DNA of 64,000 bases. It comes from Streptomyces sp. NBC_01689 (GTDB lineage Bacteria; Actinomycetota; Actinomycetes; Streptomycetales; Streptomycetaceae). Position numbers and translations under genes: made by a program. The notes under the pieces are model-generated. The model saw only the letters and a list, made by a program, of their open reading frames with translations, was not told where the DNA came from and made no database searches. Below are positions 1 through 64,000 of this stretch, in pieces; the first letter of the stretch is position 1, and each line of letters opens with the position of its first letter. The stretch covers positions 1,178,001-1,242,000 of the forward strand of contig NZ_CP109592.1 in the NCBI RefSeq assembly GCF_036250675.1, written 5' to 3'.

Positions 1-200
1 TCCAGTTCGCGCAGGGCGTCGACCCGTCCGATGTTCATCGAACGGGTCTCGGTGCTGCGGTGGACCAGGAGGCCGATGCCCAGGGCCATCGCGCACGCTG
101 CGGCGGCGACCCCCGAGGCAATCTTCCACCGCAGGGATCTAGGGTCGGCCAGACGCCAAAGGGACCGGCCGGTGTCTCCGGGCGGGATCGCGGGGTCCAT
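1..200 (-). CDS. Sensor histidine kinase, N-terminal part (cut by window edge)
   Basis: The gene reads leftward from an ATG at 200 and runs off the window, so only about 66 residues are visible. They form a short cytoplasmic start followed by one hydrophobic membrane segment rich in Ala, Gly and Leu (about residues 29-47), then the beginning of an extracellular region. No kinase domain can be seen. The assignment comes from the position, 34 bases downstream of an OmpR-type response regulator on the same strand, which is the normal arrangement of a two-component pair. It would sense an envelope signal and phosphorylate that regulator. Confidence is moderate because the catalytic part lies outside the window. 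Confidence 0.6.
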   Translation of the reverse strand, partial: MDPAIPPGDTGRSLWRLADPRSLRWKIASGVAAAACAMALGIGLLVHRSTETRSMNIGRVDALREL

Positions 201-234
201 TACTCGCTCACGTCTCTCTCGGCCCACCGGGCAT

Positions 235-936
235 TCAGCGGCGGAACTTGTAACCGAAGCCGCGCACGGTCTCGATGTGGTCGGCGCCGATCTTCTTGCG
301 CAGCCGCTGCACCGCCAGGTCGACGACCCGGATGTCTCCGTCCCAGCCGTAGTCCCACACATTGCGCAGCAGGGTCGCGCGCTGCAGGGCGATCCCGGGC
401 GCGACTACGAACTCCAGGAGCAGACGCAGTTCGGTGGGGGTAAGGGCGAGCGGCCTGCCGTCCTTGCGGACTTCGAGGCCGCGGGTGTCGACGGTCAGGC
501 CGCGGAAGGCGAGTAGACCCGTGCTGTCCGCGGGGGCGGGCTCGGCGAGGGCGGTGAAGGTGGCGCGGCGCAAAAGGGTGCGGATGCGGGCCAGCAGCAC
601 AGTGGTGTCGACCGGTTTGACGACGTAGTCGTCGGCGCCCGCCTCCAGGCCCGCGACCACGTCCGGGGAGTCGCCGCGGGCCGACATCATCAGGATCGGA
701 GCCTGGCTGGTCTCGCGGACCCTGCGGCACAGTCCGATCCCGTCGAGGTGCGGCAGCATGATGTCGAGGAGCAGCAGGTCGTACTCCGTCTCCCTGAACA
801 TCTCCAGGCCGGTCAGGCCGTCGGGGGCGGCCGAGACCCGGTAGCCGTAGCGCTCCAGGGACAGGCCCACGGATCTGCGGATCGTTTCGTCGTCCTCGAC
901 AAGGAGGATGTGCACCGGGGCGGGCTGGTCACGCAT
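235..936 (-). CDS. OmpR/PhoB-family response regulator
   Basis: A 233-residue DNA-binding response regulator. The receiver domain (about residues 8-120) has the acidic pair in LLVEDDE, the phospho-acceptor Asp in LLLLDIMLP and the conserved Lys in DYVVKP. The winged-helix output domain (about 145-233) ends with a typical VRGFGYKF. The frame is open further upstream to 1050, but homology starts just after the ATG at 936, so that start is used. It resembles the actinobacterial CseB-like regulators that respond to cell-envelope stress. Its neighbours (kinase downstream, D-Ala-D-Ala carboxypeptidase upstream on the same strand) fit an envelope role. That role is inferred. Confidence 0.93.
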   Translation of the reverse strand: MRDQPAPVHILLVEDDETIRRSVGLSLERYGYRVSAAPDGLTGLEMFRETEYDLLLLDIMLPHLDGIGLCRRVRETSQAPILMMSARGDSPDVVAGLEAGADDYVVKPVDTTVLLARIRTLLRRATFTALAEPAPADSTGLLAFRGLTVDTRGLEVRKDGRPLALTPTELRLLLEFVVAPGIALQRATLLRNVWDYGWDGDIRVVDLAVQRLRKKIGADHIETVRGFGYKFRR

Positions 937-1078
937 GTGGTCGCCTGAGGTCGTTTCGTGAGTGTTTGTAGGTGTCTGTCGATGTTCGTCTGAGGGCCGT
1001 GCTGCTGCTTCCAACGGTATCCGCTGACCGGGCGGGGCCGCGTCCACCATCCCGTCCCGCCCGCGCCGTTCGCCTTCC

Positions 1079-2098
1079 TCACAATCGCAGGGAGGCCGCG
1101 ACCGGCAGATGGTCGCTCCCCGTGCGGGGCAGCGTCCACGCGGAGACCGGGGTGACGCCCTTCACCAGGATCTGATCGATCCTGGCCACAGGGAACGACG
1201 CGGGCCAGCTGAAGCCGAAACCCGCCCCGGCCTCGTCCTGCGCCGAGCGGAGTCCCGTGGTGACCGGGTCGAGGGCGGTGTCGTCGGTGGTGCCGTTGAA
1301 GTCGCCGACCACGACGACCCGGTCCAGCGGCTCGGCCCGTGCGGCGTCGGCGAGCCGGGCGGCCGCCTCGTTGCGGCGCGCGGTGACGAAGCCCTTGGTG
1401 AGGTCGGCCCGCACCGAGGCGAGATGGGCGGTGTACACGGCGAGCGGACCCTTCGGGGTGTCGACCCTGGCCCGCAGGGCGCGGGTCCACGGCATGATCG
1501 CGACGGGCCGCACGTCGTGCAGGGGGTAGACGCTCCACAGTCCGACCGTGCCCTGCACCGAGTGGTAGGGATAGGAGTCGGCCAGCGCCCGTTCGTAGGC
1601 CGGGGCCGTGCGCGGCGACAGCTCCTCCAACGCGATCAGCCGGGCGCCGGAGGCGGCGAGGGAGCGGGCGGTGCCCGTCGGGTCGGGGTTTCCGTCGTGC
1701 ACGTTGTGGCTGACGACGGTGAGATCCCCGGCCCCGCCTCGCTTGTCGAGGAGCTTCCCGCCGAACAGGGAGCACCAAACCGCGGCCGGGAGCAGTACGG
1801 CGACGGCGGCAACCACCGACCGTCGCACGGCGGCCACGGTGAGGAGCGCGAGCGTACCCGCACCCGACCAGGGCAGGAACGTCTGCAGCAGGCTCCCGAT
1901 GCCCCCCACCGAGGTGGGGAGCCGTGCGGCCACGACCATGCCGATGCCGCAGAGCACGGCCACGGACGCGACGAGATGGCCGCGCCGGAACAGCCGGGAC
2001 CTGGTGCGGGGTGGCCGGGAGCCACTGCCGCCCGGGAAGTCGTCGGTGCGGTCGGCTGTCGCGTCTGCCGGCCCCTGGGGGCCCATGGTCGTAATCAC
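1079..2098 (-). CDS. Membrane-anchored endonuclease/exonuclease/phosphatase family protein
   Basis: A 339-residue protein. A Pro/Arg-rich cytoplasmic start leads into three hydrophobic segments (about residues 45-120), followed by an exo/endonuclease/phosphatase fold (about 135-339). Visible fold motifs are SHNVHDGN, ALEELSP, VVVGDFNGT and the C-terminal SDHLPV. The family includes DNases, sphingomyelinases and phosphoinositide phosphatases, so the substrate cannot be read from sequence; an extracytoplasmic catalytic domain is likely. The start is taken as the GTG at 2098, whose GTGA overlaps the stop of the upstream carboxypeptidase and indicates translational coupling; an ATG at 2086 is the alternative. 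A longer frame reaching 3043 is only a shadow through the carboxypeptidase gene. Confidence 0.85.
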   Translation of the reverse strand: MITTMGPQGPADATADRTDDFPGGSGSRPPRTRSRLFRRGHLVASVAVLCGIGMVVAARLPTSVGGIGSLLQTFLPWSGAGTLALLTVAAVRRSVVAAVAVLLPAAVWCSLFGGKLLDKRGGAGDLTVVSHNVHDGNPDPTGTARSLAASGARLIALEELSPRTAPAYERALADSYPYHSVQGTVGLWSVYPLHDVRPVAIMPWTRALRARVDTPKGPLAVYTAHLASVRADLTKGFVTARRNEAAARLADAARAEPLDRVVVVGDFNGTTDDTALDPVTTGLRSAQDEAGAGFGFSWPASFPVARIDQILVKGVTPVSAWTLPRTGSDHLPVAASLRL

Positions 2099-3069
2099 GT
2101 CCGGTCCGCCCGTCCACCGAGCGCCGCCGGAAGTTCCTTCTGCACGGCCTCTATCAACGCGGCGCTCTTCTCGAAGGCCGCTTCGAGCCCCTCGGCGGGG
2201 GTGGTCCCTGTCCGCTGGCCGAGCACCACACCGAGTACGAGATGGCGCGTGCCGCCAGTACCCGTCTTGGCGGCCCACATCAGAGCTCCGCCCGCCGGAG
2301 TGCTCGACCCCGTCTTGAGGCCGACGACACCGGGCCGGCCGAGGAGCCGGTTGGTGTTGACGACGAGGTCGGGCGCGCCTGGCACGGTCGCGCTCCGCAT
2401 GGCGACGACGGCGCGCAGCGTCGGCTCCTTCATGGCCTCCCGGGCCAGCTTGAGCTGGTCGTCGGCGGTGCTCTCGGTGGTGGCCTCGAGCCCGCTCGCA
2501 CCCGTGTACGTGGTGTGGTGCATCCCGAGGTCGCGCGCGGCCCGGTTCATCTTGGCCACGAACGCGGCTTGGCTGCCCGCGTCCCAACGAGCCAGCAGCC
2601 GGGCTACGTTGTTGCCCGACGGGAGCAGCAGGAGCTCCAGCATCCGGCGCTCGGAGAGCGGCTGCCCCTCGCGCAGCGGTGCGGTGGACTCGGTCAGCGA
2701 GTGCGACTCCTGCGCGGCGGTCGCGTCCACCCCGACGGCGGGGCCCTGCTCGCCACGGGCCAGCGGGTGCTCCTTGAGGATCACATACGCGGTCATCACC
2801 TTGGTGACACTGGCGATCGGCAGAGGACGCTGCCCGGTGGTGGAGCCCAGCGTGCCGAGCCCCTCCGCCTCGATGCTCGCCTGGCCCTCGTCGGGCCACG
2901 GCAGGTGCAGGCGGCCGACGACCGTCGCCCTCTTGTACGCGTGCCTCTCCGGGCCGTCGCCCCACGAGCCGAACCAGCCTCCGGCGGCGGCCACGACCAC
3001 GGCGACGGCGCACGCCACCCCGGTCCGTGCCGGTCCGGGCCATGCCGCGTGTGTCCGTAGGTCAGTCAC
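2095..3069 (-). CDS. D-alanyl-D-alanine carboxypeptidase (PBP5-like, S11 family)
   Basis: A 324-residue penicillin-binding carboxypeptidase that would trim the terminal D-Ala of peptidoglycan stem peptides outside the membrane. All three active-site motifs are visible: SxxK in IASVTKVM, SxN in LPSGNNVA and KTG in GLKTGSS. An N-terminal signal-anchor (about residues 10-30, Ala/Val-rich) precedes the catalytic domain. The GTG at 3069 is chosen because an AGGGGA-like ribosome site lies just upstream and homology begins there; the open frame extends to 3387 but its first part is low-complexity. It is the first gene of a coupled pair with the phosphatase-family protein. Linkage to the two-component genes suggests co-regulation in cell-wall stress (inference). 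Confidence 0.9.
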   Translation of the reverse strand: MTDLRTHAAWPGPARTGVACAVAVVVAAAGGWFGSWGDGPERHAYKRATVVGRLHLPWPDEGQASIEAEGLGTLGSTTGQRPLPIASVTKVMTAYVILKEHPLARGEQGPAVGVDATAAQESHSLTESTAPLREGQPLSERRMLELLLLPSGNNVARLLARWDAGSQAAFVAKMNRAARDLGMHHTTYTGASGLEATTESTADDQLKLAREAMKEPTLRAVVAMRSATVPGAPDLVVNTNRLLGRPGVVGLKTGSSTPAGGALMWAAKTGTGGTRHLVLGVVLGQRTGTTPAEGLEAAFEKSAALIEAVQKELPAALGGRADRT

Positions 3070-4070
3070 CAGGAGTCCCCTCGTCGAGCTGAGATGCGCG
3101 GGGCTTCCGCGCACAGCTTCAGCCTTGGTGAGGACCACATCCACGCGATCAGGGCTGTGCGTCCGGGACCGCGCGGAATTGTGTCGACGGGGTTTCGGCC
3201 GTCCCTGGTCGGTCGTGCCGTCCCGGCGCGGAATATTGGCGGCACGGGCCGTGTCGCCCGCATTATCATCAACGGTGAGCGGGGCCCTTGGCCAGGCGTC
3301 GCGTCTGCTCCGCCGACCGGTGACGACGTGTGACCCGATGGCACAGGGCCGGATGAGACCGCGCCCCCGCCGCTGTGCCGTCGGCATACGGCCAGGCGCA
3401 ACTCACGGCGCCCCCGCCGGATCGCCACTCAGCAGATGTCGACATCTCCCCCGACCTGGGCGCAATTGTTCCTGGCCCTCCCTCAACGGCCGGGCCGAAA
3501 AGGGTACAGCGCTGCCTGGTTGAAGCGTGCAGTCGGGGACAAGTGAGCCGCCAGGGCAACACTCCGTCTCTCGCGTCTACAGGCTGCGCAGATCACCGTG
3601 GCCTTCAGGCTGGCGCTCTGCGCACCGAGCTTGCCGTGCTCAACGACACACTCGAAGCCTCTGGCCGCCCCTCGGCATCAGCTCCGCCTCCGTTGTGTTC
3701 ACCCCGGCCGTCTCGCGACCGAGGCCGACCGCCCGGACCCTACGTACCGTCTCTCGGCCCCATCCACCGGGCAGCCGGCCGCCTGACCGATTCGAACGCC
3801 GTGGTGGAGGCTGCCGGTGGGGATCGCGGCGCTGCGCAAGCAGGTCGGGGCCACGAGTCGAGCGCACGCATACGCATCACCGGAGCTGACACTGCGGTGC
3901 AGCTCCGGAGGCTCTATGGGCGCAGGACGATCTCACTTCGAGCTCCTCATGCACCTGGCCCGCCAGGGAGACCTGCACAACGCACAGGTCATCGGCTCCG
4001 CGATGCGCACGCCCAGGTTTCCCACGTGAGCCTTGCGGGCGAGTTCCTCCTGCGCCTGGGCGGCCTGATC
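3070..4070. other. Long non-coding stretch upstream of the carboxypeptidase
   Basis: About 1 kb with no convincing gene. The first 200 bases presumably hold the carboxypeptidase promoter. Open frames here (for example plus strand 3375-4097) change codon character along their length and match nothing I recognise. On the minus strand, about 3940-4065, a short frame rich in charged residues adjoins the transposase remnant and may be debris of another gene. Confidence 0.4.
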
Positions 4071-4776
4071 CACGGTCCTTCTCGAGGCCCCGGGTGAAGG
4101 CATGGAGGTGGGGCAGGTCCTCGGCCTGGACCGAGGTGATCCGGGTGCTCAGCAGGGCGGCATTGTTGTCGGCGGGATCCAGCAGCACGGCGAAGCGGTG
4201 GATGAGGCCGGCCAGAGCGGTCATCTCGTGGCAGGCGGTGCGGGCGGCCTCGATGCGTTCTCGCTGGTGGTCCTTGAGGCGGCCGGGGCGGGTGAGCAGG
4301 TAGCGGGGCGAGAGGGCGGGCCGGTCGGCCTCGACACGGCCCTGGTTGATGAAGCGGACCAGCAGGTTCGAGCTGCCGGTGTAGCCCAGCTCCCTGATCT
4401 CCTCGAGGAGATGGGTGACAGGGACGGCCGGGTTCTCCAGCCGACGTCGGCGCAGGTGATCGCGGTAGGGATCCACGAGAGTGGGCCGGTACTTGGGGGC
4501 ACGGATGAGGCGCGCGGGTTCGGTGACGCGGTCGTAGCGGTTGACGGTGTTGAGAGCCAGGTTCAGGCGGCGCGCGCACTCCAGAAGCCCGACTCCACGC
4601 TCGCGCGCGTGGACCTGGTGCCAGCGCTCCCCGGTGGTGGCGGCCTGTCTCCCTTCAGCCGGGGGCGGGCCTGCTTTCGCCCAGCAGGTGCTGTGCGCGG
4701 CGACTTCTTTGCGGACGGCCTCGGCGAGGTTGTGCCGCAGGTGCCAGCGGTCGTACTGGCTTTCCGTCAGGGCCGA
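4071..4776 (-). pseudogene. ISL3-family transposase remnant (C-terminal part)
   Basis: The minus-strand frame contains the signature DRWHLRHNLAEAV of ISL3 transposases, an internal helix-turn-helix-like stretch, and the C-terminal sequence leading to FTRGLEKDR, where normal members continue into a conserved NTKTK-type tail. Here the conserved tail is replaced by unrelated Gly/Arg-rich residues, so the 3' end has been lost. The N-terminal DDE half and zinc-binding region are also missing upstream. No inverted repeats were found. A dead IS fragment. Confidence 0.75.
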
Positions 4777-4990
4777 CGATTCCGCCCAACCGGTCGGAGG
4801 GTTCGTCCTCAGCCAGACCCGCACCGAGCTTTGCCTCCTGTGGTCCACGCCAAGGCCCTGGCCGAACCCGACCTGGGCTTGTTGGGAGACCATCACACGG
4901 GGCTCTGAGCCCGCTGTGGTTGACCTTCACCCTGGGTGAGCCCGCAGCATCAGTGGGGCCGGGCGACACGCTCGGCATGAGGAGGAACGG

Positions 4991-6076
4991 ATGGGTATGG
5001 GGTTGCTGACCATCGGGGCGTTCGCGAAGGCGTCCCGGCTGTCGCCGAAGGCACTGCGTCTCTACGACGAGCTCGGCCTGCTGACCCCCGCCCGCGTCGA
5101 CCCGGTGACCGGCTACCGCCTCTACGCGACAGAGCAGCTGGAACAGGCCCGACTTGTCGCCTGGCTCCGCCGCCTGGGAATGCCCCTGGCCCGCATCCAG
5201 CACGTCCGCAGGATGGATGCGGCCGCGGCAGCCCAGGAAGTCCGCACGTTCTGGTCCCAGGTCGAGGCCGACACCGCGGCACGGCGGGACCTGGCCACCT
5301 TCCTCATCGACCACCTGTCACGGAAGGACCCCGCCATGTCCCCGACCGCCAAACCCCTGGGAATCCGTTACGCCGCTCTCTCCGACACCGGCCTCGTCCG
5401 CGCGAGCAACCAGGACACCGCTTACGCCGGCCCCCGGCTGCTCGCCGTCGCCGACGGCTGCGGCAGCCTGGGAGCCCCCGCCGGCGCAGCCGCCGTCGAC
5501 GCGCTCAAGCACCTCGAAACCGACAGCATCCCTGCCGGCGATCTCCTCAACGTCCTCGAAGACGTCATCGAACAGGCCACGCAAGCCGTGCGTGACATCG
5601 CCGAAAACGGCACTTCGCCCGAGGACACCGGCACGACACTCACCGCGATGCTCTGGACAGGATCACAGCTCGCCCTCGTCCACATCGGCGACTCCCGCAT
5701 CTACCTCCTGCGCGATGGAGAACTGTTCCAGATCACCCACGACCACACCGTGGTCCAGTCGATGATCGACGACGGACGCCTCAGCCCGGAAGAAGCCGCA
5801 TCCCACCCTCAGCGATCCCTGCTGATCCGGGCCCTTGGCCAGGGAGCCGACACCACCCCCGACATACGCCTCTACGACGCCCAGCGGGAAGACCGATACC
5901 TGCTCTGCTCCGACGGCCTGTCGACCGTCGTGCCGGCCCTTGCCATCCACCGCGCACTCACCGAGATCACCGAACCCGAGCAGGCCGTCCGCGAACTCGT
6001 CCACCTCGCCAACGACTCCGGCGGCCCCGACAACGTCAGCTGCGTGATCGCCGACGTCACAGAACTCCAGCAGTAG
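4991..6076 (+). CDS. MerR-type regulator fused to a PP2C-type Ser/Thr phosphatase
   Basis: A 361-residue two-domain protein. Residues 5-72 are a MerR winged helix (LLTIGAFAKASRLSPKALR, then TGYRLY), followed by a short helix to about residue 110. Residues about 120-361 are a PPM/PP2C phosphatase. Acidic metal-binding motifs are in place: NQD, VADG, IGDSR, CSDGL and GPDN. The usual GG after VADG is GS and the following loop is divergent. PP2C enzymes remove phosphate from Ser/Thr and often counteract Hanks-type kinases. The fusion implies that DNA binding by the MerR part is tied to phosphatase state or localisation (inference). The ATG at 4991 follows a GGAGGAACGG ribosome site. No kinase gene is nearby. 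Confidence 0.85.
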   Translation: MGMGLLTIGAFAKASRLSPKALRLYDELGLLTPARVDPVTGYRLYATEQLEQARLVAWLRRLGMPLARIQHVRRMDAAAAAQEVRTFWSQVEADTAARRDLATFLIDHLSRKDPAMSPTAKPLGIRYAALSDTGLVRASNQDTAYAGPRLLAVADGCGSLGAPAGAAAVDALKHLETDSIPAGDLLNVLEDVIEQATQAVRDIAENGTSPEDTGTTLTAMLWTGSQLALVHIGDSRIYLLRDGELFQITHDHTVVQSMIDDGRLSPEEAASHPQRSLLIRALGQGADTTPDIRLYDAQREDRYLLCSDGLSTVVPALAIHRALTEITEPEQAVRELVHLANDSGGPDNVSCVIADVTELQQ

Positions 6077-6087
6077 AGGCGAGCGGC

Positions 6088-6252
6088 ATGCACTTCGAGT
6101 TGCACCAGATCCGCTCCCAAGAACTCATCCACGAAGCCGACGAACACCGGCTCCCCCTACAAGCCAGGAAAGCCAAGCCGGCTTCCCGAAGCGGGGCAGC
6201 CAGCGACCAGCGGCAGACTCCACGGCACCCGCGGGCCTGGCTCCGCGGTTGA
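6088..6252 (+). CDS. Small basic actinobacterial protein (54 residues)
   Basis: A short gene starting 11 bases after the phosphatase stop, with a GAGGCGAG ribosome site. The product begins MHFELHQIRSQELI and is rich in Glu, Gln and Arg throughout. It matches the pattern of small proteins common in Streptomyces that start with M-H-x-E-L-x-Q-x-R and continue as a charged helix. The function is unknown. The spacing suggests co-transcription with the MerR-PP2C gene. The C-terminal half is less regular than in typical members, so the end may be altered. Confidence 0.6.
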   Translation: MHFELHQIRSQELIHEADEHRLPLQARKAKPASRSGAASDQRQTPRHPRAWLRG

Positions 6253-6466
6253 ACATCACGCTCAAACAACGCCCGGTTCCGCGGCCGGCGGGGCTCGCGC
6301 CGGGTGCGGGTGGCACCGTGCGCGGCCAGCTCGGGGCAGTGGCGGCCGCGCACGGAGAGAAGGGGCGTCCCGTGCTGTGCAGTGCGTAGCAGGACACCCA
6401 CCGGCATCGTGGCAGGGGCCGTGGGTTCGTGCCGCGTTGGACACGGCGTCCGGATGACGGGTGGTT

Positions 6467-6640
6467 TCAGGGGGTGTGGTCGTCGTGGAGGGAGATGTAG
6501 CCGGGGCGGCAGTCGCGGACTGCTTCGTTCACGGTCCACACCGTCGCCTGCGCCTGCTGGGTGTCCTGGCTCTGTTCGATCACTCCCAGTGCCTCCGCTG
6601 CGGCCACTCTCACCTGCTGCGGCAGACTCTCCCGGGCCGC
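6467..6640 (-). pseudogene. C-terminal fragment of an unidentified protein
   Basis: On the minus strand a frame with strong Streptomyces codon use reads SLPQQVRVAAAEALGVIEQ and ends CRPGYISLHDDHTP before a TGA at 6467. A similar-looking upstream part (SAEERDLRRLIAYRLRPG) lies in another frame at about 6630-6690. It is probably one small gene broken by a frameshift. I do not recognise the family. The remaining sequence between 6253 and 6466 and up to 6947 shows nothing further. Confidence 0.4.
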
Positions 6641-6947
6641 AGCCGGTACGCGATCAGGCGCCTGAGATCACGCTCCTCCGCGCTCACTCCACCAGGGCGC
6701 AGCGGGAACACCGCCGCCTGGTACAGGAGACGGCGTGCAGGAGCATGTGTGCGGCCGCCTCCCCCGCCGGATCGCCCCTTGTCAGGGATCGGAGATTCTG
6801 GCGCGTCTGCAGGCTGCACAGGAAGGCGCCCCGCGGGTGGGTGGGGCACCCGGAGCATCGTCGCACAGGCCAGGGAGCCTCCGTGTGGATCGCGCCCTGC
6901 CAGGGCGGCCGCCAACTGCGAGGCCCGTAATATGCATCAATTCGGTG

Positions 6948-7224
6948 CGTTGAGCGGCTCATTGAGGCCGACGCGACCGCCTCCGTCCGTTCCGTTGCGG
7001 ACAGCTATGAAGACGCGATGGCCGAGGCCCTCAACGGTTCCTTCAAGGCCGAGCTGGTCGAGCATCAAGGGCCCTGGCGGGACGCTGATCAGGTCGAACG
7101 TGCTGTCGTTCGATGGGTCGGCTGGTACGACAGCGAGCGCCTGCACTCAGCACGCGGTTACCTCCCACCCGAGGAACTCGAGACCCAGCACTACCGATCC
7201 CAGGCAGCACTGAAAGCCGCCTGA
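6948..7224 (+). pseudogene. IS3-family transposase orfB, C-terminal remnant
   Basis: The frame reads RLIEADATASVRSVADSYED, then MAEALNGSFKAELVE, then RAVVRWVGWYDSERLHS and a GYLPPEELE-type end. This is the last third of an IS3/IS150-group integrase-type transposase, around the DDE glutamate (AEALNGSFKAE). The upstream catalytic region and orfA are absent, so it is not functional. Confidence 0.85.
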
Positions 7225-7242
7225 AACCATGCAAACTGGCCG

Positions 7243-7479
7243 CTACGGTACTCGGGGCAGCTCAGAACAGGAGTACCTTCCGGCCGAGGTCGAGCAGTAT
7301 CCGCCCTGGGCCATGGTGTCGTCCAAGCACCAGCCGTCTTGACGGAGTCCGGGAAGCATGGCCAGAACCTGCCTCGGCCCTTCCAGCGGGCCCAGGTCGA
7401 CGCCGACCGACAAGCCGATCCGGTAAAGCTCATGTACGCCGCACCAGCGGACCACGATGACGTTGACTCCGTCTCCCAT
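7243..7479 (-). CDS. Possible small hypothetical protein
   Basis: A 78-residue minus-strand frame with reasonable G/C third-position bias, beginning MGDGVNVIVVRWCGVHEL and ending near YSCSELPRVP. There is no good ribosome site and no family I recognise. It adjoins the IS3 remnant, so it may itself be a fragment of a gene cut by that insertion. Treat as tentative. Confidence 0.25.
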   Translation of the reverse strand: MGDGVNVIVVRWCGVHELYRIGLSVGVDLGPLEGPRQVLAMLPGLRQDGWCLDDTMAQGGYCSTSAGRYSCSELPRVP

Positions 7480-7653
7480 GAGAAATCTCAGTAGGGCGGC
7501 ACACTGTCGGAAATGCGTGCCCTGCTGCCGCTACAGGCCGAGCAGGCAGCCCTGTTCGAGTCGGTCCGCGCTGAAGCGCAGAGCGTGGAACCGGCGACGG
7601 CGGTCCGGCAGTCCTCCCTGATGTCCATCCGTTTCCGTGAAAAGGGTGTCTCG

Positions 7654-7941
7654 ATGGCGGGAAGAAAAGGACGCGCGGTCGCGTCACTGGTAGCTGTGCT
7701 GATAGTCGGGGGGATCCTTAGCGGGTGCTCCAAGGAGTACAACGACAAGCGAGGTAAGGGCGACGCGCCCGTGCAGGGGCGCATGGGAGACAACACAGCT
7801 GCCGAGGTTTTCAACATGCCGGACGGGTTCGGCAACTTGGCCACGAAATGCGTGGGCCACGGATTCCGCGCCTACGTGACGACGAACGCCAGCGGGCCGT
7901 CCAACGTCGAGATCGTGCCGGACAAGACATGCGCGAGTTGA
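7654..7941 (+). CDS. Small secreted lipoprotein, copy 1 of a tandem pair
   Basis: A 95-residue product with a lipoprotein signal: basic start (AGRKGRA), hydrophobic core and the lipobox LSGC at about residues 23-26. The mature part carries KEYNDKRGKGDAPV, then NMPDGFGNLATKCVG. An AAAGGGTG ribosome site precedes the ATG at 7654; the frame is open further upstream but without signal-peptide character. The next gene is a clear paralogue overlapping it by 13 bases. Function unknown; the two conserved Cys in the mature part (ATKC and KTC near the end) may form a disulfide. Confidence 0.75.
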   Translation: MAGRKGRAVASLVAVLIVGGILSGCSKEYNDKRGKGDAPVQGRMGDNTAAEVFNMPDGFGNLATKCVGHGFRAYVTTNASGPSNVEIVPDKTCAS

Positions 7942-8246
7942 GACGGGGGACGACGGCCGCTCTGCTCGCGGTACTGCTCCTCGCCATGGTCGCCGGATGC
8001 TCACGGGAGTACCAGGACAAGCGGGGCAAGGCTGACGCACCGGTGACCGGGCGAGCGGGCGAGGACACTCCGGCCGAGGTCTACAACTTCCCGGACGGGT
8101 TCGGCAACCTCGCAACCAAGTGCATCGGCCCCGGTCGGCGCGGCTACGTCACCACCAAGTCCGTACACCAGGAGGACGACGACACAGTGGTCATCCCGTC
8201 GAACGCCGTCGTCGTCGACGATCCGGGATGCCGGCCCGCACGCTAG
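7929..8246 (+). CDS. Small secreted lipoprotein, copy 2 of a tandem pair
   Basis: A 105-residue paralogue of the preceding gene. The lipobox is VAGC at about residues 21-24, followed by SREYQDKRGKADAPVTGR and NFPDGFGNLATKCIG, nearly residue-for-residue alignable with copy 1. The C-terminus is longer and acidic (QEDDDTVV) and ends with another Cys (DPGCRPAR). The ATG at 7929 lies inside the end of copy 1, so translation is probably coupled. The pair arose by tandem duplication; function unknown. Confidence 0.75.
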   Translation: MRELRRGTTAALLAVLLLAMVAGCSREYQDKRGKADAPVTGRAGEDTPAEVYNFPDGFGNLATKCIGPGRRGYVTTKSVHQEDDDTVVIPSNAVVVDDPGCRPAR

Positions 8247-8782
8247 CTTGATCAACGGTGCCTGCGCCCGGTCATGCACATCGGGGCGGACATTATGAGC
8301 GGCCGCCTCAGAACGACCCGGACGCCCGCCGCGCCGAGGACCCAGAGGCCGAAGGTCACCTTGCGGCGGGGCGATCGGGGACTGATCCTGGTTCCTGCCC
8401 CCGTGGGAGTGGGGGTCCGTTGCGGTGACCTTTGCGCTTTCCGATACGCCCCCGATACGTGCGATCGGCAGCGACCGCGATGGGCGGTGAGCGGCCCTCG
8501 GCGGTTCCGTCAGAGATAATCGGGTAGAGCGGCCCGCACGGGTGCCGGACGAGTCGTTCACGAAAGCCGCACGGAGACACAACTCGCCTGACCCTGCGGC
8601 AGGGAGACGTGACCCAAGGAGATTTTCTGCCGTGACCCCTGTCTTCGGGGGTAAGGCTTCGGGGAAGTACGGAGATCTGACGGGAACAGCGGGAGCGGAT
8701 TCTCCCCGAGCCGGGGGGTGGCGCGCCTCGTGCGGCCGAGCCGGTCCCGCTTCGATGGCATCGCTGGAACAGGAGCACGCTC
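8247..8782. other. Intergenic region, no gene seen
   Basis: About 540 bases without a supportable gene. A GTG-led plus-strand frame from about 8632 has an apparent ribosome site (CAAGGAG), but it runs into and through the next gene in another frame and is judged spurious. The region probably carries the promoter of the gene at 8783. Confidence 0.4.
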
Positions 8783-9388
8783 ATGCGTCTATACGCCCAG
8801 ACCCCTGGACGCCGAAGCCGTCAGATCGTCGCGGACCTGGTCGCTGTCGTCGTGATCGCGGCCGCGGTGAAGTTCGCCCTGGCCGTCCATCACGCGATCA
8901 TGTTGCTGGCCGAACCGGGCCGCAAGGCGCAGAGCGCCGGCGACACTCTCGCCAGTGGCCTCGGTGACGCCGGGGACGCGGCCTCGAAGGTGCCGTTCGT
9001 CGGGGACTCCCTGCGCAAGCCACTGCGGTCCGCTGCCGAGGCCGGCACCGGTCTGTCCGATGCGGGACAGTCCCTTCAATCCACCGTCGGCCACGTGGCC
9101 ACGCTGACCACAGTCGCGCTGATCGTCTTCTCCGTGGTCCTGGTGCTGCTGCTGTGGCTCCCCCCGCGCCTGCTCTGGGTCCGGCGCAGCTCCGCCACCC
9201 GCCGTCTGCTCGACGCCCCCGGCGGCGCCGACCTGCTCGCCCTGCGCGTCCTGGCCGGACCGCAGCGCGCGCTGTCCGCGGTGCCTGTTCCGCCCGGCGG
9301 ACTCGCCGACGCCTGGCGTCGTGGGGACCAGGACGTCATCGCTGACCTGTCGAAGGTCGCGCTCAGGCGGACGGGTCTGCGAGGCTGA
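8783..9388 (+). CDS. Conserved membrane protein of unknown function
   Basis: A 201-residue protein with two membrane segments: one near the start (about residues 17-43, VAVVVIAAAVKFALAV) and one in the middle (about 106-132, LIVFSVVLVLLLWLPP). Between them is a Gly/Ala/Asp-rich stretch with small residues, which would lie outside the cell. The C-terminal about 65 residues are cytoplasmic, with Leu-rich helices. An AGGAGC ribosome site precedes the ATG. This two-segment architecture is common in streptomycete hypothetical proteins; no catalytic motif is visible. Confidence 0.75.
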   Translation: MRLYAQTPGRRSRQIVADLVAVVVIAAAVKFALAVHHAIMLLAEPGRKAQSAGDTLASGLGDAGDAASKVPFVGDSLRKPLRSAAEAGTGLSDAGQSLQSTVGHVATLTTVALIVFSVVLVLLLWLPPRLLWVRRSSATRRLLDAPGGADLLALRVLAGPQRALSAVPVPPGGLADAWRRGDQDVIADLSKVALRRTGLRG

Positions 9389-9840
9389 CGGGACCGAGGT
9401 GAACGCGCACGCGGCATCTGCTGCGCGCCTCCCGGACTTTTCGGCGGCCTGGGAGGTGAAACTTAACTCCCCTGTCGGGTGTTGCTGTTGTGTCTCCCCC
9501 CGAGCTGTGATCTGACCTCTTCCTGCACGACCTCACCACAGGCAGTATGTCTGTGAGCTCTAGGACCGAAGGGCGGCAGCGCCTTCGTGGCTCGCAATCG
9601 GAGTCGTGGTCTCGAAGTGCCGCAGCCGGCCGGCAACTCGCAGGCGTGGGTCGAGCATGAAGAGGTCGGCCCAATTATTGAGCGGCTCCTTTGGGACAGC
9701 CACGACAACGCAGACACACAGGAAACGGGGACTGACCGCCGACCAGGACAAGGGAGGCCGTGACGAAACCCTGCGGCTGCCACGGCCGGGGGAGCAGCCA
9801 TGAGTAGACGCCGGTTTGTAGCCTGAGGCGTGCCGGGCGG
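9389..9840. other. Intergenic region with a weak protein-like remnant
   Basis: No complete gene. On the minus strand at about 9562-9705 a frame reads PLNNWADLFMLDPRL and ends before a TAG. Its pattern loosely recalls the end of an IstB-like ATPase from an IS21-type element, but the match is too weak to assign. Confidence 0.3.
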
Positions 9841-10224
9841 CTACCGGATGGCAATCGAAGACGCCGATGGTGGGACGACCTCTACGAGCTGTGCCGCTGC
9901 TGGGGGATGCTCCGTGGCGTGGTCTGCCGGCCCGCGACGAGTAGGCTGATCGTTCACTATCGGACGGGGGAGGCCCACGTGGGCCGTGCGGTGCGCCGCG
10001 AGTCCGGCGGTCGACGCCGCGCGGCCGAGGATGAACCGGTGACCGCAGGAGTCGAAGTCGATCCGTGTCCCGTCCGGGTCGAGGCCGATCGCGGAGAGCC
10101 GGTGCGCGCACTGCGGGCAGTGCGGCAGCGGGGCCGGCTGGCAGGTCGCGAGGAGGGTCTGCTGCTGCGCTTCGATGTCTGCGAAGTGGCGCGCGGTTCG
10201 TGCAGTGGTGAGAGTGATGGGCAT
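9841..10224 (-). CDS. Hypothetical protein with zinc-ribbon-like cysteines
   Basis: A 127-residue product from an ATG at 10224 preceded by an AAAGG ribosome site. An N-terminal helix (RTARHFADIEAQQQTLL) is followed by HCPQCAHRL and, about 17 residues later, DSCGHRF. The Cys pairs could bind zinc. The C-terminal third is Pro/Ala-rich and less conserved in character. Such short Cys-containing proteins often occur in actinobacterial mobile or phage-derived regions; function unknown. Confidence 0.55.
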   Translation of the reverse strand: MPITLTTARTARHFADIEAQQQTLLATCQPAPLPHCPQCAHRLSAIGLDPDGTRIDFDSCGHRFILGRAASTAGLAAHRTAHVGLPRPIVNDQPTRRGPADHATEHPPAAAQLVEVVPPSASSIAIR

Positions 10225-10711
10225 GGCCGAACCTTTCGTCGAGAGCGCGTTGCACTCGTGGTCCGGCGCGGGCCACTGCAACGGTAACTCGACGCTTCGC
10301 AGGTCGTCTAGGTCAGCCCACCGGCAGCCGCCCGGCTCGCGCCGTCACCACGAACTGCCCTACCTCTCTCCCCCAAGTACTGATCGACAGGCGGTCGAGA
10401 ACTCGGCCAGCGCGTCTCCGCTCGCGTTCCGTGCTGGCTGAAGATCGAGCCACGGGATACCCAGCGAGTGGTCGTTCCTGGTGCGCAACGCTTCAGCGAA
10501 ATCGCGGTGGACGACCAGCGTTTCCCGGCTCCTCGCTGCGAGCTGTCTGGCCGCATCCCACACCTCCTCGGGTCCAAGGAGGTGCACCCCGTCAGCGGCG
10601 AGCGGGAGATCGATGTACGCGTCGTCCAACTGCGCGTTGAGAGCTACCAGGTCCTGACCAGTCTTCAGGGCCGTGCGGAACTTTGCCAGGAGGGCAGCGA
10701 ACTGGTCGTAA

Positions 10712-11577
10712 GCCCGTGTCCTACGTGGGGTTGGGTCGTTGGGCTTGGTTATGGGGCGGGGTACGTGGAGTTGGATTGTTCCGGACGGGTTGTGGGAGAT
10801 CGCGGAGCCGCTGATCCCGCCGTCGAAGGTGCGGCCGCAGGGCGGCGGTACGCAGGACACGCCTGATGAGACGCTGTTCGCGGCGATCATCTATGTGCTG
10901 GTCAGCGGGTGCGCCTGGCGGGCTCTGCCGCCGTGCTTCGGGATATCGAAGTCGACCGCGCACCGTCGGTTCCTGATCTGGTCGCGGGCGGGTGTGTGGG
11001 GCCGGCTGCACGAGGAGATCCTGCACCGCCTGGACGATGCCGGCCTGCTCGACCTCTCCCGAGCTGTCCTCGACTCAGCTCATGTGCGGGCGAAAAAGGG
11101 GGCGAACTCACAGGTCCGAGTCCCGTGGACCGGGGCAAGCCGGGTTCCAAGATGCACGTTCTGTCGGACGCGAACGGACTGCCCACCGTCGTCGGCCTCT
11201 CGGCAGCCAACACCCACGACAGCCTCGCCCTCAAGCCCATGATCATGGGTCACCAAACGAGACACGACCCCCACCGTGGCCGGTACTTCAAGTCCCGACG
11301 TCTCCACGCAGACAAGGCCTACGACATCCCCCACCTGCGAAAATGGCTGTGGGGAAAGCACATCGGTGTCCGTATCGCCCGCAAGGGAGTCGAGTCCAGC
11401 GAACGATTGGGGCGCCGACGCTGGGTCATCGAACGGACCATGTCCTGGCTGACCGGCTACCGCAGACTCAACCACCGTTACGAACGCCACCCCCGCAACT
11501 ACCTGGCCTTTCTCGGCCTTGCTGCCGCCCTCTGCTGCTACAAAAAGCTCGTTCGCCTCACCACGTAGGACACGGTC
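10712..11577 (+). mobile_element. Complete IS5-type insertion sequence (866 bp)
   Basis: The ends are inverted repeats: 10714-10728 and 11561-11575 are perfect 15-base complements, and the match extends two bases further out with one mismatch. The element is flanked on both sides by TAA (10709-10711 and 11578-11580), a 3-base target duplication of the TNA type used by some IS5-family groups. It carries one transposase split into two overlapping frames. The insertion is probably recent, because ends, duplication and flanking gene halves are intact. Confidence 0.9.
10751..11568 (+). CDS. IS5-family transposase, two frames joined by -1 frameshifting
   Basis: The first frame starts at the ATG at 10751 and carries the N-terminal helix-turn-helix region (PDGLWEIAEPLIPP, then SKSTAHRRF) and the first catalytic Asp (VLDSAHVRAKKG). 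The second frame supplies PSPVDRGKPGSK, the second Asp (ADKAYD) and the Glu-containing WVIERTMSWL. They overlap at G-AAA-AAG-GGGG (11092-11101), a classic -1 slippery run, so the fusion transposase is probably made by programmed frameshifting. Without the shift, frame 1 ends near 11242. All three DDE residues are present in the fusion. It probably acts only on its own element. Confidence 0.85.
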
Positions 11578-11789
11578 TAAGACCGAATCACGGCGTCGTA
11601 GTCCGCCTTTCGCTCCTGCCGCGTCCACTGCCTTCTCTCGTGCTCCTACTGCTGGACGACCTGGCGTTGCTGCGCTGCTGCTGCGGTCTCGGCACCCTTG
11701 ATGGCACCCGACTTCGCGAAGTAGCCGCCGATGGCAGCACCGAAAAGTCCGGTCGCGCCCGCAATCAGCGCTGCCCACAGGTCGTCCAC

Positions 11790-12138
11790 GTGCGCCCTCC
11801 GGATGATCGGATCTTCGAGGCTACGCCGCGATCACTCCCTCTGCCCAGACCCGTCCACACCCTGTGCAGTGCGCGACTGGCGGCCGGCCTTCTCCTGCAG
11901 CGCCTCGCCGAGGGAATGTGCAGGGTTGTCATCCGGGCCAGGATGAGTTCCACCCGACGTACGGCACCCGGTTCGGGGAGCGTCGGATCGGCGCGGGGGC
12001 GGAGCCGACCGTAATCGAGGGTCGTGTCCGTACGAGGGCAGACGGGCCGCACACCGCACCGACATGCCCTCCTACAGGGGACGGCTTCCCCGTTCACAGA
12101 CCCGCGTGGTGCAGGGCAGCGCCTGGCCGGCAGCCGAC
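11790..12138. other. Intergenic region, no gene assigned
   Basis: About 350 bases. A minus-strand frame ending at 11832 (reading NPAHSLGEALQEKAGRQ near its end) has some protein-like character but no ribosome site or recognisable family. No other structure noted. Confidence 0.35.
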
Positions 12139-12489
12139 CTAGCGTCCGGCGGCGCGGTTCCGGGTGGCCATCACGGTAGCGGTCATGCCCGCTGTTCCGT
12201 ACAGCATGTACAGCAGGCCGCTGCCCAGGAGTTCGCCGCGCTTTACCTTCTGACCGTACTTGACCTGCTCGTACGTGGCCGTGCCGGTCGAATCGCCGCC
12301 GTGGGTGCTGTAACCGAGCGCGCAGGTAGAGTTCGACCGCATCGGGCCGGTTTCGTCCTCGCCCTCCGAGTTCAGCTGGTATCCCGGGCAGACCGGGATG
12401 CCGTGGGCCGCACCGGCCCTCAGCAGGGTGATCGCCCCCCACACCAGCGGGACCAGGAATAGCGTGACGAACACTCCGCGTAACTTCAT
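12139..12489 (-). CDS. Small hypothetical membrane protein
   Basis: A 116-residue protein with a hydrophobic N-terminal segment (GVFVTLFLVPLVWGAITLL, residues about 5-24), a short extracellular part containing two Cys (PVCPGY and STCALGY) that could pair, and a second hydrophobic segment near the C-terminus (LLGSGLLYMLYGTAGM). The start is the ATG at 12489. It faces away from the NACHT gene and shares a roughly 200-base intergenic region with it. Function unknown. Confidence 0.65.
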   Translation of the reverse strand: MKLRGVFVTLFLVPLVWGAITLLRAGAAHGIPVCPGYQLNSEGEDETGPMRSNSTCALGYSTHGGDSTGTATYEQVKYGQKVKRGELLGSGLLYMLYGTAGMTATVMATRNRAAGR

Positions 12490-12696
12490 TGCGGCACTCT
12501 AGCTGTAGTGGAACTCGATCCTCGGACGCGGGATCGGGAGCTCAGTGCGTCAAGTTCTCGCGCTCCCGCGCCGTTGAAATGCCCTGTCACTGACTCAGGT
12601 CCGGTGCGGCGCCGATATGTGATGCCGTGTCACAGTCAAGAATCGAAGGTGGCGATCGTCCGCCCGCTACGGAGCGGCTTGGCGACCATACGTCGC

Positions 12697-14780
12697 ATGA
12701 CACGATCACGGACCCGCCGGCCAGCCGCCATCTATGCCGTCCTTCAGGCCGTGACCGTGCTGCTGGCTCTGTGGCTGTCCAAGCACTTCCAGGTGGCGCG
12801 GCTGGCCGCCACGCTCGTCGCCCTGGCCCCCACCCTGCCCGGCGCCTATCTGGCCTGGGCCGCCTTCCGTGACGACCGCCGCGAGGCCGCGGCGGACACC
12901 GATGCGAAGGTGAAGACGCTGGCCGGCGTCGTGGCCGCGGCCGAGACCCGGCAGCGCGCCCAGCTGATCGGGTCCGGCGCCCCTCGCATCGACGTGACCT
13001 TCCACCAGCGCACCGAGCCCGCCAACAACGCGACCGGCCCCGCAGCTCACGGCCGCCTCACCGACATCGTGTCCTACTACCTGAACCTGCGCCCCGGCCG
13101 CCTGGCCATCACCGGTGAACCGGGCGCCGGCAAGACCCTGCTCGCCCTGGACCTCATCCTCGGACTGCTGACCCACCCCGGTCGCATCGACACCGACCCC
13201 GTCCCGGTCCGCTTCTCCCTGGCCGACTGGAACACCGAGCAACCTCTTCAGGAATGGCTCGCCCACCAGGTCCACCAGCAGTTCCGGGACCAGGGCATCA
13301 CCCTCGCCGACGCCAGCACACTGGTGAACGGATACCGCGTCGTGCCGGTCCTGGACGGCCTGGACGAGATGGACACCGACGCCACACCGGCCGGCCGCCG
13401 CCGCGCCGCACGCGCCCTGCAGGAGCTCAACGCCTACCAGGACCCCACCGGCATCGCCCCGGTCGTCCTGACCTGCCGTACCACCCAGTACGAGGATCTG
13501 GGCGGCCTGGACTTGCGGATGCGTGAGGCGGCCCGCATCCAGCTCGACGACGTCAGCCCCGGCCAGGCCGCCGCGTATCTCACCGCCCGCAGCACCAGCC
13601 CCGACCGTTGGAGGCCGGTCATCGACACGTTCACGGCCGCGCCCGGCGGCACTCTGGCCCGCTCGCTCGCCACCCCCTGGCGCCTCAATCTGGCCGCCAC
13701 CACCTACGAAGAACGCCACACCGACACCCTGGCCTACCTCCGTGAACCGGACCACCTGCTCACTCTGGCCTCCCCCAGCGCGGTCCGCGACCACCTCCTC
13801 GCCCTCTACCTCCCCGCAGCCGCCCACCAGCACCCCACCCGCCCCAACCACTACCGCCCCGATCAGGCCCACCGCTGGCTCGCCGCGCTCGCCGCCCACC
13901 TCGCCACCACCACACCCATGACCACCGCCAGCAGCACCGACATCGTCCTCCACCAGCTCTGGCCCATGGCCGGGCCCCGTCGCGTCCGCACCGCCGACAC
14001 CCTGCTCTGCGTCCTCCTCCCTCTCGCCTTCACCACCCTGCTCCTGTCCCTGGTCTACATGGGCTTCCCGCCCCCCAACTGTTCGCCCTTCCAGTGGGCA
14101 TGTCCCTGGGATCTATCTGGCAGGCCAGTCGTCCTCTCGTCCCCGAGCCTCAAACGTTCCAGCTCCAGCGGCTGCGCAGCCCAACCCGCCTCCGCCAGCT
14201 CGCCGGAACTCTCGCGTTCGGGCTTGTGGGCGGGCTAGAGGTCGGGCTCGCGTTCGGGCTCGTGATCGGGGTAGCGGTCTGGCTCGCGTTCGGGCTCGTG
14301 ATCGGGCTCGTGATCGGGCTCGTGATCGGGCTCGTGGTCGGGCCTGCGTTCGGGCTCGCGGTCGGGCTCGCGGTCGGGCTCGTCAAGCGCCTGAAAGATG
14401 CTCCGCCGACAGACCCGCGTCATCCGGTGCGGGACGATCTCACGGTCGGGCTCGTGCTCGGGCTCGCGTTCGGGCTCATGATCGGGCTCACGAGCGGGCT
14501 CGTGGTCGGGCTCACGAGCGGGCTCGTGATCGGGATCGGGCTCTTGGGCGGGCTCTTGGGCGGGCTTGTGATCGGGCCTACGATCGGTCTGTACGGGCTC
14601 TCTGGGGCTGGCCGTCGTTACCTGGTCTTCCTGCTCTGTATACGGGGCCGATTGCCCTGGCGTCTCGGCACGTTCCTGAACTGGGCTTACGAGGCAGGAC
14701 TCCTGCGGATCTCCGGCGTGGCCTACCAGTTCCGCCACCGGGAACTCCAGGACTGGCTCACCGCGCACCCCACTCCCTGA
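12697..14780 (+). pseudogene. NACHT-domain NTPase with glycine-rich membrane tail, frameshifted
   Basis: The first frame (ATG 12697 to TAG 14238) has an N-terminal membrane hairpin (about residues 12-55), a NACHT P-loop GEPGAGKT (140-147), Walker B VPVLDGLDEM (217-226) and the following sensor region. The expected C-terminal membrane domain, a run of G-L-V-I-G-L units, and the closing RGRLPWRLGTFLNWAYEAG and FRHRELQDWL are in the -1 frame (to 14780). The crossover lies at or near the C6 run at 14071-14076; restoring one C rejoins the protein. NACHT STAND proteins are signalling or defence NTPases. It may be a decayed gene, a phase-variable tract or a consensus error. The start is uncertain because the ribosome site is weak. 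Confidence 0.85.
14220..14590 (+). repeat. Short tandem repeats encoding the NACHT membrane tail
   Basis: Near-identical 12-base units of the form GGGCTCGTGATC are repeated many times in two blocks (about 14225-14385 and 14447-14580). They encode glycine/leucine/valine dipeptide-like membrane helices (GLVIGL, GLAFGL). The unit number could change by slippage without breaking the frame, because 12 is a multiple of three. Confidence 0.85.
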
Positions 14781-15249
14781 CAACCGCCCCACCGGCTGCC
14801 TGTACACGGCCTCCCGCGGCGGCCAACCCGGCGCCTCGGACGTCACACCGTGAACGATGCCGAACTGGCGGTAGAGGTCGGCGCCGACGTCGCCCCGATC
14901 CCGTCGCAGGAACCGGATTCGTGGCCCGCAGCTGCATCCAGTACTCGGCGGGGAAACTGCAGGGCACGGTCGTGCGGAGACTCGGTTCGCCCGCTTCGAT
15001 GCCGGAACTCCTCTGGCTGGGACGCCGAGGGCCCACAGCGCCGATACGACATCAGGATGTTGCAGGTCACATTGGATCGGCGAAGATTTTTTGCCGGAAC
15101 AGCCTTCTCCCGACTGTCTGGTCCGTTCCCGTTGGTGAGGGTGTTTCGTGCGGGTCCGTGGACAGCTGGCTGGGAGTCGTCTGCGGCCTGGATCAGAACG
15201 GGTTCGCCGGCGGGACCGAGGAGGCGGACGGCGTTGTTCAGGGCGGTGG
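14781..15249. other. Region between the NACHT gene and a MarR remnant
   Basis: No intact gene. Minus-strand pieces such as TALNNAVRLLGPAGEPVL (about 15185-15250) and FPAEYWMQLRAT (about 14920-14960) look protein-like but lie in different frames and match nothing I recognise. Probably the debris of one or two genes. Confidence 0.35.
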
Positions 15250-15415
15250 CTCGGATGTCCGGGCGCCTCTGACAGGCGCATCAAGGCGATGGTCTCGGTC
15301 AGCGGGAGCCCTGTTCGTTGAGCAGATCGAATTCCAGAGCGCGGGGCAGGGCGTGGAGGGCGCGATACAGGAAGCGGGTGACGACCTCTTCGTCCGGAGT
15401 GAGAGGCGCTGTCAC
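15250..15415 (-). pseudogene. MarR-family regulator, N-terminal remnant with a frameshift
   Basis: From the GTG at 15415 the minus strand reads APLTPDEEVVTRFLYRALHA, then ALEFDLLNEQG. One base is missing there, and the next frame continues LPLTETIALMRLSEAPG. This is the conserved first 55 residues of MarR regulators (dimer helix and start of the winged helix, LSEAP motif). The DNA-binding wing and the rest are absent. Confidence 0.65.
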
Positions 15416-15734
15416 CTCAGGGTCTGCTTGCGAGCACAGCCCTCGCTACCAACCAGCCCAGTGAGCCGAGGCGCCTTGCGCAGCCCTCCAACGCGAGGGG
15501 CGCCGGGGATTCGATTTTCAAATGACCGCCCAGCAGAAAAATCCGATGATCGGGATCATAGATTGGTTTCCTCTGATGCCCATTGCGCCACATAGAGGGA
15601 CAATTGAGTTTCCTTCTGCTATGTGTGCCGACGGGTGCATTTCCGTGCGTAATATGCCGCAACAGCAACATGGCTTCCCGGGCGATCGGTAGGGCCCGGG
15701 TATGCCCCGGCCCCCCACAGGAAATGGCCTCTAG
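15416..15734. other. Upstream region of the ice-binding-type gene
   Basis: About 320 bases, noticeably AT-richer than the surroundings between 15510 and 15680. It probably contains the promoter of the secreted DUF3494 protein. I could not define -35/-10 boxes with confidence. Confidence 0.35.
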
Positions 15735-16946
15735 ATGAAGCTGAAGTTCCCCCACGCGGCTCGCGGCCGCGGTTTGTCCGGCTTGCTGGCCTCGGCTCTT
15801 GCCGCGACGGTTGCCGGCACGATGGTCGCCCTGACCCCGACGCAGGCGCTTGCCATCGCCACGCCCGTGCCTCTGGCCACTGCCGCGAGTTTCTCGGTTC
15901 TGTCCGGTCAGGGAGTCACCAACACCGGCCCGTCCCTGATCAGTCACGACCTCGGGACGAGCCCGAACCCGGCGATCTCCGGATTCCCGCCCGGTCAGGT
16001 GCTCGGCGCCGTGCACGCCGCCGACGCCGTCGCACTGCAGGCCAAGTCCGACCTGGTGACGGCCTACAACCAGGCGGCCGGCCAGGCCACCGACTTCGCG
16101 CTGCCGGCGGCCATCACCACGGGCACCACGTTGAGTCCGGGTGTCTACACCGCTACGGCCGGCGTCGGACTCACCGGCGACCTGATCCTGGACGCCCAAG
16201 GGAACCCGAACGCCGTCTGGGTGTTCCAGATCCCCGAGGCCCTGACGACGGCGACGTCCAGCCGGGTGCTGCTGACGAACGGCGCTTCGGCCTGCAACGT
16301 GTACTGGCAGATCGGGAGTTCGGCCACCCTCGGCACCAACTCCACCTTCGTCGGCACCATCATGGCCCTGACCTCGATCAGCGTGACCACGGGCACGAAC
16401 ATCGAGGGCCGCGCCCTGGCCCGTAACGGTGCCGTGACGCTCGACAACAACAGGATCTTCCTCAACAGTTGCTCGACCACCACCGGTGGGACGACCACTA
16501 GCGGTGGCCTGGTCACCGGTGGTCTGGTCACGGGCGGTGTGACCAGTGGTGACACCTCGGGCAACGTCGCCGGCAACACGTCCGGGAACACCGTGGGCAA
16601 CACCGCCGGCAACAGCACGTCCGGGAACACGCAGGGCAACACGGCCGGGAACGGCACCGCCGGAAACACGGTCGGCGGGAACACCGTCGGCGGGACCACC
16701 GGTGGCTCCGGACACGGCGGGAAGCCCGGAAAGCCGCACCACCACGACAACAAGCCGGGCCACCACCACGGCCACAAGCCCCACCACGGTCAGAAGCCTC
16801 ACCACGGCGAGAAGCCCCATCACGGGCACGACGTGGACCACGGCAAGCCCTCCTACGGCGAGAAGCCCGAGGAGAACTACGGCTACGCCGACGTCCCCCG
16901 CAGCCGCGACGCCGCCCTCGAATACGCCAAGAACTACCAGGGCTGA
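15735..16946 (+). CDS. Secreted ice-binding-type protein (DUF3494) with Asn/Gly-rich and His-rich tail
   Basis: A 403-residue exported protein. Residues 1-41 are a signal peptide ending TQALA. Residues about 45-247 are a DUF3494 domain, the discontinuous beta-solenoid of bacterial ice-binding proteins: ATAASFSVLSGQGVTNTG at the start, TLSPGVYTATAG, AVWVFQI and the closing DNNRIFLNSC. Then comes a Thr/Gly/Asn-rich linker of SGN and AGN units (about 250-325), followed by a His/Lys/Gly tail with repeated KPHHG (about 328-380). Not all DUF3494 proteins bind ice; some are surface adhesins. The His-rich tail may bind metal or anionic surfaces (inference). The ATG at 15735 follows AGGAAATGG. Confidence 0.88.
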   Translation: MKLKFPHAARGRGLSGLLASALAATVAGTMVALTPTQALAIATPVPLATAASFSVLSGQGVTNTGPSLISHDLGTSPNPAISGFPPGQVLGAVHAADAVALQAKSDLVTAYNQAAGQATDFALPAAITTGTTLSPGVYTATAGVGLTGDLILDAQGNPNAVWVFQIPEALTTATSSRVLLTNGASACNVYWQIGSSATLGTNSTFVGTIMALTSISVTTGTNIEGRALARNGAVTLDNNRIFLNSCSTTTGGTTTSGGLVTGGLVTGGVTSGDTSGNVAGNTSGNTVGNTAGNSTSGNTQGNTAGNGTAGNTVGGNTVGGTTGGSGHGGKPGKPHHHDNKPGHHHGHKPHHGQKPHHGEKPHHGHDVDHGKPSYGEKPEENYGYADVPRSRDAALEYAKNYQG

Positions 16947-16983
16947 ACAGCACCCGCAGTGACTCGGCTCGTCGGCTGACAGC

Positions 16984-17015
16984 GCGCGGCGGAATCCTCA
17001 CCGATTCCGCCGCGC
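16984..17015. terminator. Bidirectional hairpin terminator
   Basis: A perfect 13-base inverted repeat (16984-16996 with 17003-17015) and a six-base loop. It lies 38 bases after the stop of the ice-binding-type gene and just beyond the original end of the converging XRE gene, so it can serve both. Confidence 0.8.
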
Positions 17016-17049
17016 CCAGCCGGTGAAAGTCCGAAAGGCACCGGACTAA

Positions 17050-17936
17050 CTGATCGTTTCAGGATGAAGTTCGTTATGGGGCTTGGCAGTTGGGTGTCAT
17101 GTCGGCAGGATCTGTTGGGTGTCTGCTGATCTTGTGCCCGATGATCTGTGGGAGCGTGTGGCTCCGCTGCTGCCGGCTCGTCCGGCGAGGCGGTATCGGT
17201 ACCCCGGGCGGTTGCCGGCGGATGACCGGGCTGCGCTGCGGGGCATCGTTTATGTGCTGTGCAAGAGTGTGAGCCGGCGGGACGTGCCGGCTGATCAGGT
17301 CGGCTGCAGTGGTGTGACGGCCTGGCGGCGTCTGCGGGACTGGACCGAGGCGGGTGTCTGGCCGCAACTGCACGAGGTGCTGTTGGCAGAGTTGCGTGCG
17401 GCGGGCTTGCTGGACATGGATGACGCGGCGATCGACGGCTCGCATGTCAGGGCTCTCAAAGGGGGGCTCACACCGGACCTTCGCCGGTCGACCGGGCCCG
17501 GCCCGGCAGCAAGCACCACCTGATCGTCGACCGGCACGGCACCCCCTTGGCTGTCTCGCCGACCGGCGGAAACCGTCACGACGTGACCCAGTTGATGCCG
17601 TTGCTGAACGCGATACCCCGCGTCCGCGGTGTTCGAGGCCGGCCTCGCAACCGGCCACGTCGGCTGTTCGCCGACCGCGGCTACGACTATGACAAGTACC
17701 GCCGACTGATCCGGGCCCGCGGCATCACGCCGAAGATCGCTCGCAAAGACACTTCCCACGGCTCCGGCCTGGGCAAAACCCGCTGGGTCGTCGAGCGAAC
17801 CTTCGCCTGGCTCCACCAGTTCAAACGACTCCGAATCAGCTACGAGATACGTGCCGACCTCCACCTCGGACTACTCCAACTCGCCTGCAGCATCATCTGC
17901 TTGAGAAGACTCAGAACTTCATTCTGAAACGATCAG
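17050..17936 (+). mobile_element. Complete IS5-type insertion sequence (887 bp)
   Basis: The termini form 23-base inverted repeats (17050-17072 and 17914-17936) with one mismatch. TAA stands on both sides (17047-17049 and 17937-17939), the same TNA target type as the element at 10712. The terminal sequences differ from that element, so this is a separate IS. It landed on the stop codon of the XRE gene: with one TAA removed, the minus strand reads CCT-TAG; with the IS, it reads CCT-TAC-TGA. Confidence 0.9.
17119..17927 (+). CDS. IS5-family transposase, two frames joined by -1 frameshifting
   Basis: Frame 1 (GTG 17119 to 17523) has the N-terminal DNA-binding part (LVPDDLWERVAPLLP, GVTAWRRLRDW) and the first Asp (AAIDGSHVRALKGG). 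Frame 2 (to 17927) carries SPVDRARPGSKHH, the second Asp (FADRGYD) and the Glu (WVVERTFAWLHQFKR). They meet at CTC-AAA-GGGGGG (17455-17466), a run suited to -1 slippage. An intact DDE transposase is therefore expected from the fused product. Confidence 0.85.
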
Positions 17937-18870
17937 TAAGGCGGACAGGCCCGCGTCAACAGGAGGGGTCCGGCAGCCACCAGTTCCTGCGGCCAGCACT
18001 GAGGGCGGCTCGCCGCGTCGATGAACGCCTTGATGGCGTCGGTGATGAAGTCGCGGCTGGCGCCGGGGTCGAGGGCCTGGGCCTGGAGCTTGTCGTGCAT
18101 CACGCTGTAGTACTGCACGTCGGAGGGTTTCTCCAGGTAGAGGTCGCTGGTGAACCGTTCCAGGTGCACCACTCCTGTCTCGGCGCTGTCGGCGAACGTC
18201 AGGATGGAGAACTGTCCGGACAGGCCCGGGTGGGCGCCTGCCGCGTAGGGGATGACCTGCACGGTGATGTGCGGCTCAGTGCTGAGGGCCTTCAGGTGCT
18301 CCAGTTGGTCGCGCATGATGTCGGGGCTGCCGACAACGCGGTGCAGCGCTGATTCGTCCAGGATGACCCACAGGCGCAATGGGCAGCCCGGGTTGTAGAT
18401 CCGGTGCTGGCGGCGCAGCCGTACCTTGAGGCGTGCGGCGGCCTGTTCGACAGTGATCTGGGGGATGGCTTCTTCGATGACCGCTTGGGCGTAGGCGGGG
18501 GTTTGCAGCAGACCGGGAATCACCATGGGCTCGTAGGCATGGAGGGAGGCGGCGTCTGTCTCCATGCCGATGTAGACGCTGTTCGGGATGTCGCCGTAGG
18601 GGTGCCACCAGCCCCGCTGGCCGGATTCCCTGGCCATCTCGGTCAGCGAGTCGAGACCTGGGGGTCCGTCACTCCGTAGAGCGCGCACAGGTCGCGCACG
18701 TCGCGGGGGCTGATGGCACGGTTGCCGTTCTCCAGATGGCTGATCTTGGGCTGGGAGACCATGAGCCTCTCGGCGACTTCCCTGCTCTCCAGCCCGCTGT
18801 CCATGCGCAGCCGACGCAGCTCAGCCCCCAGACGGCGCCTCTTGATGGTGGGATTGGTCTTCGACGCCAC
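17933..18870 (-). pseudogene. XRE regulator of the DUF5753 type, frameshifted, IS at its stop codon
   Basis: The ATG at 18870 opens an XRE helix-turn-helix (LGAELRRLRMDSGLESREVA, then VSQPKISHLENGNR). After TDPQV this frame hits a stop at 18643. The DUF5753 ligand/effector domain continues in the next frame (LDSLTEMARESGQRGWWHP to the end); one missing base at about 18660 accounts for it. The C-terminus now ends CPPY inside the IS end instead of CPP. Such proteins in Streptomyces usually pair with a small DUF397 protein; none is seen here, perhaps displaced by the IS. Confidence 0.8.
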
Positions 18871-19307
18871 GCGCGGAGTACCTCCGGTTCCAAGTCACTG
18901 TGCTGGACCGAAGGTTGCCATGGGGCAGCGGTTGCTGATCACGTGCCATGCCGCCGCGATCGCAGGCAGCCGAAACGGACCGGTCTCGATCAGACCGGCA
19001 GCTGCCAGTTACCCGGGTACGCGTCGTCTGAGGAGTCGACCCCCAACGAGGGCGGGCGCCGCATCCCAGACGTCCGTGTCATCGGGCAGGGTCAGCAGAA
19101 CCACGTGCAGAGCTCGCTGTGCGTGGCGGGCGATGAGGTCCATGGCGAAGAGCGCTGTCGTGGATGCGCGGGGGCGAGGCGGTCGGCGTGCACGACGTCG
19201 AGGATGTGTCCGGCGCTGCTCGCCCGCAGGGACGGGACACCGCATGGATCTGGCCGGTGACCCGCCGGCCTGGGCGCGGCTGGGCCCTCCCAGCCGCGCT
19301 GGCCTGC
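18871..19307. other. Intergenic region, decayed sequence
   Basis: No intact gene. A minus-strand frame at about 19010-19145 reads AMDLIARHAQRALHVVLLTL and looks like part of a former protein, but I cannot identify it. The first 60 bases probably hold the XRE promoter. Confidence 0.35.
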
Positions 19308-19994
19308 CTACCAGGGCACCTTCCCGTTTTCGTCCTGGAAGGTGCCGGTCGGGCCGTCCGCGTCGAGTGTGGCGAGACGTACGACGACCCTCGCACTCTC
19401 CTCCGGCGTCCTGCCGACACCGAAGGCCGCTGTCAGGTCCGTCGCGGTGGTGCCGGGTTCGACTGCATTGAACTTGATGCCCGGATGGGCCTTGGCGTAC
19501 TGGACGGTGAGCATGGTGGCGGCGGCCTTGGACGCCGAGTACAGCGCCAGCGGCAAGGCGTACTCCGGGCGGTCCGGGTTGGTCACGGCCCAGAAGGATC
19601 CGGCGCTGCTGGAGACGGTCACCACGGTGGGGTTCGCGGACTTGCGCAGCAGAGGCAGCGCCGCTTCCGTGACCCGCACGAGGCCGACCGCGTTGGTGTC
19701 GAAGGCGCGCAGGGCGGTGGGGCCGTCGAGGGCTCCGTCCCCCAAGATGCCTGCGTTGTTCACCAGGACGTCGAGCCCGCCCTCGGCCGCGTCGATGGCC
19801 GCCAGCGCGCTGTGCACGGAGGCGTCATCGGTCACGTCGAGCTGCACGAATTTCGCGTCCAACGCCGCCGCGGCCTGCTGTCCGCGCTCGACGTCCCGCG
19901 CGCCGAGGTAGACCACGTGGCCCACCGCCAGCAACTGTCGGGCGGTCTCGAAGCCGATGCCCTTGTTGGCCCCGGTGATCAGTGTGATGGTCAT
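19308..19994 (-). CDS. Short-chain dehydrogenase/reductase
   Basis: A 228-residue classical SDR. The nucleotide-binding motif TGANKGIG is at residues 7-14, NNAG at about 89-92, the catalytic Ser in VSSSAGSF, and YSASK with the catalytic Tyr and Lys. The C-terminal part (FNAVEPGTTATDL) is typical of carbonyl-reductase-like members. Substrate unknown; NADP(H) is likely. It is the last gene of a four-gene minus-strand set led by the SDR at 21996. Confidence 0.92.
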   Translation of the reverse strand: MTITLITGANKGIGFETARQLLAVGHVVYLGARDVERGQQAAAALDAKFVQLDVTDDASVHSALAAIDAAEGGLDVLVNNAGILGDGALDGPTALRAFDTNAVGLVRVTEAALPLLRKSANPTVVTVSSSAGSFWAVTNPDRPEYALPLALYSASKAAATMLTVQYAKAHPGIKFNAVEPGTTATDLTAAFGVGRTPEESARVVVRLATLDADGPTGTFQDENGKVPW

Positions 19995-20077
19995 GCAGAT
20001 CCTCGCAAGTGAAGTGCCCGAGCGGGCCGTTCTCGGTATGCGGACATGTCTCAGTGGGGCAGGCGCGAACTTGCGGG

Positions 20078-20470
20078 TCAGCCGGTCAGCTGCCGGCGCA
20101 GTTCACCGGCGTCGTGCAGGGCTGTCATGTGCACGAACCGCCCGTCGCGGACCTGGTAGATGGCGTACTCGGTGATCTCGAACGAGGCGCCGGTGGGAGC
20201 CACGCCGAGCCAGGGCTTCACGGGGGTGCCGGTGTTGACCAGGCGCGCAGCCAGACGGTCACCGTCGAAGAGCAGCTCCTGCAACTCCCAGTGCAGGTCC
20301 GGTACCGCGTCCACGTCCTGCCGTTGCACGGCCAGGAGGTCGTCTCGGGTGGCGGGCTCCCCGTTCAACGTGGTCCGGTCGTTGATGAATGCGTCCATGC
20401 CATCGAATTGGTGGGCGTTGAGCGCTTCGAGGTAGCGCCGGTAGAACGTGCGCAGATCACTGTCGGACAT
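20078..20470 (-). CDS. SnoaL-like / ester-cyclase-type small protein
   Basis: A 130-residue NTF2-fold protein of the SnoaL-like group. It has an N-terminal helix ([19 protein letters not shown]), a central [26 protein letters not shown] and the closing [14 protein letters not shown]. Members range from polyketide cyclases to steroid-isomerase-like and orphan proteins, so no specific reaction can be assigned. The ATG at 20470 has an AAAGG ribosome site; the open frame extends further upstream but loses homology. It lies in a redox gene set. Confidence 0.85.
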
Positions 20471-20589
20471 GTGAGGGGCCTTTCTGTGGGGTGGCTCCGG
20501 ATCGGGGCCGCGCGTGGAGGGTCGGAGCGGGAATGCCGCTGCGGCCGCGCCGGACGACCGCGACTGCGGAGGGGGGCCGCCGGTCATGG

Positions 20590-21243
20590 TCACGTCGGAC
20601 CAAGGCGCTGTGCTCGGCTCAGGTTGGCGATGAGCTCGTCGCGCGTTTGGTGCGCCAGCGCGGTCCAGGCGGGTTGACCGGGGGCCGTGCGCCACGAGGC
20701 GCTCAATGGACTGTTGTTGACGGTGTCGAAGCCGAACTGGTCGTAGAGCCGGGTCACGAGGTCCGCGGCGTCGGGGAAGTTGCTGGAGGTCGGAAGTGCC
20801 AGCCGGTCAGGGGCGCCCGCGGGGCGGCCGGCGGTGGTGATGCGGGGAGCTTGGATATGGGTGAACGCCTGGACGACCCGGGAGGCGGGCAGGTGCTCCT
20901 GGCGCAGCTCGAGTACGGTCGTCTCGCCGGAGTCGATGCGGGCGAAGTGACCGTCGCGCCAGATCATGTAGTTGTTCGTATCCAATACGATCTTGCCGGC
21001 GAGGGCGTCGACCGGCAGGTTGTTGACCGTTTTCAACGGGACGGCCACGACGGCGAAATCGCCGGCGGCTGCAGCGTCCGCGGCGCGGGCGGCCCGCGCG
21101 GACGGGCCGAGTTCCGCGACCAGATGCTGCAGGGTTTCCGGTCCTCGCGAGTTGGCGATCACGATGCTGTAGCCGTGGGCCAGGGCCGCCCGAGCGATCT
21201 GGCTGCCGACCTCGCCGGCGCCGATGATCCCGATGGTGGGCAT
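20590..21243 (-). CDS. NADP/F420-dependent oxidoreductase-like protein
   Basis: A 217-residue Rossmann protein of the NADPH-dependent F420 reductase group. The dinucleotide motif [13 protein letters not shown] is at residues 4-16, followed by VIANSRG, where a Ser-Arg pair favours the 2'-phosphate of NADP. Later comes VVAVPLKTV, and [11 protein letters not shown], a feature of this family. Whether it uses F420 or another partner cannot be told. It starts 12 bases after the upstream SDR stop, so the two are co-transcribed. Confidence 0.85.
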
Positions 21244-21255
21244 GGGGTCCGCCTC

Positions 21256-21996
21256 TCAGATCTGGTTCAGGCCGCCGTCGACGTACAGGCTCGAACCGGT
21301 GATGAAGCTGCTCTGCTCGGATGCCAGGAAGGCCACGGCGGCGGCCACCTCCTCCGGGCGCCCGAGCCGGCCCAGCGGCACCCGCGTCATCAGGTGCTGC
21401 TTGAACCGTTCCGGGTCGGGGGTCAGCCCCGCCAGGGCGGGGGTGTCGGTCGGGCCGGGGGTGAGGGTGTTGACCCGGATACCGCGTCCCTTGAGTTCGT
21501 TTGCCCAGGTCCGCGCGAACGAGCGCGTGGCGGCCTTGGTCGCCGCGTACACGCCGAGCTCCGCATCGCCGACGTCCCCGTTGGTCGAGCCGTTCACGAT
21601 CACCGAGGCGCCGTCGTTGAGCAGCGGCAGGGCCTTTTGGACGGTGAACAGCAGACCGCGCACATTGATGCCGAACAGGGTGTCGAAGTGCTCCTCGGTG
21701 ACCTGCTCCAGCGGAGCGAGCGCGGCGATGGCGGCATTCGCGAACAGCACGTCCAGGCCCCCGCCCCGGCTGCGGATGGTGGCGTAGAGCCGATCCAGGT
21801 CGTCCAGGTTCGCGATGTCGCCGGTCACCGCAGTGGCCGCAGGACCGATCAGGTCGACGGCCGCGTCGAGTTCAGTCGCGCGCCGGCCGGTGATGAAGAC
21901 GTGCGCGCCTTCAGCTGCCAGCCGGACCGCACTCGCCAGGCCGATGCCGGCGCTGCCCCCGGTGACGAGAGCGCTCTTTCCGTCGAGTAGTCCCAT
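21256..21996 (-). CDS. Short-chain dehydrogenase/reductase (FabG-like)
   Basis: A 246-residue SDR. TGGSAGIG is at residues 12-19, followed by the NADP-type FITGRR, a variant FANAAIA in place of NNAG, the catalytic YAATK and the C-terminal FITGSSLYVDGG, typical of FabG-like oxidoreductases. The start is the ATG at 21996; the upstream extension to 22065 runs through the operator region and is rejected. It is the first gene of the set and divergent from the TetR gene, so it is the probable direct target of that repressor. Confidence 0.93.
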   Translation of the reverse strand: MGLLDGKSALVTGGSAGIGLASAVRLAAEGAHVFITGRRATELDAAVDLIGPAATAVTGDIANLDDLDRLYATIRSRGGGLDVLFANAAIAALAPLEQVTEEHFDTLFGINVRGLLFTVQKALPLLNDGASVIVNGSTNGDVGDAELGVYAATKAATRSFARTWANELKGRGIRVNTLTPGPTDTPALAGLTPDPERFKQHLMTRVPLGRLGRPEEVAAAVAFLASEQSSFITGSSLYVDGGLNQI

Positions 21997-22010
21997 GTGT
22001 GCCGCCCCTT

Positions 22011-22073
22011 CCACTTCTGCAGCAGTCACTACAGAAGTGGACCGTAGCACTTCCGCAGCGAACACTGCGGAAG
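22011..22073. promoter_or_regulatory. Divergent operator with two palindromes (probable TetR site)
   Basis: Two inverted repeats lie between the SDR and tetR starts. CCACTTCTG (22011-22019) pairs with CAGAAGTGG (22032-22040); CTTCCGCAG (22050-22058) pairs with CTGCGGAAG (22065-22073). The four arms share the half-site ACTTCYGCAG. This is the expected layout for a repressor controlling both its own gene and the divergent redox genes. Confidence 0.8.
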
Positions 22074-22082
22074 GGGTAGGGT

Positions 22083-22697
22083 GTGGGGGTGGAGACGAAA
22101 CCGACCGGCCCGATCGGCCGACCGCGAGGATTCGACGCCGACGCCGCCCTTGAGCGCGCCATGCTGGTGTTCTGGCAGCATGGCTACGAGGGGGCCAGCA
22201 CCGCCGGCCTGACGCATGCGATGGGGATCTCCACCACCAGCATGTACGCCGCGTTCGGCAACAAGGAGCAGCTCTTCCGCAAGGTGCTGGAGCGCTACAC
22301 CGACGGCCCGAGCGCCTACCTGACCCAGGCCCTGGAGCAGCCGACTGCCCTTGGCGTCGCCACCGCCATCCTGGCCGGCACCGTGCGCACCACCACCCGC
22401 GCGGCCCACCCCCACGGCTGCCTGGGCGTCCAGAGCGCCCTGACCACCAGCGACTCCGGCCAGGATGTCCGCGCCCTCCTCGTCGACTGGCGCAGTGCCG
22501 GATACGCCCGCATCCGCGAGCGGTTCCGGCGCGCGGTCGATGACGGCGATCTGCCCCCGCAGACCGACCCCGGCCTCCTGGCCCGCTACCTCACCACCCT
22601 CGCCTACGGCATCGCCGTCCAAGCCGCGAGCGGCGTCGCCCGCGACGACTTGCAGGAGCTGGCCGACGCAGCCTTGCGCCACTGGCCCCTGTCCTGA
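22083..22697 (+). CDS. TetR/AcrR-family transcriptional regulator
   Basis: A 204-residue regulator. The N-terminal TetR helix-turn-helix spans about residues 12-60 (GRPRGFDADAALERAMLVFW, then TTSMYAAFGNKEQLF). The ligand-binding part contains HPHGCLGVQSAL, seen in TetR proteins that often govern adjacent oxidoreductases. The frame opens with GTG at 22083; a second GTG at 22089 could also serve. It is transcribed away from the SDR gene over the two palindromes, and probably represses the redox set until an inducer, perhaps an aldehyde or quinone, binds (inference). Confidence 0.92.
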   Translation: MGVETKPTGPIGRPRGFDADAALERAMLVFWQHGYEGASTAGLTHAMGISTTSMYAAFGNKEQLFRKVLERYTDGPSAYLTQALEQPTALGVATAILAGTVRTTTRAAHPHGCLGVQSALTTSDSGQDVRALLVDWRSAGYARIRERFRRAVDDGDLPPQTDPGLLARYLTTLAYGIAVQAASGVARDDLQELADAALRHWPLS

Positions 22698-23748
22698 CAC
22701 CGCATTGGCGGCGGGGGGGGGCCGTGCCGTGTCGGCCTGGCGGGTGATCATCTCTCGGCAGCGTGATGGGCAACTTCCCGGGTTGTCGAGCACCGGCTCG
22801 TGGCGCGGCGGTGCGGATGCGCGACGACGACCTGCGCAAATGCTCCCGCCGGGGTGACGCACCGGTGCAGTACGGGCCCCGGCTGACCGGGTGGTGGTAT
22901 ATCTGCACCCCGTCCGCTCGCTTCAGCTCCTCCATGAGCCGGAGATGGCCGAGGGCCGGGTCGAAGACGTCGCCGGTGCCGGTGCCGGGCCCGGAGTACA
23001 GCACCCACACCACCAGGCCCCCGGCCTGGCGCGACAGCTGTTTGAGACGGGGGGTGTGAAGCGGGCGATGGTGTGGTGCCGGTCCGCTCGGTCACCGTTT
23101 TCCGATCGACAACAACGCCCTCGAAGCCGGGTTCTCCCGGCGGGCGAATCGCAGGATCCATCAGCAGTGGCCGCGGCCTCTTCCTCGCCGAGCAAAACCA
23201 CCGGTGCGTCGAGGCGTCTCCGACGACTTCGGCGACGCCCCGCAGTGGTTTGCCTTCCTACGCGGCCGCGTGCGGGACGGCACCCGCGACGGCCGACTCG
23301 GTCTCGTGCCTGATCCCGGCCACCACCGCGCGCACGTAGAACGGACCGCCCGCGAACGAGACCGGTCCCGCCCCGACCACCGGCGCCAGACACATCGCGG
23401 AGGTCGGATCGGTCCGCCAGTCGCCCACGACACACCACCTCACCGCTGCGCCAGAACTGACCCGATCACGCCCGAGCGGACCGACAGCTGTACCGACGGA
23501 CTGCCCTCGTACCGTGTGGCGAGCACAAGACCTGCCCTTCTGGCGCAGAAGACGGACCCGTGATCGTCAGACCCTCCCGTTCGAAGCCGGACGCAAAACG
23601 ACAAGCTGAGATGTGCTCTGACAACGCGTGGCGGAGTACGGCCCGCGCGAAGCGACTGCTCCCTCGCCCGCGGGGAGCAACAGCCCTTCCCCGTCCCGAG
23701 CGAGGAGGAAGGCCGGCGCGCCCTCCACTGTGCGGAATTGAGCTCCAC
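22698..23748. other. About 1 kb of decayed sequence
   Basis: No intact gene. Protein-like minus-strand pieces occur in at least three frames: CVVGDWRTDPTSAMCLAPVV with VRAVVAGIRHETESAV (23258-23443), RPPGEPGFEGVVVDRK (about 23105-23155) and WVLYSGPGTGTGDVFDPALG (about 22950-23010). They may be remnants of one or two genes; I do not recognise them. Confidence 0.35.
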
Positions 23749-24111
23749 TCAGAATCCGGGAGCGGGGAGAAACCCCGGCCACCACGGGGGTACGCCGCTG
23801 GGGCATTCATACGTGTCACCGCTCCAGAAAAGGGAGACGGCACACCAGCACAGGCCAAGAAGGACCACCGCGAGAGCGAGTGCGTGAAGACGAGGCCGTT
23901 TCCCCAGAAGAACGCCCAGCAGCACCCAACTCAGGACCAGCAGAACCCAAAGGAGAGGAACGAAGAGGACGATGAGGAAGGTACTGTTAGCCGCATAGTT
24001 GATGCCACCGCCACAGGCGCCCAGTGCTCTACCGAGAAGCAGTGCGGCGAGCAGGGCGAGAGCAAGCCCCGCCATCGTGCCGAGACATCCGTGCAATCGT
24101 CGTTCACCCAT
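23749..24111 (-). CDS. Small hypothetical membrane protein
   Basis: A 120-residue protein with three hydrophobic segments: about residues 13-34 (MAGLALALLAALLLGRALGA), 44-70 (FLIVLFVPLLWVLLVLSWVL) and 77-96 (LHALALAVVLLGLCWCAVSL). A short outer tail contains Cys and Pro/Trp (ECPSGVPPWWPG). The ATG at 24111 is used. Function unknown; neighbours on both sides are decayed genes. Confidence 0.6.
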   Translation of the reverse strand: MGERRLHGCLGTMAGLALALLAALLLGRALGACGGGINYAANSTFLIVLFVPLLWVLLVLSWVLLGVLLGKRPRLHALALAVVLLGLCWCAVSLFWSGDTYECPSGVPPWWPGFLPAPGF

Positions 24112-24421
24112 GCATACCCCGCAGAATCATCGAGTATCTCAGCCACCGGATCCGCCACGTTCCCCGCCCGGCGGACATGCCCTGGCCTGCCATTAGCCCG
24201 CCCATGCCAAAAGAGTCGGCAAGAACGCCCAGTGCCGACTTGCCCCACCACCGGCCACCGACCTTCGCAGGCTCTGGGGACGCCCACCGAACCGAACGAG
24301 CTCACGCCCGCCCGCGTCGTAGAGTGTTGATCAACCTGCACGCGAAGACCGGTTCCCCGACCGGTGCACCCAAACCATTCCGCTTGGCCCAGGAGGCCTG
24401 CAGCCTGGAAACCGCCATCGT
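24112..24421. other. Intergenic region, no gene seen
   Basis: About 310 bases between a membrane-protein gene and a GAF-domain remnant. Nothing recognisable on either strand. Confidence 0.4.
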
Positions 24422-24807
24422 CTACAACGCCAGGCGCGCACCGAAGTCCTCATCATCGGTGAGCAGCAGAAACCCCAACGTGCTGCCCATCCCGCGCTCC
24501 AGCGCCTCCGGCACGAACGCCGGCCACCGCGACTCCTCCTCCGTGAAGTCCCCGATCCGGAAAACCCGTTCGCGCACACCATGACGAGCCGCGTCCAAAC
24601 AGGCCCCTGCCCCAGTCGCTGTTGGAGGCCGTCCAGACCCGTCACGAGGTGCTCGGTCGGAGCCAGCGTCTCCACCTCCCCACCACTGACGATGAGGATC
24701 CCCGCGGCATCACAGCCCGCCACCAATTCCACCGCGCTGCCCGTGATGTGCTCCAGCGTCGCATCCACCGACGGCTGCGCCGGCAGATCACGCGCCATCG
24801 TCGCCAT
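24422..24807 (-). pseudogene. GAF-domain regulator (GAF-ANTAR type), truncated and frameshifted
   Basis: From the ATG at 24807 (or 24798) the frame reads the start of a GAF sensor: SVDATLEHITGSAVELVAG, GILIVSGGEVETLAPTE and LQQRLGQGP. One base is then missing (about 24593), and the next frame continues CLDAARHG, VFRIGDFTEEESRWPAFVPE and GMGSTLGFLLLTDDEDFGA before a TAG at 24422. Intact relatives have a second half with an ANTAR RNA-binding domain that acts in antitermination; it is absent here. Confidence 0.75.
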
Positions 24808-24901
24808 TCCCTGCCCGAACCGATGCCACCCGCACCGATGAGAGAACGCCGGCGTCCTGCGAGCAACCGCGCGGTCCGGCCAGAGGCTGAGAGTCCGGTG
24901 C

Positions 24902-25657
24902 TCATACCTTGCTCGCGACCACCATGTAGTTCTCGGCCTCAAGATCGAACGTGCTCAGTTCCGTCTGGAGTCCGACCCGGTGCAACTCGACCTCGAGTTC
25001 CTCGTACCGGTAGGGCCAGCAGGACAGCAGTTCCGAGCGGACAAGAACCAACCCGGTCCCATCAACTTGCGCGATCGCAATCTCGATGTGGTGCTCCTCC
25101 TCCCAATGCGGCGCAATCTCCCAGCGGTAGACCACGACGGCATCGCGACCGTTCCGGCGGACGAGTCGGTCACTGATCTCCAGCCGGGAACCTCTGGCCC
25201 TCACGAGTTCCCAAGTGCGGGACGTGAGTACCAAGCGCCCGCCGGGACGCAGGAGCCGTGACATCGACTCCAGAGCAACACCCCTGCCTGTCGCGCCCCT
25301 GGCATGGTGAAGCGAGTTACCAACGCAGAACACCATGTCGAACGTGTTGTCCTGGAAATGGTCGGGCAACTCTTCCCAGTTCGCCCGTACGGCCCGCACG
25401 GACGCCCCGAACTCCTCAGACAACTCCGCAGTCCGACGAACCATCGCCTCGCTGGCGTCAGTTGCGACAACCTGCATGCCACGACCGGCAAGGCCAACCG
25501 CCAACTGTCCGGTTCCGCACGAACAGTCGAGGACGCGAGCGTGCGACGGCAGGAGATCGAGGACGTCGTCGAACGACGCAGCGAACTCGGCTGGAGGCAA
25601 CTTTGCATCCGAGATGAGCCATTCGTACACCTCGGCGAGCACGTCATAACCTGTCAC
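24902..25657 (-). CDS. Class I SAM-dependent methyltransferase
   Basis: A protein of about 250 residues with a Rossmann methyltransferase fold. Motif I is VLDCSCGTGQLAVGLA, the acidic end of strand 2 is VVATDAS, and motif post-II/III includes FDMVFCVGNSLHH and LLRPGGRLVLTSR. The substrate is unknown; the layout resembles glycine/sarcosine-type and other small-molecule methyltransferases. The frame is open from a GTG at 25675, but a GGAGG lies about 8 bases before the GTG at 25657, which is therefore preferred. No operon partner: both sides are decayed sequence. Confidence 0.85.
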   Translation of the reverse strand: MTGYDVLAEVYEWLISDAKLPPAEFAASFDDVLDLLPSHARVLDCSCGTGQLAVGLAGRGMQVVATDASEAMVRRTAELSEEFGASVRAVRANWEELPDHFQDNTFDMVFCVGNSLHHARGATGRGVALESMSRLLRPGGRLVLTSRTWELVRARGSRLEISDRLVRRNGRDAVVVYRWEIAPHWEEEHHIEIAIAQVDGTGLVLVRSELLSCWPYRYEELEVELHRVGLQTELSTFDLEAENYMVVASKV

Positions 25658-26011
25658 ATCCACTACCTCCGTCACGCGGCAGACTCACGGTAGGACGTCA
25701 GTCCAACAGCGGAGCAAGCCGGGCACCAATGGTTTTCGCAAGGATGGCTCTGACGGTTTTTGTCGGTTGTCAGTTGTCCGTCCGAGTGGATGTCACCGAC
25801 CCTCCGGCTGAATCAACGCACCGTTCCCCCGGCACACCCTGATCACACCGACATCTCCCACCGGCACTGCCTGGCCGAGCGGATCCGCCCGGAGAAGTGT
25901 GGAGAGCGAGCTCGGGCCTTGGGGATCGGGAAGATGTGCTGAAGTCGTGAGGCCCGCGCCCACCGGCATGGCTGAGCCCCGACAGCTCATTCGGAGGGAA
26001 GCAAGCGATGG
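25658..26011. other. Intergenic region, no gene seen
   Basis: About 350 bases upstream of the methyltransferase. It presumably contains its promoter. No recognisable coding remnant until the integrase tail at about 26012. Confidence 0.35.
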
Positions 26012-26274
26012 TTCAGAGAAGCGTGCGTCCGATGCTCACTCCTCCGCGCCGAGCCGTCCCAGCGAGGTCGCCAGCTCGAGATCCGCGACCACATGCTCGA
26101 TCGGATCGCCGAAGCCCAGCGAGAAGGCCGGCATGGCGAGGTCGACGGCCTGGAGATCAGCCTGGCCGACGCAGAGGAGAGCTGACCCAGCTCGATGCCG
26201 CACTCAAACCCTCGGTAGTCCACCTGGGCCTGCCCACCTTCGGTCAGATCGCCGGGCGGTCCAATACCCTCTGA
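26012..26274 (+). pseudogene. Tyrosine integrase/transposase C-terminal remnant
   Basis: The plus strand reads ACVRCSLLRAEPSQRGQLEI, then IRDHMLDRIAEAQREGRHG and LEISLADAEE, then a frameshift and ELTQLDAAL, LGLPTFGQIAGRSNTL. This is the tail that follows the catalytic domain in a group of actinobacterial tyrosine recombinases: a Cys pair, a helix and a coiled segment. The catalytic part is gone. Its last bases overlap the 3' end of the opposite XRE gene. Confidence 0.65.
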
Positions 26275-26642
26275 TCGTCCGCCTCGGTGGCGGGGAATCC
26301 TGGCCGAGACCCGAGCAAGGACTGTTCGCCTTCGTCGATCAAGCGGCGCGCCGCCAGCAGTCCTGACTGCTCGACCTGTCCAGTGACAGGACTGGAGTCC
26401 GGCGGCGGCTCGCGATCCGTCGGCTCGTGCGCAGTGCTCGGGATGCTGCCCGGTACCCAGCCGAGAACCTCCTCGAAACGGCGGGCCGCGAAGGGAACGG
26501 GCGGGCGTCCGCGATCACTCTCGTGAAGCCTGATGGTCGCCTGACTCAACTGTGTGCGACGTGCGAGCTCGCTCACGGAAATGCCCCGGGCTTCCCGGAA
26601 CTCCATGAGAGCTTTCGCCAGCCGCTCGGATTCATCGCTCAT
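26244..26642 (-). CDS. XRE-family helix-turn-helix protein, C-terminus probably altered
   Basis: A 132-residue protein from the ATG at 26642. Residues about 5-62 form an XRE helix-turn-helix (LAKALMEFREARGISVSELA, then QLSQATIRLHESDRG). The rest is a Pro-rich and acidic linker with a short helix (LLAARRLIDEGEQSLLG). The last roughly ten residues are antisense to the integrase remnant, so the original C-terminus has probably been lost at a junction near 26276. DNA binding may be retained; the partner is unknown. Confidence 0.6.
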   Translation of the reverse strand: MSDESERLAKALMEFREARGISVSELARRTQLSQATIRLHESDRGRPPVPFAARRFEEVLGWVPGSIPSTAHEPTDREPPPDSSPVTGQVEQSGLLAARRLIDEGEQSLLGSRPGFPATEADDQRVLDRPAI

Positions 26643-26928
26643 GGCCAGAGCATTCCGCATCACGCACCCTCAGGTTCGGAGAATGTCAACGTGCCGACCC
26701 ACGCCCGCCACCGGGACCACTCGGTGCGCTTCCACCAGGTGCACCTTCAACAACACACCTATGGAAGATCGTTGAGAGTATGTTCCACTACCACGCCGAA
26801 AGCTTTGCCCGCGTCGCCCCGCAGCAGATGGTGGCTACGTTCACGCGGGTCGAGATCGAGCGAGCACGGCGCACCGTTGGTCTCACCTGACGGAACGTCG
26901 CTCTCCGAAATAGGTCGGAGTCAGGGTC
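26643..26928. other. Intergenic region with a possible 36-residue frame
   Basis: A short plus-strand frame (26780-26890, starting MFHYHAESFARVAPQQ) is the only candidate. It has no strong ribosome site and no recognisable family, and could be a C-terminal fragment of a larger gene. Confidence 0.3.
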
Positions 26929-27460
26929 TCAGAACAGTGGATCCTCCGACCGCAGGCGTGTCGTCGCTACCAGCGGTGCCGGGAGGCTCGAAGGTTGGTA
27001 CACGGCCAAGGCCTCCCAGACGCGTGCGAGGTCGATGAGATAGCGAGCAAGGTCGTAAAGGTTCTTACCATCGTACTGCTGGAGGACGGGCCACGGCTTC
27101 CTCGGTGTGGCCGGCGCCAGCAAGGAGATGGGCGATGTGCCCCGCCGCGTGCCAGGTGGTGCCTTCGGGGTGGGCTCGGGCCCGCCTGACCGCCTCATCG
27201 ACCCCGCCGCAGGCTGCCGTCAGCGGCAGCCGCATCCGCGACAATTCCCATTCTTCTTTCCGCTCGCGCTGGGCGGCGAGGGCGTCGAGGTGTGCCAGGC
27301 CTTCGGCAGGCCGATCCTGGTCGGGGCACAATTCGGACAGAGTGTGGATCACAAATTCGTCATCGTTCCGGGCCTCAGTCTGTGCGCGCATCACGGCGAT
27401 CGCCTCGTCGCCGCGACCGTGCCGAGCCACAAGCTGCGCGAGTCCCGACCCCAACTGTTA
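26929..27460 (-). pseudogene. TPR-like repeat protein, C-terminal remnant with a frameshift
   Basis: The minus strand encodes helical repeats: LAQLVARHGRGDEAIAVMRA, FVIHTLSELC, GLAHLDALAAQRER and HIAHLLAGAGHTEEAVA, each close to 34 residues in spacing. One extra C at about 27095 shifts the frame, and the sequence continues VLQQYDGKNLYDLARYLIDL to a stop at 26929. The N-terminal part is missing beyond a TAA near 27460. In this lineage such repeats often form the C-terminal half of STAND or helix-turn-helix regulators. Confidence 0.6.
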
Positions 27461-27617
27461 TCAGTGCACGATTGATTCGTGAAAATCAGGCGATGTGAAG
27501 TGGCTCCACAGAGCGGTTTGATCTGAGACCGCAGGACGGTGTCGGTGGGGTGTCCCGGCAGGCGGTTGATCAGAACTGAGCGCTCAATGGCGGCGCTCGC
27601 CGCGAGACTGGGAAGGC

Positions 27618-28031
27618 TCAGTCGCTTCGGATGCGGGCGTGCAGATGCATGTCGTGTCGGCCGTCGTCATGCACGGCGGCGCTTCGCTTGGTGCCTTCCA
27701 GGAGGTAGCCGGACTTGGTAGCGACCCTGCAGGAGGCGTGGTTGCGGGTGGAGTGGTCCAGCTCCAGCCGGTGGAAGCCGATCTCGTTCAGGGCCCAGGC
27801 CGTGAGCGCCCCGAGGCCGTACGAGGCCACTTTGGCCCCGCGGGCGGCCGGGAGCACCCAGTAGGCCGCGCCGGCTACGCCGTCGTCTAAATCCAGTCCG
27901 CGTAGTGCAATCCGGCCGAGTACCTCGTCACCGTCGCGGGTGATCGCCCAGTGGCCGCCCTTCTCTTGTTTCCAGTCCTGGCGGTATGCGTCGAACCATT
28001 CCCGGGCCACATCGACCCGTGGCCCGGGCAC
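27618..28031 (-). CDS. GNAT-family N-acetyltransferase (RimJ/RimL type), N-terminus uncertain
   Basis: A 137-residue acetyltransferase of the ribosomal-protein-acetylating type. WAITRDGDEVLGRIALRG is the central sheet, YWVLPAARGAKVASYGL the acetyl-CoA pyrophosphate loop, and FHRLELDHSTRNHASCRVA with SGYLLEGTKRSA the conserved C-terminal signature. Family members are usually about 170-190 residues, so about 40 N-terminal residues are missing or lie upstream in a degraded frame. The left end of the IS630-type element sits 97 bases upstream and may have cut the gene. The GTG at 28031 is tentative. Confidence 0.7.
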   Translation of the reverse strand: MPGPRVDVAREWFDAYRQDWKQEKGGHWAITRDGDEVLGRIALRGLDLDDGVAGAAYWVLPAARGAKVASYGLGALTAWALNEIGFHRLELDHSTRNHASCRVATKSGYLLEGTKRSAAVHDDGRHDMHLHARIRSD

Positions 28032-28173
28032 GCTGTTTGCAATTCGTTCGGCATGGCGATCACTATGGAGAGGCCCAGCAGAGCGGCCGCGAGACGGGCG
28101 GCGGGGGCTGTCGGAGATGTCACGCTAGTGCTGTGACCGGATTGGTTCACCGGGTTGGCGGTACTGTCCGCGC

Positions 28174-28584
28174 ATGAATCAGCTCCCCTGCACTCTGGAA
28201 GCCCTCGTTGTGCGCACCGATTTCTCGGCAGACGGTGCCTGGGACGCTCTGCGGGTGGCGCTGTTTTCGCCCAGCAAGGACGGCTTCTTGGCCAACGTCG
28301 CAGTCGTCGATGACCGGAGGTACGAGGGTTTGACGTCCGACCAGGCCCTCGACCTGATCCCCGCGGAGTACCAGCATCCGCTTCTTGTCTTAGCGGACTG
28401 TGTAGCCCTCGCCTCGGCTGAACGGCCGCTCCTCGTGCTGGACCTGCAGGGTGAGCGTGGGTGTGGTGTCCGCGTTGTGGCAGCCCAGCTGTGGAGCATT
28501 GAGAACAACCTCTCGGGCGCGAACATGGACTTCGAGGAGTTCGCCGGCGCCGTCGACGAGGACGGCGTCTTTCGGGGCTTCTGA
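28174..28584 (+). CDS. DUF6924-type protein, transposon passenger
   Basis: A 136-residue acidic soluble protein. The N-terminal strand (ALVVRTDFSADGAWDAL) and the conserved end (LWSIENNLSGANMDFEEFA, then VDEDGVFRGF) match the actinobacterial DUF6924 family, whose function is unknown. It has no signal peptide or membrane segment. Its ATG at 28174 lies just inside the left inverted repeat of the IS630-type element, and its stop is 21 bases from the converging transposase stop. Expression would depend on a promoter in the inverted repeat or in the flanking DNA. It may be an immunity-like or regulatory cargo; that is speculation. Confidence 0.82.
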   Translation: MNQLPCTLEALVVRTDFSADGAWDALRVALFSPSKDGFLANVAVVDDRRYEGLTSDQALDLIPAEYQHPLLVLADCVALASAERPLLVLDLQGERGCGVRVVAAQLWSIENNLSGANMDFEEFAGAVDEDGVFRGF

Positions 28585-28605
28585 GTCACTGGCCGTTGGG
28601 CGGTG

Positions 28606-29754
28606 TCAGGCCGCGGCGGCGAGGGGGCGTCCGCCCCAGCGGACGCCCTTCTCGCTGCGGACGCGGGCGCGTTCCTTGCGTTCTGCGGCCAGGACGTCGC
28701 GGTGGCGTGCGTTGGCGTTGCGCCACCGCAGGTAGGCGTGCAGGGCCCGGGTCTGCACGGTGTGGTTGGGGTGGTGGGAGTTGGCGAGGGTGAACTGCCG
28801 CAGTGGTCCGAAGTGGGCTTCGATCGGGTTGGCCCAGGAGGCGTAGGTCGGGGTGAAGCACAGTTCGGCCTTGTGTTTCCTGGCCCAGCGGCGGATGTCG
28901 GCGCCTTTGTGGGCGGACAGGTTGTCCAGGATCACGTAGATCGGGGCGCCGTCGGGTCGGGCGGCGCGGATCGACTTCAGTGCGGCCAGCGTGTTGGCGG
29001 CGCCCTTCCTGCGGCGGTTGACGCCCCACAGGGTGTCGTCGCCGACCGAGTAGCAGCCGTGGAAGTACCGCACTCCGTGGGTGCGGTGGTAGGTGGCCGG
29101 CACCCGGTCGGGCCTGGTCTGCGTGGCCCAGCAGCTGCCGCCGGTGGGTCGGATCCCGAGGGGGCCCGACTCGTCGAAGGCGAAGACCCGGTCCGGGAAG
29201 CGGTCAAGGACCTCCTCGATCCGGTCCAGCTTCGCCTCGCGCTCGGGGTCCGGGGATTCCTTCCATGTCCTGGTGCGCTGAAAGGTGACACCGCGGCGGG
29301 CGAGCAGGCCGCGTAACGCCTCACGGCCGATGTAAATCACCCGGCCGTGGATTTTCCGTAGGTAGGCGACGAGTTTGCGCAGTGACCAGCGGGTGAAGGG
29401 CTGGCCGAGTTTGGTGGGGCGGGTGGTGGCCGTCCGGATGACGAAGTCCTCGTCGTCAGGGCTGAGTCGGCGGGGACGGCCTCCCGCCCACCGAGGGTCC
29501 AGGCAGGCCAGGCCGATCTCGTTGAAGCAGTGGACCACATCTCGGACGGTGTCCTCGTCGGCCTGCACCAGCTGGGCGATCACCGGTACCCGGTTCCCAC
29601 CGGCCGAGGCCAGCAGCATCATCGCGCGCCGATAGCGCACTGAGTTGGTGCTTCCCCGGCGCACGATCTGCCGCAGCTTCTGCCCCTCCTGACCGGTCAG
29701 TCTGCGCACACGGACGGGCTCGGCCACCGCGCCTCCAGCGGTCGGATTGGACAT
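28606..29754 (-). CDS. IS630-family transposase, apparently intact
   Basis: A 382-residue DDE transposase. The N-terminal helix-turn-helix region includes RYRRAMMLLASAGGNRVPVI and the homeodomain-like KLGQPFTRWSLRKL. The catalytic motifs are FAFDESGPLG, VILDNLSAHKG and ASWANPIEAHFG (D, D and E). The start is the ATG at 29754 after a purine-rich site; a frame extends upstream to 29781. No stop codon, frameshift or missing motif was found, so the element could be active. Confidence 0.92.
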   Translation of the reverse strand: MSNPTAGGAVAEPVRVRRLTGQEGQKLRQIVRRGSTNSVRYRRAMMLLASAGGNRVPVIAQLVQADEDTVRDVVHCFNEIGLACLDPRWAGGRPRRLSPDDEDFVIRTATTRPTKLGQPFTRWSLRKLVAYLRKIHGRVIYIGREALRGLLARRGVTFQRTRTWKESPDPEREAKLDRIEEVLDRFPDRVFAFDESGPLGIRPTGGSCWATQTRPDRVPATYHRTHGVRYFHGCYSVGDDTLWGVNRRRKGAANTLAALKSIRAARPDGAPIYVILDNLSAHKGADIRRWARKHKAELCFTPTYASWANPIEAHFGPLRQFTLANSHHPNHTVQTRALHAYLRWRNANARHRDVLAAERKERARVRSEKGVRWGGRPLAAAA

Positions 29755-29813
29755 CACCCCCCATCCAACCGCCACGACCACCGACCCGGTGAACCTATGC
29801 GGTCAGAGCACTA

Positions 29814-30296
29814 GCAGCGCGGGATCCCTGGAGATCGTCGTGTGGGGCCGGTGCCGGCGCCTGCAGGCGGACGAGGGCAGGCTCTCGCCGCGGTGCAGGG
29901 CGCAGAGAACGGGTGCTGCGCGCCCGCAGAGTCTCTTGGACGGGCAGCACACACGTGCAGCAGCTGCCCTGCACGGCCGGTGCCGGGCCGGGAGGGGGCG
30001 GTCTGTGAAGGCGGCTGGAGAACCGCTGTACTGGTTCGTGCTCTCCGTTCACCTCGGTCTCGCCCGCTTCGACGGTGGTGTCGCAGAAGACGACACTGCA
30101 AGGCGCCGGGAATGACCGCACGGAGTCTGACAGTTCTCTTCGGATTTGCTGAGCGAACGACGGGCGATCGAGGCTCGTTCTGCGACGGCGACGAACGAGT
30201 CCAATACTGATGTCGAGGCGGGCGGTCCTATTGAGGTCGCGCGGGTGAGGACGTTGCGGAGAGGTTTTCTGGCGGTGGTCGTCGGCGGATGAGGTG
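29814..30296. other. Intergenic region, no gene seen
   Basis: About 480 bases right of the transposon. Several frames are open on both strands, but codon use is irregular and no family is recognised. Nothing supportable. Confidence 0.35.
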
Positions 30297-32009
30297 TCAT
30301 CCAAGATCGGCGGGCCTGGTGAGTGGGAAGGGCGAATGGCTTGGGGTCTTGCGAACGAAGGCGGAGCGCAAGTCATGGTAGGGCGCGCGGGGGTTGAAGA
30401 AAATGGCGTGCATACGGGCAAGTTCGGCATTTCGATGATCTGAGAGGGAACGTGTGCGTTCCCTCGCGCAGTGTGCGACGGCCTTGGCGGCGATTCGCCG
30501 GTCCAGTCCAGGATCGGCGACGATCTCGACGGCGAGTCGCTCGATCTCGGCAGTGAACTCCTGCGGTGCGGCTGGTACAAGCCGGTCCACAAGGCCGAGC
30601 CGTTCGGCGTCGACCGCGCTGACCGGCAGGGCCTCGGCGGTGAGTCGCTCTGCGTGTCCGGGGCCGACCCGCCGGGGCAGTGTGTACGTCCAGTACTCGG
30701 AGCCGTACAGGCCCATGCGTCGATAGTGCGGGTTCAGGACGATGCCGGTGCGGCACCAGACCTCGTCTGCGGCGAGGGCGAGCATGGCGCCGCCGGCAGC
30801 AGCGTTCCCGCCGACGGCGGCAACCACGAGCCGGTCGGTGGTGAGCAGGATCTGTTCGACGAGGTCGTCCATGGCGTTGAGGTTGGCCCAGGACTCTCGG
30901 CCTGGATCGGGGGCGGCTTCGATGACATTCAGATGGATGCCGTTGGAGAAGAAGTCTCGCTTGCCGCCGAGGACGAGGACGCGGGTCGGGCGGGAGAGCG
31001 CAAACCGGTAAGCGGCGAGCAGTCGCCGGCACTGCTGGGTGCTCATTGCGCCGCCGGGAAAGGAGAAGGTCAGGAAGCCGACACCGCCGTGTTGGTTGTA
31101 ACGGATGTCGCTCCATGTGCGCCGGCTGGCCGGCACGTCGAAGGGAAGGACGGCTTGCGGCAGTGCGGTCCGGGTGCCTGCGGTGAAGCTGGCCAGAACA
31201 GACGTGGCCGGACGGCGAAAGGGAGCGGGATCGCCCGAGTTCTTGCGAGGCCGGAGCTCGGGGATCCAGACCGCGCCGTCCCTGGTGGCCCGGCAGATGG
31301 CACCGGCGCGCTGGGCGAGAAGTGCACCAGGGCGACCGCGCAGCTGGTCTTCCGGATACCCTCCGTGGAGGAACACCTCCCGGCCGACGAGTTGATCCAG
31401 CACGCCCGGCTGCGAATCGGCGGCGCGAAGCTTGTGCACCACCGTCTCGGTGTCATCATGATGCCAGTCGATACGGCGCCGCTCCTGCCGGAAGGCATCG
31501 CGCCAGACAACGTTCACCGAGGCGTCTGTCTGCGGCAGGGGCTTGTAAGTGCCTTCTGTGAAGCGTCGTACCGCCACAAGGACGGCTCTTACCGCAGCGT
31601 CAGTGACCTCACCCCGGTACAGGTCGCTCTTGCCGACGGGTGGCACTCGGAAGCGCTCGGCGGCCCAGATCGCGCCCGCATCCATCGCCGCTCCCGCCTG
31701 CAGCACAGTCACACCCGAGTACGGCGTTCGCGCGTCCACGGCCCAGTCCAGCGCGGACGGACCCCGGTCGCCGGGCGGACCCGGGTGGACGATCAAACAC
31801 GTGTGCTCCTGCCATACGTCCTCGGGAAGCGCCGTCTTCAGCATCGGCGCGACGATCAGCCCGGGCCGCATAACGTGTAGAGCAGCGCGGACCGGGGCCG
31901 GGCCATGAGTGGCGAGCACGACCTCCACACGGTGTCCGTGCCCTGACAATTCGACGTACAGACGCTGCGAAAGGCTGTTGAACGCGCTGGCTACGAGCAA
32001 GATGTCCAC
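30297..32009 (-). CDS. hoxX: HoxX-type hydrogenase maturation protein (formyltransferase-crotonase fusion)
   Basis: A 570-residue protein. The N-terminal half is a formyl-tetrahydrofolate-using domain of the Fmt type: VDILLVASAFNSLSQRLYVE at the start, the signature HPGPPGDRGPSALDW at about 100-114, then the linker domain. The C-terminal half is an enoyl-CoA hydratase/isomerase (crotonase) domain with GGKRDFFSNGIHLN, AAVGGNAAAGGAMLALAADE and NPHYRRMGLYGSEYW. HoxX makes the CO ligand of [NiFe]-hydrogenase under aerobic conditions from a formyl group via formyl-CoA. No hydrogenase gene lies in this window, so its partner must be elsewhere. The GTG at 32009 is chosen because the family begins there. 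Confidence 0.88.
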   Translation of the reverse strand: MDILLVASAFNSLSQRLYVELSGHGHRVEVVLATHGPAPVRAALHVMRPGLIVAPMLKTALPEDVWQEHTCLIVHPGPPGDRGPSALDWAVDARTPYSGVTVLQAGAAMDAGAIWAAERFRVPPVGKSDLYRGEVTDAAVRAVLVAVRRFTEGTYKPLPQTDASVNVVWRDAFRQERRRIDWHHDDTETVVHKLRAADSQPGVLDQLVGREVFLHGGYPEDQLRGRPGALLAQRAGAICRATRDGAVWIPELRPRKNSGDPAPFRRPATSVLASFTAGTRTALPQAVLPFDVPASRRTWSDIRYNQHGGVGFLTFSFPGGAMSTQQCRRLLAAYRFALSRPTRVLVLGGKRDFFSNGIHLNVIEAAPDPGRESWANLNAMDDLVEQILLTTDRLVVAAVGGNAAAGGAMLALAADEVWCRTGIVLNPHYRRMGLYGSEYWTYTLPRRVGPGHAERLTAEALPVSAVDAERLGLVDRLVPAAPQEFTAEIERLAVEIVADPGLDRRIAAKAVAHCARERTRSLSDHRNAELARMHAIFFNPRAPYHDLRSAFVRKTPSHSPFPLTRPADLG

Positions 32010-32084
32010 GGCACCGCATCTTCGCGGGCTTTGGCGTGAACAGCGAAGAAGCACGGCCGTCTCGTGTCCGCCAGGCCAGCTCGT

Positions 32085-32299
32085 TACCGGTAGTTCGTTA
32101 AATCCGGAGGTAGAGGTCAATGCCCTGTCCGGTGGTGACTGCGTCAGCCGCGTACCCCTCCAATGGACCGGCGCGGGCGGACACGGACAGTGAGCAGTCA
32201 TCTTCAGCCCCGACGGAACAGTTGACTCCTCCGACCGGCCTACGACCGACCCGAACTACCGTCAACCCACCTCACCACCGGATTAACGAACTACCGGTA
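32085..32299. repeat. MITE-like pair of inverted repeats (about 215 bp)
   Basis: A 23-base sequence at 32085-32107 (TACCGGTAGTTCGTTAAATC and three more bases) is repeated in reverse complement at 32278-32299, missing one A. The outermost bases are TA on both sides, which could be a target duplication. The roughly 170 bases between have no gene. This is the form of a non-autonomous element mobilised by a transposase in trans, upstream of hoxX. Confidence 0.6.
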
Positions 32300-32426
32300 T
32301 ATTTGAACTCCCCCTGCCCACGCCTTGCCCAGGCGACCCTCGCTGCACGCCTCGCCGATCCGACGAAGCCGCTGCTGTGGTTCACGGCGGGGTCTGGTTC
32401 GTAGCAGCGCCGGTTTCGGGCTGAGT

Positions 32427-32464
32427 GGCCGTCCCTGCGCCCTGAACAGGGCGCAGGGACGGCC
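32427..32464. terminator. Strong hairpin terminator after phospholipase C
   Basis: An 18-base perfect inverted repeat (32427-32444 with 32447-32464) with a two-base centre. It lies about 70 bases downstream of the phospholipase stop and would end its transcript. Confidence 0.8.
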
Positions 32465-32534
32465 CTCCCCTCGGAGTTGAGCCCGCAAGGGCGCGACGGC
32501 CCGGCGGGCGGTTCAGCTGCCGTCGGCTCGGGGG

Positions 32535-34724
32535 TCAGCCGGTGATGCTGGGCTTGCCAGTCTCGAGGTGGCCGGTAAAGCGCTGGGACCACGAGGAGTC
32601 GCTGTCGACCGTGACGGTCACGTCGTACCAGCCCTCGCTGAGCTTCACCGCGTCGACCGTCCAGGTCTCCTTGTCGTGCGGGGCGACGTGCGCCCGGTGC
32701 GGGGCGCCGGAGATGTAGTGGTTGTGGCGGACGGTGAAGGTCACCGGTTTCTTGCCGTCGTTGCGCAGGGTGAGGAGCAACTTCGGGTGGCCGTTGGCCT
32801 TACCCGCGTAGTAGGCCGCCTCGACGACCAGGTCCCTGCCCGCGGCGGCGGTGTCGCCGGCGAAGCGGCGCAGGAAACGGTTCGGGCCCGTGACCGTCAG
32901 GTCGTAGGCGGTGTCGCCGGCGCCGGCGCCGACGGGGCCGGTGCCGGTGCCCGTGTGCTTGGCGGCCACGGTGTACTGGCCCGGAAAGGCGGCCGGGTAC
33001 TGGGCGAGCGTCGGGACGGCCGTCAGCGTGTTGTCGTAGACGGCGAAGTGGGCCGCCTTGGTGGCGAACGGCGCCTCGTTGGCGAACTCCAGCATCGCCG
33101 CACCGCCTGCGAAACCGGTCAGGTTGGCGTTGGGCTGGTAGGGCAGCGGGCGGGCCGGCTTGCTTCCCTTCTCCTGGGCGGGCATCGTGTTGTCGCCCGG
33201 TAGCGGGGTGTAGCGGGTCTCCGGGATCAGGTCCCCGGTCTTGGGCAGCTCGGGCATCCCGTAGACGGGCTTGGCGAAGTCGAAGGCGCCGGTGAGGTCA
33301 CCGCACACCTTGCGGCGCCACGCGCTGATGTTGGGGGAGACGGCGGGCTTGCCGAGCGCGCCGGTCCACTTCTCCACGAACTGGATGACCGACGTATGGT
33401 CGGAGACCTCCGAGGTCACCCAGCCGCCGCGGGTCCAGGGCGAGATGAGGATGAGGGGCACCCGGAAGCCGAGGCCGACCGGCAACGGCTCGGTCACGCC
33501 GTACTCGGCCATGGTGCCCGCGACGAACTCGTCGCCCTCGCCCGGCGCCGGGACCGGCGGGGCGACGTGGTCGAACTGGCCGTCGTTCTCGTCGTAGTTG
33601 AGGATCACCAGCGTCGAGTTGAAGACCTCGGGGTCGGCGTTGAGGGCCTCCAGGACGCCACGCAGGAAGTATGCGCCGTTGCTCGGGGCGGTGACCGGGT
33701 GCTCCGAGAAGAACTGGTTGTTGACGACCCAGCTGACCTCGGGCAGCGTGCCGTTCAGTACGTCGGCGCGGATCGCGGCGTTGATGTTGTCGGCGTTGCC
33801 GGCGAGGCCGGTGGCCGGCTCGGGGACGTTCTTGACACCGTTGTCGTAGTAGACGTTGCCCGGGGCTGCCGTGCCGCCCTGTGACGGGTCGAGCTTGGCG
33901 AAGGTGTCGAAGTACTCCGCGCCGTTGTCGCCGTAGTCGTCGTCGCACTGGTAGACGCGCCAGCTGACGCCCGCCTTCTGCAGCGTCTCGGCGTAGGACT
34001 CCCACGGCAGGAACTTGCCGCGCTCGTCACCGCCGTCGTTGGCCGTGAACGTGCCGTGCTTCTTGTCCGCGTTGATCGTGCCGCCCCACAGGAAGGTGCG
34101 GTTCGGGCCCGTCGCGCTGAGCACGGAGCAGTGGTAGGCGTCGCCGACCGTGTAGGCGTCGGCGAGGGCGGAGTGGAACGGCAGGTCCTTGCGGTCCAGG
34201 TAACCGAGAGTGGTCGGGCCGCCCTTGGCGTAGTACCAGCCGTTCATCAGGCCGCCGTACCAGGCGCCGTGCTGGTCGGTCCAGCCGTGGCTGGTGCCGG
34301 GGTAGTTGGCCGCGCCGAGCTCTGCGCTCGGCGGTGTGTTGCCGCTCCAGGACTTGGCGCCGCTCAGCCGCCACGGGAACTGCGTCTCCGCGCCCACCGC
34401 GATCGTCTTCGGCTGCTCCCAGACGGACTTGCCACCGGGCAACTGGATCGTGGCGCGGTCACCGAAGCCGCGCACGCCCTTCATGGAGCCGAAGTAGTGG
34501 TCGAAGCTGCGGTTCTCCTGCATGATCACCACGACGTGTTTGATGTCGCGGAGGTCGCCGTACGTGTGGCCGCCGTGGCCGTGCTCGGGCTCGTGGCCCT
34601 TGCCCGGCTTGAGGCCCTCCTCGGACGCCGCACCGGCGACGCCGGGGGTGGCGGCACCCAGGGCGGCCGCACCGGTGACGGTGACGGCGGCGCCCAGGAG
34701 TTTTCTGCGGGAAAGAGCGGACAT
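32535..34724 (-). CDS. Secreted phosphocholine-type phospholipase C (Tat-exported)
   Basis: A 729-residue protein. The start has a twin-arginine signal (SRRKLLGAAV) and an Ala-rich core ending near residue 35. The phosphoesterase domain (about 55-480) contains ENRSFDHYFGSMKG, GTSHGWTDQH, DAYHCSVLSATGPNR and NYDENDGQFDHVAPP, which hold metal and active-site residues of this family. The end carries two beta-sandwich DUF756 domains (about 545-720). It would cleave phosphatidylcholine or sphingomyelin outside the cell, supplying phosphate. The ATG at 34724 has a GAAGGAA ribosome site; the frame upstream to 34874 is not used. Confidence 0.93.
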   Translation of the reverse strand: MSALSRRKLLGAAVTVTGAAALGAATPGVAGAASEEGLKPGKGHEPEHGHGGHTYGDLRDIKHVVVIMQENRSFDHYFGSMKGVRGFGDRATIQLPGGKSVWEQPKTIAVGAETQFPWRLSGAKSWSGNTPPSAELGAANYPGTSHGWTDQHGAWYGGLMNGWYYAKGGPTTLGYLDRKDLPFHSALADAYTVGDAYHCSVLSATGPNRTFLWGGTINADKKHGTFTANDGGDERGKFLPWESYAETLQKAGVSWRVYQCDDDYGDNGAEYFDTFAKLDPSQGGTAAPGNVYYDNGVKNVPEPATGLAGNADNINAAIRADVLNGTLPEVSWVVNNQFFSEHPVTAPSNGAYFLRGVLEALNADPEVFNSTLVILNYDENDGQFDHVAPPVPAPGEGDEFVAGTMAEYGVTEPLPVGLGFRVPLILISPWTRGGWVTSEVSDHTSVIQFVEKWTGALGKPAVSPNISAWRRKVCGDLTGAFDFAKPVYGMPELPKTGDLIPETRYTPLPGDNTMPAQEKGSKPARPLPYQPNANLTGFAGGAAMLEFANEAPFATKAAHFAVYDNTLTAVPTLAQYPAAFPGQYTVAAKHTGTGTGPVGAGAGDTAYDLTVTGPNRFLRRFAGDTAAAGRDLVVEAAYYAGKANGHPKLLLTLRNDGKKPVTFTVRHNHYISGAPHRAHVAPHDKETWTVDAVKLSEGWYDVTVTVDSDSSWSQRFTGHLETGKPSITG

Positions 34725-34841
34725 TCTCGGTTCCTTCGTGTCGGGGGCCATCCCGACAGTGATCCGGCTTTGCTGCCAGAAGGAGTCCGGGACCCGACGC
34801 GCAAGTAGCCGGAAACCCAAGATCCCGGTCCGCCCGGCGGT

Positions 34842-34876
34842 GCGTGTCCCGCCCCGCAGACCGGGGCGGGACACGC
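34842..34876. terminator. Hairpin terminator after the emfourin gene
   Basis: A 14-base perfect inverted repeat (34842-34855 with 34863-34876) with a seven-base loop. It lies just past the expected end of the emfourin gene, supporting the view that the longer frame reading through it is an artefact of a frameshift. Confidence 0.75.
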
Positions 34877-34889
34877 GTCCGACCTGCTC

Positions 34890-35146
34890 TTACGCCCCTC
34901 GCTCAGCAACTCCGTGACCAGCTCACGCCGCGCAGGCCTCAGGACCGGATCGACGCACTCGATCGTGCGGCCGTCCACGGCGCCGGGGTAGCCGTCCCGT
35001 ACGGGGTCCGAGACGCTCGGCGGGGCGCACAGCCCGGCCTCGGCCAGCGCCTCCAGGTGCTCCGCGTCCGGCAGCGTGGCGGTGTCCAGGACGGCCTGCC
35101 GGGCCAGCCCCGCGAAGCTGCCGGACCGAGTCACCTCGATACACAT
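34890..35146 (-). pseudogene. Emfourin-type protealysin inhibitor, 3' end frameshifted
   Basis: From the ATG at 35146 the product begins CIEVTRSGSFAGLARQAV and continues LPDAEHLEALAEAG, VRDGYPGAVDGRTI and PARRELVTELLSEG, the pattern of emfourin-like inhibitors that bind M4 metallopeptidases. The current frame has no stop here and runs through the terminator into the phospholipase gene. One base change near 34895 would give a TAA at 34890, the natural end. In relatives this gene follows an M4 peptidase gene, exactly where the M4 remnant lies. Confidence 0.65.
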
Positions 35147-35155
35147 GGCTGCTGC

Positions 35156-35380
35156 TCACACCTCCTGTGGCTGGCCCGACTGCTGCCGGAGCAGGCCTGC
35201 GGCCCCCGCTCGCGTCACACTGACCTCCTGCCAGGCGGCCTGTACCGCGCGGCCCTTCTCGCCCTTCCCCTAGCACACCGTCGCCGCGGCGACGGTGCCC
35301 GCCGCGACATTGGCGAACTGCGCCTGAGCCGACAAGCGGCTGCCGGTCAGCGTGTCGTACCAGACCTGCCCCGGCTTTCG
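35156..35380 (-). pseudogene. M4-family metallopeptidase, C-terminal remnant
   Basis: About 75 codons remain: [34 protein letters not shown], then an in-frame TAG at 35270, then GRAVQAAWQEVSVTRAG to a TGA at 35156. This is the final helical part of protealysin/thermolysin-like peptidases. The catalytic HExxH part was removed when the IS fragment joined at about 35380. The inhibitor gene begins nine bases after its stop. Confidence 0.7.
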
Positions 35381-36043
35381 CCCGCACCGATGTAGGCCAT
35401 GTCGGCGAGGATCGGGACGCCTTGGCGCGCAGATCCGGAGGATCTTGTGGGTGCGGGCGGCCGTCAGATCGTGGGTCCGGCCCGGCAGTGCCGGCGACAG
35501 CCACAGAATCTCGCCGGCCGGGTCCGTGACGAACTGCACGTTCACCCCGTGCCGCTTGTGTTTCGAGGAGTAGTCGGCCCTGCCGTCGCCGACGCGGTCA
35601 CACTCTGCGAGTGTGCCGTCCGGGAGGACGAAGTCCGGTTCGTGCACGCGCAGCGTCTTCAGCAGGCCCGGCGCCTGCTCGGCGAGCAGACCGGTGACCG
35701 CGGTGACGCAGGCGTGGGCGGTGCCGACGGATATCCCGAAGGCCGCGGCGATACGGGCGAGTGTGTGGTGGCGACGCAGATACACGAGTGCGACCAGCGC
35801 ACGGCGGTGCGGCGGGAGTTTGCACCGCCGGTCACCCTCACGGGCGACGATGAGCATCGTGACCCACTCGACCAGGGCGTGAGGCAGGTCGAGTACGGCA
35901 GGATACGGAACCAACAGGACTCCTGTGCTGCTGAGTTGAGACGTCGAACACCTCCCTCAACGGCACGGGAGCCCTATCCGTTGCGCATCCCGACCTCACA
36001 CCGCCCCGTCACCCGTCAGTGGCCCCGCTGAAAACGCTCAGTG
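35381..36043 (-). pseudogene. IS5-type element, 5' portion (left end to mid-transposase)
   Basis: The outer end (36027-36043) is the inverted repeat CACTGAGCGTTTTCAGC read on the minus strand. The transposase frame begins about 35914: helix-turn-helix [20 protein letters not shown], the first catalytic motif [20 protein letters not shown] and [15 protein letters not shown]. It breaks with a frameshift and then at 35380, where the M4 remnant starts. The missing 3' portion of the same IS type is at 37458-37793 on the other strand. Confidence 0.8.
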
Positions 36044-36067
36044 CTACTGGGCGGGCACGGAACCGGG

Positions 36068-37060
36068 TTACAGTTCTGTGTGCCACCAGTCCTCGGTCGG
36101 ATTGACGTAGAGAACATTCCCCAGGCCCATCCTGAGATAGCGTGTCGCGTCACTGGCATTGTTCAGGGTGCCGACGTGGGGGCCGACGTAAACCGGTGAG
36201 AACCCCTGGTTGGCGTACGCCTGGTTCAGGGACTGTGAAATCGCCCTCCAGTGGTTTTCAAGTTCCTGCTGAGCCGCCGGGATTCCCACATTTTGAGTAC
36301 CAGCCATCACGCCTCTCATGCCACCTTCCACATCGTTGAAGCGGGACGCTTCGGAAGTGTATTGGATCATGAAAAGCAGTGAACGAGCCATGGTCGATCC
36401 GTAGATGTCTCCTGAATTCACGTACAAGAGGTTCCAGACCGAGTTATTCAGTCCGTATGAGCCATAGAAGCTCTCATCCATCTGCGACCTGTCGTACGGG
36501 TTGTTATTGACCTTCCCGGTGTACGACAGCAGATCGTTGTAGTCGCCACCGTAAGGAAGTTGGTGCATCGAACCCAGAGGAGGGAGCAGACCAGTGCCCG
36601 AGCCTGCCGTGTGGCTCAGGTTTTGCATGACCTCTGCCAGGTTGTACTGCTCCGTGGAATCCGGCCTGAAGTAGTACGTTTCGTTGGCCTCATTGGTGAA
36701 TCCGCGAAGATACAGGTTGTGGGGGGAAATCCAAAGCCTCAGACTGTTCCCATTCACGTTGATGTCCGCCCGGATGAGCGAGGTCGACGCATTCTGCGTT
36801 GTGTACACCGAGCCCAGACCATGACCCGCAGCATTCCGAATGCTGGCCAGAAACGTAGAGTACTGGATGACAGCGTTGCTGCTGGGCCCTCCGCTAATAT
36901 CTATCCACAGGTGAGAGATTTGACCACCTGGCGTGTCCGCTTTGGCCGGCCCCGCCGAAAAGGCAAAGGCTGTTGCAGCCAAAATGAGGGCCACAATCGA
37001 AGTGAGCAGCCTGTTGGTTCTGCCGTGACCCAGCACTGGGAGTGGCGATTGGGTTAGCAT
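36068..37060 (-). CDS. Secreted ribosome-inactivating protein (rRNA N-glycosidase family)
   Basis: A 330-residue exported protein. The signal peptide has a hydrophobic core (about residues 19-37) and a likely cut after AKA at 41. The mature part shows the RIP fold and all ricin-A-type active-site positions: Tyr117 in NLYLRGF, Tyr174 in YGGDYNDLL, Glu237 and Arg240 in SEASRFNDVEG, and Trp271 in ENHWRAISQ. RIPs remove one adenine from the sarcin-ricin loop of large-subunit rRNA and stop translation. No lectin chain is present. The ATG at 37060 has a textbook AAAGGAG site. The gene is visibly AT-richer than its neighbours, suggesting transfer. No immunity gene is apparent nearby. Eukaryotic ribosomes are the likely target (inference). 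Confidence 0.9.
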   Translation of the reverse strand: MLTQSPLPVLGHGRTNRLLTSIVALILAATAFAFSAGPAKADTPGGQISHLWIDISGGPSSNAVIQYSTFLASIRNAAGHGLGSVYTTQNASTSLIRADINVNGNSLRLWISPHNLYLRGFTNEANETYYFRPDSTEQYNLAEVMQNLSHTAGSGTGLLPPLGSMHQLPYGGDYNDLLSYTGKVNNNPYDRSQMDESFYGSYGLNNSVWNLLYVNSGDIYGSTMARSLLFMIQYTSEASRFNDVEGGMRGVMAGTQNVGIPAAQQELENHWRAISQSLNQAYANQGFSPVYVGPHVGTLNNASDATRYLRMGLGNVLYVNPTEDWWHTEL

Positions 37061-37457
37061 GTTACTCCTTTTCATCAGATGGAAGTAAGCCAGGCGAGGC
37101 AGTGCCATGGATTCCTTCCGGATAATTCTCCAGGCGCCTGATGGATCGTGTCCGTGTCAGAGAAATGGCCGCCTCGAAGGGCACCACGAGACTCGTCGCG
37201 GACTTGCGCAGGCCCACAGCAGCGAGTGTACACATCTAGATTATGATCATCATCCAGAGTGACGACCCTCACCAGGGGCGCGCCCCACCCCGGGCATCAT
37301 CGGATAGTGCACCCCCCGAACCGGGGCCCGGGACACCTAAGCGGACCTCCGGGGCCCGCTGTCATCCGCCTGAAAATCGTGGTCGGGGCCGTGGTCGGGG
37401 TATCCGTAGGGTGCTCAGGTGTGGCGCTTGGACAACGCCGCCGGAAGGTCCTGGAGA
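37061..37457. other. Upstream region of the RIP gene
   Basis: About 400 bases with the RIP promoter region in the first part. The sequence at 37100-37250 is AT-richer, like the RIP gene, and changes to ordinary high-GC sequence near 37260, which may mark a junction. No gene seen. Confidence 0.4.
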
Positions 37458-37793
37458 CTGCCGGGCCGGACCCACGATCTGACGGCCGCCCGCACCCACA
37501 AGATCCTCCGGATATGCGCGCGCCAAGGCGTCCCGATCCTCGCCGACATGGCTTACATCGGTGCGGGCGACCGGGCCACCACCGCCGAGCGCCGCCCACC
37601 AGGCGGCGAACTCACCCTCACCGAGCGGGCCATGAACCGGGCCGTGTCCGCGGGCCGGGCACCCGTCGAACGAGGCATGGCACGGCTGAAGTCCGGGCAG
37701 ATCTTCCGCAGATCCCGCGTCAGCCCCAACCGCATGAGCGTCATCACCAAAGCCGTCCTCACCCTGGAGAAGCGACGCTGAAAATGCTCAGTG
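37458..37793 (+). pseudogene. IS5-type element, 3' portion (same IS as at 35381-36043)
   Basis: From about 37458 the sequence repeats the mid-transposase of the first copy ([19 protein letters not shown]) and continues in good frame: [33 protein letters not shown] and MSVITKAVLTLEKRR, ending at a TGA at 37779-37781. This contains the DDE glutamate region. The outer end GCTGAAAATGCTCAGTG (37777-37793) is the inverted repeat partner of 36027-36043. Confidence 0.8.
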
Positions 37794-37799
37794 ACACCA

Positions 37800-37960
37800 C
37801 CGATGCCCCTTCCGCCGACCGCCTACGCTCCAAACCGACCAACCACCTGGTCTCGGAAGGGCATGCGCGCACGCCGCACGTGGAGGAGGCCATGCGGACC
37901 GCGTCCAGCCACCTCTTCGTCCCGAGCTCCCCCGACCAAGGCAGCTCCTACGGGACCGCC
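37800..37960 (+). pseudogene. Protein-L-isoaspartate methyltransferase-like N-terminal fragment
   Basis: The frame reads DRLRSKPTNHLVSEGHART, then PHVEEAMRTASSHLFVPSSP. This is the N-terminal helix region of PCMT proteins or lanthipeptide-type relatives, before the SAM-binding domain. The rest is absent. A second unidentified piece (VLERRHMEWWTAGTLDGQL) follows in another frame to a TGA at about 38085. Confidence 0.5.
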
Positions 37961-38097
37961 GCGACGCCGCAGTTACACGGGAGACGGCGCAGGCCGTGCT
38001 CGAACGCCGGCACATGGAGTGGTGGACCGCCGGCACACTCGACGGCCAACTGTTCAGCTACCAGAGCCTCGACTTCCCGGGCTGACACCCGCCGGGC

Positions 38098-38697
38098 GCC
38101 GAGCACTGGATGTACATCCTCACCGAGATCAAGAATCGTGGCGTGGGCGACGTGCTGATGCTGGTCTGCGACGGGCTCAAGGGTCTGCCCGAAGGGGTCG
38201 AGGCCATCTGGCCCCGCACCACCGTCCAGACCTGTGCGGTCCACCTGCTGCGGAACTCCTTCCGCTATGCCGCCCGCCAGGACTGGGACAAGATCGCGAA
38301 TGCACTCAAGCCCGTCTACACCGCGGCGACCGAAGACGGCTCACTCGAGCGGTTCGCCGAGTGCGCCGACTCCTGAGGCCGAAAGTATCCGCCAATCGTG
38401 CGCCTGCTGGAGAACGCGTGGGAGGAGTTCACCCCGTTCCTCCGCTTCGACACCGAGATCCGCCGCGTCGTCTGCACCACCAACGCGATCGAGTCCGTCA
38501 ACGCCAGGATCCGGCGGGCGGTCAAAGCCCGCGGTCACTTCCCCACCGAGCAGGCCGGGTTGAAGTGCGTCTACATGGCGATCATGTCTCTGGACCCCAC
38601 CGGCAAGGGCCAGGCCTGCTGGACCATGCGCTGGAAGACCGCACTCAACGCCTTCGACATCACCTTCCACGGCCGGCTCTCCGCAGCACGTCAGTAA
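38098..38697 (+). pseudogene. IS256-family transposase, C-terminal half with a frameshift
   Basis: Frame 1 (to 38376): EHWMYILTEIKNRGVGDVLM, VCDGLKGLPE, TVQTCAVHLLRNSFRYAARQ. This holds the middle of an IS256-type transposase, including the CDG Asp. Frame 2 (from 38398): RLLENAWEEFTPFLRFD, CTTNAIESVNARIRRAVKAR with the catalytic Glu, and MSLDPTGKG to the end. The N-terminal half is missing and no inverted repeats are seen, so it is dead. Confidence 0.88.
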
Positions 38698-38720
38698 CCC
38701 CAATAACCCCGGTTACATTG

Positions 38721-38930
38721 CTCGTTCGACAGACCCCCAGTCAGGTCCCGCTGCTTGCGGTCTGGGGTGCGGGCGACGAGATCTTCGGACCGGACGGGGC
38801 CCGGGCTTTCACCCGCGATCTGCCGGACTGGGAAGTTCACCTGCTGCCGGCTGAGCACTTCGCCTTGGAGACGCGCCTCGACGCCATCAGCGGCTACATC
38901 CACGGGTTCCTGGGCCGCGTCCTCGACTGA
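38721..38930 (+). pseudogene. Alpha/beta-hydrolase C-terminal fragment
   Basis: After the IS256 remnant the plus strand reads VPLLAVWGAGDEIFGPDGAR, then LLPAEHFALETRLDAISGYI to a TGA. This is the end of an alpha/beta-hydrolase, containing the acidic residue (GAGDEIF) and the catalytic His (AEHFALE). The nucleophile part is lost; the IS256-type insertion probably caused the truncation. Confidence 0.65.
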
Positions 38931-39104
38931 GATGCGGCCGGTCTTGAGGCATCCATGCGTGAAGTCATCGGAGTGTCCCGCGGCGCGCGAGGGCCGGCCG
39001 CGGCGGTCCAGAAGCTGAGCTGATCCCGCTACGACTGGAGCCGATCAACGTCGCCAGGGCTCTGCCGGGATGAGTTGCGTACCCGGGGCCGTCCGGCGGT
39101 GGGA

Positions 39105-39605
39105 TCAGTCTGCCGTCTCACTCTGCGACAGTCCGGGGGCTGGAACGACCTCGAGTTCGCTGGGAACGAGCGTATGGCCGTCGGAGCAGGAAAGTTCCAC
39201 GTGCACGGGGGCATCGCAGTCCCGGTGTCGCAAGCGAACCGGCCCGCCCTCCGTTCCCGGGGTGGCGTGGCGATCGCCCCACTCCATCAGCGCGAAGTAG
39301 GCGATCAGGAGCTCCTGGCCAGGTCCGGTCAGTTCGTAGCGGTCGCGTGTTCGCTGTCCCGGAGCCCGGTAGGGGGTCCGTCGCAGCAGTCCGACCTCGA
39401 CGAGCTCTCTCAGCCGCTTAGCCGTGGCGGGTGCACTCAGAGGGGTGTGGCGGACGAAGTCGTTGAAGTAGGTCGTGCCGTAGAAGGCCTCGCGCAGCAC
39501 GAACAGATTCGAGGGCGTTCCGAGTACTTCCAGGGCCCGAGCCGCGGAGCAGCGGTGTTCGCTCCAGCTGTCCCGGTCTGTCAGCGAGCCAATGAGTGCC
39601 GACAT
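39105..39605 (-). CDS. HxlR-family winged-helix regulator
   Basis: A 166-residue protein. The winged helix covers about residues 20-105: CSAARALEVLGTPSNLFVLR, FNDFVRHTPLSAPATAKRL, LVEVGLLRRTPYRAPGQRTR and YELTGPGQELL. The extra C-terminal part has HRDCDAP and a small beta domain common in this subgroup. The start is the ATG at 39605. It is divergent from the amino-acid dehydrogenase gene with a palindrome between them, so it probably controls that gene and itself. Confidence 0.88.
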   Translation of the reverse strand: MSALIGSLTDRDSWSEHRCSAARALEVLGTPSNLFVLREAFYGTTYFNDFVRHTPLSAPATAKRLRELVEVGLLRRTPYRAPGQRTRDRYELTGPGQELLIAYFALMEWGDRHATPGTEGGPVRLRHRDCDAPVHVELSCSDGHTLVPSELEVVPAPGLSQSETAD

Positions 39606-39656
39606 CACACCATCCCGTCTAGCGCAGCAGCAGACTTATGCTAGCTTAAGCCAGCC

Positions 39657-39680
39657 CTGACTTACCTACTGCTAAGTCAG
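39657..39680. promoter_or_regulatory. Palindromic operator between hxlR and the dehydrogenase gene
   Basis: CTGACTTA (39657-39664) and TAAGTCAG (39673-39680) form perfect arms with an eight-base spacer. A related half, CTAGCTTAAGC, lies just left at about 39641-39651. Position and symmetry suit binding by the dimeric HxlR protein. Confidence 0.65.
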
Positions 39681-39707
39681 CCCGTATCTGAGCTGGAGGG
39701 ACTGGCC

Positions 39708-40805
39708 ATGCCGTCACGCACTCTGGAGACCACGCTCGATCATGAGGGGTTCCTGGTCAGGCAGGGACGCCGCTCCGGGCTGCCAGTGATCATCGCCATT
39801 CACTCCACCCGCCTCGGTCCTGCCGTCGGTGGGATGCGGATCGCCCGATACGACTCCCCCGCCGACGCACTGGTGGACTGTCTCCGACTGAGCCGCGGGA
39901 TGACCTACAAGGCCGCCGCGGTCCGCAACGGCACGGGCGGAGGAAAGACCGTCGTCCCGCTCCTGCCCGGGGGCCCTCAGCGACTGGACGGCCAACTCCG
40001 GGAAGCCCTGCTGCTCGATGTCGCCGAACTTGTCCACGAGCTGAACGGCGCCTACTACGTGGCCCCCGATGTCGGCACCAGCTCCGCCGACATCCAGCTC
40101 ATGCGCCGCCGTACGCCCTACGTGGGCGGCTATTCCGCCACAGCCGACGGACTCGGCGCCACCACCTTCGGAACCGCCGCCGGCGTCGAGCACGCGATGA
40201 ACGCAACCGCCGCACACCTGTGGGGAGCGCCCCATCTGCGGGGGCGTGACGCAGTGGTGATCGGATTCGGCGGCGTCGGACAGGAGCTCACCAAGCGCCT
40301 GCTCGCACAGGGCGCCCACGTACGGGCGGCCGACGTCGACCCCGAGCGACGCTCGGCCGTAGAAACGTCCGGAGCGCAGTGGGTAGAACTGGACGGCGCC
40401 TACACCCTTCAGACCGACATTCTGGCGCCCTGCGCCCTGGGCGGCGTTCTCACCTCCGAGCTGGTCGACTCACTGCGGTGCCGGGCGATCGTCGGCTCGG
40501 CCAACAACCAGCTGGCCCACGACACGGTGGCACAGGACCTGGCCAAGGCACGGATCACCTGGGCGCCGGACTTCGTGGCAAACGCCGGCGGGGTCATGTA
40601 TGCGTCCGGCCTGGAGCTTCACCAACTCACCCCGGCTCAGTCCCTGCAGCGGCTCGCCTCGATCGAGGAAGCCACCACACGGATACTGGAGGACAGCGCG
40701 AATGAGGAAACAACCTCCCTGGCCGTCGCCTACCGTCTCGCCGAAGACGTCCTGACCGCCGCAGGAGTCCACCGATCGAACGGAAACATCCCCAGTACCA
40801 CTTGA
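39708..40805 (+). CDS. Glu/Leu/Phe/Val-type amino-acid dehydrogenase
   Basis: A 365-residue NAD-dependent dehydrogenase that would convert an amino acid to its 2-oxo acid and ammonia. The N-terminal catalytic domain has GPAVGGMRIARY, MTYKAAAVRNGTGGGKTVV with two conserved Lys, and APDVGTSSADI. The C-terminal Rossmann domain has VVIGFGGVGQEL at about 185. Length and motifs fit valine, leucine or phenylalanine dehydrogenases rather than large glutamate dehydrogenases; the precise substrate is uncertain. A GGAGGG ribosome site precedes the ATG. Its stop overlaps the start of the next gene by one base. Probably repressed or activated by the adjacent HxlR protein. Confidence 0.9.
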   Translation: MPSRTLETTLDHEGFLVRQGRRSGLPVIIAIHSTRLGPAVGGMRIARYDSPADALVDCLRLSRGMTYKAAAVRNGTGGGKTVVPLLPGGPQRLDGQLREALLLDVAELVHELNGAYYVAPDVGTSSADIQLMRRRTPYVGGYSATADGLGATTFGTAAGVEHAMNATAAHLWGAPHLRGRDAVVIGFGGVGQELTKRLLAQGAHVRAADVDPERRSAVETSGAQWVELDGAYTLQTDILAPCALGGVLTSELVDSLRCRAIVGSANNQLAHDTVAQDLAKARITWAPDFVANAGGVMYASGLELHQLTPAQSLQRLASIEEATTRILEDSANEETTSLAVAYRLAEDVLTAAGVHRSNGNIPSTT

Positions 40806-41359
40806 TGCGATACCGAGGAACCCCGGCACGAAAGCTCCACTCTCACCCGATGGCTCTCATTGCCCTGCTCATTTCTCTTGCGATATCGGCATGTGGGATC
40901 CCCTCCACCAGTGTGGTTCAGGTGGGTGAGCCTGCGACCGGGATGGATTTGCGGAAGATTCGTGTCTACTTCTGGTCCGGCGGGAACCTGACATCACTGC
41001 CGCGACTCGTCGATATCGCAGCAAACATACAGACTGCGGTCGACTTGTTGTTCGCTGGGCCGACCGAAAACGAAGCGGCCCGGGTCTCCACAGAGCTTCC
41101 TCGACTGGCGGCCGATCCTCTGGTCTCGTCGAGCCACGACTCCGTGACGATCGCCCTGCCTGAACTGTCCGTTCCTTTGAGTCACGCTGCCATGGACCAA
41201 CTGATATGCACCGCGGCGCGCGCAGAGGAAGACACCCATGCACCCCGGACTCGCGAGCGCACGATGAACCACCGACCAGGAGAAGTGAAGAAGCGGATGA
41301 GAATCCATGTCACAGGCTCAGGCTGGAGTTTGACGCAAACAACATGTCCGATGCGCTAG
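40805..41359 (+). CDS. Putative lipoprotein (GerMN/LpqB-like start)
   Basis: A 184-residue frame. A basic start is followed by a hydrophobic core (ALIALLISLAI) and the lipobox ISAC at about residues 26-29, then GIPSTSVVQVGEPATGM and a segment like a GerMN domain (AVDLLFAGPTENEA). After about residue 140 the sequence becomes irregular and Arg-rich, so the true C-terminus may have been lost by frameshift. A start at the ATG at 40850 is also possible. It overlaps the dehydrogenase stop by one base. Confidence 0.6.
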   Translation: MRYRGTPARKLHSHPMALIALLISLAISACGIPSTSVVQVGEPATGMDLRKIRVYFWSGGNLTSLPRLVDIAANIQTAVDLLFAGPTENEAARVSTELPRLAADPLVSSSHDSVTIALPELSVPLSHAAMDQLICTAARAEEDTHAPRTRERTMNHRPGEVKKRMRIHVTGSGWSLTQTTCPMR

Positions 41360-41437
41360 CGCAAAGGATCCTTGTCCATGCCCGACAGCTGGCTTGGCTA
41401 CCTGATTTTCTGTCCGCGAAAGGAATGCAGTACGCAC

Positions 41438-41785
41438 ATGCCAGAGCCGGGAGCACAGGACGCAGGGCCGTGCCAGAAGGTCGACGACGGCATGGCCCGG
41501 GTCTTCGAGCTGTTCGGAAAGCGCTGGACGGGCCTGATCGTGGCCGTGCTGCTGCCGCACCCCGTCCACTTCGCCGACCTGCGCCGGGCGATCCCCGGCA
41601 TCAGCGAACGGATGCTCTCCGACCGGCTCATGGAACTCGGCGCCGCGGGACTCGTCGTGCGCGACGTCGACGAAGGACCGCCGCTGCGGGTCTCGTACGG
41701 TCTGACACCGGCCGGCGCCGCCCTGGAGCCCGCGCTCAAGGAACTGGGCAGCTGGGCGAAGAAGCATCTCCGAGCTCAGAAGTGA
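41438..41785 (+). CDS. HxlR-family winged-helix regulator
   Basis: A 115-residue compact HxlR protein. After a Cys-containing start (GPCQKVDDGMARVFELFG) come KRWTGLIVAVLL, HFADLRRAIPGISERMLSD, LMELGAAGLVVRDVDEGPP and YGLTPAGAAL, a complete winged helix. Many members sense electrophiles or reactive species through a conserved N-terminal Cys, and one is present here at about residue 13. The ATG at 41438 is 13 bases after AAAGGA; the open frame begins earlier at 41372. The target is unknown; no divergent oxidoreductase lies next to it now. Confidence 0.88.
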   Translation: MPEPGAQDAGPCQKVDDGMARVFELFGKRWTGLIVAVLLPHPVHFADLRRAIPGISERMLSDRLMELGAAGLVVRDVDEGPPLRVSYGLTPAGAALEPALKELGSWAKKHLRAQK

Positions 41786-42513
41786 GCCGGGCTGGGCAAT
41801 ATGCTCCGGGGAGCCGAAGAGCCTTTCGCCAGAAATCCCGCAATGGTGGGCCAGGCAAGGATCACCTCCTCGCTCGGCTCGGGGACACTTCCGACGCTTC
41901 CAGCTTCGTCAACAGCGCCGACTGTTTGCCGACGGCGGCCAGGCTCAGGTCAGACACCCACGTAGCGGACATCTGCGTACCAAGGCTCCCTGAATAACTG
42001 TCACCTGCGGGGCTCGCCGCCGAGGGGGGTGACAGCCTGCGCCCAGTTCTCCGCGAGCCGCAGGCGGGGGGTTCCATGAAATGCCATTTCGCTCGGTCAT
42101 CGAGAAGTATGTGCAGGGATTGTCAAGAGTTCCGGATGGCGTCAGTCACTCCGATCCTCAAACTTCAAGGGCAAAACGGATTTAGTTCATTTGCCGCCGT
42201 CCAGATTCGCCGGCGTCAGCAACCGCTGCCGCGGAGGACCTCGTCCGGAGAGCAGCCAACGCGCACCCACGCACCGAGATGTGGGTCGCTGCGCGGAGCA
42301 TTGGTCGGTAACGTCTGTTCGGGCTGCGGACACCAGGTGTGAGTGTCACGAACGTCAGGCTGCGTGCAGGTTGCATGCATGAGCACCTCTCTCTGTCGAC
42401 CCGTTTGCATCGACCGGCGCCAAGTGATCGAATAACGTCTCAAACAGCGGCCCTTCGACGACTGGTCGAACCGTAAGGGCCGCGAAACTTCATTACACAG
42501 GGGTACATGCACT
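41786..42513. other. Intergenic region with a hairpin
   Basis: About 730 bases without a clear gene. A minus-strand frame at 41862-42077 has no family match. A stem of nine bases (42447-42455 with 42475-42483) and a 19-base loop lies just upstream of the YceI gene; it may be a terminator or leader structure. The sequence is somewhat AT-richer from 42070 onward. Confidence 0.4.
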
Positions 42514-43413
42514 ATGATCCGTCGTTTTCTGGTTCGCCCGATAACCGCGAACGCGCAAAACTCCATATCTGGACTTTCCGTGCCGTCCGGTGCAGGTCTT
42601 CTCGCGTGCCGCGTTCTCGATTCTGCGACTCGGCCGGTCAGGCACGCCGAATTCACTGTGAGCGACAGAAACGGTCATCGGGTTGTGGGTGGGGAGACCG
42701 ACCCCTTCGGCATGATCTTGGCGATGGTTCCCGTTGGGGAATACCGGCTGGCTGTCTCGTCAGAAACTTTCAGCCCGTACCGGGGAAACGAGTCTGTCAT
42801 AGAAGAGGGAAAGTGCACCGGGGTGAAAGATATTCTGCTCCAGGCAGCACCGTCGATCCCCTTGCCAACCCCCGGCGAATGGGAAATCGAACGAGCTCAT
42901 ACCCGAATTTCCTTCGCAGCCCGGCACATCGGACTGGGCCGCGTCTTCGGCCATTTCAACAACTTCTCCGGGGCGATTCGGGTCGGGGAGTCGATGGAAG
43001 AGACGGCCATGCATGTCGTTATCGACGCCGCCTCGATCGACACCAATGTAAAGATGCGTGACGAGCACCTGCGGTCCGCGGATTTCCTGGACGTGGACCA
43101 GTATCCGACCATGGATTTCTACAGCGACCGTTTCGTTCATCGCGGCGGAAACAACTGGGCGATCACCGGCGGACTCACGCTGCACGGAGTCACGCGCACG
43201 GTAACCCTTGACGCTACATACGGCGGTCTGCGCGTCGGCATGGAAGGTGAGACCCGTGCGGCAATCCGGGCCACCACCGAGCTGCACCGCGAGGACTACA
43301 CGATCAACTGGCAGTCGATGCTGGCCCGCGGCATCGCAGTCGTTGGCTCCAACATCAATATCGAACTCAACGTCCAGATCGTCCCCAGGGGCACCGAGCT
43401 GGAATTCAAGTGA
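42514..43413 (+). CDS. YceI-family protein with an N-terminal Cna-B-like domain
   Basis: A 299-residue protein. Residues about 22-112 look like a small beta-sandwich of the carboxypeptidase-regulatory/Cna-B type (GAGLLACRVLDSATRPVRHA, AMVPVGEYRLAVSSETFSPY). Residues about 118-299 form a YceI lipocalin-like domain: WEIERAHTRISFAARHI, GRVFGHFNNFSGAI, SIDTNVKMRDEHLRSADFLD and TGGLTLHGVTRTVTLD. YceI domains bind isoprenoid or other lipid-like molecules. There is no signal peptide, so it is probably cytoplasmic. Neighbours give no hint of the ligand. Confidence 0.88.
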   Translation: MIRRFLVRPITANAQNSISGLSVPSGAGLLACRVLDSATRPVRHAEFTVSDRNGHRVVGGETDPFGMILAMVPVGEYRLAVSSETFSPYRGNESVIEEGKCTGVKDILLQAAPSIPLPTPGEWEIERAHTRISFAARHIGLGRVFGHFNNFSGAIRVGESMEETAMHVVIDAASIDTNVKMRDEHLRSADFLDVDQYPTMDFYSDRFVHRGGNNWAITGGLTLHGVTRTVTLDATYGGLRVGMEGETRAAIRATTELHREDYTINWQSMLARGIAVVGSNINIELNVQIVPRGTELEFK

Positions 43414-43656
43414 CACCTTTTGCGTGGAGTCGGCCCGCTGTTCGCTGATCGCCCCGGCCGGAAATGTGTGCGACGTTCCGCGCGGCGTATAAACGATGCG
43501 CGGGACCGCATTGGCCGGTTCAAGGTGATACTAATGGGCCTCCGTTGGGTCTTTCTTGATCTTGTTATTGTGCGGGATTTGGTGGGAAGTGATTGCTGTC
43601 AGCTGGCACTGATCCCGGTTCAGCACCTCAGTACCGTTCCGGGTTCGGTAGAGACT

Positions 43657-44504
43657 TCAGATTGTGTTTGTAACCTGCGGTTTCACGTTGGTGAGGTAAT
43701 AGTTGGTCTCGTATTCAGCGAGTAAAATGTGCCCTATTTCACCGTGGAGTCTGCGGTGGCAGTACCAGTCGACCCACGCGGCCGTCGCGAGTGCGACCTG
43801 GGACAGCGTCCTCCAGACTGCGACTCGGCATCACCGTGATGTAGTAACTCGCCTTCCTCATGGGGGTGTTGGTCGCGTTCGCGTTACCACAGGGCCCTCT
43901 CGGGGGGAGGTGTCCACGACGAAGGCGACGTAGACGACGCCGGCGAACGTGGTGACGTCGGTGAAGTCGGCTACCCAGCAACGGTTGGGGGCCGGGCGAC
44001 GACGTCGCGGTCCAGCAGGTCCGAGGCCCGTTTCGCGCTCGCGTCGGCCACGGTGGTGATCCTTCTCCGGCCGCGGACCGCACCGTTGATCCCGAGGTCG
44101 CGCATGAGGCGCTCGACGGTTCACCGAGCCACCGTGACGTCCTGACGGTTCATGTGCCGCCAGATTTTCCGGGCGCCGTAGCCGCGGTAGTTGGCATCGC
44201 ACTGCGAGCCCTGCCATGCGTCGCAGGGCCGGGACCGCGCGGTGATCGAGCACCCGCCGGGTGAGGAAGTTGCGGACTTCACTGGTCACTGACGCGCTCA
44301 GGGCTCGGGGTAGCGCGGGCGGAACGAAGCCGGCCATGCGCACGTGGCCGACCAGCGGGATCGTCCACATCGGGAAGGGCGCCCCCGACGTCAGGGTTCC
44401 TTGGCCCGCTCCCTCGACCGCCGGTCGACGTCGGCCGCGAAGCAAGACGCAGCAGCCTTCAGGATCTCGTTGGCCCGCCTGATTCCATGAAGGGGTCGAG
44501 TCAT
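43657..44504 (-). pseudogene. IS3-family element, heavily decayed (orfA end and orfB)
   Basis: On the minus strand the end of orfA (GIRRANEILKAAASCFAADV) starts at about 44504. Pieces of orfB follow in several frames: KRASDLL, RPPNRCWVADFTDVTTFAG with the first Asp, VVYVAFVVDTSPREG, and the C-terminus CHRRLHGEIGHILLAEYETN to a TGA at 43657. At least three frameshifts are needed, so it is not functional. Confidence 0.8.
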
Positions 44505-44660
44505 GGCACGTCCCTCTTCCTACCCCGCTGAGGTGCGCAAACGAGCGGTCCGTGGTCGCCGAGGTCCGCGATGACTATCCGAACGAGTCGGCCCGGCGGG
44601 CTGTCGGCCGGCCGGGTGCGGTCTCGGTCTTGGACCTACACCGCACCCGGAGCTGGACTA
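44503..44660 (+). pseudogene. IS3-family orfA, N-terminal fragment in opposite orientation
   Basis: From the ATG at 44503 the plus strand reads ARPSSYPAEVRKRAV, then after a frameshift VAEVRDDYPNESARRAV. This is the helix-turn-helix start of an IS3 orfA. It abuts the minus-strand IS3 remnant head to head, so the two halves are the result of an inversion or of two insertions. Confidence 0.7.
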
Positions 44661-44719
44661 CGCATGGCACAGGGTGTTCGGATGATCCCGGTGAGACGGC
44701 CCACGCGAGGAGCTCAGAC

Positions 44720-45154
44720 ATGCTTGCATTGATTCTCGGGGCGGTTTTCCTGATCGCGGGCGTATACCACGCCTTCCGGGGCACCCCGCGGATCTGGCGG
44801 GATCCCGAGCAGGCCCGCCGTATAACGGAGAACCTGACGGGCTTTCCCTTCGGACCGGAGGTGCGCCGGGGGCTGGTCAGAGGCACCGTCCTGATGACCA
44901 CCAACATGTTCCTGCTCGGCGGCGGCCTGATCTGCGGCGCACTGTGGCAACAGCAAACAACGGCCAACGACGCCAACCTGTTGTGGGCCTTCATGGCCTC
45001 TGTCGGCCTGACGCTCACCTCCGTGCTGCTGGGGCTGCTGATCACGTGGTTCAACGTGCCCAAAGCGCTGGTCCCGCCGCACATGCGTGACGAGGTAGGA
45101 CTGGTGACCAGGAAACTACGCGACGCGCGCCACCGCCGCTCGCACCGCAGCTGA
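44720..45154 (+). CDS. Hypothetical membrane protein
   Basis: A 144-residue protein with three membrane segments: residues about 2-18 (LALILGAVFLIAGVYHAF), 58-78 (VLMTTNMFLLGGGLICGAL) and 87-112 (LWAFMASVGLTLTSVLLGLL). Short basic loops and a charged tail follow. The ATG at 44720 has GAGGAG eight bases upstream; the longer frame from 44552 includes the IS3 orfA fragment and is rejected. Function unknown. Confidence 0.65.
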   Translation: MLALILGAVFLIAGVYHAFRGTPRIWRDPEQARRITENLTGFPFGPEVRRGLVRGTVLMTTNMFLLGGGLICGALWQQQTTANDANLLWAFMASVGLTLTSVLLGLLITWFNVPKALVPPHMRDEVGLVTRKLRDARHRRSHRS

Positions 45155-45673
45155 CAGCCGGACCGGAGGAACCGGCCGAGGCGGTCCGACTGCGCGCAGC
45201 GGTGGCCCGAACGGTCATCGGCGCGCCACAAACAGGGCTCGTGGTCGGGGCCTCCCCCGACGCCGCTCCGGCCTCCCCCAGCACATGCAACAGGTAGTCG
45301 ACGGCGCACGGGCAGGACGCAGCATGCGCAACGACCTGCGGACGAGCGCCTTCGAACGATCGTGAGGGGAATCGTGCTGGATGGGATCGGCTCAGCCGGG
45401 CCGTCAGGGTCAGCGCTGGCGCGGCCTCCGAGGGCTCTTGCGTCAGGAGTTCGTGCAGCGGGGTGTGCGGCGGTCGTGGTGACCGCATCCTTGCCCCCTG
45501 CGGTCGCCACGGTGATCGCGTAGTCGCGCCCGGCGAGCTCGAAGAACACGGCCGGTTGGTAGCGCGCGCGGTAGACGAGCGTAGGTAAGGAAATCCCACC
45601 CGCATCACAAGGCACAACAATCCCAAGGGTCAACTCAGTTAAACCTCAGGCGCTGTTTCTCGCGTTCTGGGGG
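45155..45673. other. Decayed coding sequence of unknown origin
   Basis: On the minus strand a protein-like run (TLVYRARYQPAVFFELAGRD, YAITVATAGGKDAVTT, about 45465-45580) shifts frame and continues PLHELLTQEPSEAAPALTLT to about 45230. I cannot name the family. No promoter or repeat was noted. Confidence 0.35.
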
Positions 45674-46345
45674 ATGACACCGCCGGCGGTGGTGGCCGAC
45701 GCCGCTTATGGCACCAACGCGCACCTGCGGGCCGGTCTGTCGGCGCGAGGACTCACCTATGTCCTGCCCATCCGGTCGGACGTGAGCGCCCACCCCTTCG
45801 ACGCACAGCCCGTGGCTCCGGTCCGCAAGGGAGATGTGGGCTGTTGGCCCCAGCCGCGCTACCGCCAGAAGGCACCATCAGTGGCAGTCCTCGCCACAGG
45901 CTTCGGACCGGAAGCGTTCACCACGCTCACATGGCGGCAAGGCTCGAAAGGGGAGTTGCGTTCCCGCTTCGCGGCCGTGCGCGTGCGGCCGGCCGGCAAA
46001 GCCGTCGAACGGCCGGTCAAAGCAGGCCTCGGCCGAGCGGGGCTGGTGGGACGGGGTCCTGCCCGACTGCTGGCTCCTGGCCGGATGGCCCGTCGACGCC
46101 GAAGCTCCCAGCGAATACTGGCTGTCCAACCTCCCGCCGGACACCCCGATCGCCGATCTGGTCCGCCTGGCCAAGGTCCGCTGGCGCATCGAGCACGACT
46201 ACCGAGAGCTCAAGCACGGCCTGGGCCTGGACCACTTCGAAGGCCGATCCTGGCCCGGCTGGCACCACCACGTCACCCTCGTGACCGCCGCCCACGCCTT
46301 CCTCACCGAACAGCGCCTCGCCCCAAAAGCACCACAACCAGCCCC
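45674..46345 (+). pseudogene. IS701-family transposase remnant with a frameshift
   Basis: The sequence VVADAAYGTNAHLRAGLSAR (catalytic Asp) and GLTYVLPIRSDVSAHPF lead through TFTTLTWRQGSKG-like blocks. At about 46015 the frame changes and continues RGWWDGVLPDCWLLAGWPVD, LVRLAKVRWRIEHDYRELKH (the Glu motif) and LVTAAHAFLTEQRL. This is the C-terminal two thirds of an IS701/DDE transposase; the start is missing. Confidence 0.8.
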
Positions 46346-46352
46346 ACCCTCT

Positions 46353-46475
46353 ACCAGACCGTCGACGCTCTCCGTCCGTACTGGTCGGACAGCTTGCCGT
46401 ACATCGGGGTGGCGATCGTCGAGGTGATGAGGAACGCGGTGGTCACCCGTGCCTGCGCGGTCAGCCCGTTGCCCG
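46353..46475 (-). pseudogene. MFS transporter fragment
   Basis: A short minus-strand frame reads LTAQARVTTAFLITSTIATP, then MYGKLSDQYGRR. That is the second membrane helix and the conserved loop 2-3 motif of DHA2-type drug/H+ antiporters. Only about 40 codons remain, next to the IS701 remnant. Confidence 0.55.
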
Positions 46476-46536
46476 CGGCCCCTCGGCGCAAGGCCAGCGG
46501 GCACATCTCGCCGCTGCGGTGATCGCGTCATGGCCG

Positions 46537-46965
46537 CTAGCCTCGTGCCAGGGCCTTGACCTCCGGAGGGAGGCTGCCACCCGGTTGGACGGCGAGGAGC
46601 ATGACCTCGTCCGAGGTGTACCGCACCGCGATGGCGATGCGTGGATTCAAGCCGTCGACGGCATAGGCCGTCGTCGGTTCAGGCCCTGCATCGTCGTTGT
46701 GGCCCGGTGTGTCACCACAGGGCGGGAACTCGGCGGGGCCGAGTGCTCTGCCTACGGTGAACCCGACGTTGGCCACCTGCTTATAGGTGCGGCCCCCGTA
46801 CATGGCAGCGATCACGCATGACCCTTCGGCCTCCCCGCCACTGCCCTGCGCTGAACAGGCGGTCGTCAACGCGGCCACGGCCATGATCATGCCCGAGTAC
46901 AACGGCAGCCGCCGTGACCGCCTGGACATGTCGGCGTCGCGTCGGGGTGAAGTTCTGATTCGCAT
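46537..46965 (-). CDS. Small DUF6281-type lipoprotein
   Basis: A 142-residue secreted protein. The signal contains Arg-rich residues, a hydrophobic core and the lipobox TTAC at about 34-37. The mature part has SCVIAAMYGGRTYKQVANVG, EFPPCGDTPGHNDD, AYAVDGLNPRIAIAVRY and SLPPEVKAL, which fits the streptomycete DUF6281 family (function unknown). The ATG at 46965 has AAGGAG eight bases upstream and is preferred over 47022 or 46929. Two Cys in the mature part may pair. Confidence 0.75.
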   Translation of the reverse strand: MRIRTSPRRDADMSRRSRRLPLYSGMIMAVAALTTACSAQGSGGEAEGSCVIAAMYGGRTYKQVANVGFTVGRALGPAEFPPCGDTPGHNDDAGPEPTTAYAVDGLNPRIAIAVRYTSDEVMLLAVQPGGSLPPEVKALARG

Positions 46966-47085
46966 CAGTGGGCTCCTTCCGGAGCGTGCGCGCTCCGTCT
47001 CACCGGGTGCCGCGTAGCTCATGGAGGTTCGGACCCCCGGGGGCGTCCCCGATCAATTCATGAACATGACGGAGCTCGAGGCGAA

Positions 47086-47427
47086 TTGGTTCGTTCCGCT
47101 TTCGGTGACTCGCCCTTCTCACATGATCCAAGCGGGAACACCAACTGCTTCACCCAGTTCACCGCTGTCATGGAAGCGATCCGGGTGCCCCGGATCGGCC
47201 CCGGACGGCTCCGAGTCCGGTCCGATCACGTCCTGGGTGACAAGGGCTACAGCTCGAAAGCGATCCGCGCCTGGCTGCAAAGACAAGGCATCGCCCACAC
47301 CATCCCTGAGCGGGCAGAGCAGGTCGCAAACCGCCACCGACGGGGAAGCGGCGGCGGACGCCCACCGACATTCGATCGGGAGCTGTACAAGCGGCGCAAC
47401 GTGGTGGTGCGGTGCTTCAGTCCCTAG
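47086..47427 (+). pseudogene. IS5-family transposase fragment (C-terminal region)
   Basis: The frame reads CFTQFTAVMEAIRVPRIGPG, VRSDHVLGDKGYSSKAIRA with the second Asp, HTIPERAEQVANR and FDRELYKRRNVVVRCFS with the Glu region just before a stop. The last helix (normally RLKQWRG) is missing, and the N-terminal half is absent. Confidence 0.85.
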
Positions 47428-47823
47428 CGCTGAGTCGCCGTACACGGTTGATGCGTGACCGTGGGCCGCACCGTTCGGGTTGCGCTTCGCAGCGTGTTCG
47501 GTGGACGGGTTTCTGGCGAAACCACCTTGTGATGTAATACACGGATATGTCCGCTATGGAGCTTTTCGTGCAGCTGTCTGGGTCAGGTGATGTGCGCAGA
47601 GCCCGAGGCCGAACCGGAAGGGCGCGAAAAGTGACGGGTGCGTGCTCGGCCACGCGCGGCCAAGAGTGATGCGCGTGGATGCGACCGGCTACTGCCGTGG
47701 TCTTCCCGGCGCGGCCCGTCTGACGACCATTCGAACAGGGCCGTCGACGCCTGCTGTTCGTGTCCCACGACATCCGCGTTGGGTTCTCCAGCGGTGGCTG
47801 CCCGCGACAGAAGGAGCTTTCCC
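47428..47823. other. Upstream region of the keto-acid decarboxylase gene
   Basis: About 395 bases without a gene. The bases 47530-47580 are AT-richer and may hold the promoter of the acetoin module. A frame open from 47638 into the decarboxylase lacks homology before the GTG at 47824. Confidence 0.4.
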
Positions 47824-49473
47824 GTGACATCTGTGGTCCAGCACGTCTTGAACCGGCTGAGGGACATCGGTGTGCAACACGTGTTCGGGGTTCCGGGCGA
47901 CTACGCCTTCCCCCTCAATGACGCCATCGCCGAGCACCCGGACGTCGCGTGGGTCGGCAGCTGCAACGAGCTCAACGCGGCGTACAGCGCTGACGGCTAC
48001 GCTCGCGTTCACGGTGTGGGGGCGGTATGCACCACCTACGGTGTCGGAGAGCTCAGCGCCCTGTGCGGTATCGCCGGCGCCTACACCGAGCACCTCCCCC
48101 TGTTCCACCTCGTCGGCATGCCCGCGATGCCGGTCCAGGCGCACCACACGACCGTTCACCACACCCTGGGCAACGGCGAGTTCAACCTGTTCCATCAGAT
48201 GGCGCAGCCGGCCGTCTGCGCCAGCGCGATCATGACTCCGCAGAATGTGGCCGCTGAGACCGAGCGTCTCATCGCGGCGGCGCTCTACCACCGGCGCCCG
48301 GTCTACATGGCCTTTCCCTCCGACCTGGCGACCATGCCCGTGGTCGGTGAGGCCCAGCCGATCCCCGCCCCGGCCAGTGACCCCGCGCAGGTGAACGCTG
48401 CCGTGCAGGCCATCAGTGACATGCTCGGCAAGGCCAAGAGCGCCTGTGTCCTGCCCGGGATCCTGGTCTCACGCGCCGGTCTCAATCAGGATCTCCAGCG
48501 GTTCCTCGACGCAACGGGGCTGCCCTTCGCGACGATGATCTCGGACAAGGGGGTCCTGGACGAGGAGCAGTCCTCGTTCGTCGGGATGTACGACGGAAAG
48601 CTCATGAACGAGGGTGTGCGCCGCTTCGTCGAGGACGGTGACGTCGTCATCATGGCCGGGACGCTGATGAACGACTTCAACACCGGAGCGTTCACCTCGA
48701 ACCTCGACCCCGGCCGTACGATCGACATCCGGCACCACCACGTGCGGGTCGACGGCATGACCTATCAGAGCGTAGAGATGAAGGACCTCCTCGACGCTCT
48801 CGCCGACAAGCTCCCCCGGAAGCAGTGGCCCCGTCCGTCGGCAGAAGTGGTGCGCATGCCCGCGGCCGGCGGCAGTGGCGACAATCCCATCACCGCGGAG
48901 AATCTGTACCCCCGCTGGGAGAGCTTCCTCAAGCCCAACGACATCTTGGTCGCCGAAACCGGCACCGTTTCCATGGGCATGGCGTTCACCCGGCTTCCCC
49001 GGAACGCCACCTTCCAGAATCAGACCCTGTGGGGATCGATCGGCTGGGCCACCCCCGCAGCGGTGGGCGCCGCTGTCGCCGCAGAGGACGGCCGGCGCGT
49101 GGTGCTGATCACCGGCGAAGGATCTCACCAGCTCACCGCGCAGGAGATCAGCCAGTTCGGCCGCAATGGCCTGCGGCCGGTGGTGTTCGTCCTCAACAAC
49201 AACGGCTACCTGATCGAGCGCCTTCTGTGCGCGCACCCGGACATCTCCTACAACGACCTCGCCAACTGGCGGTACTCCGAGCTGCCGGAAGTCCTGGGCT
49301 GCGACGGCTGGTTCACCGCTCGCGTGACCACCACCGCCGAACTCGACCAGGCCATGGAGGCCGCGGCGAAGGCCAACTCCGGCTGCTACATCGAGGTCGT
49401 CACCGCCACGTACGAAGCTCCCCCGATGGCCGAGCAACTGCACAACAACATCGAGACGCTCTACTCCACCTGA
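47824..49473 (+). CDS. ThDP-dependent keto-acid decarboxylase (pyruvate/indolepyruvate decarboxylase family)
   Basis: A 549-residue enzyme. The N-terminal pyrimidine-binding domain has HVFGVPGDYAFPLND and the cofactor-activating Glu in SCNELNAAYSADGYAR, followed by adjacent His in HHTTVHHTLG, a feature of pyruvate/indolepyruvate decarboxylases. The C-terminal ThDP/Mg domain has GSIGWATPAAVGAAVAAEDG and VLITGEGSHQL...VLNNNGY, where the usual GDG is GEG. It would convert a 2-oxo acid to an aldehyde and CO2. The GTG at 47824 has AAGGAG seven bases upstream. It precedes alsD and alsS, so it may work with them on pyruvate (inference). Confidence 0.9.
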   Translation: MTSVVQHVLNRLRDIGVQHVFGVPGDYAFPLNDAIAEHPDVAWVGSCNELNAAYSADGYARVHGVGAVCTTYGVGELSALCGIAGAYTEHLPLFHLVGMPAMPVQAHHTTVHHTLGNGEFNLFHQMAQPAVCASAIMTPQNVAAETERLIAAALYHRRPVYMAFPSDLATMPVVGEAQPIPAPASDPAQVNAAVQAISDMLGKAKSACVLPGILVSRAGLNQDLQRFLDATGLPFATMISDKGVLDEEQSSFVGMYDGKLMNEGVRRFVEDGDVVIMAGTLMNDFNTGAFTSNLDPGRTIDIRHHHVRVDGMTYQSVEMKDLLDALADKLPRKQWPRPSAEVVRMPAAGGSGDNPITAENLYPRWESFLKPNDILVAETGTVSMGMAFTRLPRNATFQNQTLWGSIGWATPAAVGAAVAAEDGRRVVLITGEGSHQLTAQEISQFGRNGLRPVVFVLNNNGYLIERLLCAHPDISYNDLANWRYSELPEVLGCDGWFTARVTTTAELDQAMEAAAKANSGCYIEVVTATYEAPPMAEQLHNNIETLYST

Positions 49474-49687
49474 ACGCACTGCCCGCGCTCTTCTCGGCCG
49501 TGGCCGGGCGGTGGTCCGCCGCCCGGCCACGGCCCCCGCGGACCGTGATTTCCGCACCGGCCGGACGGCTACGCCGAGCCCATGTGATGCCGCCGGCCCG
49601 CGGCTCACACAGCCGGGACGCTGTCCGGCCCGGCGCCGGATGCCCTGTCCGGTCACTCCACCACTCGTCACAGCAAGGGAGATGAAG

Positions 49688-50497
49688 ATGGCTACTGAAG
49701 AACACCCGGTGGAACGGTTCAGGCGGTTCGTCCGTACCGTCCTCGCGCACTGGAACGGCGGCCAGGGTGACCAGCACGACCCTGAGCGGGCCCGGGCGGT
49801 CTACCAGAGCTCCACCATGGGCGCGCTCCTCCAAGGCGTGTACGACGGCGACGTCACGATCGGGGAGCTGCTCAAGCACGGCGACTTCGGGCTGGGCACC
49901 TTCAACCACCTCGACGGAGAAATGCTGATCCTGGACGGCGTGTGCTACCACCTGCACGCCGACGGCTCGGTGGAGGTCGCCTCTGCCGGCGATCTGTCGC
50001 CGTTCGCGGCACTGACGCGCTTCAGCGCCGACACCACCAAGGAAGTGTCATCTCCGATGACACGCCCGGAGGTCACGGCACTGATCGACAGCGCGATCCG
50101 CAGCAGCAACCTGGTCTACGCCGTCAAGATCACCGGCCGATTCAGCCATGTCGCCACGCGCACCGTCAAGGAGCAGAAGCCTCCGTACCCGCCCCTGACC
50201 GAGGCAGCCGCGGGGCAGGCCGAGACAACGTTCACGGATGTGGAGGGAACCCTCGTCGGCTACCGCACACCCGACTACGAGCAGGGCATCTCCGTAGCCG
50301 GATACCACCTGCACTTCATCGACTCATCCCACAGCCGCGGAGGCCACGACCTGGACTTCACGCTCGAGCACGGAAAGATCGAACTCGCTGAGCGGGCGGA
50401 ACTGCAGTTGATTCTTCCCACGACAGACCAGTTCCTGAACTCCGATCTGACGCCCACCAATCTGGAGAGCCAAATCCGGCAGGCAGAAGGCGGCTGA
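49688..50497 (+). CDS. alsD: Alpha-acetolactate decarboxylase
   Basis: A 269-residue protein of the BudA/AlsD family that converts (S)-2-acetolactate to acetoin and CO2. Visible features are QSSTMGALLQGVYDGDVTIG at the start, GTFNHLDGEMLILDGVCYHL, and the zinc ligands GYHLHF with SSHSRGGHDLDF (His, His and a third His). LEHGKIELAERAELQLILP closes the family pattern. GGGAG lies six bases before the ATG at 49688; an ATG at 49682 is also possible. It lies 214 bases after the decarboxylase and 280 before alsS, all in one direction. Confidence 0.92.
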   Translation: MATEEHPVERFRRFVRTVLAHWNGGQGDQHDPERARAVYQSSTMGALLQGVYDGDVTIGELLKHGDFGLGTFNHLDGEMLILDGVCYHLHADGSVEVASAGDLSPFAALTRFSADTTKEVSSPMTRPEVTALIDSAIRSSNLVYAVKITGRFSHVATRTVKEQKPPYPPLTEAAAGQAETTFTDVEGTLVGYRTPDYEQGISVAGYHLHFIDSSHSRGGHDLDFTLEHGKIELAERAELQLILPTTDQFLNSDLTPTNLESQIRQAEGG

Positions 50498-50777
50498 GGA
50501 GCAACCACGGCCCAGCTCTAGGATTACATATGCACGGACGGTGTAGCGGATTAACACCAAACCCTATGCCCCCTGTCTATGTCGGATACGACATCCGTCA
50601 GCGGTAGAAGAAATTCCAGGCAGCTCTGATCCGACATGGTGTCCAACTGCAGTGTCCAGCAGCGGAGACAATGACCGAGACGGTTACGCTGAACCTACCG
50701 GATATCCCCCCACTGAGACTCAGTTTCGTCAAGTCTGGGGAACCCCCACCTGTTCACACGTCGAGTGAGGCAACGGA

Positions 50778-52457
50778 ATGGCTACAGCAGAAAAAGAGGC
50801 AGTGCGCAGCGCCGAACGTGTTATTGAGGCGCTCGAAGAGACGGGCGTGAAGTACATTTTCGCCGTTCCCGGCGGCAAGATCGATCAGGTCTACAATGCC
50901 CTCGCCGACAGCAGTATCCAGGTCGTCCTGTGTCGTCACGAACAGAACGCCGCTTTCATGGCTGCAGCCATGGGGCGACTGACGGGAATTCCCGGCGTTG
51001 TGCTCGCCACCTCAGGGCCCGGAACCTCGAACCTCGCCACGGGCCTCGTCACCGCGAACACCGAGGGCGACCCGGTCGTGGCCCTGTGCGGCGCAGTGCC
51101 CCGGGCTGACCTCCTCAAGCGGACTCACCAGTCCATGAATGCGGAAGCTCTCCTTGGCTCGGTCACCAAGTTCACCGGCATGGTCAACGATCCGGACAAC
51201 GTGCCGGAAGTCGTGGCCAACGCTCTGCGCGCTGCCGCAACGGAGCCTCGCGGAGCAGCCGCGATCGTCCTGCCCAACGACGTCATGGCGGCTCCGACCG
51301 CGAAGACGGCGACCCAGGCGCTGACCGTCGGTGAGCTGGGGGCGGCGCCGGCCGCTGCCGTCGAGCGGGCCGCAGAGCTGATCCGCTCGGCGCGACGGCC
51401 GGTGATCCTGGCAGGTGTGCGCGGCGCCGACCCCGCGGCGTGCGCTGCTGTGCGCAAGCTACTGACCGCGGTGGAAGGTCTCCCTGTCGTGGAGACGTTC
51501 CAGGCAGCGGGGATCGTGTCCCGGGAACTCGAAGATCACTACCTGGGCAGGGTGGGACTGTTCCGCAACCAGCCCGGCGACGAGGTCCTCGGTGGCGCCG
51601 ACGTCGTCGTGACCATCGGCTACGACCCGGTGGAGTACGACCCGCAGCTGTGGAACGTGAACAGCCCGAAGATCGTGCACATCGATGCCCTGCCGGCACA
51701 GATCGACAACCACTACCACCCGGCTCTCGAACTGCGCGGTGACGTCGCATCGACGGTCGAGGCGCTGGCCGGATCACTCCAGGGCCTGACCCTCCAGGCC
51801 GCGTACACCTCGGAGCTCGCCACCCAGCGCCACGCGCTCGAAGAGATCGACGACGTGGCCAAGAGGGGAGAGCACGGGCCGTCCGGCATGAATCCGGCAG
51901 CCCTCGTCCTCCAGCTCCGAGAGCTTCTCGACGACGACGCCCTGATCACCAGCGACGTCGGCTCCAACTACATCTACGTGTGCCGGCACTTCCGTGTCTG
52001 GCAGCCACGCCACCTGCTGATCAGCAACGGACAGCAGAGCCTTGGCGTCGGCCTGCCGTGGGCGATCGCCGCGGGCCTGGCCCACCCGGGCAAGCAGATC
52101 GTCTCGATCTCCGGTGACGGCGGCTTCCTCTTCTCGTCCATGGAACTGGACACCGCCGTACGGCTCGGATCGAACTTCACCCACGTCATCATGCGCGACA
52201 ACTCCTACGACATGGTGAAGTTCCAGCAGATCCTCAAGTTCGGCCGGGACTTCGGGTGCGAACTCGGCGACCTGGACATCGTCCAGTACGCCGCCTCGTT
52301 CGGAGCACACGGCCACCGCGTGCGCACGCCCGCGGAGTTCGCCCCCGCGCTGCAGGCAGCACTCGCGGAACCCGGCCCCTCCATCGTGGACGTCATGGTC
52401 GACTACACCCACAACACCGCGCTCTACTCCCACGTCATCGAAGACGCCTTCGAGTAG
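50778..52457 (+). CDS. alsS: Acetolactate synthase, catabolic AlsS type
   Basis: A 559-residue ThDP enzyme. IFAVPGGKIDQVYNAL and the catalytic Glu in CRHEQNAAFMAAAMGRLTG are in the N-terminal domain, and SGDGGFLFSSMELDTAVRL with MRDNSYDMVKFQ in the ThDP-binding domain. The middle domain is short of typical FAD contacts, and the overall pattern is that of catabolic AlsS (Klebsiella/Bacillus) rather than biosynthetic IlvB; no small-subunit gene follows. It condenses two pyruvates to acetolactate for AlsD. The ATG at 50778 follows a GAGGCAACGGA stretch. This is the last gene of the acetoin module. Confidence 0.92.
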   Translation: MATAEKEAVRSAERVIEALEETGVKYIFAVPGGKIDQVYNALADSSIQVVLCRHEQNAAFMAAAMGRLTGIPGVVLATSGPGTSNLATGLVTANTEGDPVVALCGAVPRADLLKRTHQSMNAEALLGSVTKFTGMVNDPDNVPEVVANALRAAATEPRGAAAIVLPNDVMAAPTAKTATQALTVGELGAAPAAAVERAAELIRSARRPVILAGVRGADPAACAAVRKLLTAVEGLPVVETFQAAGIVSRELEDHYLGRVGLFRNQPGDEVLGGADVVVTIGYDPVEYDPQLWNVNSPKIVHIDALPAQIDNHYHPALELRGDVASTVEALAGSLQGLTLQAAYTSELATQRHALEEIDDVAKRGEHGPSGMNPAALVLQLRELLDDDALITSDVGSNYIYVCRHFRVWQPRHLLISNGQQSLGVGLPWAIAAGLAHPGKQIVSISGDGGFLFSSMELDTAVRLGSNFTHVIMRDNSYDMVKFQQILKFGRDFGCELGDLDIVQYAASFGAHGHRVRTPAEFAPALQAALAEPGPSIVDVMVDYTHNTALYSHVIEDAFE

Positions 52458-52575
52458 ACACCTCCTCCACCCCGTAAGCCTCCGTACCGGGCAGCTGCCT
52501 GTCAGGCTGCTGAAAAACGCAGCCACGGCCAAACAGCTCGCACGCAGCATCGGCCTCGATCCTTCGCCGTGTTCA

Positions 52576-52622
52576 CCTTGAGCCGGCCTCCGAGGGCTGC
52601 CCCCTCGGAGGCCAGCTCAAGG
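52576..52622. terminator. Bidirectional hairpin terminator
   Basis: A 21-base inverted repeat with one mismatch (52576-52596 and 52602-52622), loop of five. It lies between the converging alsS and LuxR-type genes, 118 bases after alsS and just beyond the stop of the regulator, so it serves both. Confidence 0.85.
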
Positions 52623-52630
52623 CTCAGCGC

Positions 52631-55420
52631 CTATGTCCCCCGACACGGCGCAGGCAACGCGGAGCGCAGTTGCCTGCGGGAGCTGAGCCCGAGCTTGGCG
52701 AAGACGTTGCCGAGGTGCCATTCCACTGTGCGTGAGCTGATGAAGAGCTCTGCGGCTATCTCGGTGTTGGTGAGCCCCTCCCTGGCGAGCCCGGCGATCT
52801 GGGCTTCCTGGCCGGTGAGTTCGGAGTCGGTGCCGAAGGTCCGTTTACGGGCAGTCTCCCCGGTGGCGAGGAGTTCCCGGCGGGCGCGCTCGGCGAATCC
52901 TTCGGCGCCGACCCGGCTGAACGTCTCGTAGGCGGTACGGAGCTGAGTGCGGCTGTCATGGCGGCGGTTCCGGCGGCGCAGCCATTCGCCGTACAGCAGC
53001 CGGGCGCGGGCCAGGTGGACGGTGACCCGGCAACGCTCGAGACGCTCGATCGCCTCCTGGTAGAGCGCCTCGGCGGCCCGGTCGTCGCTCAGCAGCGCGC
53101 GCGAGCAGGCCTCCGCGCCCAAGGCCCATTCGGTGCCGCAGGCACGAGTGCGTTCGCTGAGCCTGGCCAGCGCGGGAACGGCGGCCTCCGGCTGCCCGCT
53201 GCGGGCGCCTGCCTCGATGAGTTCGGTCAGAGTCCAGCCGAAGAATCCCAGGTCTTCGAACCGGCAGGCACGTGTCGCGGCCGCGAGCGCGTCCTCGTAA
53301 CGGCCGAGGCCGTTGTAGAGCACGGCGGTCGCGTACTCGGCCAGGCTGAGAACGCGACCCTCACCTCGGGCGCGCACTTCTTCGATGGTCTTCTCGATGC
53401 CGTCCAGCGCCTCGGTTTCCCTGCCTCGCCAGGCGCCGAGCACGAGTTCCGAGTACATCATGGGCGCGCCGCCGATCGCCTCCGAGATGGCCGTCCCTTC
53501 GTCGATCAGGACTGCCGCGGTGTCGAACCGGCCGGTGTGCACGTTGAGGCATGCCTGGTAGCTCAGTGCCATCGGGAGGACACCGAGCGCTCCCGTCCCG
53601 CGCGCGGCGGCAACGGCGCCGCCCGCCAACTCGTACCACGCCTCGTCGTCCCACAGCTCCGGTGCGAGGGCCTCGGGCGAGACCCGAAAGGCCAACCACA
53701 GCCATCGCCCGTCGGCATCAGCCGCGCAGGATCTCTGTTGCTGCAGCACGACGTGCAGTGCACGCCTCAGAGCGCCGACGCCAGTCGTGTACCCGTCGAT
53801 GATCAAGCTGGTGTAGCTGTCCAGAAGGACATCCACCATCCTGGGCGGTGTCGAAGGCGGTGGTCCGGCGCGGGCCGCCTCCGCCACCTCGCGCAGTCCC
53901 GGTCCCCCGTTCAACTGGCCCGCGAAGATCGCCGCGCCGGTCGCCTCCAGCAGGGTGTCGCGGGCGAGGACCCCATCCAGGGGCACCAGCCGATTCGCGG
54001 CGTCGAGCAGGAGCCCGGGCGCCTCGCTGCCGCGCACTTCGGAGAACACCAGCCGCGCCCGCAGTCGCTCCAAGCGGGCGCTCTGCAGGTCGTCGAGGGG
54101 GCCGGCCTCGGCCATCGCCAGCATGTTGTGGGCGTGGTCGCCTCCGCCGGCGTCGATCGCGGCCTGGGCAGCGGCCAGCGCGCGGCTGACGCGGCGCTCG
54201 GGGTCGGGCGTGAGCTCGGCGGCCCGCCGTAGGAAGGCCGCTGCCGCGGCGACGCCACCTCTGCGCTCCGCCCGGCAGGCGGAGCGTTCCAGATCGAAGG
54301 CGACATCCTCGTCCGGCCGGGCCGCGGCGTGACCGCGATGCCAGGCCCTGCGGTCGGGGTCGTGGTGCGGGTCGGTGGCTTCCGCCAGTGCCTGGTGGGC
54401 CGCCCTGCGCTCCGGGGCGGATGTCGTCTGGTACACGGCCGAGCGCACCAAGGGATGCTGGAAGCGGACCCCGGCGCCGAATGTGACCAGACCGGTGGCT
54501 TCAGCCGCCGCGGCGGCGTCCCCGGGTATCCCCTGCAGGCCGGCCGCACGCCACAGGAGGTCCACATCGCCGGTCGGCTCGGCCGCGCCAGTCATCAACA
54601 GCCGTCGACTCTCATCGGGCAGCGTACGGAAGCGCCGGCGGAGTGCAGTCTCGATGCTGCCGACCACGGGGCCATTGCCGGGGAATCCGAAGCCGCCCGC
54701 CAGCTCGACGGGATCGAGCGCGCGCGGCAGCTGCAGCAGAGCCATCGGGTTTCCACGTGCTTCAGCCAGGATCCGCTCCCGTACCAGGGGATCGAACGGT
54801 ACCCCTACAGCCGATGCCAGCAGGGCTCGCGCCTCGGGCTCCCTCATGCCCAAGACGAGCATTTCCGGCAGACCCGCCAGTTCACGAGCATGGGCAGAAT
54901 CCCGCAGGGCGAAAATCAAAGCCACTGGTTCGGCCAGCAATCGCCGAGCGACGAATGCGAGCACCTGCCGGGAACCGTCGTCGAGCCATTGCGCGTCATC
55001 GACAAGGCAGGCCAGTGGCCGGTCCTCGGCGGCGCCGGCCAGCAGACCAAGCACGGCCAGGCCCACCAGGAACTGGTTGGGCGCCTCCCCCTCCCGCAGC
55101 CCGAACGCGACGGACAACGCGTCCCTCTGCGGTCCGGGCAGCCCTTCGAGCCAGCCCAGATGGGGAGCACACAACTGCTGAAGGCTCGCGAACGGGAGCT
55201 CCATCTCCGACTCGACGCCCGCGACGGCGGCGGTACGGAACCCATCGGCCCGGCCGGCCGCATAGCCCAACAAGGCGGTCTTCCCGATCCCCGCCTCACC
55301 GCGAAGCACCAGGACAGCGCTGCTCCCCGCGCGCGCCCTGTCCAGCACCCGCTCCAATGCGGCCTTCTCCTGGATCCGGCCACGGAGTGTGACCGGTGAA
55401 TCGACGGCGGGCACTCCCAT
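52631..55420 (-). CDS. LAL-type LuxR-family regulator with AAA ATPase domain
   Basis: A 929-residue regulator. The N-terminal ATPase domain has the P-loop VLRGEAGIGKTALLGYA (about residues 38-54) and Walker B RPLACLVDDAQWLDD (about 134-148). Long helical, TPR-like repeats follow (about 370-830). The C-terminal LuxR helix-turn-helix is LTGQEAQIAGLAREGLTNTE, IAAELFISSRTVEWHL and LGLSSRRQL (about 866-920). LAL proteins activate pathway genes on ligand or ATP binding. It is divergent from the epoxide hydrolase gene, 230 bases away, making that its most likely target; it converges with the acetoin genes. Confidence 0.93.
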   Translation of the reverse strand: MGVPAVDSPVTLRGRIQEKAALERVLDRARAGSSAVLVLRGEAGIGKTALLGYAAGRADGFRTAAVAGVESEMELPFASLQQLCAPHLGWLEGLPGPQRDALSVAFGLREGEAPNQFLVGLAVLGLLAGAAEDRPLACLVDDAQWLDDGSRQVLAFVARRLLAEPVALIFALRDSAHARELAGLPEMLVLGMREPEARALLASAVGVPFDPLVRERILAEARGNPMALLQLPRALDPVELAGGFGFPGNGPVVGSIETALRRRFRTLPDESRRLLMTGAAEPTGDVDLLWRAAGLQGIPGDAAAAAEATGLVTFGAGVRFQHPLVRSAVYQTTSAPERRAAHQALAEATDPHHDPDRRAWHRGHAAARPDEDVAFDLERSACRAERRGGVAAAAAFLRRAAELTPDPERRVSRALAAAQAAIDAGGGDHAHNMLAMAEAGPLDDLQSARLERLRARLVFSEVRGSEAPGLLLDAANRLVPLDGVLARDTLLEATGAAIFAGQLNGGPGLREVAEAARAGPPPSTPPRMVDVLLDSYTSLIIDGYTTGVGALRRALHVVLQQQRSCAADADGRWLWLAFRVSPEALAPELWDDEAWYELAGGAVAAARGTGALGVLPMALSYQACLNVHTGRFDTAAVLIDEGTAISEAIGGAPMMYSELVLGAWRGRETEALDGIEKTIEEVRARGEGRVLSLAEYATAVLYNGLGRYEDALAAATRACRFEDLGFFGWTLTELIEAGARSGQPEAAVPALARLSERTRACGTEWALGAEACSRALLSDDRAAEALYQEAIERLERCRVTVHLARARLLYGEWLRRRNRRHDSRTQLRTAYETFSRVGAEGFAERARRELLATGETARKRTFGTDSELTGQEAQIAGLAREGLTNTEIAAELFISSRTVEWHLGNVFAKLGLSSRRQLRSALPAPCRGT

Positions 55421-55509
55421 GGATCGCTCCCTGATACGCCGATTACCCCGCCATATGACCTTATTCCCCTTCTGTTGATTTTAGTAAGGCGTGGGGGGCT
55501 CGGAACCGG

Positions 55510-55572
55510 CCCCCGGGCAGGGAAGACCCCGGGGCCGGACCCGGGGGTGGACCCCGGGGGTTCCCCTGGGGC
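55510..55572. repeat. Cluster of CCCGGGG-type palindromic repeats
   Basis: Between the LAL regulator and the epoxide hydrolase, short self-complementary blocks of the form CCCCGGG and CCCCGGGG recur at least four times within 63 bases. They could form alternative hairpins in the hydrolase leader or be regulator sites. Confidence 0.6.
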
Positions 55573-55650
55573 GACGCGCGCCAACGGCATCCACTGTGGA
55601 CGAGTCCCGCGGCGCGAAGCCGCTGACCACTGCAAGGAGAACCTCCCCAC

Positions 55651-56847
55651 ATGTCTGACACTGCCGCATCGACGGCCATCCGCCCCTTCACCTTCGCATT
55701 CCCCGAGGCGGAGCTCCAGGACCTTCGCGCGCGCATCGAGGCGACACGTTTCCCCGAGAAGGAGACCGTCGCCGACCAGTCCCAGGGCACACAGCTCTCC
55801 ACTGTTCAGGAACTTGCCCGGTACTGGGCCAAGGAGTACGACTGGCGCAAGGTCGAGGCGAAACTGAACTCCTACCCGCAGTTCATCACCGAGATCGACG
55901 GGCTGGACATCCACTTCCTTCACGTCCGCTCCCAGCACGCAAACGCCCTGCCGGTGATCGTGACGCACGGGTGGCCGGGTTCGGTCGTCGAGCAGCTGAA
56001 GATCATCGAGCCGCTCACCAACCCGACGGCTCATGGCGGCGACGCCTCGGACGCCTTCCATGTGGTGATTCCGTCGATGCCCGGCTACGGGTTCTCCGGC
56101 AAGCCCGCGAAGAAGGGCTGGAGCCCGGAGCGCATCGCTGCCGCATGGGGCGAGCTGATGAAGCGCCTGGGCTACACCAAATACGTCGCGCAGGGCGGCG
56201 ACTGGGGTGCGATCGTCACCGACCTGATGGGTTCACAGGAGCCCGAGGGCCTCGTCGGCATCCACACCAACATGCCGAAGGTGATTCCGACCGACATCGA
56301 CGCCGCGCTCGCCAAGGGCAACCCGCTGCCCGAGGGCCTGACGCTGTCCGACGAGGAACGGACCGCGGTGGACCAGCTGGACTTCGTGTACCGGCATGTC
56401 TACTACGCGTACATGATGGGCTCGCGGCCGCAGTCCCTGACCGGGCTGGCGGACTCCCCGGTGGGTCTGGCGTCCTTCCTGCTCGACCACGACGCGAAGA
56501 GCCTGGCCATGATCACCCGTGCTTTCCACGGTGTGAGCGAGGGTCTGTCCCGTGATGACGTCCTGGACAACGTCACGCTGTTCTGGCTGACGAACACCGC
56601 GGTCTCCGCGGCCCGTCTCTACGCGGAGAACACGACTCCGTTCTTCGGGGTCAACGGGGTCAAGCTCCCGGTCGCCGTGAGCGTCTTCCCCGACGAGCTC
56701 TACGAGGCCCCCAAGAGCTGGACCAGGCAGGCCTATCCGAACCTCGTCCACTACAACCGGCTCCCCAAGGGCGGGCACTTCGCCGCCTGGGAGCAGCCGG
56801 AGCTCCTCGTGAACGAGCTCCGCACGGGCTTCCGCTCCATGCGCTAG
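55651..56847 (+). CDS. Epoxide hydrolase (alpha/beta-hydrolase with EHN domain)
   Basis: A 398-residue enzyme. Residues about 10-115 are the epoxide-hydrolase N-terminal domain (IRPFTFAFPEAELQDLRARI, WRKVEAKLNSYPQF). The alpha/beta-hydrolase core has the oxyanion motif HGWPGS, the nucleophile Asp in AQGGDWGAIVTDLMG, and the catalytic His in GGHFAAWEQPE. A cap Tyr is likely in YRHVYYAYMMG. It would hydrolyse an epoxide to a diol, perhaps a secondary-metabolite or xenobiotic epoxide. An AAGGAGA ribosome site precedes the ATG. Divergent LAL regulator upstream. Confidence 0.93.
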   Translation: MSDTAASTAIRPFTFAFPEAELQDLRARIEATRFPEKETVADQSQGTQLSTVQELARYWAKEYDWRKVEAKLNSYPQFITEIDGLDIHFLHVRSQHANALPVIVTHGWPGSVVEQLKIIEPLTNPTAHGGDASDAFHVVIPSMPGYGFSGKPAKKGWSPERIAAAWGELMKRLGYTKYVAQGGDWGAIVTDLMGSQEPEGLVGIHTNMPKVIPTDIDAALAKGNPLPEGLTLSDEERTAVDQLDFVYRHVYYAYMMGSRPQSLTGLADSPVGLASFLLDHDAKSLAMITRAFHGVSEGLSRDDVLDNVTLFWLTNTAVSAARLYAENTTPFFGVNGVKLPVAVSVFPDELYEAPKSWTRQAYPNLVHYNRLPKGGHFAAWEQPELLVNELRTGFRSMR

Positions 56848-57018
56848 CCGACCGCGACCGACGCCTGAACAGACGCCGGCACGACGGGGCGGCCGAGCGA
56901 ACCGGCTCCAGGCCCACTCGGCCGCCCCATGTCTCTGTGGCCCTTTCCCCGGCCCTTTCCCCAGACGGACTTTGCTGCTCCACGAGTGGGTGCTCAGCTG
57001 GTCTACGAGATTGCGACG

Positions 57019-57698
57019 ATGAACAGCCCTCATCCGCTCCAGCGGCGATCCATCCCTTCCGGCAGTGACCCCGGCACGCGGATCCTGACTCCACGGGACC
57101 CCCGCGCCTCGGACGGTCTTCACGCAGCGGCGCCGGATCAAGACCCGCTCCTCGTACGTTTCGAACGCGAGGCCATGCCGTTCCTCAGCCGCTTGTACGC
57201 GGCCGCGACGCACTTGACCCACGACCGCGCTCACGCCGAAGACGGGTGCAAGAGACGTATGTCCGAGCTTTCAGCGCGTTCGGGGCGTTCACCGGCGGCA
57301 CGAGCCTGAAGCTCTGGCTGTTCCACCTGCTGGCCGACACCGCGGCGCTCCACGCCCCTGGTGGACGGGAACGCTCGACACGTTCGAGATCCTCGGCAGA
57401 ATGTCCCTGCCGCTGGTGGACGGTGGAACGCCCTCCGAGGCTCAGTGCCCCTCAGATGCCTCAATCCCAGGCCTTGGAACGGCTGTCCGTCCGCGAGGTG
57501 AGGACGGTGCTCGGGAGACTTCCCCGAAGGCTGGCGATCGTTGTCCATCTCGCGGACGTCGAGGACTTCTCCCCGAGCCAGGTCGCGGAAATCCTCGACA
57601 TACCCCATGAAATCGCGGCGTTCCGCTTGTTCTACGGGCGACACCGCTTGATTCGCATCCTCACCGATGCCGCACGTCGGCAGGGCTTTCTCGACTGA
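57019..57698 (+). pseudogene. ECF sigma factor (SigR/RpoE-like), frameshifted
   Basis: The ATG at 57019 opens a frame with the region 2 start (RFEREAMPFLSRLYAAATHL, then DRAHAEDG). One base is missing at about 57246. The next frame continues VQETYVRAFSAFGAFTGGTS, LKLWLFHLLADT, then SQALERLSVREVRTVLGRLP, HLADVEDFSPSQVAEILDIP (region 4) and ends FLD. The linker is degenerate compared with SigR, and region 4 residues around GTVMSR are replaced by IAAFRL. Thus the promoter-recognition helix is probably altered even if the frame is restored. No anti-sigma gene follows. Confidence 0.7.
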
Positions 57699-58285
57699 CG
57701 AGCCGCACAGACCCTCCGGCCGGACAACGAGGTGGTGGGTAGCAGTTCCAGAGCAGTTGTCAGTTCCAGGGCAGTTCGACCACGGCACGGATCCCGTGCC
57801 ACGGGAGTGCTGAGGGCATGTCGTGCAGGTGCCGTGCCCCAGTACCCAAGGGTCGAGGCCGTGGTCAGCGAGGAGGGCGGTGCAGGGCCGACCGGCCACG
57901 CGACCTCTACCAGGGCTAACCTTCCCTTCCGTTCGAAGGCGCCTGCAGGCACCCAGTGCACACCGTCGTCTTCCTGCTGCGGAGCGCGCGGGCCTTGTCG
58001 GCGGCCTGGTGTGCTTGAGAAAGCTGAACCGCCTGGCTTCGGGACCGGGCTGGAGGAAGCCGCGGGTCGTCTGTGCGACAGCGTTGACGCTCGTCAGGCT
58101 GCTCGCCTCCTAGAGACGGCCAGTCGACGCGCCTCAAGGCAGTATCGGCCCCCGCGACCGAGGAGCCGGCCGCCCCGAGCGCGGCGGAACCGGAAGCGAG
58201 AAGGTCCGCGATGCATTCGGCCCTTACAGGCCACCTACGACGACGCGTGCACTACCCCGGGTAACTGCGAGTACACCCTGGGCGG
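57699..58285. other. Intergenic region, no gene seen
   Basis: About 590 bases. Open frames on both strands have low protein character. Repeated CAGTTCCAG-type words occur at 57745-57775 (GCAGTTCCAGAGCAGTTGTC then AGTTCCAGGGCAGTT), a short direct repeat of uncertain meaning. Confidence 0.35.
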
Positions 58286-58501
58286 GTGCTCGATGAGCTC
58301 AACAGTCTCGACAAGGCGATGGAAGCGGACCCCCAGGGCCCTGGGCTCTCCAAGGAACCCCTCGCCTGGATCGTGAATCTGCGGGCCGTGCTGGGCGACG
58401 ACAGTTCCTTCGAGAAGCCCAGGAGACACCTGGACCTGCTCACCGGAACGCGAGACAAGATCAATACCTGGATGCAGGGCCATCAGGAGGACTACCGATG
58501 A
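58286..58501 (+). CDS. Small hypothetical protein (71 residues)
   Basis: A soluble helical protein from a GTG at 58286: LDELNSLDKAMEADPQGPGL, then EPLAWIVNLRAVLGDDSSFE and DLLTGTRDKINTWMQGHQED. Codon use is good, but the ribosome site is weak (GGGCGG), so the N-terminus could lie elsewhere. I do not recognise the family. It stands alone between the broken sigma factor and a plasmid-type gene. Confidence 0.5.
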   Translation: MLDELNSLDKAMEADPQGPGLSKEPLAWIVNLRAVLGDDSSFEKPRRHLDLLTGTRDKINTWMQGHQEDYR

Positions 58502-58721
58502 GGCCGAGGCCGCGCATGGGCTTCACGAGCTCACACCGTTCGGGGATCGGCGAAGGCCATGTTCGGTCTCGACGCCTTCGGGAACAATCGGTGTGAGCTG
58601 TACAGGTGAGCAACCACTTGGCGCTCCACAGATCAAGGTGCCAATCGCGACCGTCCCACAGACTGACGGCGGCGCCCAGATCCGTTGATGGCCGGTGTAT
58701 GTCGTGCTTCCGGGTTGTATG

Positions 58722-59284
58722 TCACCCGAGCTCGACCGAATACGAGCTTCCGCTGAACTCCCAGCCGTCGGTGCCTTCGCCGATGTCGGCGACGATGATG
58801 TCGTCGATGAAGCGGTCCTCGAAGTCGTCGTCTCGCAGGTCGCCTGCCTGCCAGAGGGCTTCGATGTCGCTCCAGTCGCCGCGGCTCGCGTCGATGCGCA
58901 GGGGGGGTGCGGCGCGGCGGGTTCCGCGTTCGCGTTCGTCGTTGCCGGTCTTGACGAGGCCGCTGATCTCGAACTGGCCGTCCTTGACGGTGTCGGGGAG
59001 GGGGTCGGCGGGGACGATGGCGACGTTCTCGTACGCGGTGTGGATGAGGTCGCGGTAGCTGCGGCGGACGTTGCACTCAGGGTCGGACAGCCACTTGATG
59101 AGGGTGTCGGGGCGGACGTCGAGGCCGGCAGTGTCGAGGGCTTCGTAGCCGCGGCGGGTGCCGGTGAGCTGACTGAGCTGGGCGTGCCAGTGCTTCGCGC
59201 TGTAGGAGGCAAGGCGTGGCGGGGCGTGACCTGCTCGCGCAGGAGGTCGTCGAGGGAGGCGCCGTGCCCGGTGGGGCCGGCCAT
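58722..59284 (-). pseudogene. Plasmid/mobile-region conserved hypothetical protein, frameshifted near the start
   Basis: The ATG at 59284 gives AGPTGHGASLDDLLREQVTP; one base is then off (about 59215) and the long second frame continues ASYSAKHWHAQLSQLTGTRR, GLDVRPDTLIKWLSDPEC, VKDGQFEISGLVKTGNDERE and the acidic end DFEDRFIDDIIVADIGEGTD to a TGA/TAG at 58722. The N-terminal part contains a helix-turn-helix-like TLIKWLSDP. Such proteins are, to my knowledge, typical of actinobacterial plasmids and integrative elements; function unknown. Confidence 0.6.
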
Positions 59285-59290
59285 CAGTCG

Positions 59291-59969
59291 TCACCTTCCG
59301 GGATGAACGCGCCGCGCTCGATGACCCTGCAGGGCGCCGGAGGCGAGAGGCAAGGCGGCCGCGGCTAGTACGTGGTCGGCTCCAGCGCCAATGACGTCCC
59401 CGGCCACCTGACCATCAGCCGCCGCTGCACCGACGGTCGAGCTGGTGCTGGGCGTCGAGGTGGTGGCACGCGCCGGGGTGTCGGTGTCGAGGAATCGGGC
59501 GCGGGCGAGGTCGGGGCGCAGGCGGGCGTGGCCGATGACGCCCAGGTCGCGTTCGGCGACCGTGACGTCGGCTTCGCCACTGTCGGTGTGTGCGGTGAGG
59601 GTGAGGATGACGTCGGCGGAGCCGGTGGCCACGATCACTGTCTTCGCGCGGTGCACGGTGCCCGCGGTGTCGGTGACGGTCTCGATGTCACCGGTGAGGT
59701 CGACCTCGACGATGTCGTCGTCGACCGTCTCGGCGCCGAACTTCTCGGCCTGGGCCCGCATATGCCATCAGGTCGGGGTCTTCGATGCCGTCGGGGAAGC
59801 CGTGGAAGTTCTCGACATCGGAGGTCGTGGTCAGTGCGCCACCGACGAAGATGACGCCGCCGAAGACGAGCGGCTTGAGGTCGGCGCGGGCGGTGTTGGG
59901 GGCGGCGGTGTACCCGGCGGGGCCGGAGCCGATGACCTCGCGTATGCCGGTGTCGGTCACGGAGGTCAC
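59291..59969 (-). pseudogene. trxB: Thioredoxin reductase (arsT/trxB-like), decayed
   Basis: A GTG at 59969, overlapping the arsC stop, starts [20 protein letters not shown] (FAD motif, with two residues lost before it), then [10 protein letters not shown] and [20 protein letters not shown] frameshift at about 59755 follows, then [20 protein letters not shown] and GTVHRAKTVIVATGSA. Beyond this the NADPH domain with its CxxC is missing, and the rest (VILTLTAHTDSGEADV onward) is unrelated. In intact clusters this enzyme keeps thioredoxin reduced for arsenate reductase; the cell must use another one. Confidence 0.75.
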
Positions 59970-60385
59970 GCCTCCTGCCGGGCGTCGATCTCGGCGATCA
60001 GGGCCTCGATGTGAGTCTTGATCTCGTCGCGGATCGGGCGGACGGCCTCGACGCCCTTGCCGGCCGGGTCCTCCAGGTCCCAGTCAAGGTACTCCTTGCC
60101 GGGGAAGATGGGGCAGGCGTCGCCGCAGCCCATGGTGATGACGTAGTCGGACGCCTGGACGGCCTCGGTGGTGAGGATCTTCGGCTTCTGGCCGGAGATG
60201 TCGATGCCGACCTCCTTCATCGCCTCGACGGCGGAGGGGTTGACCTGGTCGCCCGGGATGGAGCCGGCGGAGCGGACCTCGATCCGGTCGCCCGCTAGGT
60301 GGTTGAGGAATCCGGAGGCCATCTGCGAGCGTCCGGCGTTGTGGACGCAGACGAACAGCACGGAGGCGAGCGGGCTGGAGGACAT
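59966..60385 (-). CDS. arsC: Arsenate reductase, thioredoxin-coupled LMW-phosphatase type
   Basis: A 139-residue enzyme that reduces arsenate to arsenite. The P-loop with the nucleophilic Cys is [19 protein letters not shown] (Cys at about 13). Two further Cys in [14 protein letters not shown] (about 85-89) complete the disulfide relay to thioredoxin, and [12 protein letters not shown] holds the catalytic Asp. The ATG at 60385 has GAAGGAAG upstream. It is second in the minus-strand ars unit; its stop overlaps the broken reductase gene by four bases. Confidence 0.95.
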
Positions 60386-60440
60386 CGGTTCTTCCTTCGT
60401 CAGTGATGGAGCGGTGGTACGGGTGGTGCAGAGGTGAAGT

Positions 60441-61076
60441 TCAGGCGCCCGGCAGGGAGTCGAGCAGTTCGGTGATGTGCGCGTCGATCTCGTCGCGGAT
60501 GCCACGGACGGTCGCGATCGGGGCGCCCTCGGGGTCGGTGACCGGCCAGTCCAGGTAGCGGCGGCAGGGCAGCACGGGGCAGGCGTCCCAGCAGCCCATC
60601 GTGATGACGATGTCCGCCGCCTGTACGACCTCGTTCGTCAGCGGCTTGGGGAACGCGCCGGCTATGTCCACTCCGGCCTCGGTCAGCACCTGCACGACGA
60701 CCGGCTCGACGTCGGCGGCCGGGAGAGTCCCGGCAGAGAAGACGGTCACGTGGCCGCCCGCGCGATGCGCGAGTAGGGCGGCTGCCATCTGGGAGCGGCC
60801 GGCGTTGTGGCCGCACACGAACAGCACTCGGGGCAGGCCCACGCCCGGGGCGCCCCCGATGTGCGCAAGCGCCTCGAGGCGTTCAACGACCAGGTGCTCG
60901 GCCAGCAGCACCAGGTGGGTGCGGACGCGGGCGTGTTCGGCCAGGCGCTCGTAGGAGTCGGTGACCAGGCGCTGGATGGTCTCGGGAGAGAAGCGTCCGC
61001 GGTAGCGCAGGGCGAGGCGGGTGATGCCGGAGGCCGGCCGGTCGTCAGGCAGCACGGGCGGTGGGGATGGGGTCAC
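60441..61076 (-). CDS. arsC: Arsenate reductase with N-terminal three-helix domain
   Basis: A 211-residue protein. Residues about 20-75 form a helical bundle (ALRYRGRFSPETIQRLVTDS, RTHLVLLAEHLVVERLEAL), found in many actinobacterial ArsC fusions. Residues about 80-211 repeat the arsenate-reductase fold: [33 protein letters not shown] with the relay cysteines, and LDWPVTDPEG. It may be a second reductase with a different redox partner or one for organoarsenicals (inference). The GTG at 61076 is used; it is the first gene of the minus-strand unit, divergent from arsR. Confidence 0.88.
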   Translation of the reverse strand: MTPSPPPVLPDDRPASGITRLALRYRGRFSPETIQRLVTDSYERLAEHARVRTHLVLLAEHLVVERLEALAHIGGAPGVGLPRVLFVCGHNAGRSQMAAALLAHRAGGHVTVFSAGTLPAADVEPVVVQVLTEAGVDIAGAFPKPLTNEVVQAADIVITMGCWDACPVLPCRRYLDWPVTDPEGAPIATVRGIRDEIDAHITELLDSLPGA

Positions 61077-61172
61077 GGGACGCCCCTTCGGGGTGTGGGT
61101 CTCCCACGGGTGTGGGGATGCGGGTCCCGAAGATCACCCCGGACTGGTATCGGTCGGGAATGCTGTGAGAAT

Positions 61173-61188
61173 ATCAGTCCATGCTGAT
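61173..61188. promoter_or_regulatory. Probable ArsR operator
   Basis: ATCAG (61173-61177) and CTGAT (61184-61188) form an inverted repeat at the arsR start, with related TCAGTC words just downstream. The site lies in the 104-base divergent region and would let ArsR control both ars units. Confidence 0.55.
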
Positions 61189-61489
61189 GTCAGTCGACAC
61201 TGATCTGATGCGGGTTCTGGCCGACCCGCTCCGTCTCCAGATCGTCTCCCTCCTGGCCGAGGAGACGCTCTGCACCACGCACCTCATCGAGGAGACAGGG
61301 GCGAAGCAGACCAACCTCTCCAACCACATGAGAGTGCTGCGCGAGGCCGGAGTGGTGGAGACCGAGCCGTGCGGCCGCTTCACGTACTACAAACTGCGCG
61401 CCGACGTCATCGCCCGCCTCGCCGGACAGTTCGCCGACCTGGCCGAGTCCGCCCGCAACGCCGCCGACAACAAGAGGGCCTGCCCGTGA
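61181..61489 (+). CDS. arsR: ArsR-family arsenic-responsive repressor
   Basis: A 102-residue winged-helix repressor: DLMRVLADPLRLQIVSLLAE, ETLCTTHLIEETGAKQTNLS, NHMRVLREAGVVETEPCGRF and TYYKLRAD. The Cys in ETLCTTH, with one near CGRF, could bind arsenite and release DNA. ATG codons at 61181 and 61187 are both possible; the second keeps the operator outside the gene less well, so the choice is open. Its stop overlaps the acr3 start (GTGA), so the two are co-translated. Confidence 0.93.
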   Translation: MLMSVDTDLMRVLADPLRLQIVSLLAEETLCTTHLIEETGAKQTNLSNHMRVLREAGVVETEPCGRFTYYKLRADVIARLAGQFADLAESARNAADNKRACP

Positions 61490-62595
61490 CCCCCTCCGAA
61501 GCACCCGCGACCACCGAGGACTCGTCGGTCGTCGCGAAGCTGTCGACGCTCGACCGGTTCCTCGCCGTGTGGATCCTCGCCGCGATGGCCGTCGGCCTCG
61601 GCCTCGGCCGGCTCATCCCCGGCCTCGACGACGCCACGGCGAAGGTGGAGATCGGCGGTATCTCCCTGCCGATCGCCGTCGGCCTGCTGATCATGATGTA
61701 CCCGGTCCTGGCCAAGGTCCGCTACGACAAACTCGACGCAGTCACCGGCGACCGCAAGCTCATGGTCTCCTCGCTGGTCATCAACTGGCTCGTCGGCCCG
61801 GCGGTCATGTTCGCGCTGGCCTGGATCTTCCTGCCGGACCTGCCCGAGTACCGCACCGGCCTGATCATCGTCGGCCTGGCCCGCTGCATCGCCATGGTCA
61901 TCATCTGGAACGACCTGGCCTGCGGCGACCGCGAGGCCGCCGCCGTCCTCGTCGCCCTCAACTCGGTCTTCCAGGTCCTGGCCTTCGGCCTGCTCGGCTG
62001 GTTCTACCTCGCCCTGCTGCCGAACTGGCTCGGCCTGGACAACGGCCAGCACCTGGACATCTCCATGTGGAAGATCGCCCTGAACGTCGTCATCTTCCTC
62101 GGCGTCCCGCTGCTGGCCGGCTTCCTCACCCGCCGCATCGGCGAACGCAAGCTCGGCCGCGAGAAGTACGAGACCGGCTTCCTTCCGAAGATCGGCCCGT
62201 GGGCCCTGTACGGCCTGCTCTTCACGATCGTCATCCTCTTCGCCCTGCAGGGCGAGACCATCACCTCGCAGCCGCTGGACGTGGCCCGCATCGCCCTGCC
62301 GCTACTGGTGTACTTCGCGGTCATGTGGTTCGGGACTTTCACCCTCGGCAAGGTCATCGGCCTCGCCTACGACCGCACCGCCACCCTCGCCTTCACCGCC
62401 GCGGGCAACAACTTCGAGCTGGCCATCGCGGTCGCCATCGCCACCTTCGGAGTCACCAGCGGCCAGGCTCTCTCCGGAGTCGTCGGCCCCCTCATCGAGG
62501 TCCCGGTCCTGGTCGCGCTCGTCTACGTCTCCCTGGCCTGGCGGCGGAAGTTCAGCGCCGCACAGCAGCTGACACGGGCACCGCAGGCGAGCTGA
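61486..62595 (+). CDS. acr3: Arsenite efflux permease Acr3
   Basis: A 369-residue integral membrane protein of the bile-acid/arsenite transporter fold, with ten hydrophobic segments. Signature parts are SLPIAVGLLIMMYPVLAKVR, LARCIAMVIIWNDLACGD with the conserved Cys of Acr3, and AFTAAGNNFELAIAVAIATF with the Glu used in transport. It exports arsenite produced by the ArsC enzymes. The GTG at 61486 overlaps the arsR stop. The tail is short and cytoplasmic. Confidence 0.95.
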   Translation: MTPSEAPATTEDSSVVAKLSTLDRFLAVWILAAMAVGLGLGRLIPGLDDATAKVEIGGISLPIAVGLLIMMYPVLAKVRYDKLDAVTGDRKLMVSSLVINWLVGPAVMFALAWIFLPDLPEYRTGLIIVGLARCIAMVIIWNDLACGDREAAAVLVALNSVFQVLAFGLLGWFYLALLPNWLGLDNGQHLDISMWKIALNVVIFLGVPLLAGFLTRRIGERKLGREKYETGFLPKIGPWALYGLLFTIVILFALQGETITSQPLDVARIALPLLVYFAVMWFGTFTLGKVIGLAYDRTATLAFTAAGNNFELAIAVAIATFGVTSGQALSGVVGPLIEVPVLVALVYVSLAWRRKFSAAQQLTRAPQAS

Positions 62596-63259
62596 CGCGC
62601 TGCCTGGACCGCACTGGCCTCGGTGCGCGGATCGCTGCAGACGCATGGTCGACACGATCTTTGTCCCTGTTCCAGGCGCCGTGCACCGGGGGCATGTTCG
62701 ATGTTCCAAGAACGGGCAGGGCGCCGCCAGGCAGCGCGCACGTGGGATGAAGGCGCGCCCGCGCTGACCAACCGCAACACCGTCGCCGGGGCCGTGCGGT
62801 CGCCAAGACCGCCGCGGCCGTCGACATTCGGGCCGTCTTCGGAGTCGACGTCGCCGTTGCCCTGCTCTACACCGTCTATGCCCGCACACCGGTGCGGGTG
62901 GCGCGCACGTCGTGGAATCCTCCGTGGTCGTGATGGCCCGACAGGTCACCGTGTACCACCGGAACGCGCCGTCGCACGCCAAACGCGCTCCGCCAAACGG
63001 TTGATACCGTGCCAATTCTCTTGGCGGGGCGATCACTCGGATGGGTTAATTCAGGTGTCTGCATCAATGGGCGATGGTCCATCGAGTCGCCGCGGACAAG
63101 CCTCCCTCCCGGGACTGAACTCATCCCGTCCGGACGGGCCTCCGCACATCCCCATCCGCCAGCGGCCGGACGCGTCGGCCTGGGCCGGTTCGGGACGTCC
63201 GTGGATCGGGACACCCAGTCGCTGCTCGGAGAGACTTCCGAGTGAGGAGGAACCCCCTC
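62596..63259. other. Intergenic region, possible gene debris
   Basis: About 660 bases. One plus-strand stretch (AVDIRAVFGVDVAVALLYTV, about 62819-62880) is protein-like but has no clear start and stops soon after. A CCGCACACCGGTGCGG hairpin lies at 62882-62897. The last 30 bases hold the ribosome site of the next gene. Confidence 0.35.
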
Positions 63260-64000
63260 ATGCCCATCAGTCCCAACCAAGGCTCCACCAGCGGCGGAAC
63301 AACCGTCACCATCACCGGCGTGAACCTGTCCGGTGCCACCGCCGTCCACTTCGGGTCCCAGACGGCCACGATCACCGCGAACACGCCGACCTCGATCACC
63401 GTCATCGACCCCGCGGGCTGCGGCGTCGTCGATGTCAACGTGACGACCCCGGGAGGGACCAGCAACTCGATCTCCTTCTTCTACATCAGCCCACCGATCG
63501 CGGTGTCCGTGGGCCCGGGCTCCGGTCCCACTGCGGGCGGCAACACGGTCACCGTCAACGGCTACGGACTCTCCACGGCCACCGCCGTGTCCTTCGGCTC
63601 CAACAGCGCGACGCCGACGGTCATCTCGGACAGCCAGCTGTCGGTGGTCGTTCCGGCCGGCAGTTTCAGCGGCTCGGTCGACGTCACCGTCACCACCACC
63701 GGGGGCACGACCGCTCCGCTCACCTACGCCTACGTCGACACGCCGACGCTGGACTCGCTCACACCCGCCTCGGGGTCGACGTCCGGCGGTACCTCGGTGA
63801 CCGTCACCGGCACCGGCCTGGCGTCCACCACGGCCGTCACCTTCGGCGGTACCAGCGCGTCCTTCGCAGTGCTGAACAACGCCACGCTGGTGGCCGTCAC
63901 ACCGCCGGGCGCCGCTGGGTCCGTCGATGTCGTCGTGACCACCGAGGGCGGTAGCGCCACCGCCAGCGGCGGATTCACCTACGTGTCCGGTCCCGGCATC
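63260..64000 (+). CDS. IPT/TIG-repeat protein, cut by window edge
   Basis: The ATG at 63260 follows GAGGAGGAA. The 247 codons in view make three Ig-like IPT/TIG repeats of about 83 residues, each opening with the pattern P-x-x-G-x-T-x-G-G-T-x-V-T-V-x-G (PNQGSTSGGTTVTITG, PGSGPTAGGNTVTVNG, PASGSTSGGTSVTVTG) and containing AVxFG and VDVxVTT. No signal peptide precedes the first repeat. Streptomycete relatives are cell-surface or structural repeat proteins of unknown role. The 3' end lies beyond 64000. Confidence 0.88.
   Translation, partial: MPISPNQGSTSGGTTVTITGVNLSGATAVHFGSQTATITANTPTSITVIDPAGCGVVDVNVTTPGGTSNSISFFYISPPIAVSVGPGSGPTAGGNTVTVNGYGLSTATAVSFGSNSATPTVISDSQLSVVVPAGSFSGSVDVTVTTTGGTTAPLTYAYVDTPTLDSLTPASGSTSGGTSVTVTGTGLASTTAVTFGGTSASFAVLNNATLVAVTPPGAAGSVDVVVTTEGGSATASGGFTYVSGPGI

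Follow-up and report, generated by a model that had tools for sequence, protein, structure and literature searches.

An IS630-type element carrying a DUF6924 gene in Streptomyces, and its lineage as a probable carrier of exchangeable single genes

The DUF6924 gene and the transposase gene at 28126..29813 of the window, by which we mean the whole 64,000-nucleotide stretch of Streptomyces sp. NBC_01689 that was analysed, very probably form a transporter IS (tIS) that belongs to a lineage of the IS630 family in Streptomyces and its relatives. Judged by comparison of sequences, most sampled copies of this lineage appear to hold one exchangeable host-type gene and to insert into CTAG, and such genes may be acquired by means of a second end. 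Because the extra gene differs from copy to copy, the lineage looks like a small vehicle for shuttling genes.

The element and the copies of DUF6924

The element in the window has the following parts.

28126..29813, no strand: complete IS630-family element with passenger, transporter-IS-like, 1688 bp; the same unit is found at other sites
28126..28162, + strand: distal (outer) terminal inverted repeat, with the target-duplication TA at 28126-28127 and CTAG at 28125-28128
28174..28584, + strand: passenger gene DUF6924 (PF21962, E 8e-45), 136 aa, convergent with the transposase; dN/dS 0.20 against the closest copy
28585..28605, no strand: junction between the passenger and the transposase stop; in relatives without a passenger the distal end lies here, but a former end is not recognisable
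28606..29781, - strand: IS630-family DDE transposase, 391 aa, with D203, D286 and E321 invariant in 8 aligned sequences
29777..29813, - strand: proximal terminal inverted repeat at the transposase start, with TA at 29812-29813 and CTAG at 29811-29814

The initial annotation had described 35-base ends matching at 30 positions, TA duplications, a DUF6924 ATG 11 bases inside the left repeat and two convergent genes, DUF6924 and an open DDE transposase frame, and the sequence bears out all of this. The two repeats are identical at 32/37 positions (30/35 over the first 35), TA is duplicated within CTAG at both ends, and a repeat search over 2.4 kb found no inverted pair longer than this one, reported at 39 nt (87%, flanking GC included). 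A weight matrix was derived from 100 proximal ends of relatives; with it, the outer end of the window element scored 57 bits and the outer ends covered by that scan 18 to 63 bits, while control scans in reverse orientation never rose above about -6 bits. The transposase frame matches NF033545 (IS630-family transposase) with 162 bits against a cut-off of 100; a PDB search with it gave no relative (best E 0.25).

IS630 elements target CTAG and usually consist of the transposase alone, at a typical size of about 1.0-1.4 kb. The window element has a DDE transposase of the IS630 type, and its terminal inverted repeats and TA duplication in CTAG are supported by the empty site of a relative (see below); with 1688 bp and DUF6924, the transposase is not its sole gene, a usual feature of the family which does not exclude membership. 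No close second copy of the transposase is present in the same genome (9.96 Mb, two contigs), where the next match is 40% identical, and a search of viral contigs gave one weak partial match. Beside the element lies a GNAT gene (27618-28031), which looks truncated at its start because its PF13302 match begins only at position 34, and further along an ORF of 634 aa (30297-32201) joins formyltransferase and enoyl-CoA hydratase domains and is HypX-like.

The DUF6924-carrying form, whole or decayed, was found in nine copies at seven sites as defined by their left flanks, which are unrelated.

DUF6924 element sites: window; L004; L203; plasmid copies L240; L241/L242; L243; L244/L245

The DUF6924 frame is open in eight of the nine copies, L245 being frameshifted, whereas two copies, those of the window and L240, have an uninterrupted transposase frame, and in both of them the element is complete. 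In L203 and L242 DUF6924 persists with the transposase wholly or partly deleted. The dN/dS of DUF6924 is 0.20 for the window compared with L004; the 28 pairs that the eight open copies form give 0.16-0.78, values that carry no significance test. Because the gene is conserved, DUF6924 probably gives its host something.

The comparison with empty sites that had been proposed for the window insertion gave none among 150 relatives, in which the GNAT gene and short matches alone were found, and succeeded for its relative L241, which has two empty counterparts (L271 and L272), on plasmids of NBC_00015 and NBC_00080. The left flank of these plasmids aligns up to L241 position 2289 (99.7% and 96.8% identical, respectively) and the right flank from position 4638 (89.3% and 82.5%), and the two alignments overlap by the four bases CTAG at the empty site, indicating insertion into CTAG with duplication of TA. 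Queries of this kind for L240 and L244 found none among the matches listed. In L241 a further ORF of 163 aa, without a Pfam match, is stacked between the outer end and DUF6924.

DUF6924 also occurs apart from the element. Among 392 genus genomes, 129 have it, and no such element end lies within about 1.5 kb of 28 of the 30 non-window loci that we looked at. DUF6924 is also the C-terminal domain of two larger plasmid-borne proteins (L246:2594-4435, 614 aa; L248:3320-4387, 356 aa), one of them annotated as a lectin. A second DUF6924 gene in the genome of the window (G000:C1:8373333, 32% identical) was ruled out as the source of the passenger. At L243:3001-6408 the DUF6924 copy and its decayed transposon lie near an SMI1/KNR4 gene and a DUF6531 protein, possibly a toxin-immunity neighbourhood. 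The single-sequence structure model of DUF6924 (mean pLDDT 45.5) was not used for any reading.

Passengers across the lineage

We read relatives of the element in two sets. The first comprised 110 loci from among the whole-element matches listed, 30 taken automatically (L003-L032) and 80 chosen by hand for near-complete transposase coverage. A good proximal end was present in 100 of them, the other 10 scoring under 27/36, and 8 had no distal end, which left 92 with both ends: 84 elements of 1500-2787 bp and 8 passenger-free ones of 1198-1245 bp. The second set, the best 80 of 364 named loci, included 5 without a proximal end and 6 without a distal end within 3.3 kb, and 59 of its 69 two-ended elements measured at least 1300 bp. 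Merging the sets and removing 19 repeated sites gave 142 distinct two-ended elements, among which L084/L085, near both chromosome ends, were counted once on account of their same flanks, despite looking like two copies in one genome. In 126 of the 142, extra DNA lies between the transposase and the distal end (total length at least 1300 bp), and in 16 it does not, so that the transposase-only organisation which the initial annotation took as the norm is not the norm of the copies sampled here; because the loci came from the best transposase or DNA matches, 126/142 is not an unbiased rate. Most of the whole-element matches listed from the 392 genomes start near query position 480, which is the transposase stop; one further match among those listed spans the DUF6924 end (G141, query 1-1664).

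Five of the 16 passenger-free copies are identical 1242-bp copies in one genome, so this form is active too. L139, L184 and L191, which stand outside the counts, have outer ends at a distance of 3.3-3.8 kb from the proximal one and may be units with several passengers. Hosts other than Streptomyces include Actinomadura, Kitasatospora, Streptosporangium, Streptacidiphilus and Actinacidiphila; the element of Actinomadura mexicana carries a DUF6368-group gene 93% identical to one from the genus.

Passenger ORFs, chosen by length and GC3, numbered 125 in the 126 passenger-bearing elements and fell into 56 groups by blastp; doubtful cases are L051/L093 (dN/dS 1.3), L114 (63 aa) and L118 (1395 bp, no ORF picked). 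One member of each of 46 first-set groups, that of the window included, was scanned against Pfam, with a match at E up to 0.001 in 33 and none in 13. The matches were to GNAT, S1, DUF6368, alpha/beta hydrolases, methyltransferases, glyoxalases, NADAR, OMP decarboxylase, inositol phosphatase, Imm51, Imm53, SUKH-4, SMI1/KNR4, CPT (partial), aminoglycoside-2''-adenylyltransferase (ANT(2'')), APH, M15 (VanX/VanY type), S66 carboxypeptidase, ABC ATPase, pentapeptide repeats and others; a SnoaL match was below its own cut-off. PADLOC, run on 10 passengers, matched the NADAR one alone.

Each of the 28 multi-member passenger groups is found at more than one site, the flanks being unrelated (the comparison covered both sides in 26 groups and one side in 2), and near-identical elements stand at two sites of one genome in four cases (L011/L036, L025/L037, L060/L061 and L078/L080). 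Exchange of passengers is suggested by L063 and L070, whose transposase DNA is 95.5% identical and whose passengers are unrelated (GNAT group and methyltransferase group). On a FastTree tree of the 142 transposases, 141 of them labelled with 57 states, no fewer than 84 changes of passenger state are needed, where 56 is the possible minimum; part of these changes may come from errors in the tree or from the GNAT group being broad. All dN/dS values are below 0.5 in 10 of the 16 passenger groups with usable pairs.

DUF6924 had been taken for a conserved passenger of the element. A search for the same ends without it found them many times, mostly around another single gene, and we reject DUF6924 as the lineage's own conserved passenger because other copies carry other genes; what survives of that claim is that the gene moves with an IS630-family element and is mostly kept in frame.

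The genome of the window holds a further IS630-type element outside it (G000:C1:1024236-1026252; L034/L251), with a transposase 41% identical to that of the window element. Its 29-bp ends are perfect and lie 2.0 kb apart, and its passenger, of 237 aa, is located 5' of the transposase. Twenty loci of this second lineage, this one included, were sorted by eye into 7 with a passenger (1566-2466 bp), 3 short ones (1137-1235 bp) and 10 unclear ones; labels given to passengers, also by eye, include glyoxalase-, SMI1- and histidine-phosphatase-like. A lipoprotein gene in L263 and the first-lineage passenger carried by L047 share 89% identity. That the L047 gene is a nested second-lineage element was ruled out, as no clear end of that lineage is found there (best 19/28).

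Insertion sites, capture and competing explanations

The outer ends have C before TA in 128 of the 142 elements and the proximal ends G after TA in 134. Of 242 flank sides, 40 show one clear coding frame reaching the site and 202 show none; the target TAG is the in-frame stop codon of the reaching gene in 35 of these 40 and out of frame in 5, against a background from window CTAGs of 3 in frame and 2 out among 45 sides, numbers too small for an adequate comparison. CTAG is about eightfold rarer in the window than base composition predicts (23 observed, 192 expected). The element starts with G after TA and the stop codon is therefore restored. The transposase places the element into CTAG with duplication of TA, as the empty site shows, and, TAG being remade on both sides, the element could occupy an adjacent gene's stop codon and leave that gene unchanged. 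The high share of stop-codon sites may reflect a preference or survival, as a similar pattern would arise if insertions that break genes were lost.

Traces of how passengers entered are preserved in some relatives. A recognisable former inner (distal) end is found about 1240 bp from the proximal end in 23 of the 126 passenger-bearing elements, above all 1455 control windows; these span 10 passenger groups, and 12 of them score at least 14 bits, the rest being weaker. The junction at 28585-28605 of the window is not among the 23. Transposase- or end-derived DNA, a relic of a second copy or second end, lies beside the outer end in 5/126. L047 has 188 bp that match the end of its own transposase at 98.9% identity and L095 has 96 bp; in L118 the end is doubled, and L156 and L183 have short pieces (36 and 48 nt, partly the end itself). 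Since 103/126 keep no recognisable inner end and 121/126 no second-copy relic, capture by a second-end route is traceable in a minority only. The outer ends were also considered as ordinary transposase-side ends, which we discarded: a short resemblance was present in just 4/126, and a longer search found transposase-derived DNA in 5/126.

The passenger stop overlaps or abuts the former inner-end point in L006, L026 and L113, and convergent passengers stop within 10 bp of this point in 21/64 and within 30 bp in 43/64, counts which have no null model; 20/84 passengers have the opposite, non-convergent orientation. The segment added in L241 is flanked by repeats of five bases of the element end, and its ORF could also fit ordinary insertion or illegitimate recombination beside the end. 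A solo end of the family stands at G000:C1:9530256-9530283 (L227), with no partner within 1.5 kb, and is of the kind that capture would need.

From the relics we infer the following route. Another, partly deleted copy would leave a second end past a neighbouring gene, and the transposase would use this outer end, so that outer end, gene and IS are mobilised as one unit. The former inner end would then decay and the gene become a fixed passenger, and repeated capture would replace or stack passengers. After insertion, the host may retain the passenger while the transposase decays, as in the copies of DUF6924.

Other explanations of the passenger have to be weighed against this. DUF6924 could serve the transposon itself, for example by regulating the transposase or acting together with it, given its tight packing between end and transposase and the complete elements of the window and L240. 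However, passenger-free copies (16/142, with five identical ones in one genome) do without it, other copies carry unrelated genes and DUF6924 outlasts a wholly or partly deleted transposase in L203 and L242, which makes this reading scarcely credible. Equally hard to sustain is the view that the two ends were inserted independently and that the passenger is host DNA caught between them, which does not move with them: the second-copy relics beside the outer ends of L047 and L095 speak for it, but the DUF6924 unit at seven sites with unrelated left flanks contradicts it for DUF6924, and the empty sites of L241 place the TA duplication at the outermost ends.

A passenger that is neutral freight, kept only through having been inside, would agree with the spread of DUF6924 dN/dS, which is not uniformly low, with the frameshift in L245 and with the dN/dS of 1.3 in the L051/L093 group, where the ORF was perhaps wrongly picked; we think it unlikely, since DUF6924 is in frame in 8/9 copies and the transposase in 2/9, and 10/16 groups have all values under 0.5. 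Possible, if on balance doubtful, is that DUF6924 is an immunity- or resistance-type protein and that the platform mainly spreads genes for self-protection. Imm51, Imm53, SUKH-4, SMI1/KNR4, CPT (partial), ANT(2''), APH, M15 and S66 among the other passengers speak for it, as does the copy near the SMI1/KNR4 gene and DUF6531 protein, but immunity- or detoxification-like labels make up just 13/46 groups, in our own grouping of Pfam labels made without a genome background, and DUF6924 itself has no PADLOC match, no relative in PDB (best E 0.38) and a place as C-terminal domain of larger proteins. We therefore prefer the reading of the element as a tIS with an exchangeable passenger.

Relation to known systems

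This tIS lineage suggests a simple route for single genes, some of them resistance- or immunity-like, to pass from one actinomycete to another on a unit some 2 kb long, which is annotated in two pieces, as 'IS630 family transposase' and as 'hypothetical protein'. Gene pickup by insertion sequences may here be readable from its relics, namely second-copy stubs, fading inner ends and docking at stop codons, and the decayed copies offer a way to find genes, such as DUF6924, which hosts keep after the death of the transposase. A broader proposal, which we advance tentatively and as somewhat less likely than not, is that IS630 elements of Streptomyces and relatives, the second lineage likewise, are a general gene shuttle with harmless stop-codon docking at the 3' ends of genes, second-end pickup of those genes and a large, changing pool of single genes (immunity and detoxification included), a transposon counterpart of integron cassettes. 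A literature search, mostly without subscription papers, found no description of Streptomyces IS630 elements with exchangeable passengers, and none of DUF6924.

The window element shares with typical IS630 elements the NF033545 DDE transposase, the terminal inverted repeats and the TA duplication in CTAG. IS630-family elements are given as about 1250 bp with one or two ORFs in PMC11092175, whereas the elements of this lineage mostly measure 1500-2800 bp and have a passenger. They resemble composite transposons in that a second copy or end past the gene, of which L047 retains 188 bp, seems to be required for capture; they differ in that one IS and one outer end remain, with one transposase and one end pair in place of two complete ISs flanking the gene, and partial relics in 5/126 relatives. 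Mobile insertion cassettes (MIC), named in PMC3129680, resemble L203, where DUF6924 is still flanked by end sequences although the transposase has been lost by deletion; L203 is however a decay product of a full element, and the window copy has its own transposase.

The closest known kind is the tIS, described for IS1- and IS1595-family elements (PMC9330008, PMC3129680, PMC8496243), in which IS ends, a transposase and a gene unrelated to transposition form one moving unit. Here too a passenger unrelated to transposition lies inside IS ends, and it appears, by comparison only (the seven sites, the empty sites and 28/28 groups), to move with the IS as one unit. This lineage differs in belonging to the IS630 family, with passengers in most sampled copies, 56 passenger groups, repeated exchange, relics of capture and stop-codon sites, and what would be new relative to known tIS is the frequent and repeatedly exchanged passengers of an IS630 lineage.
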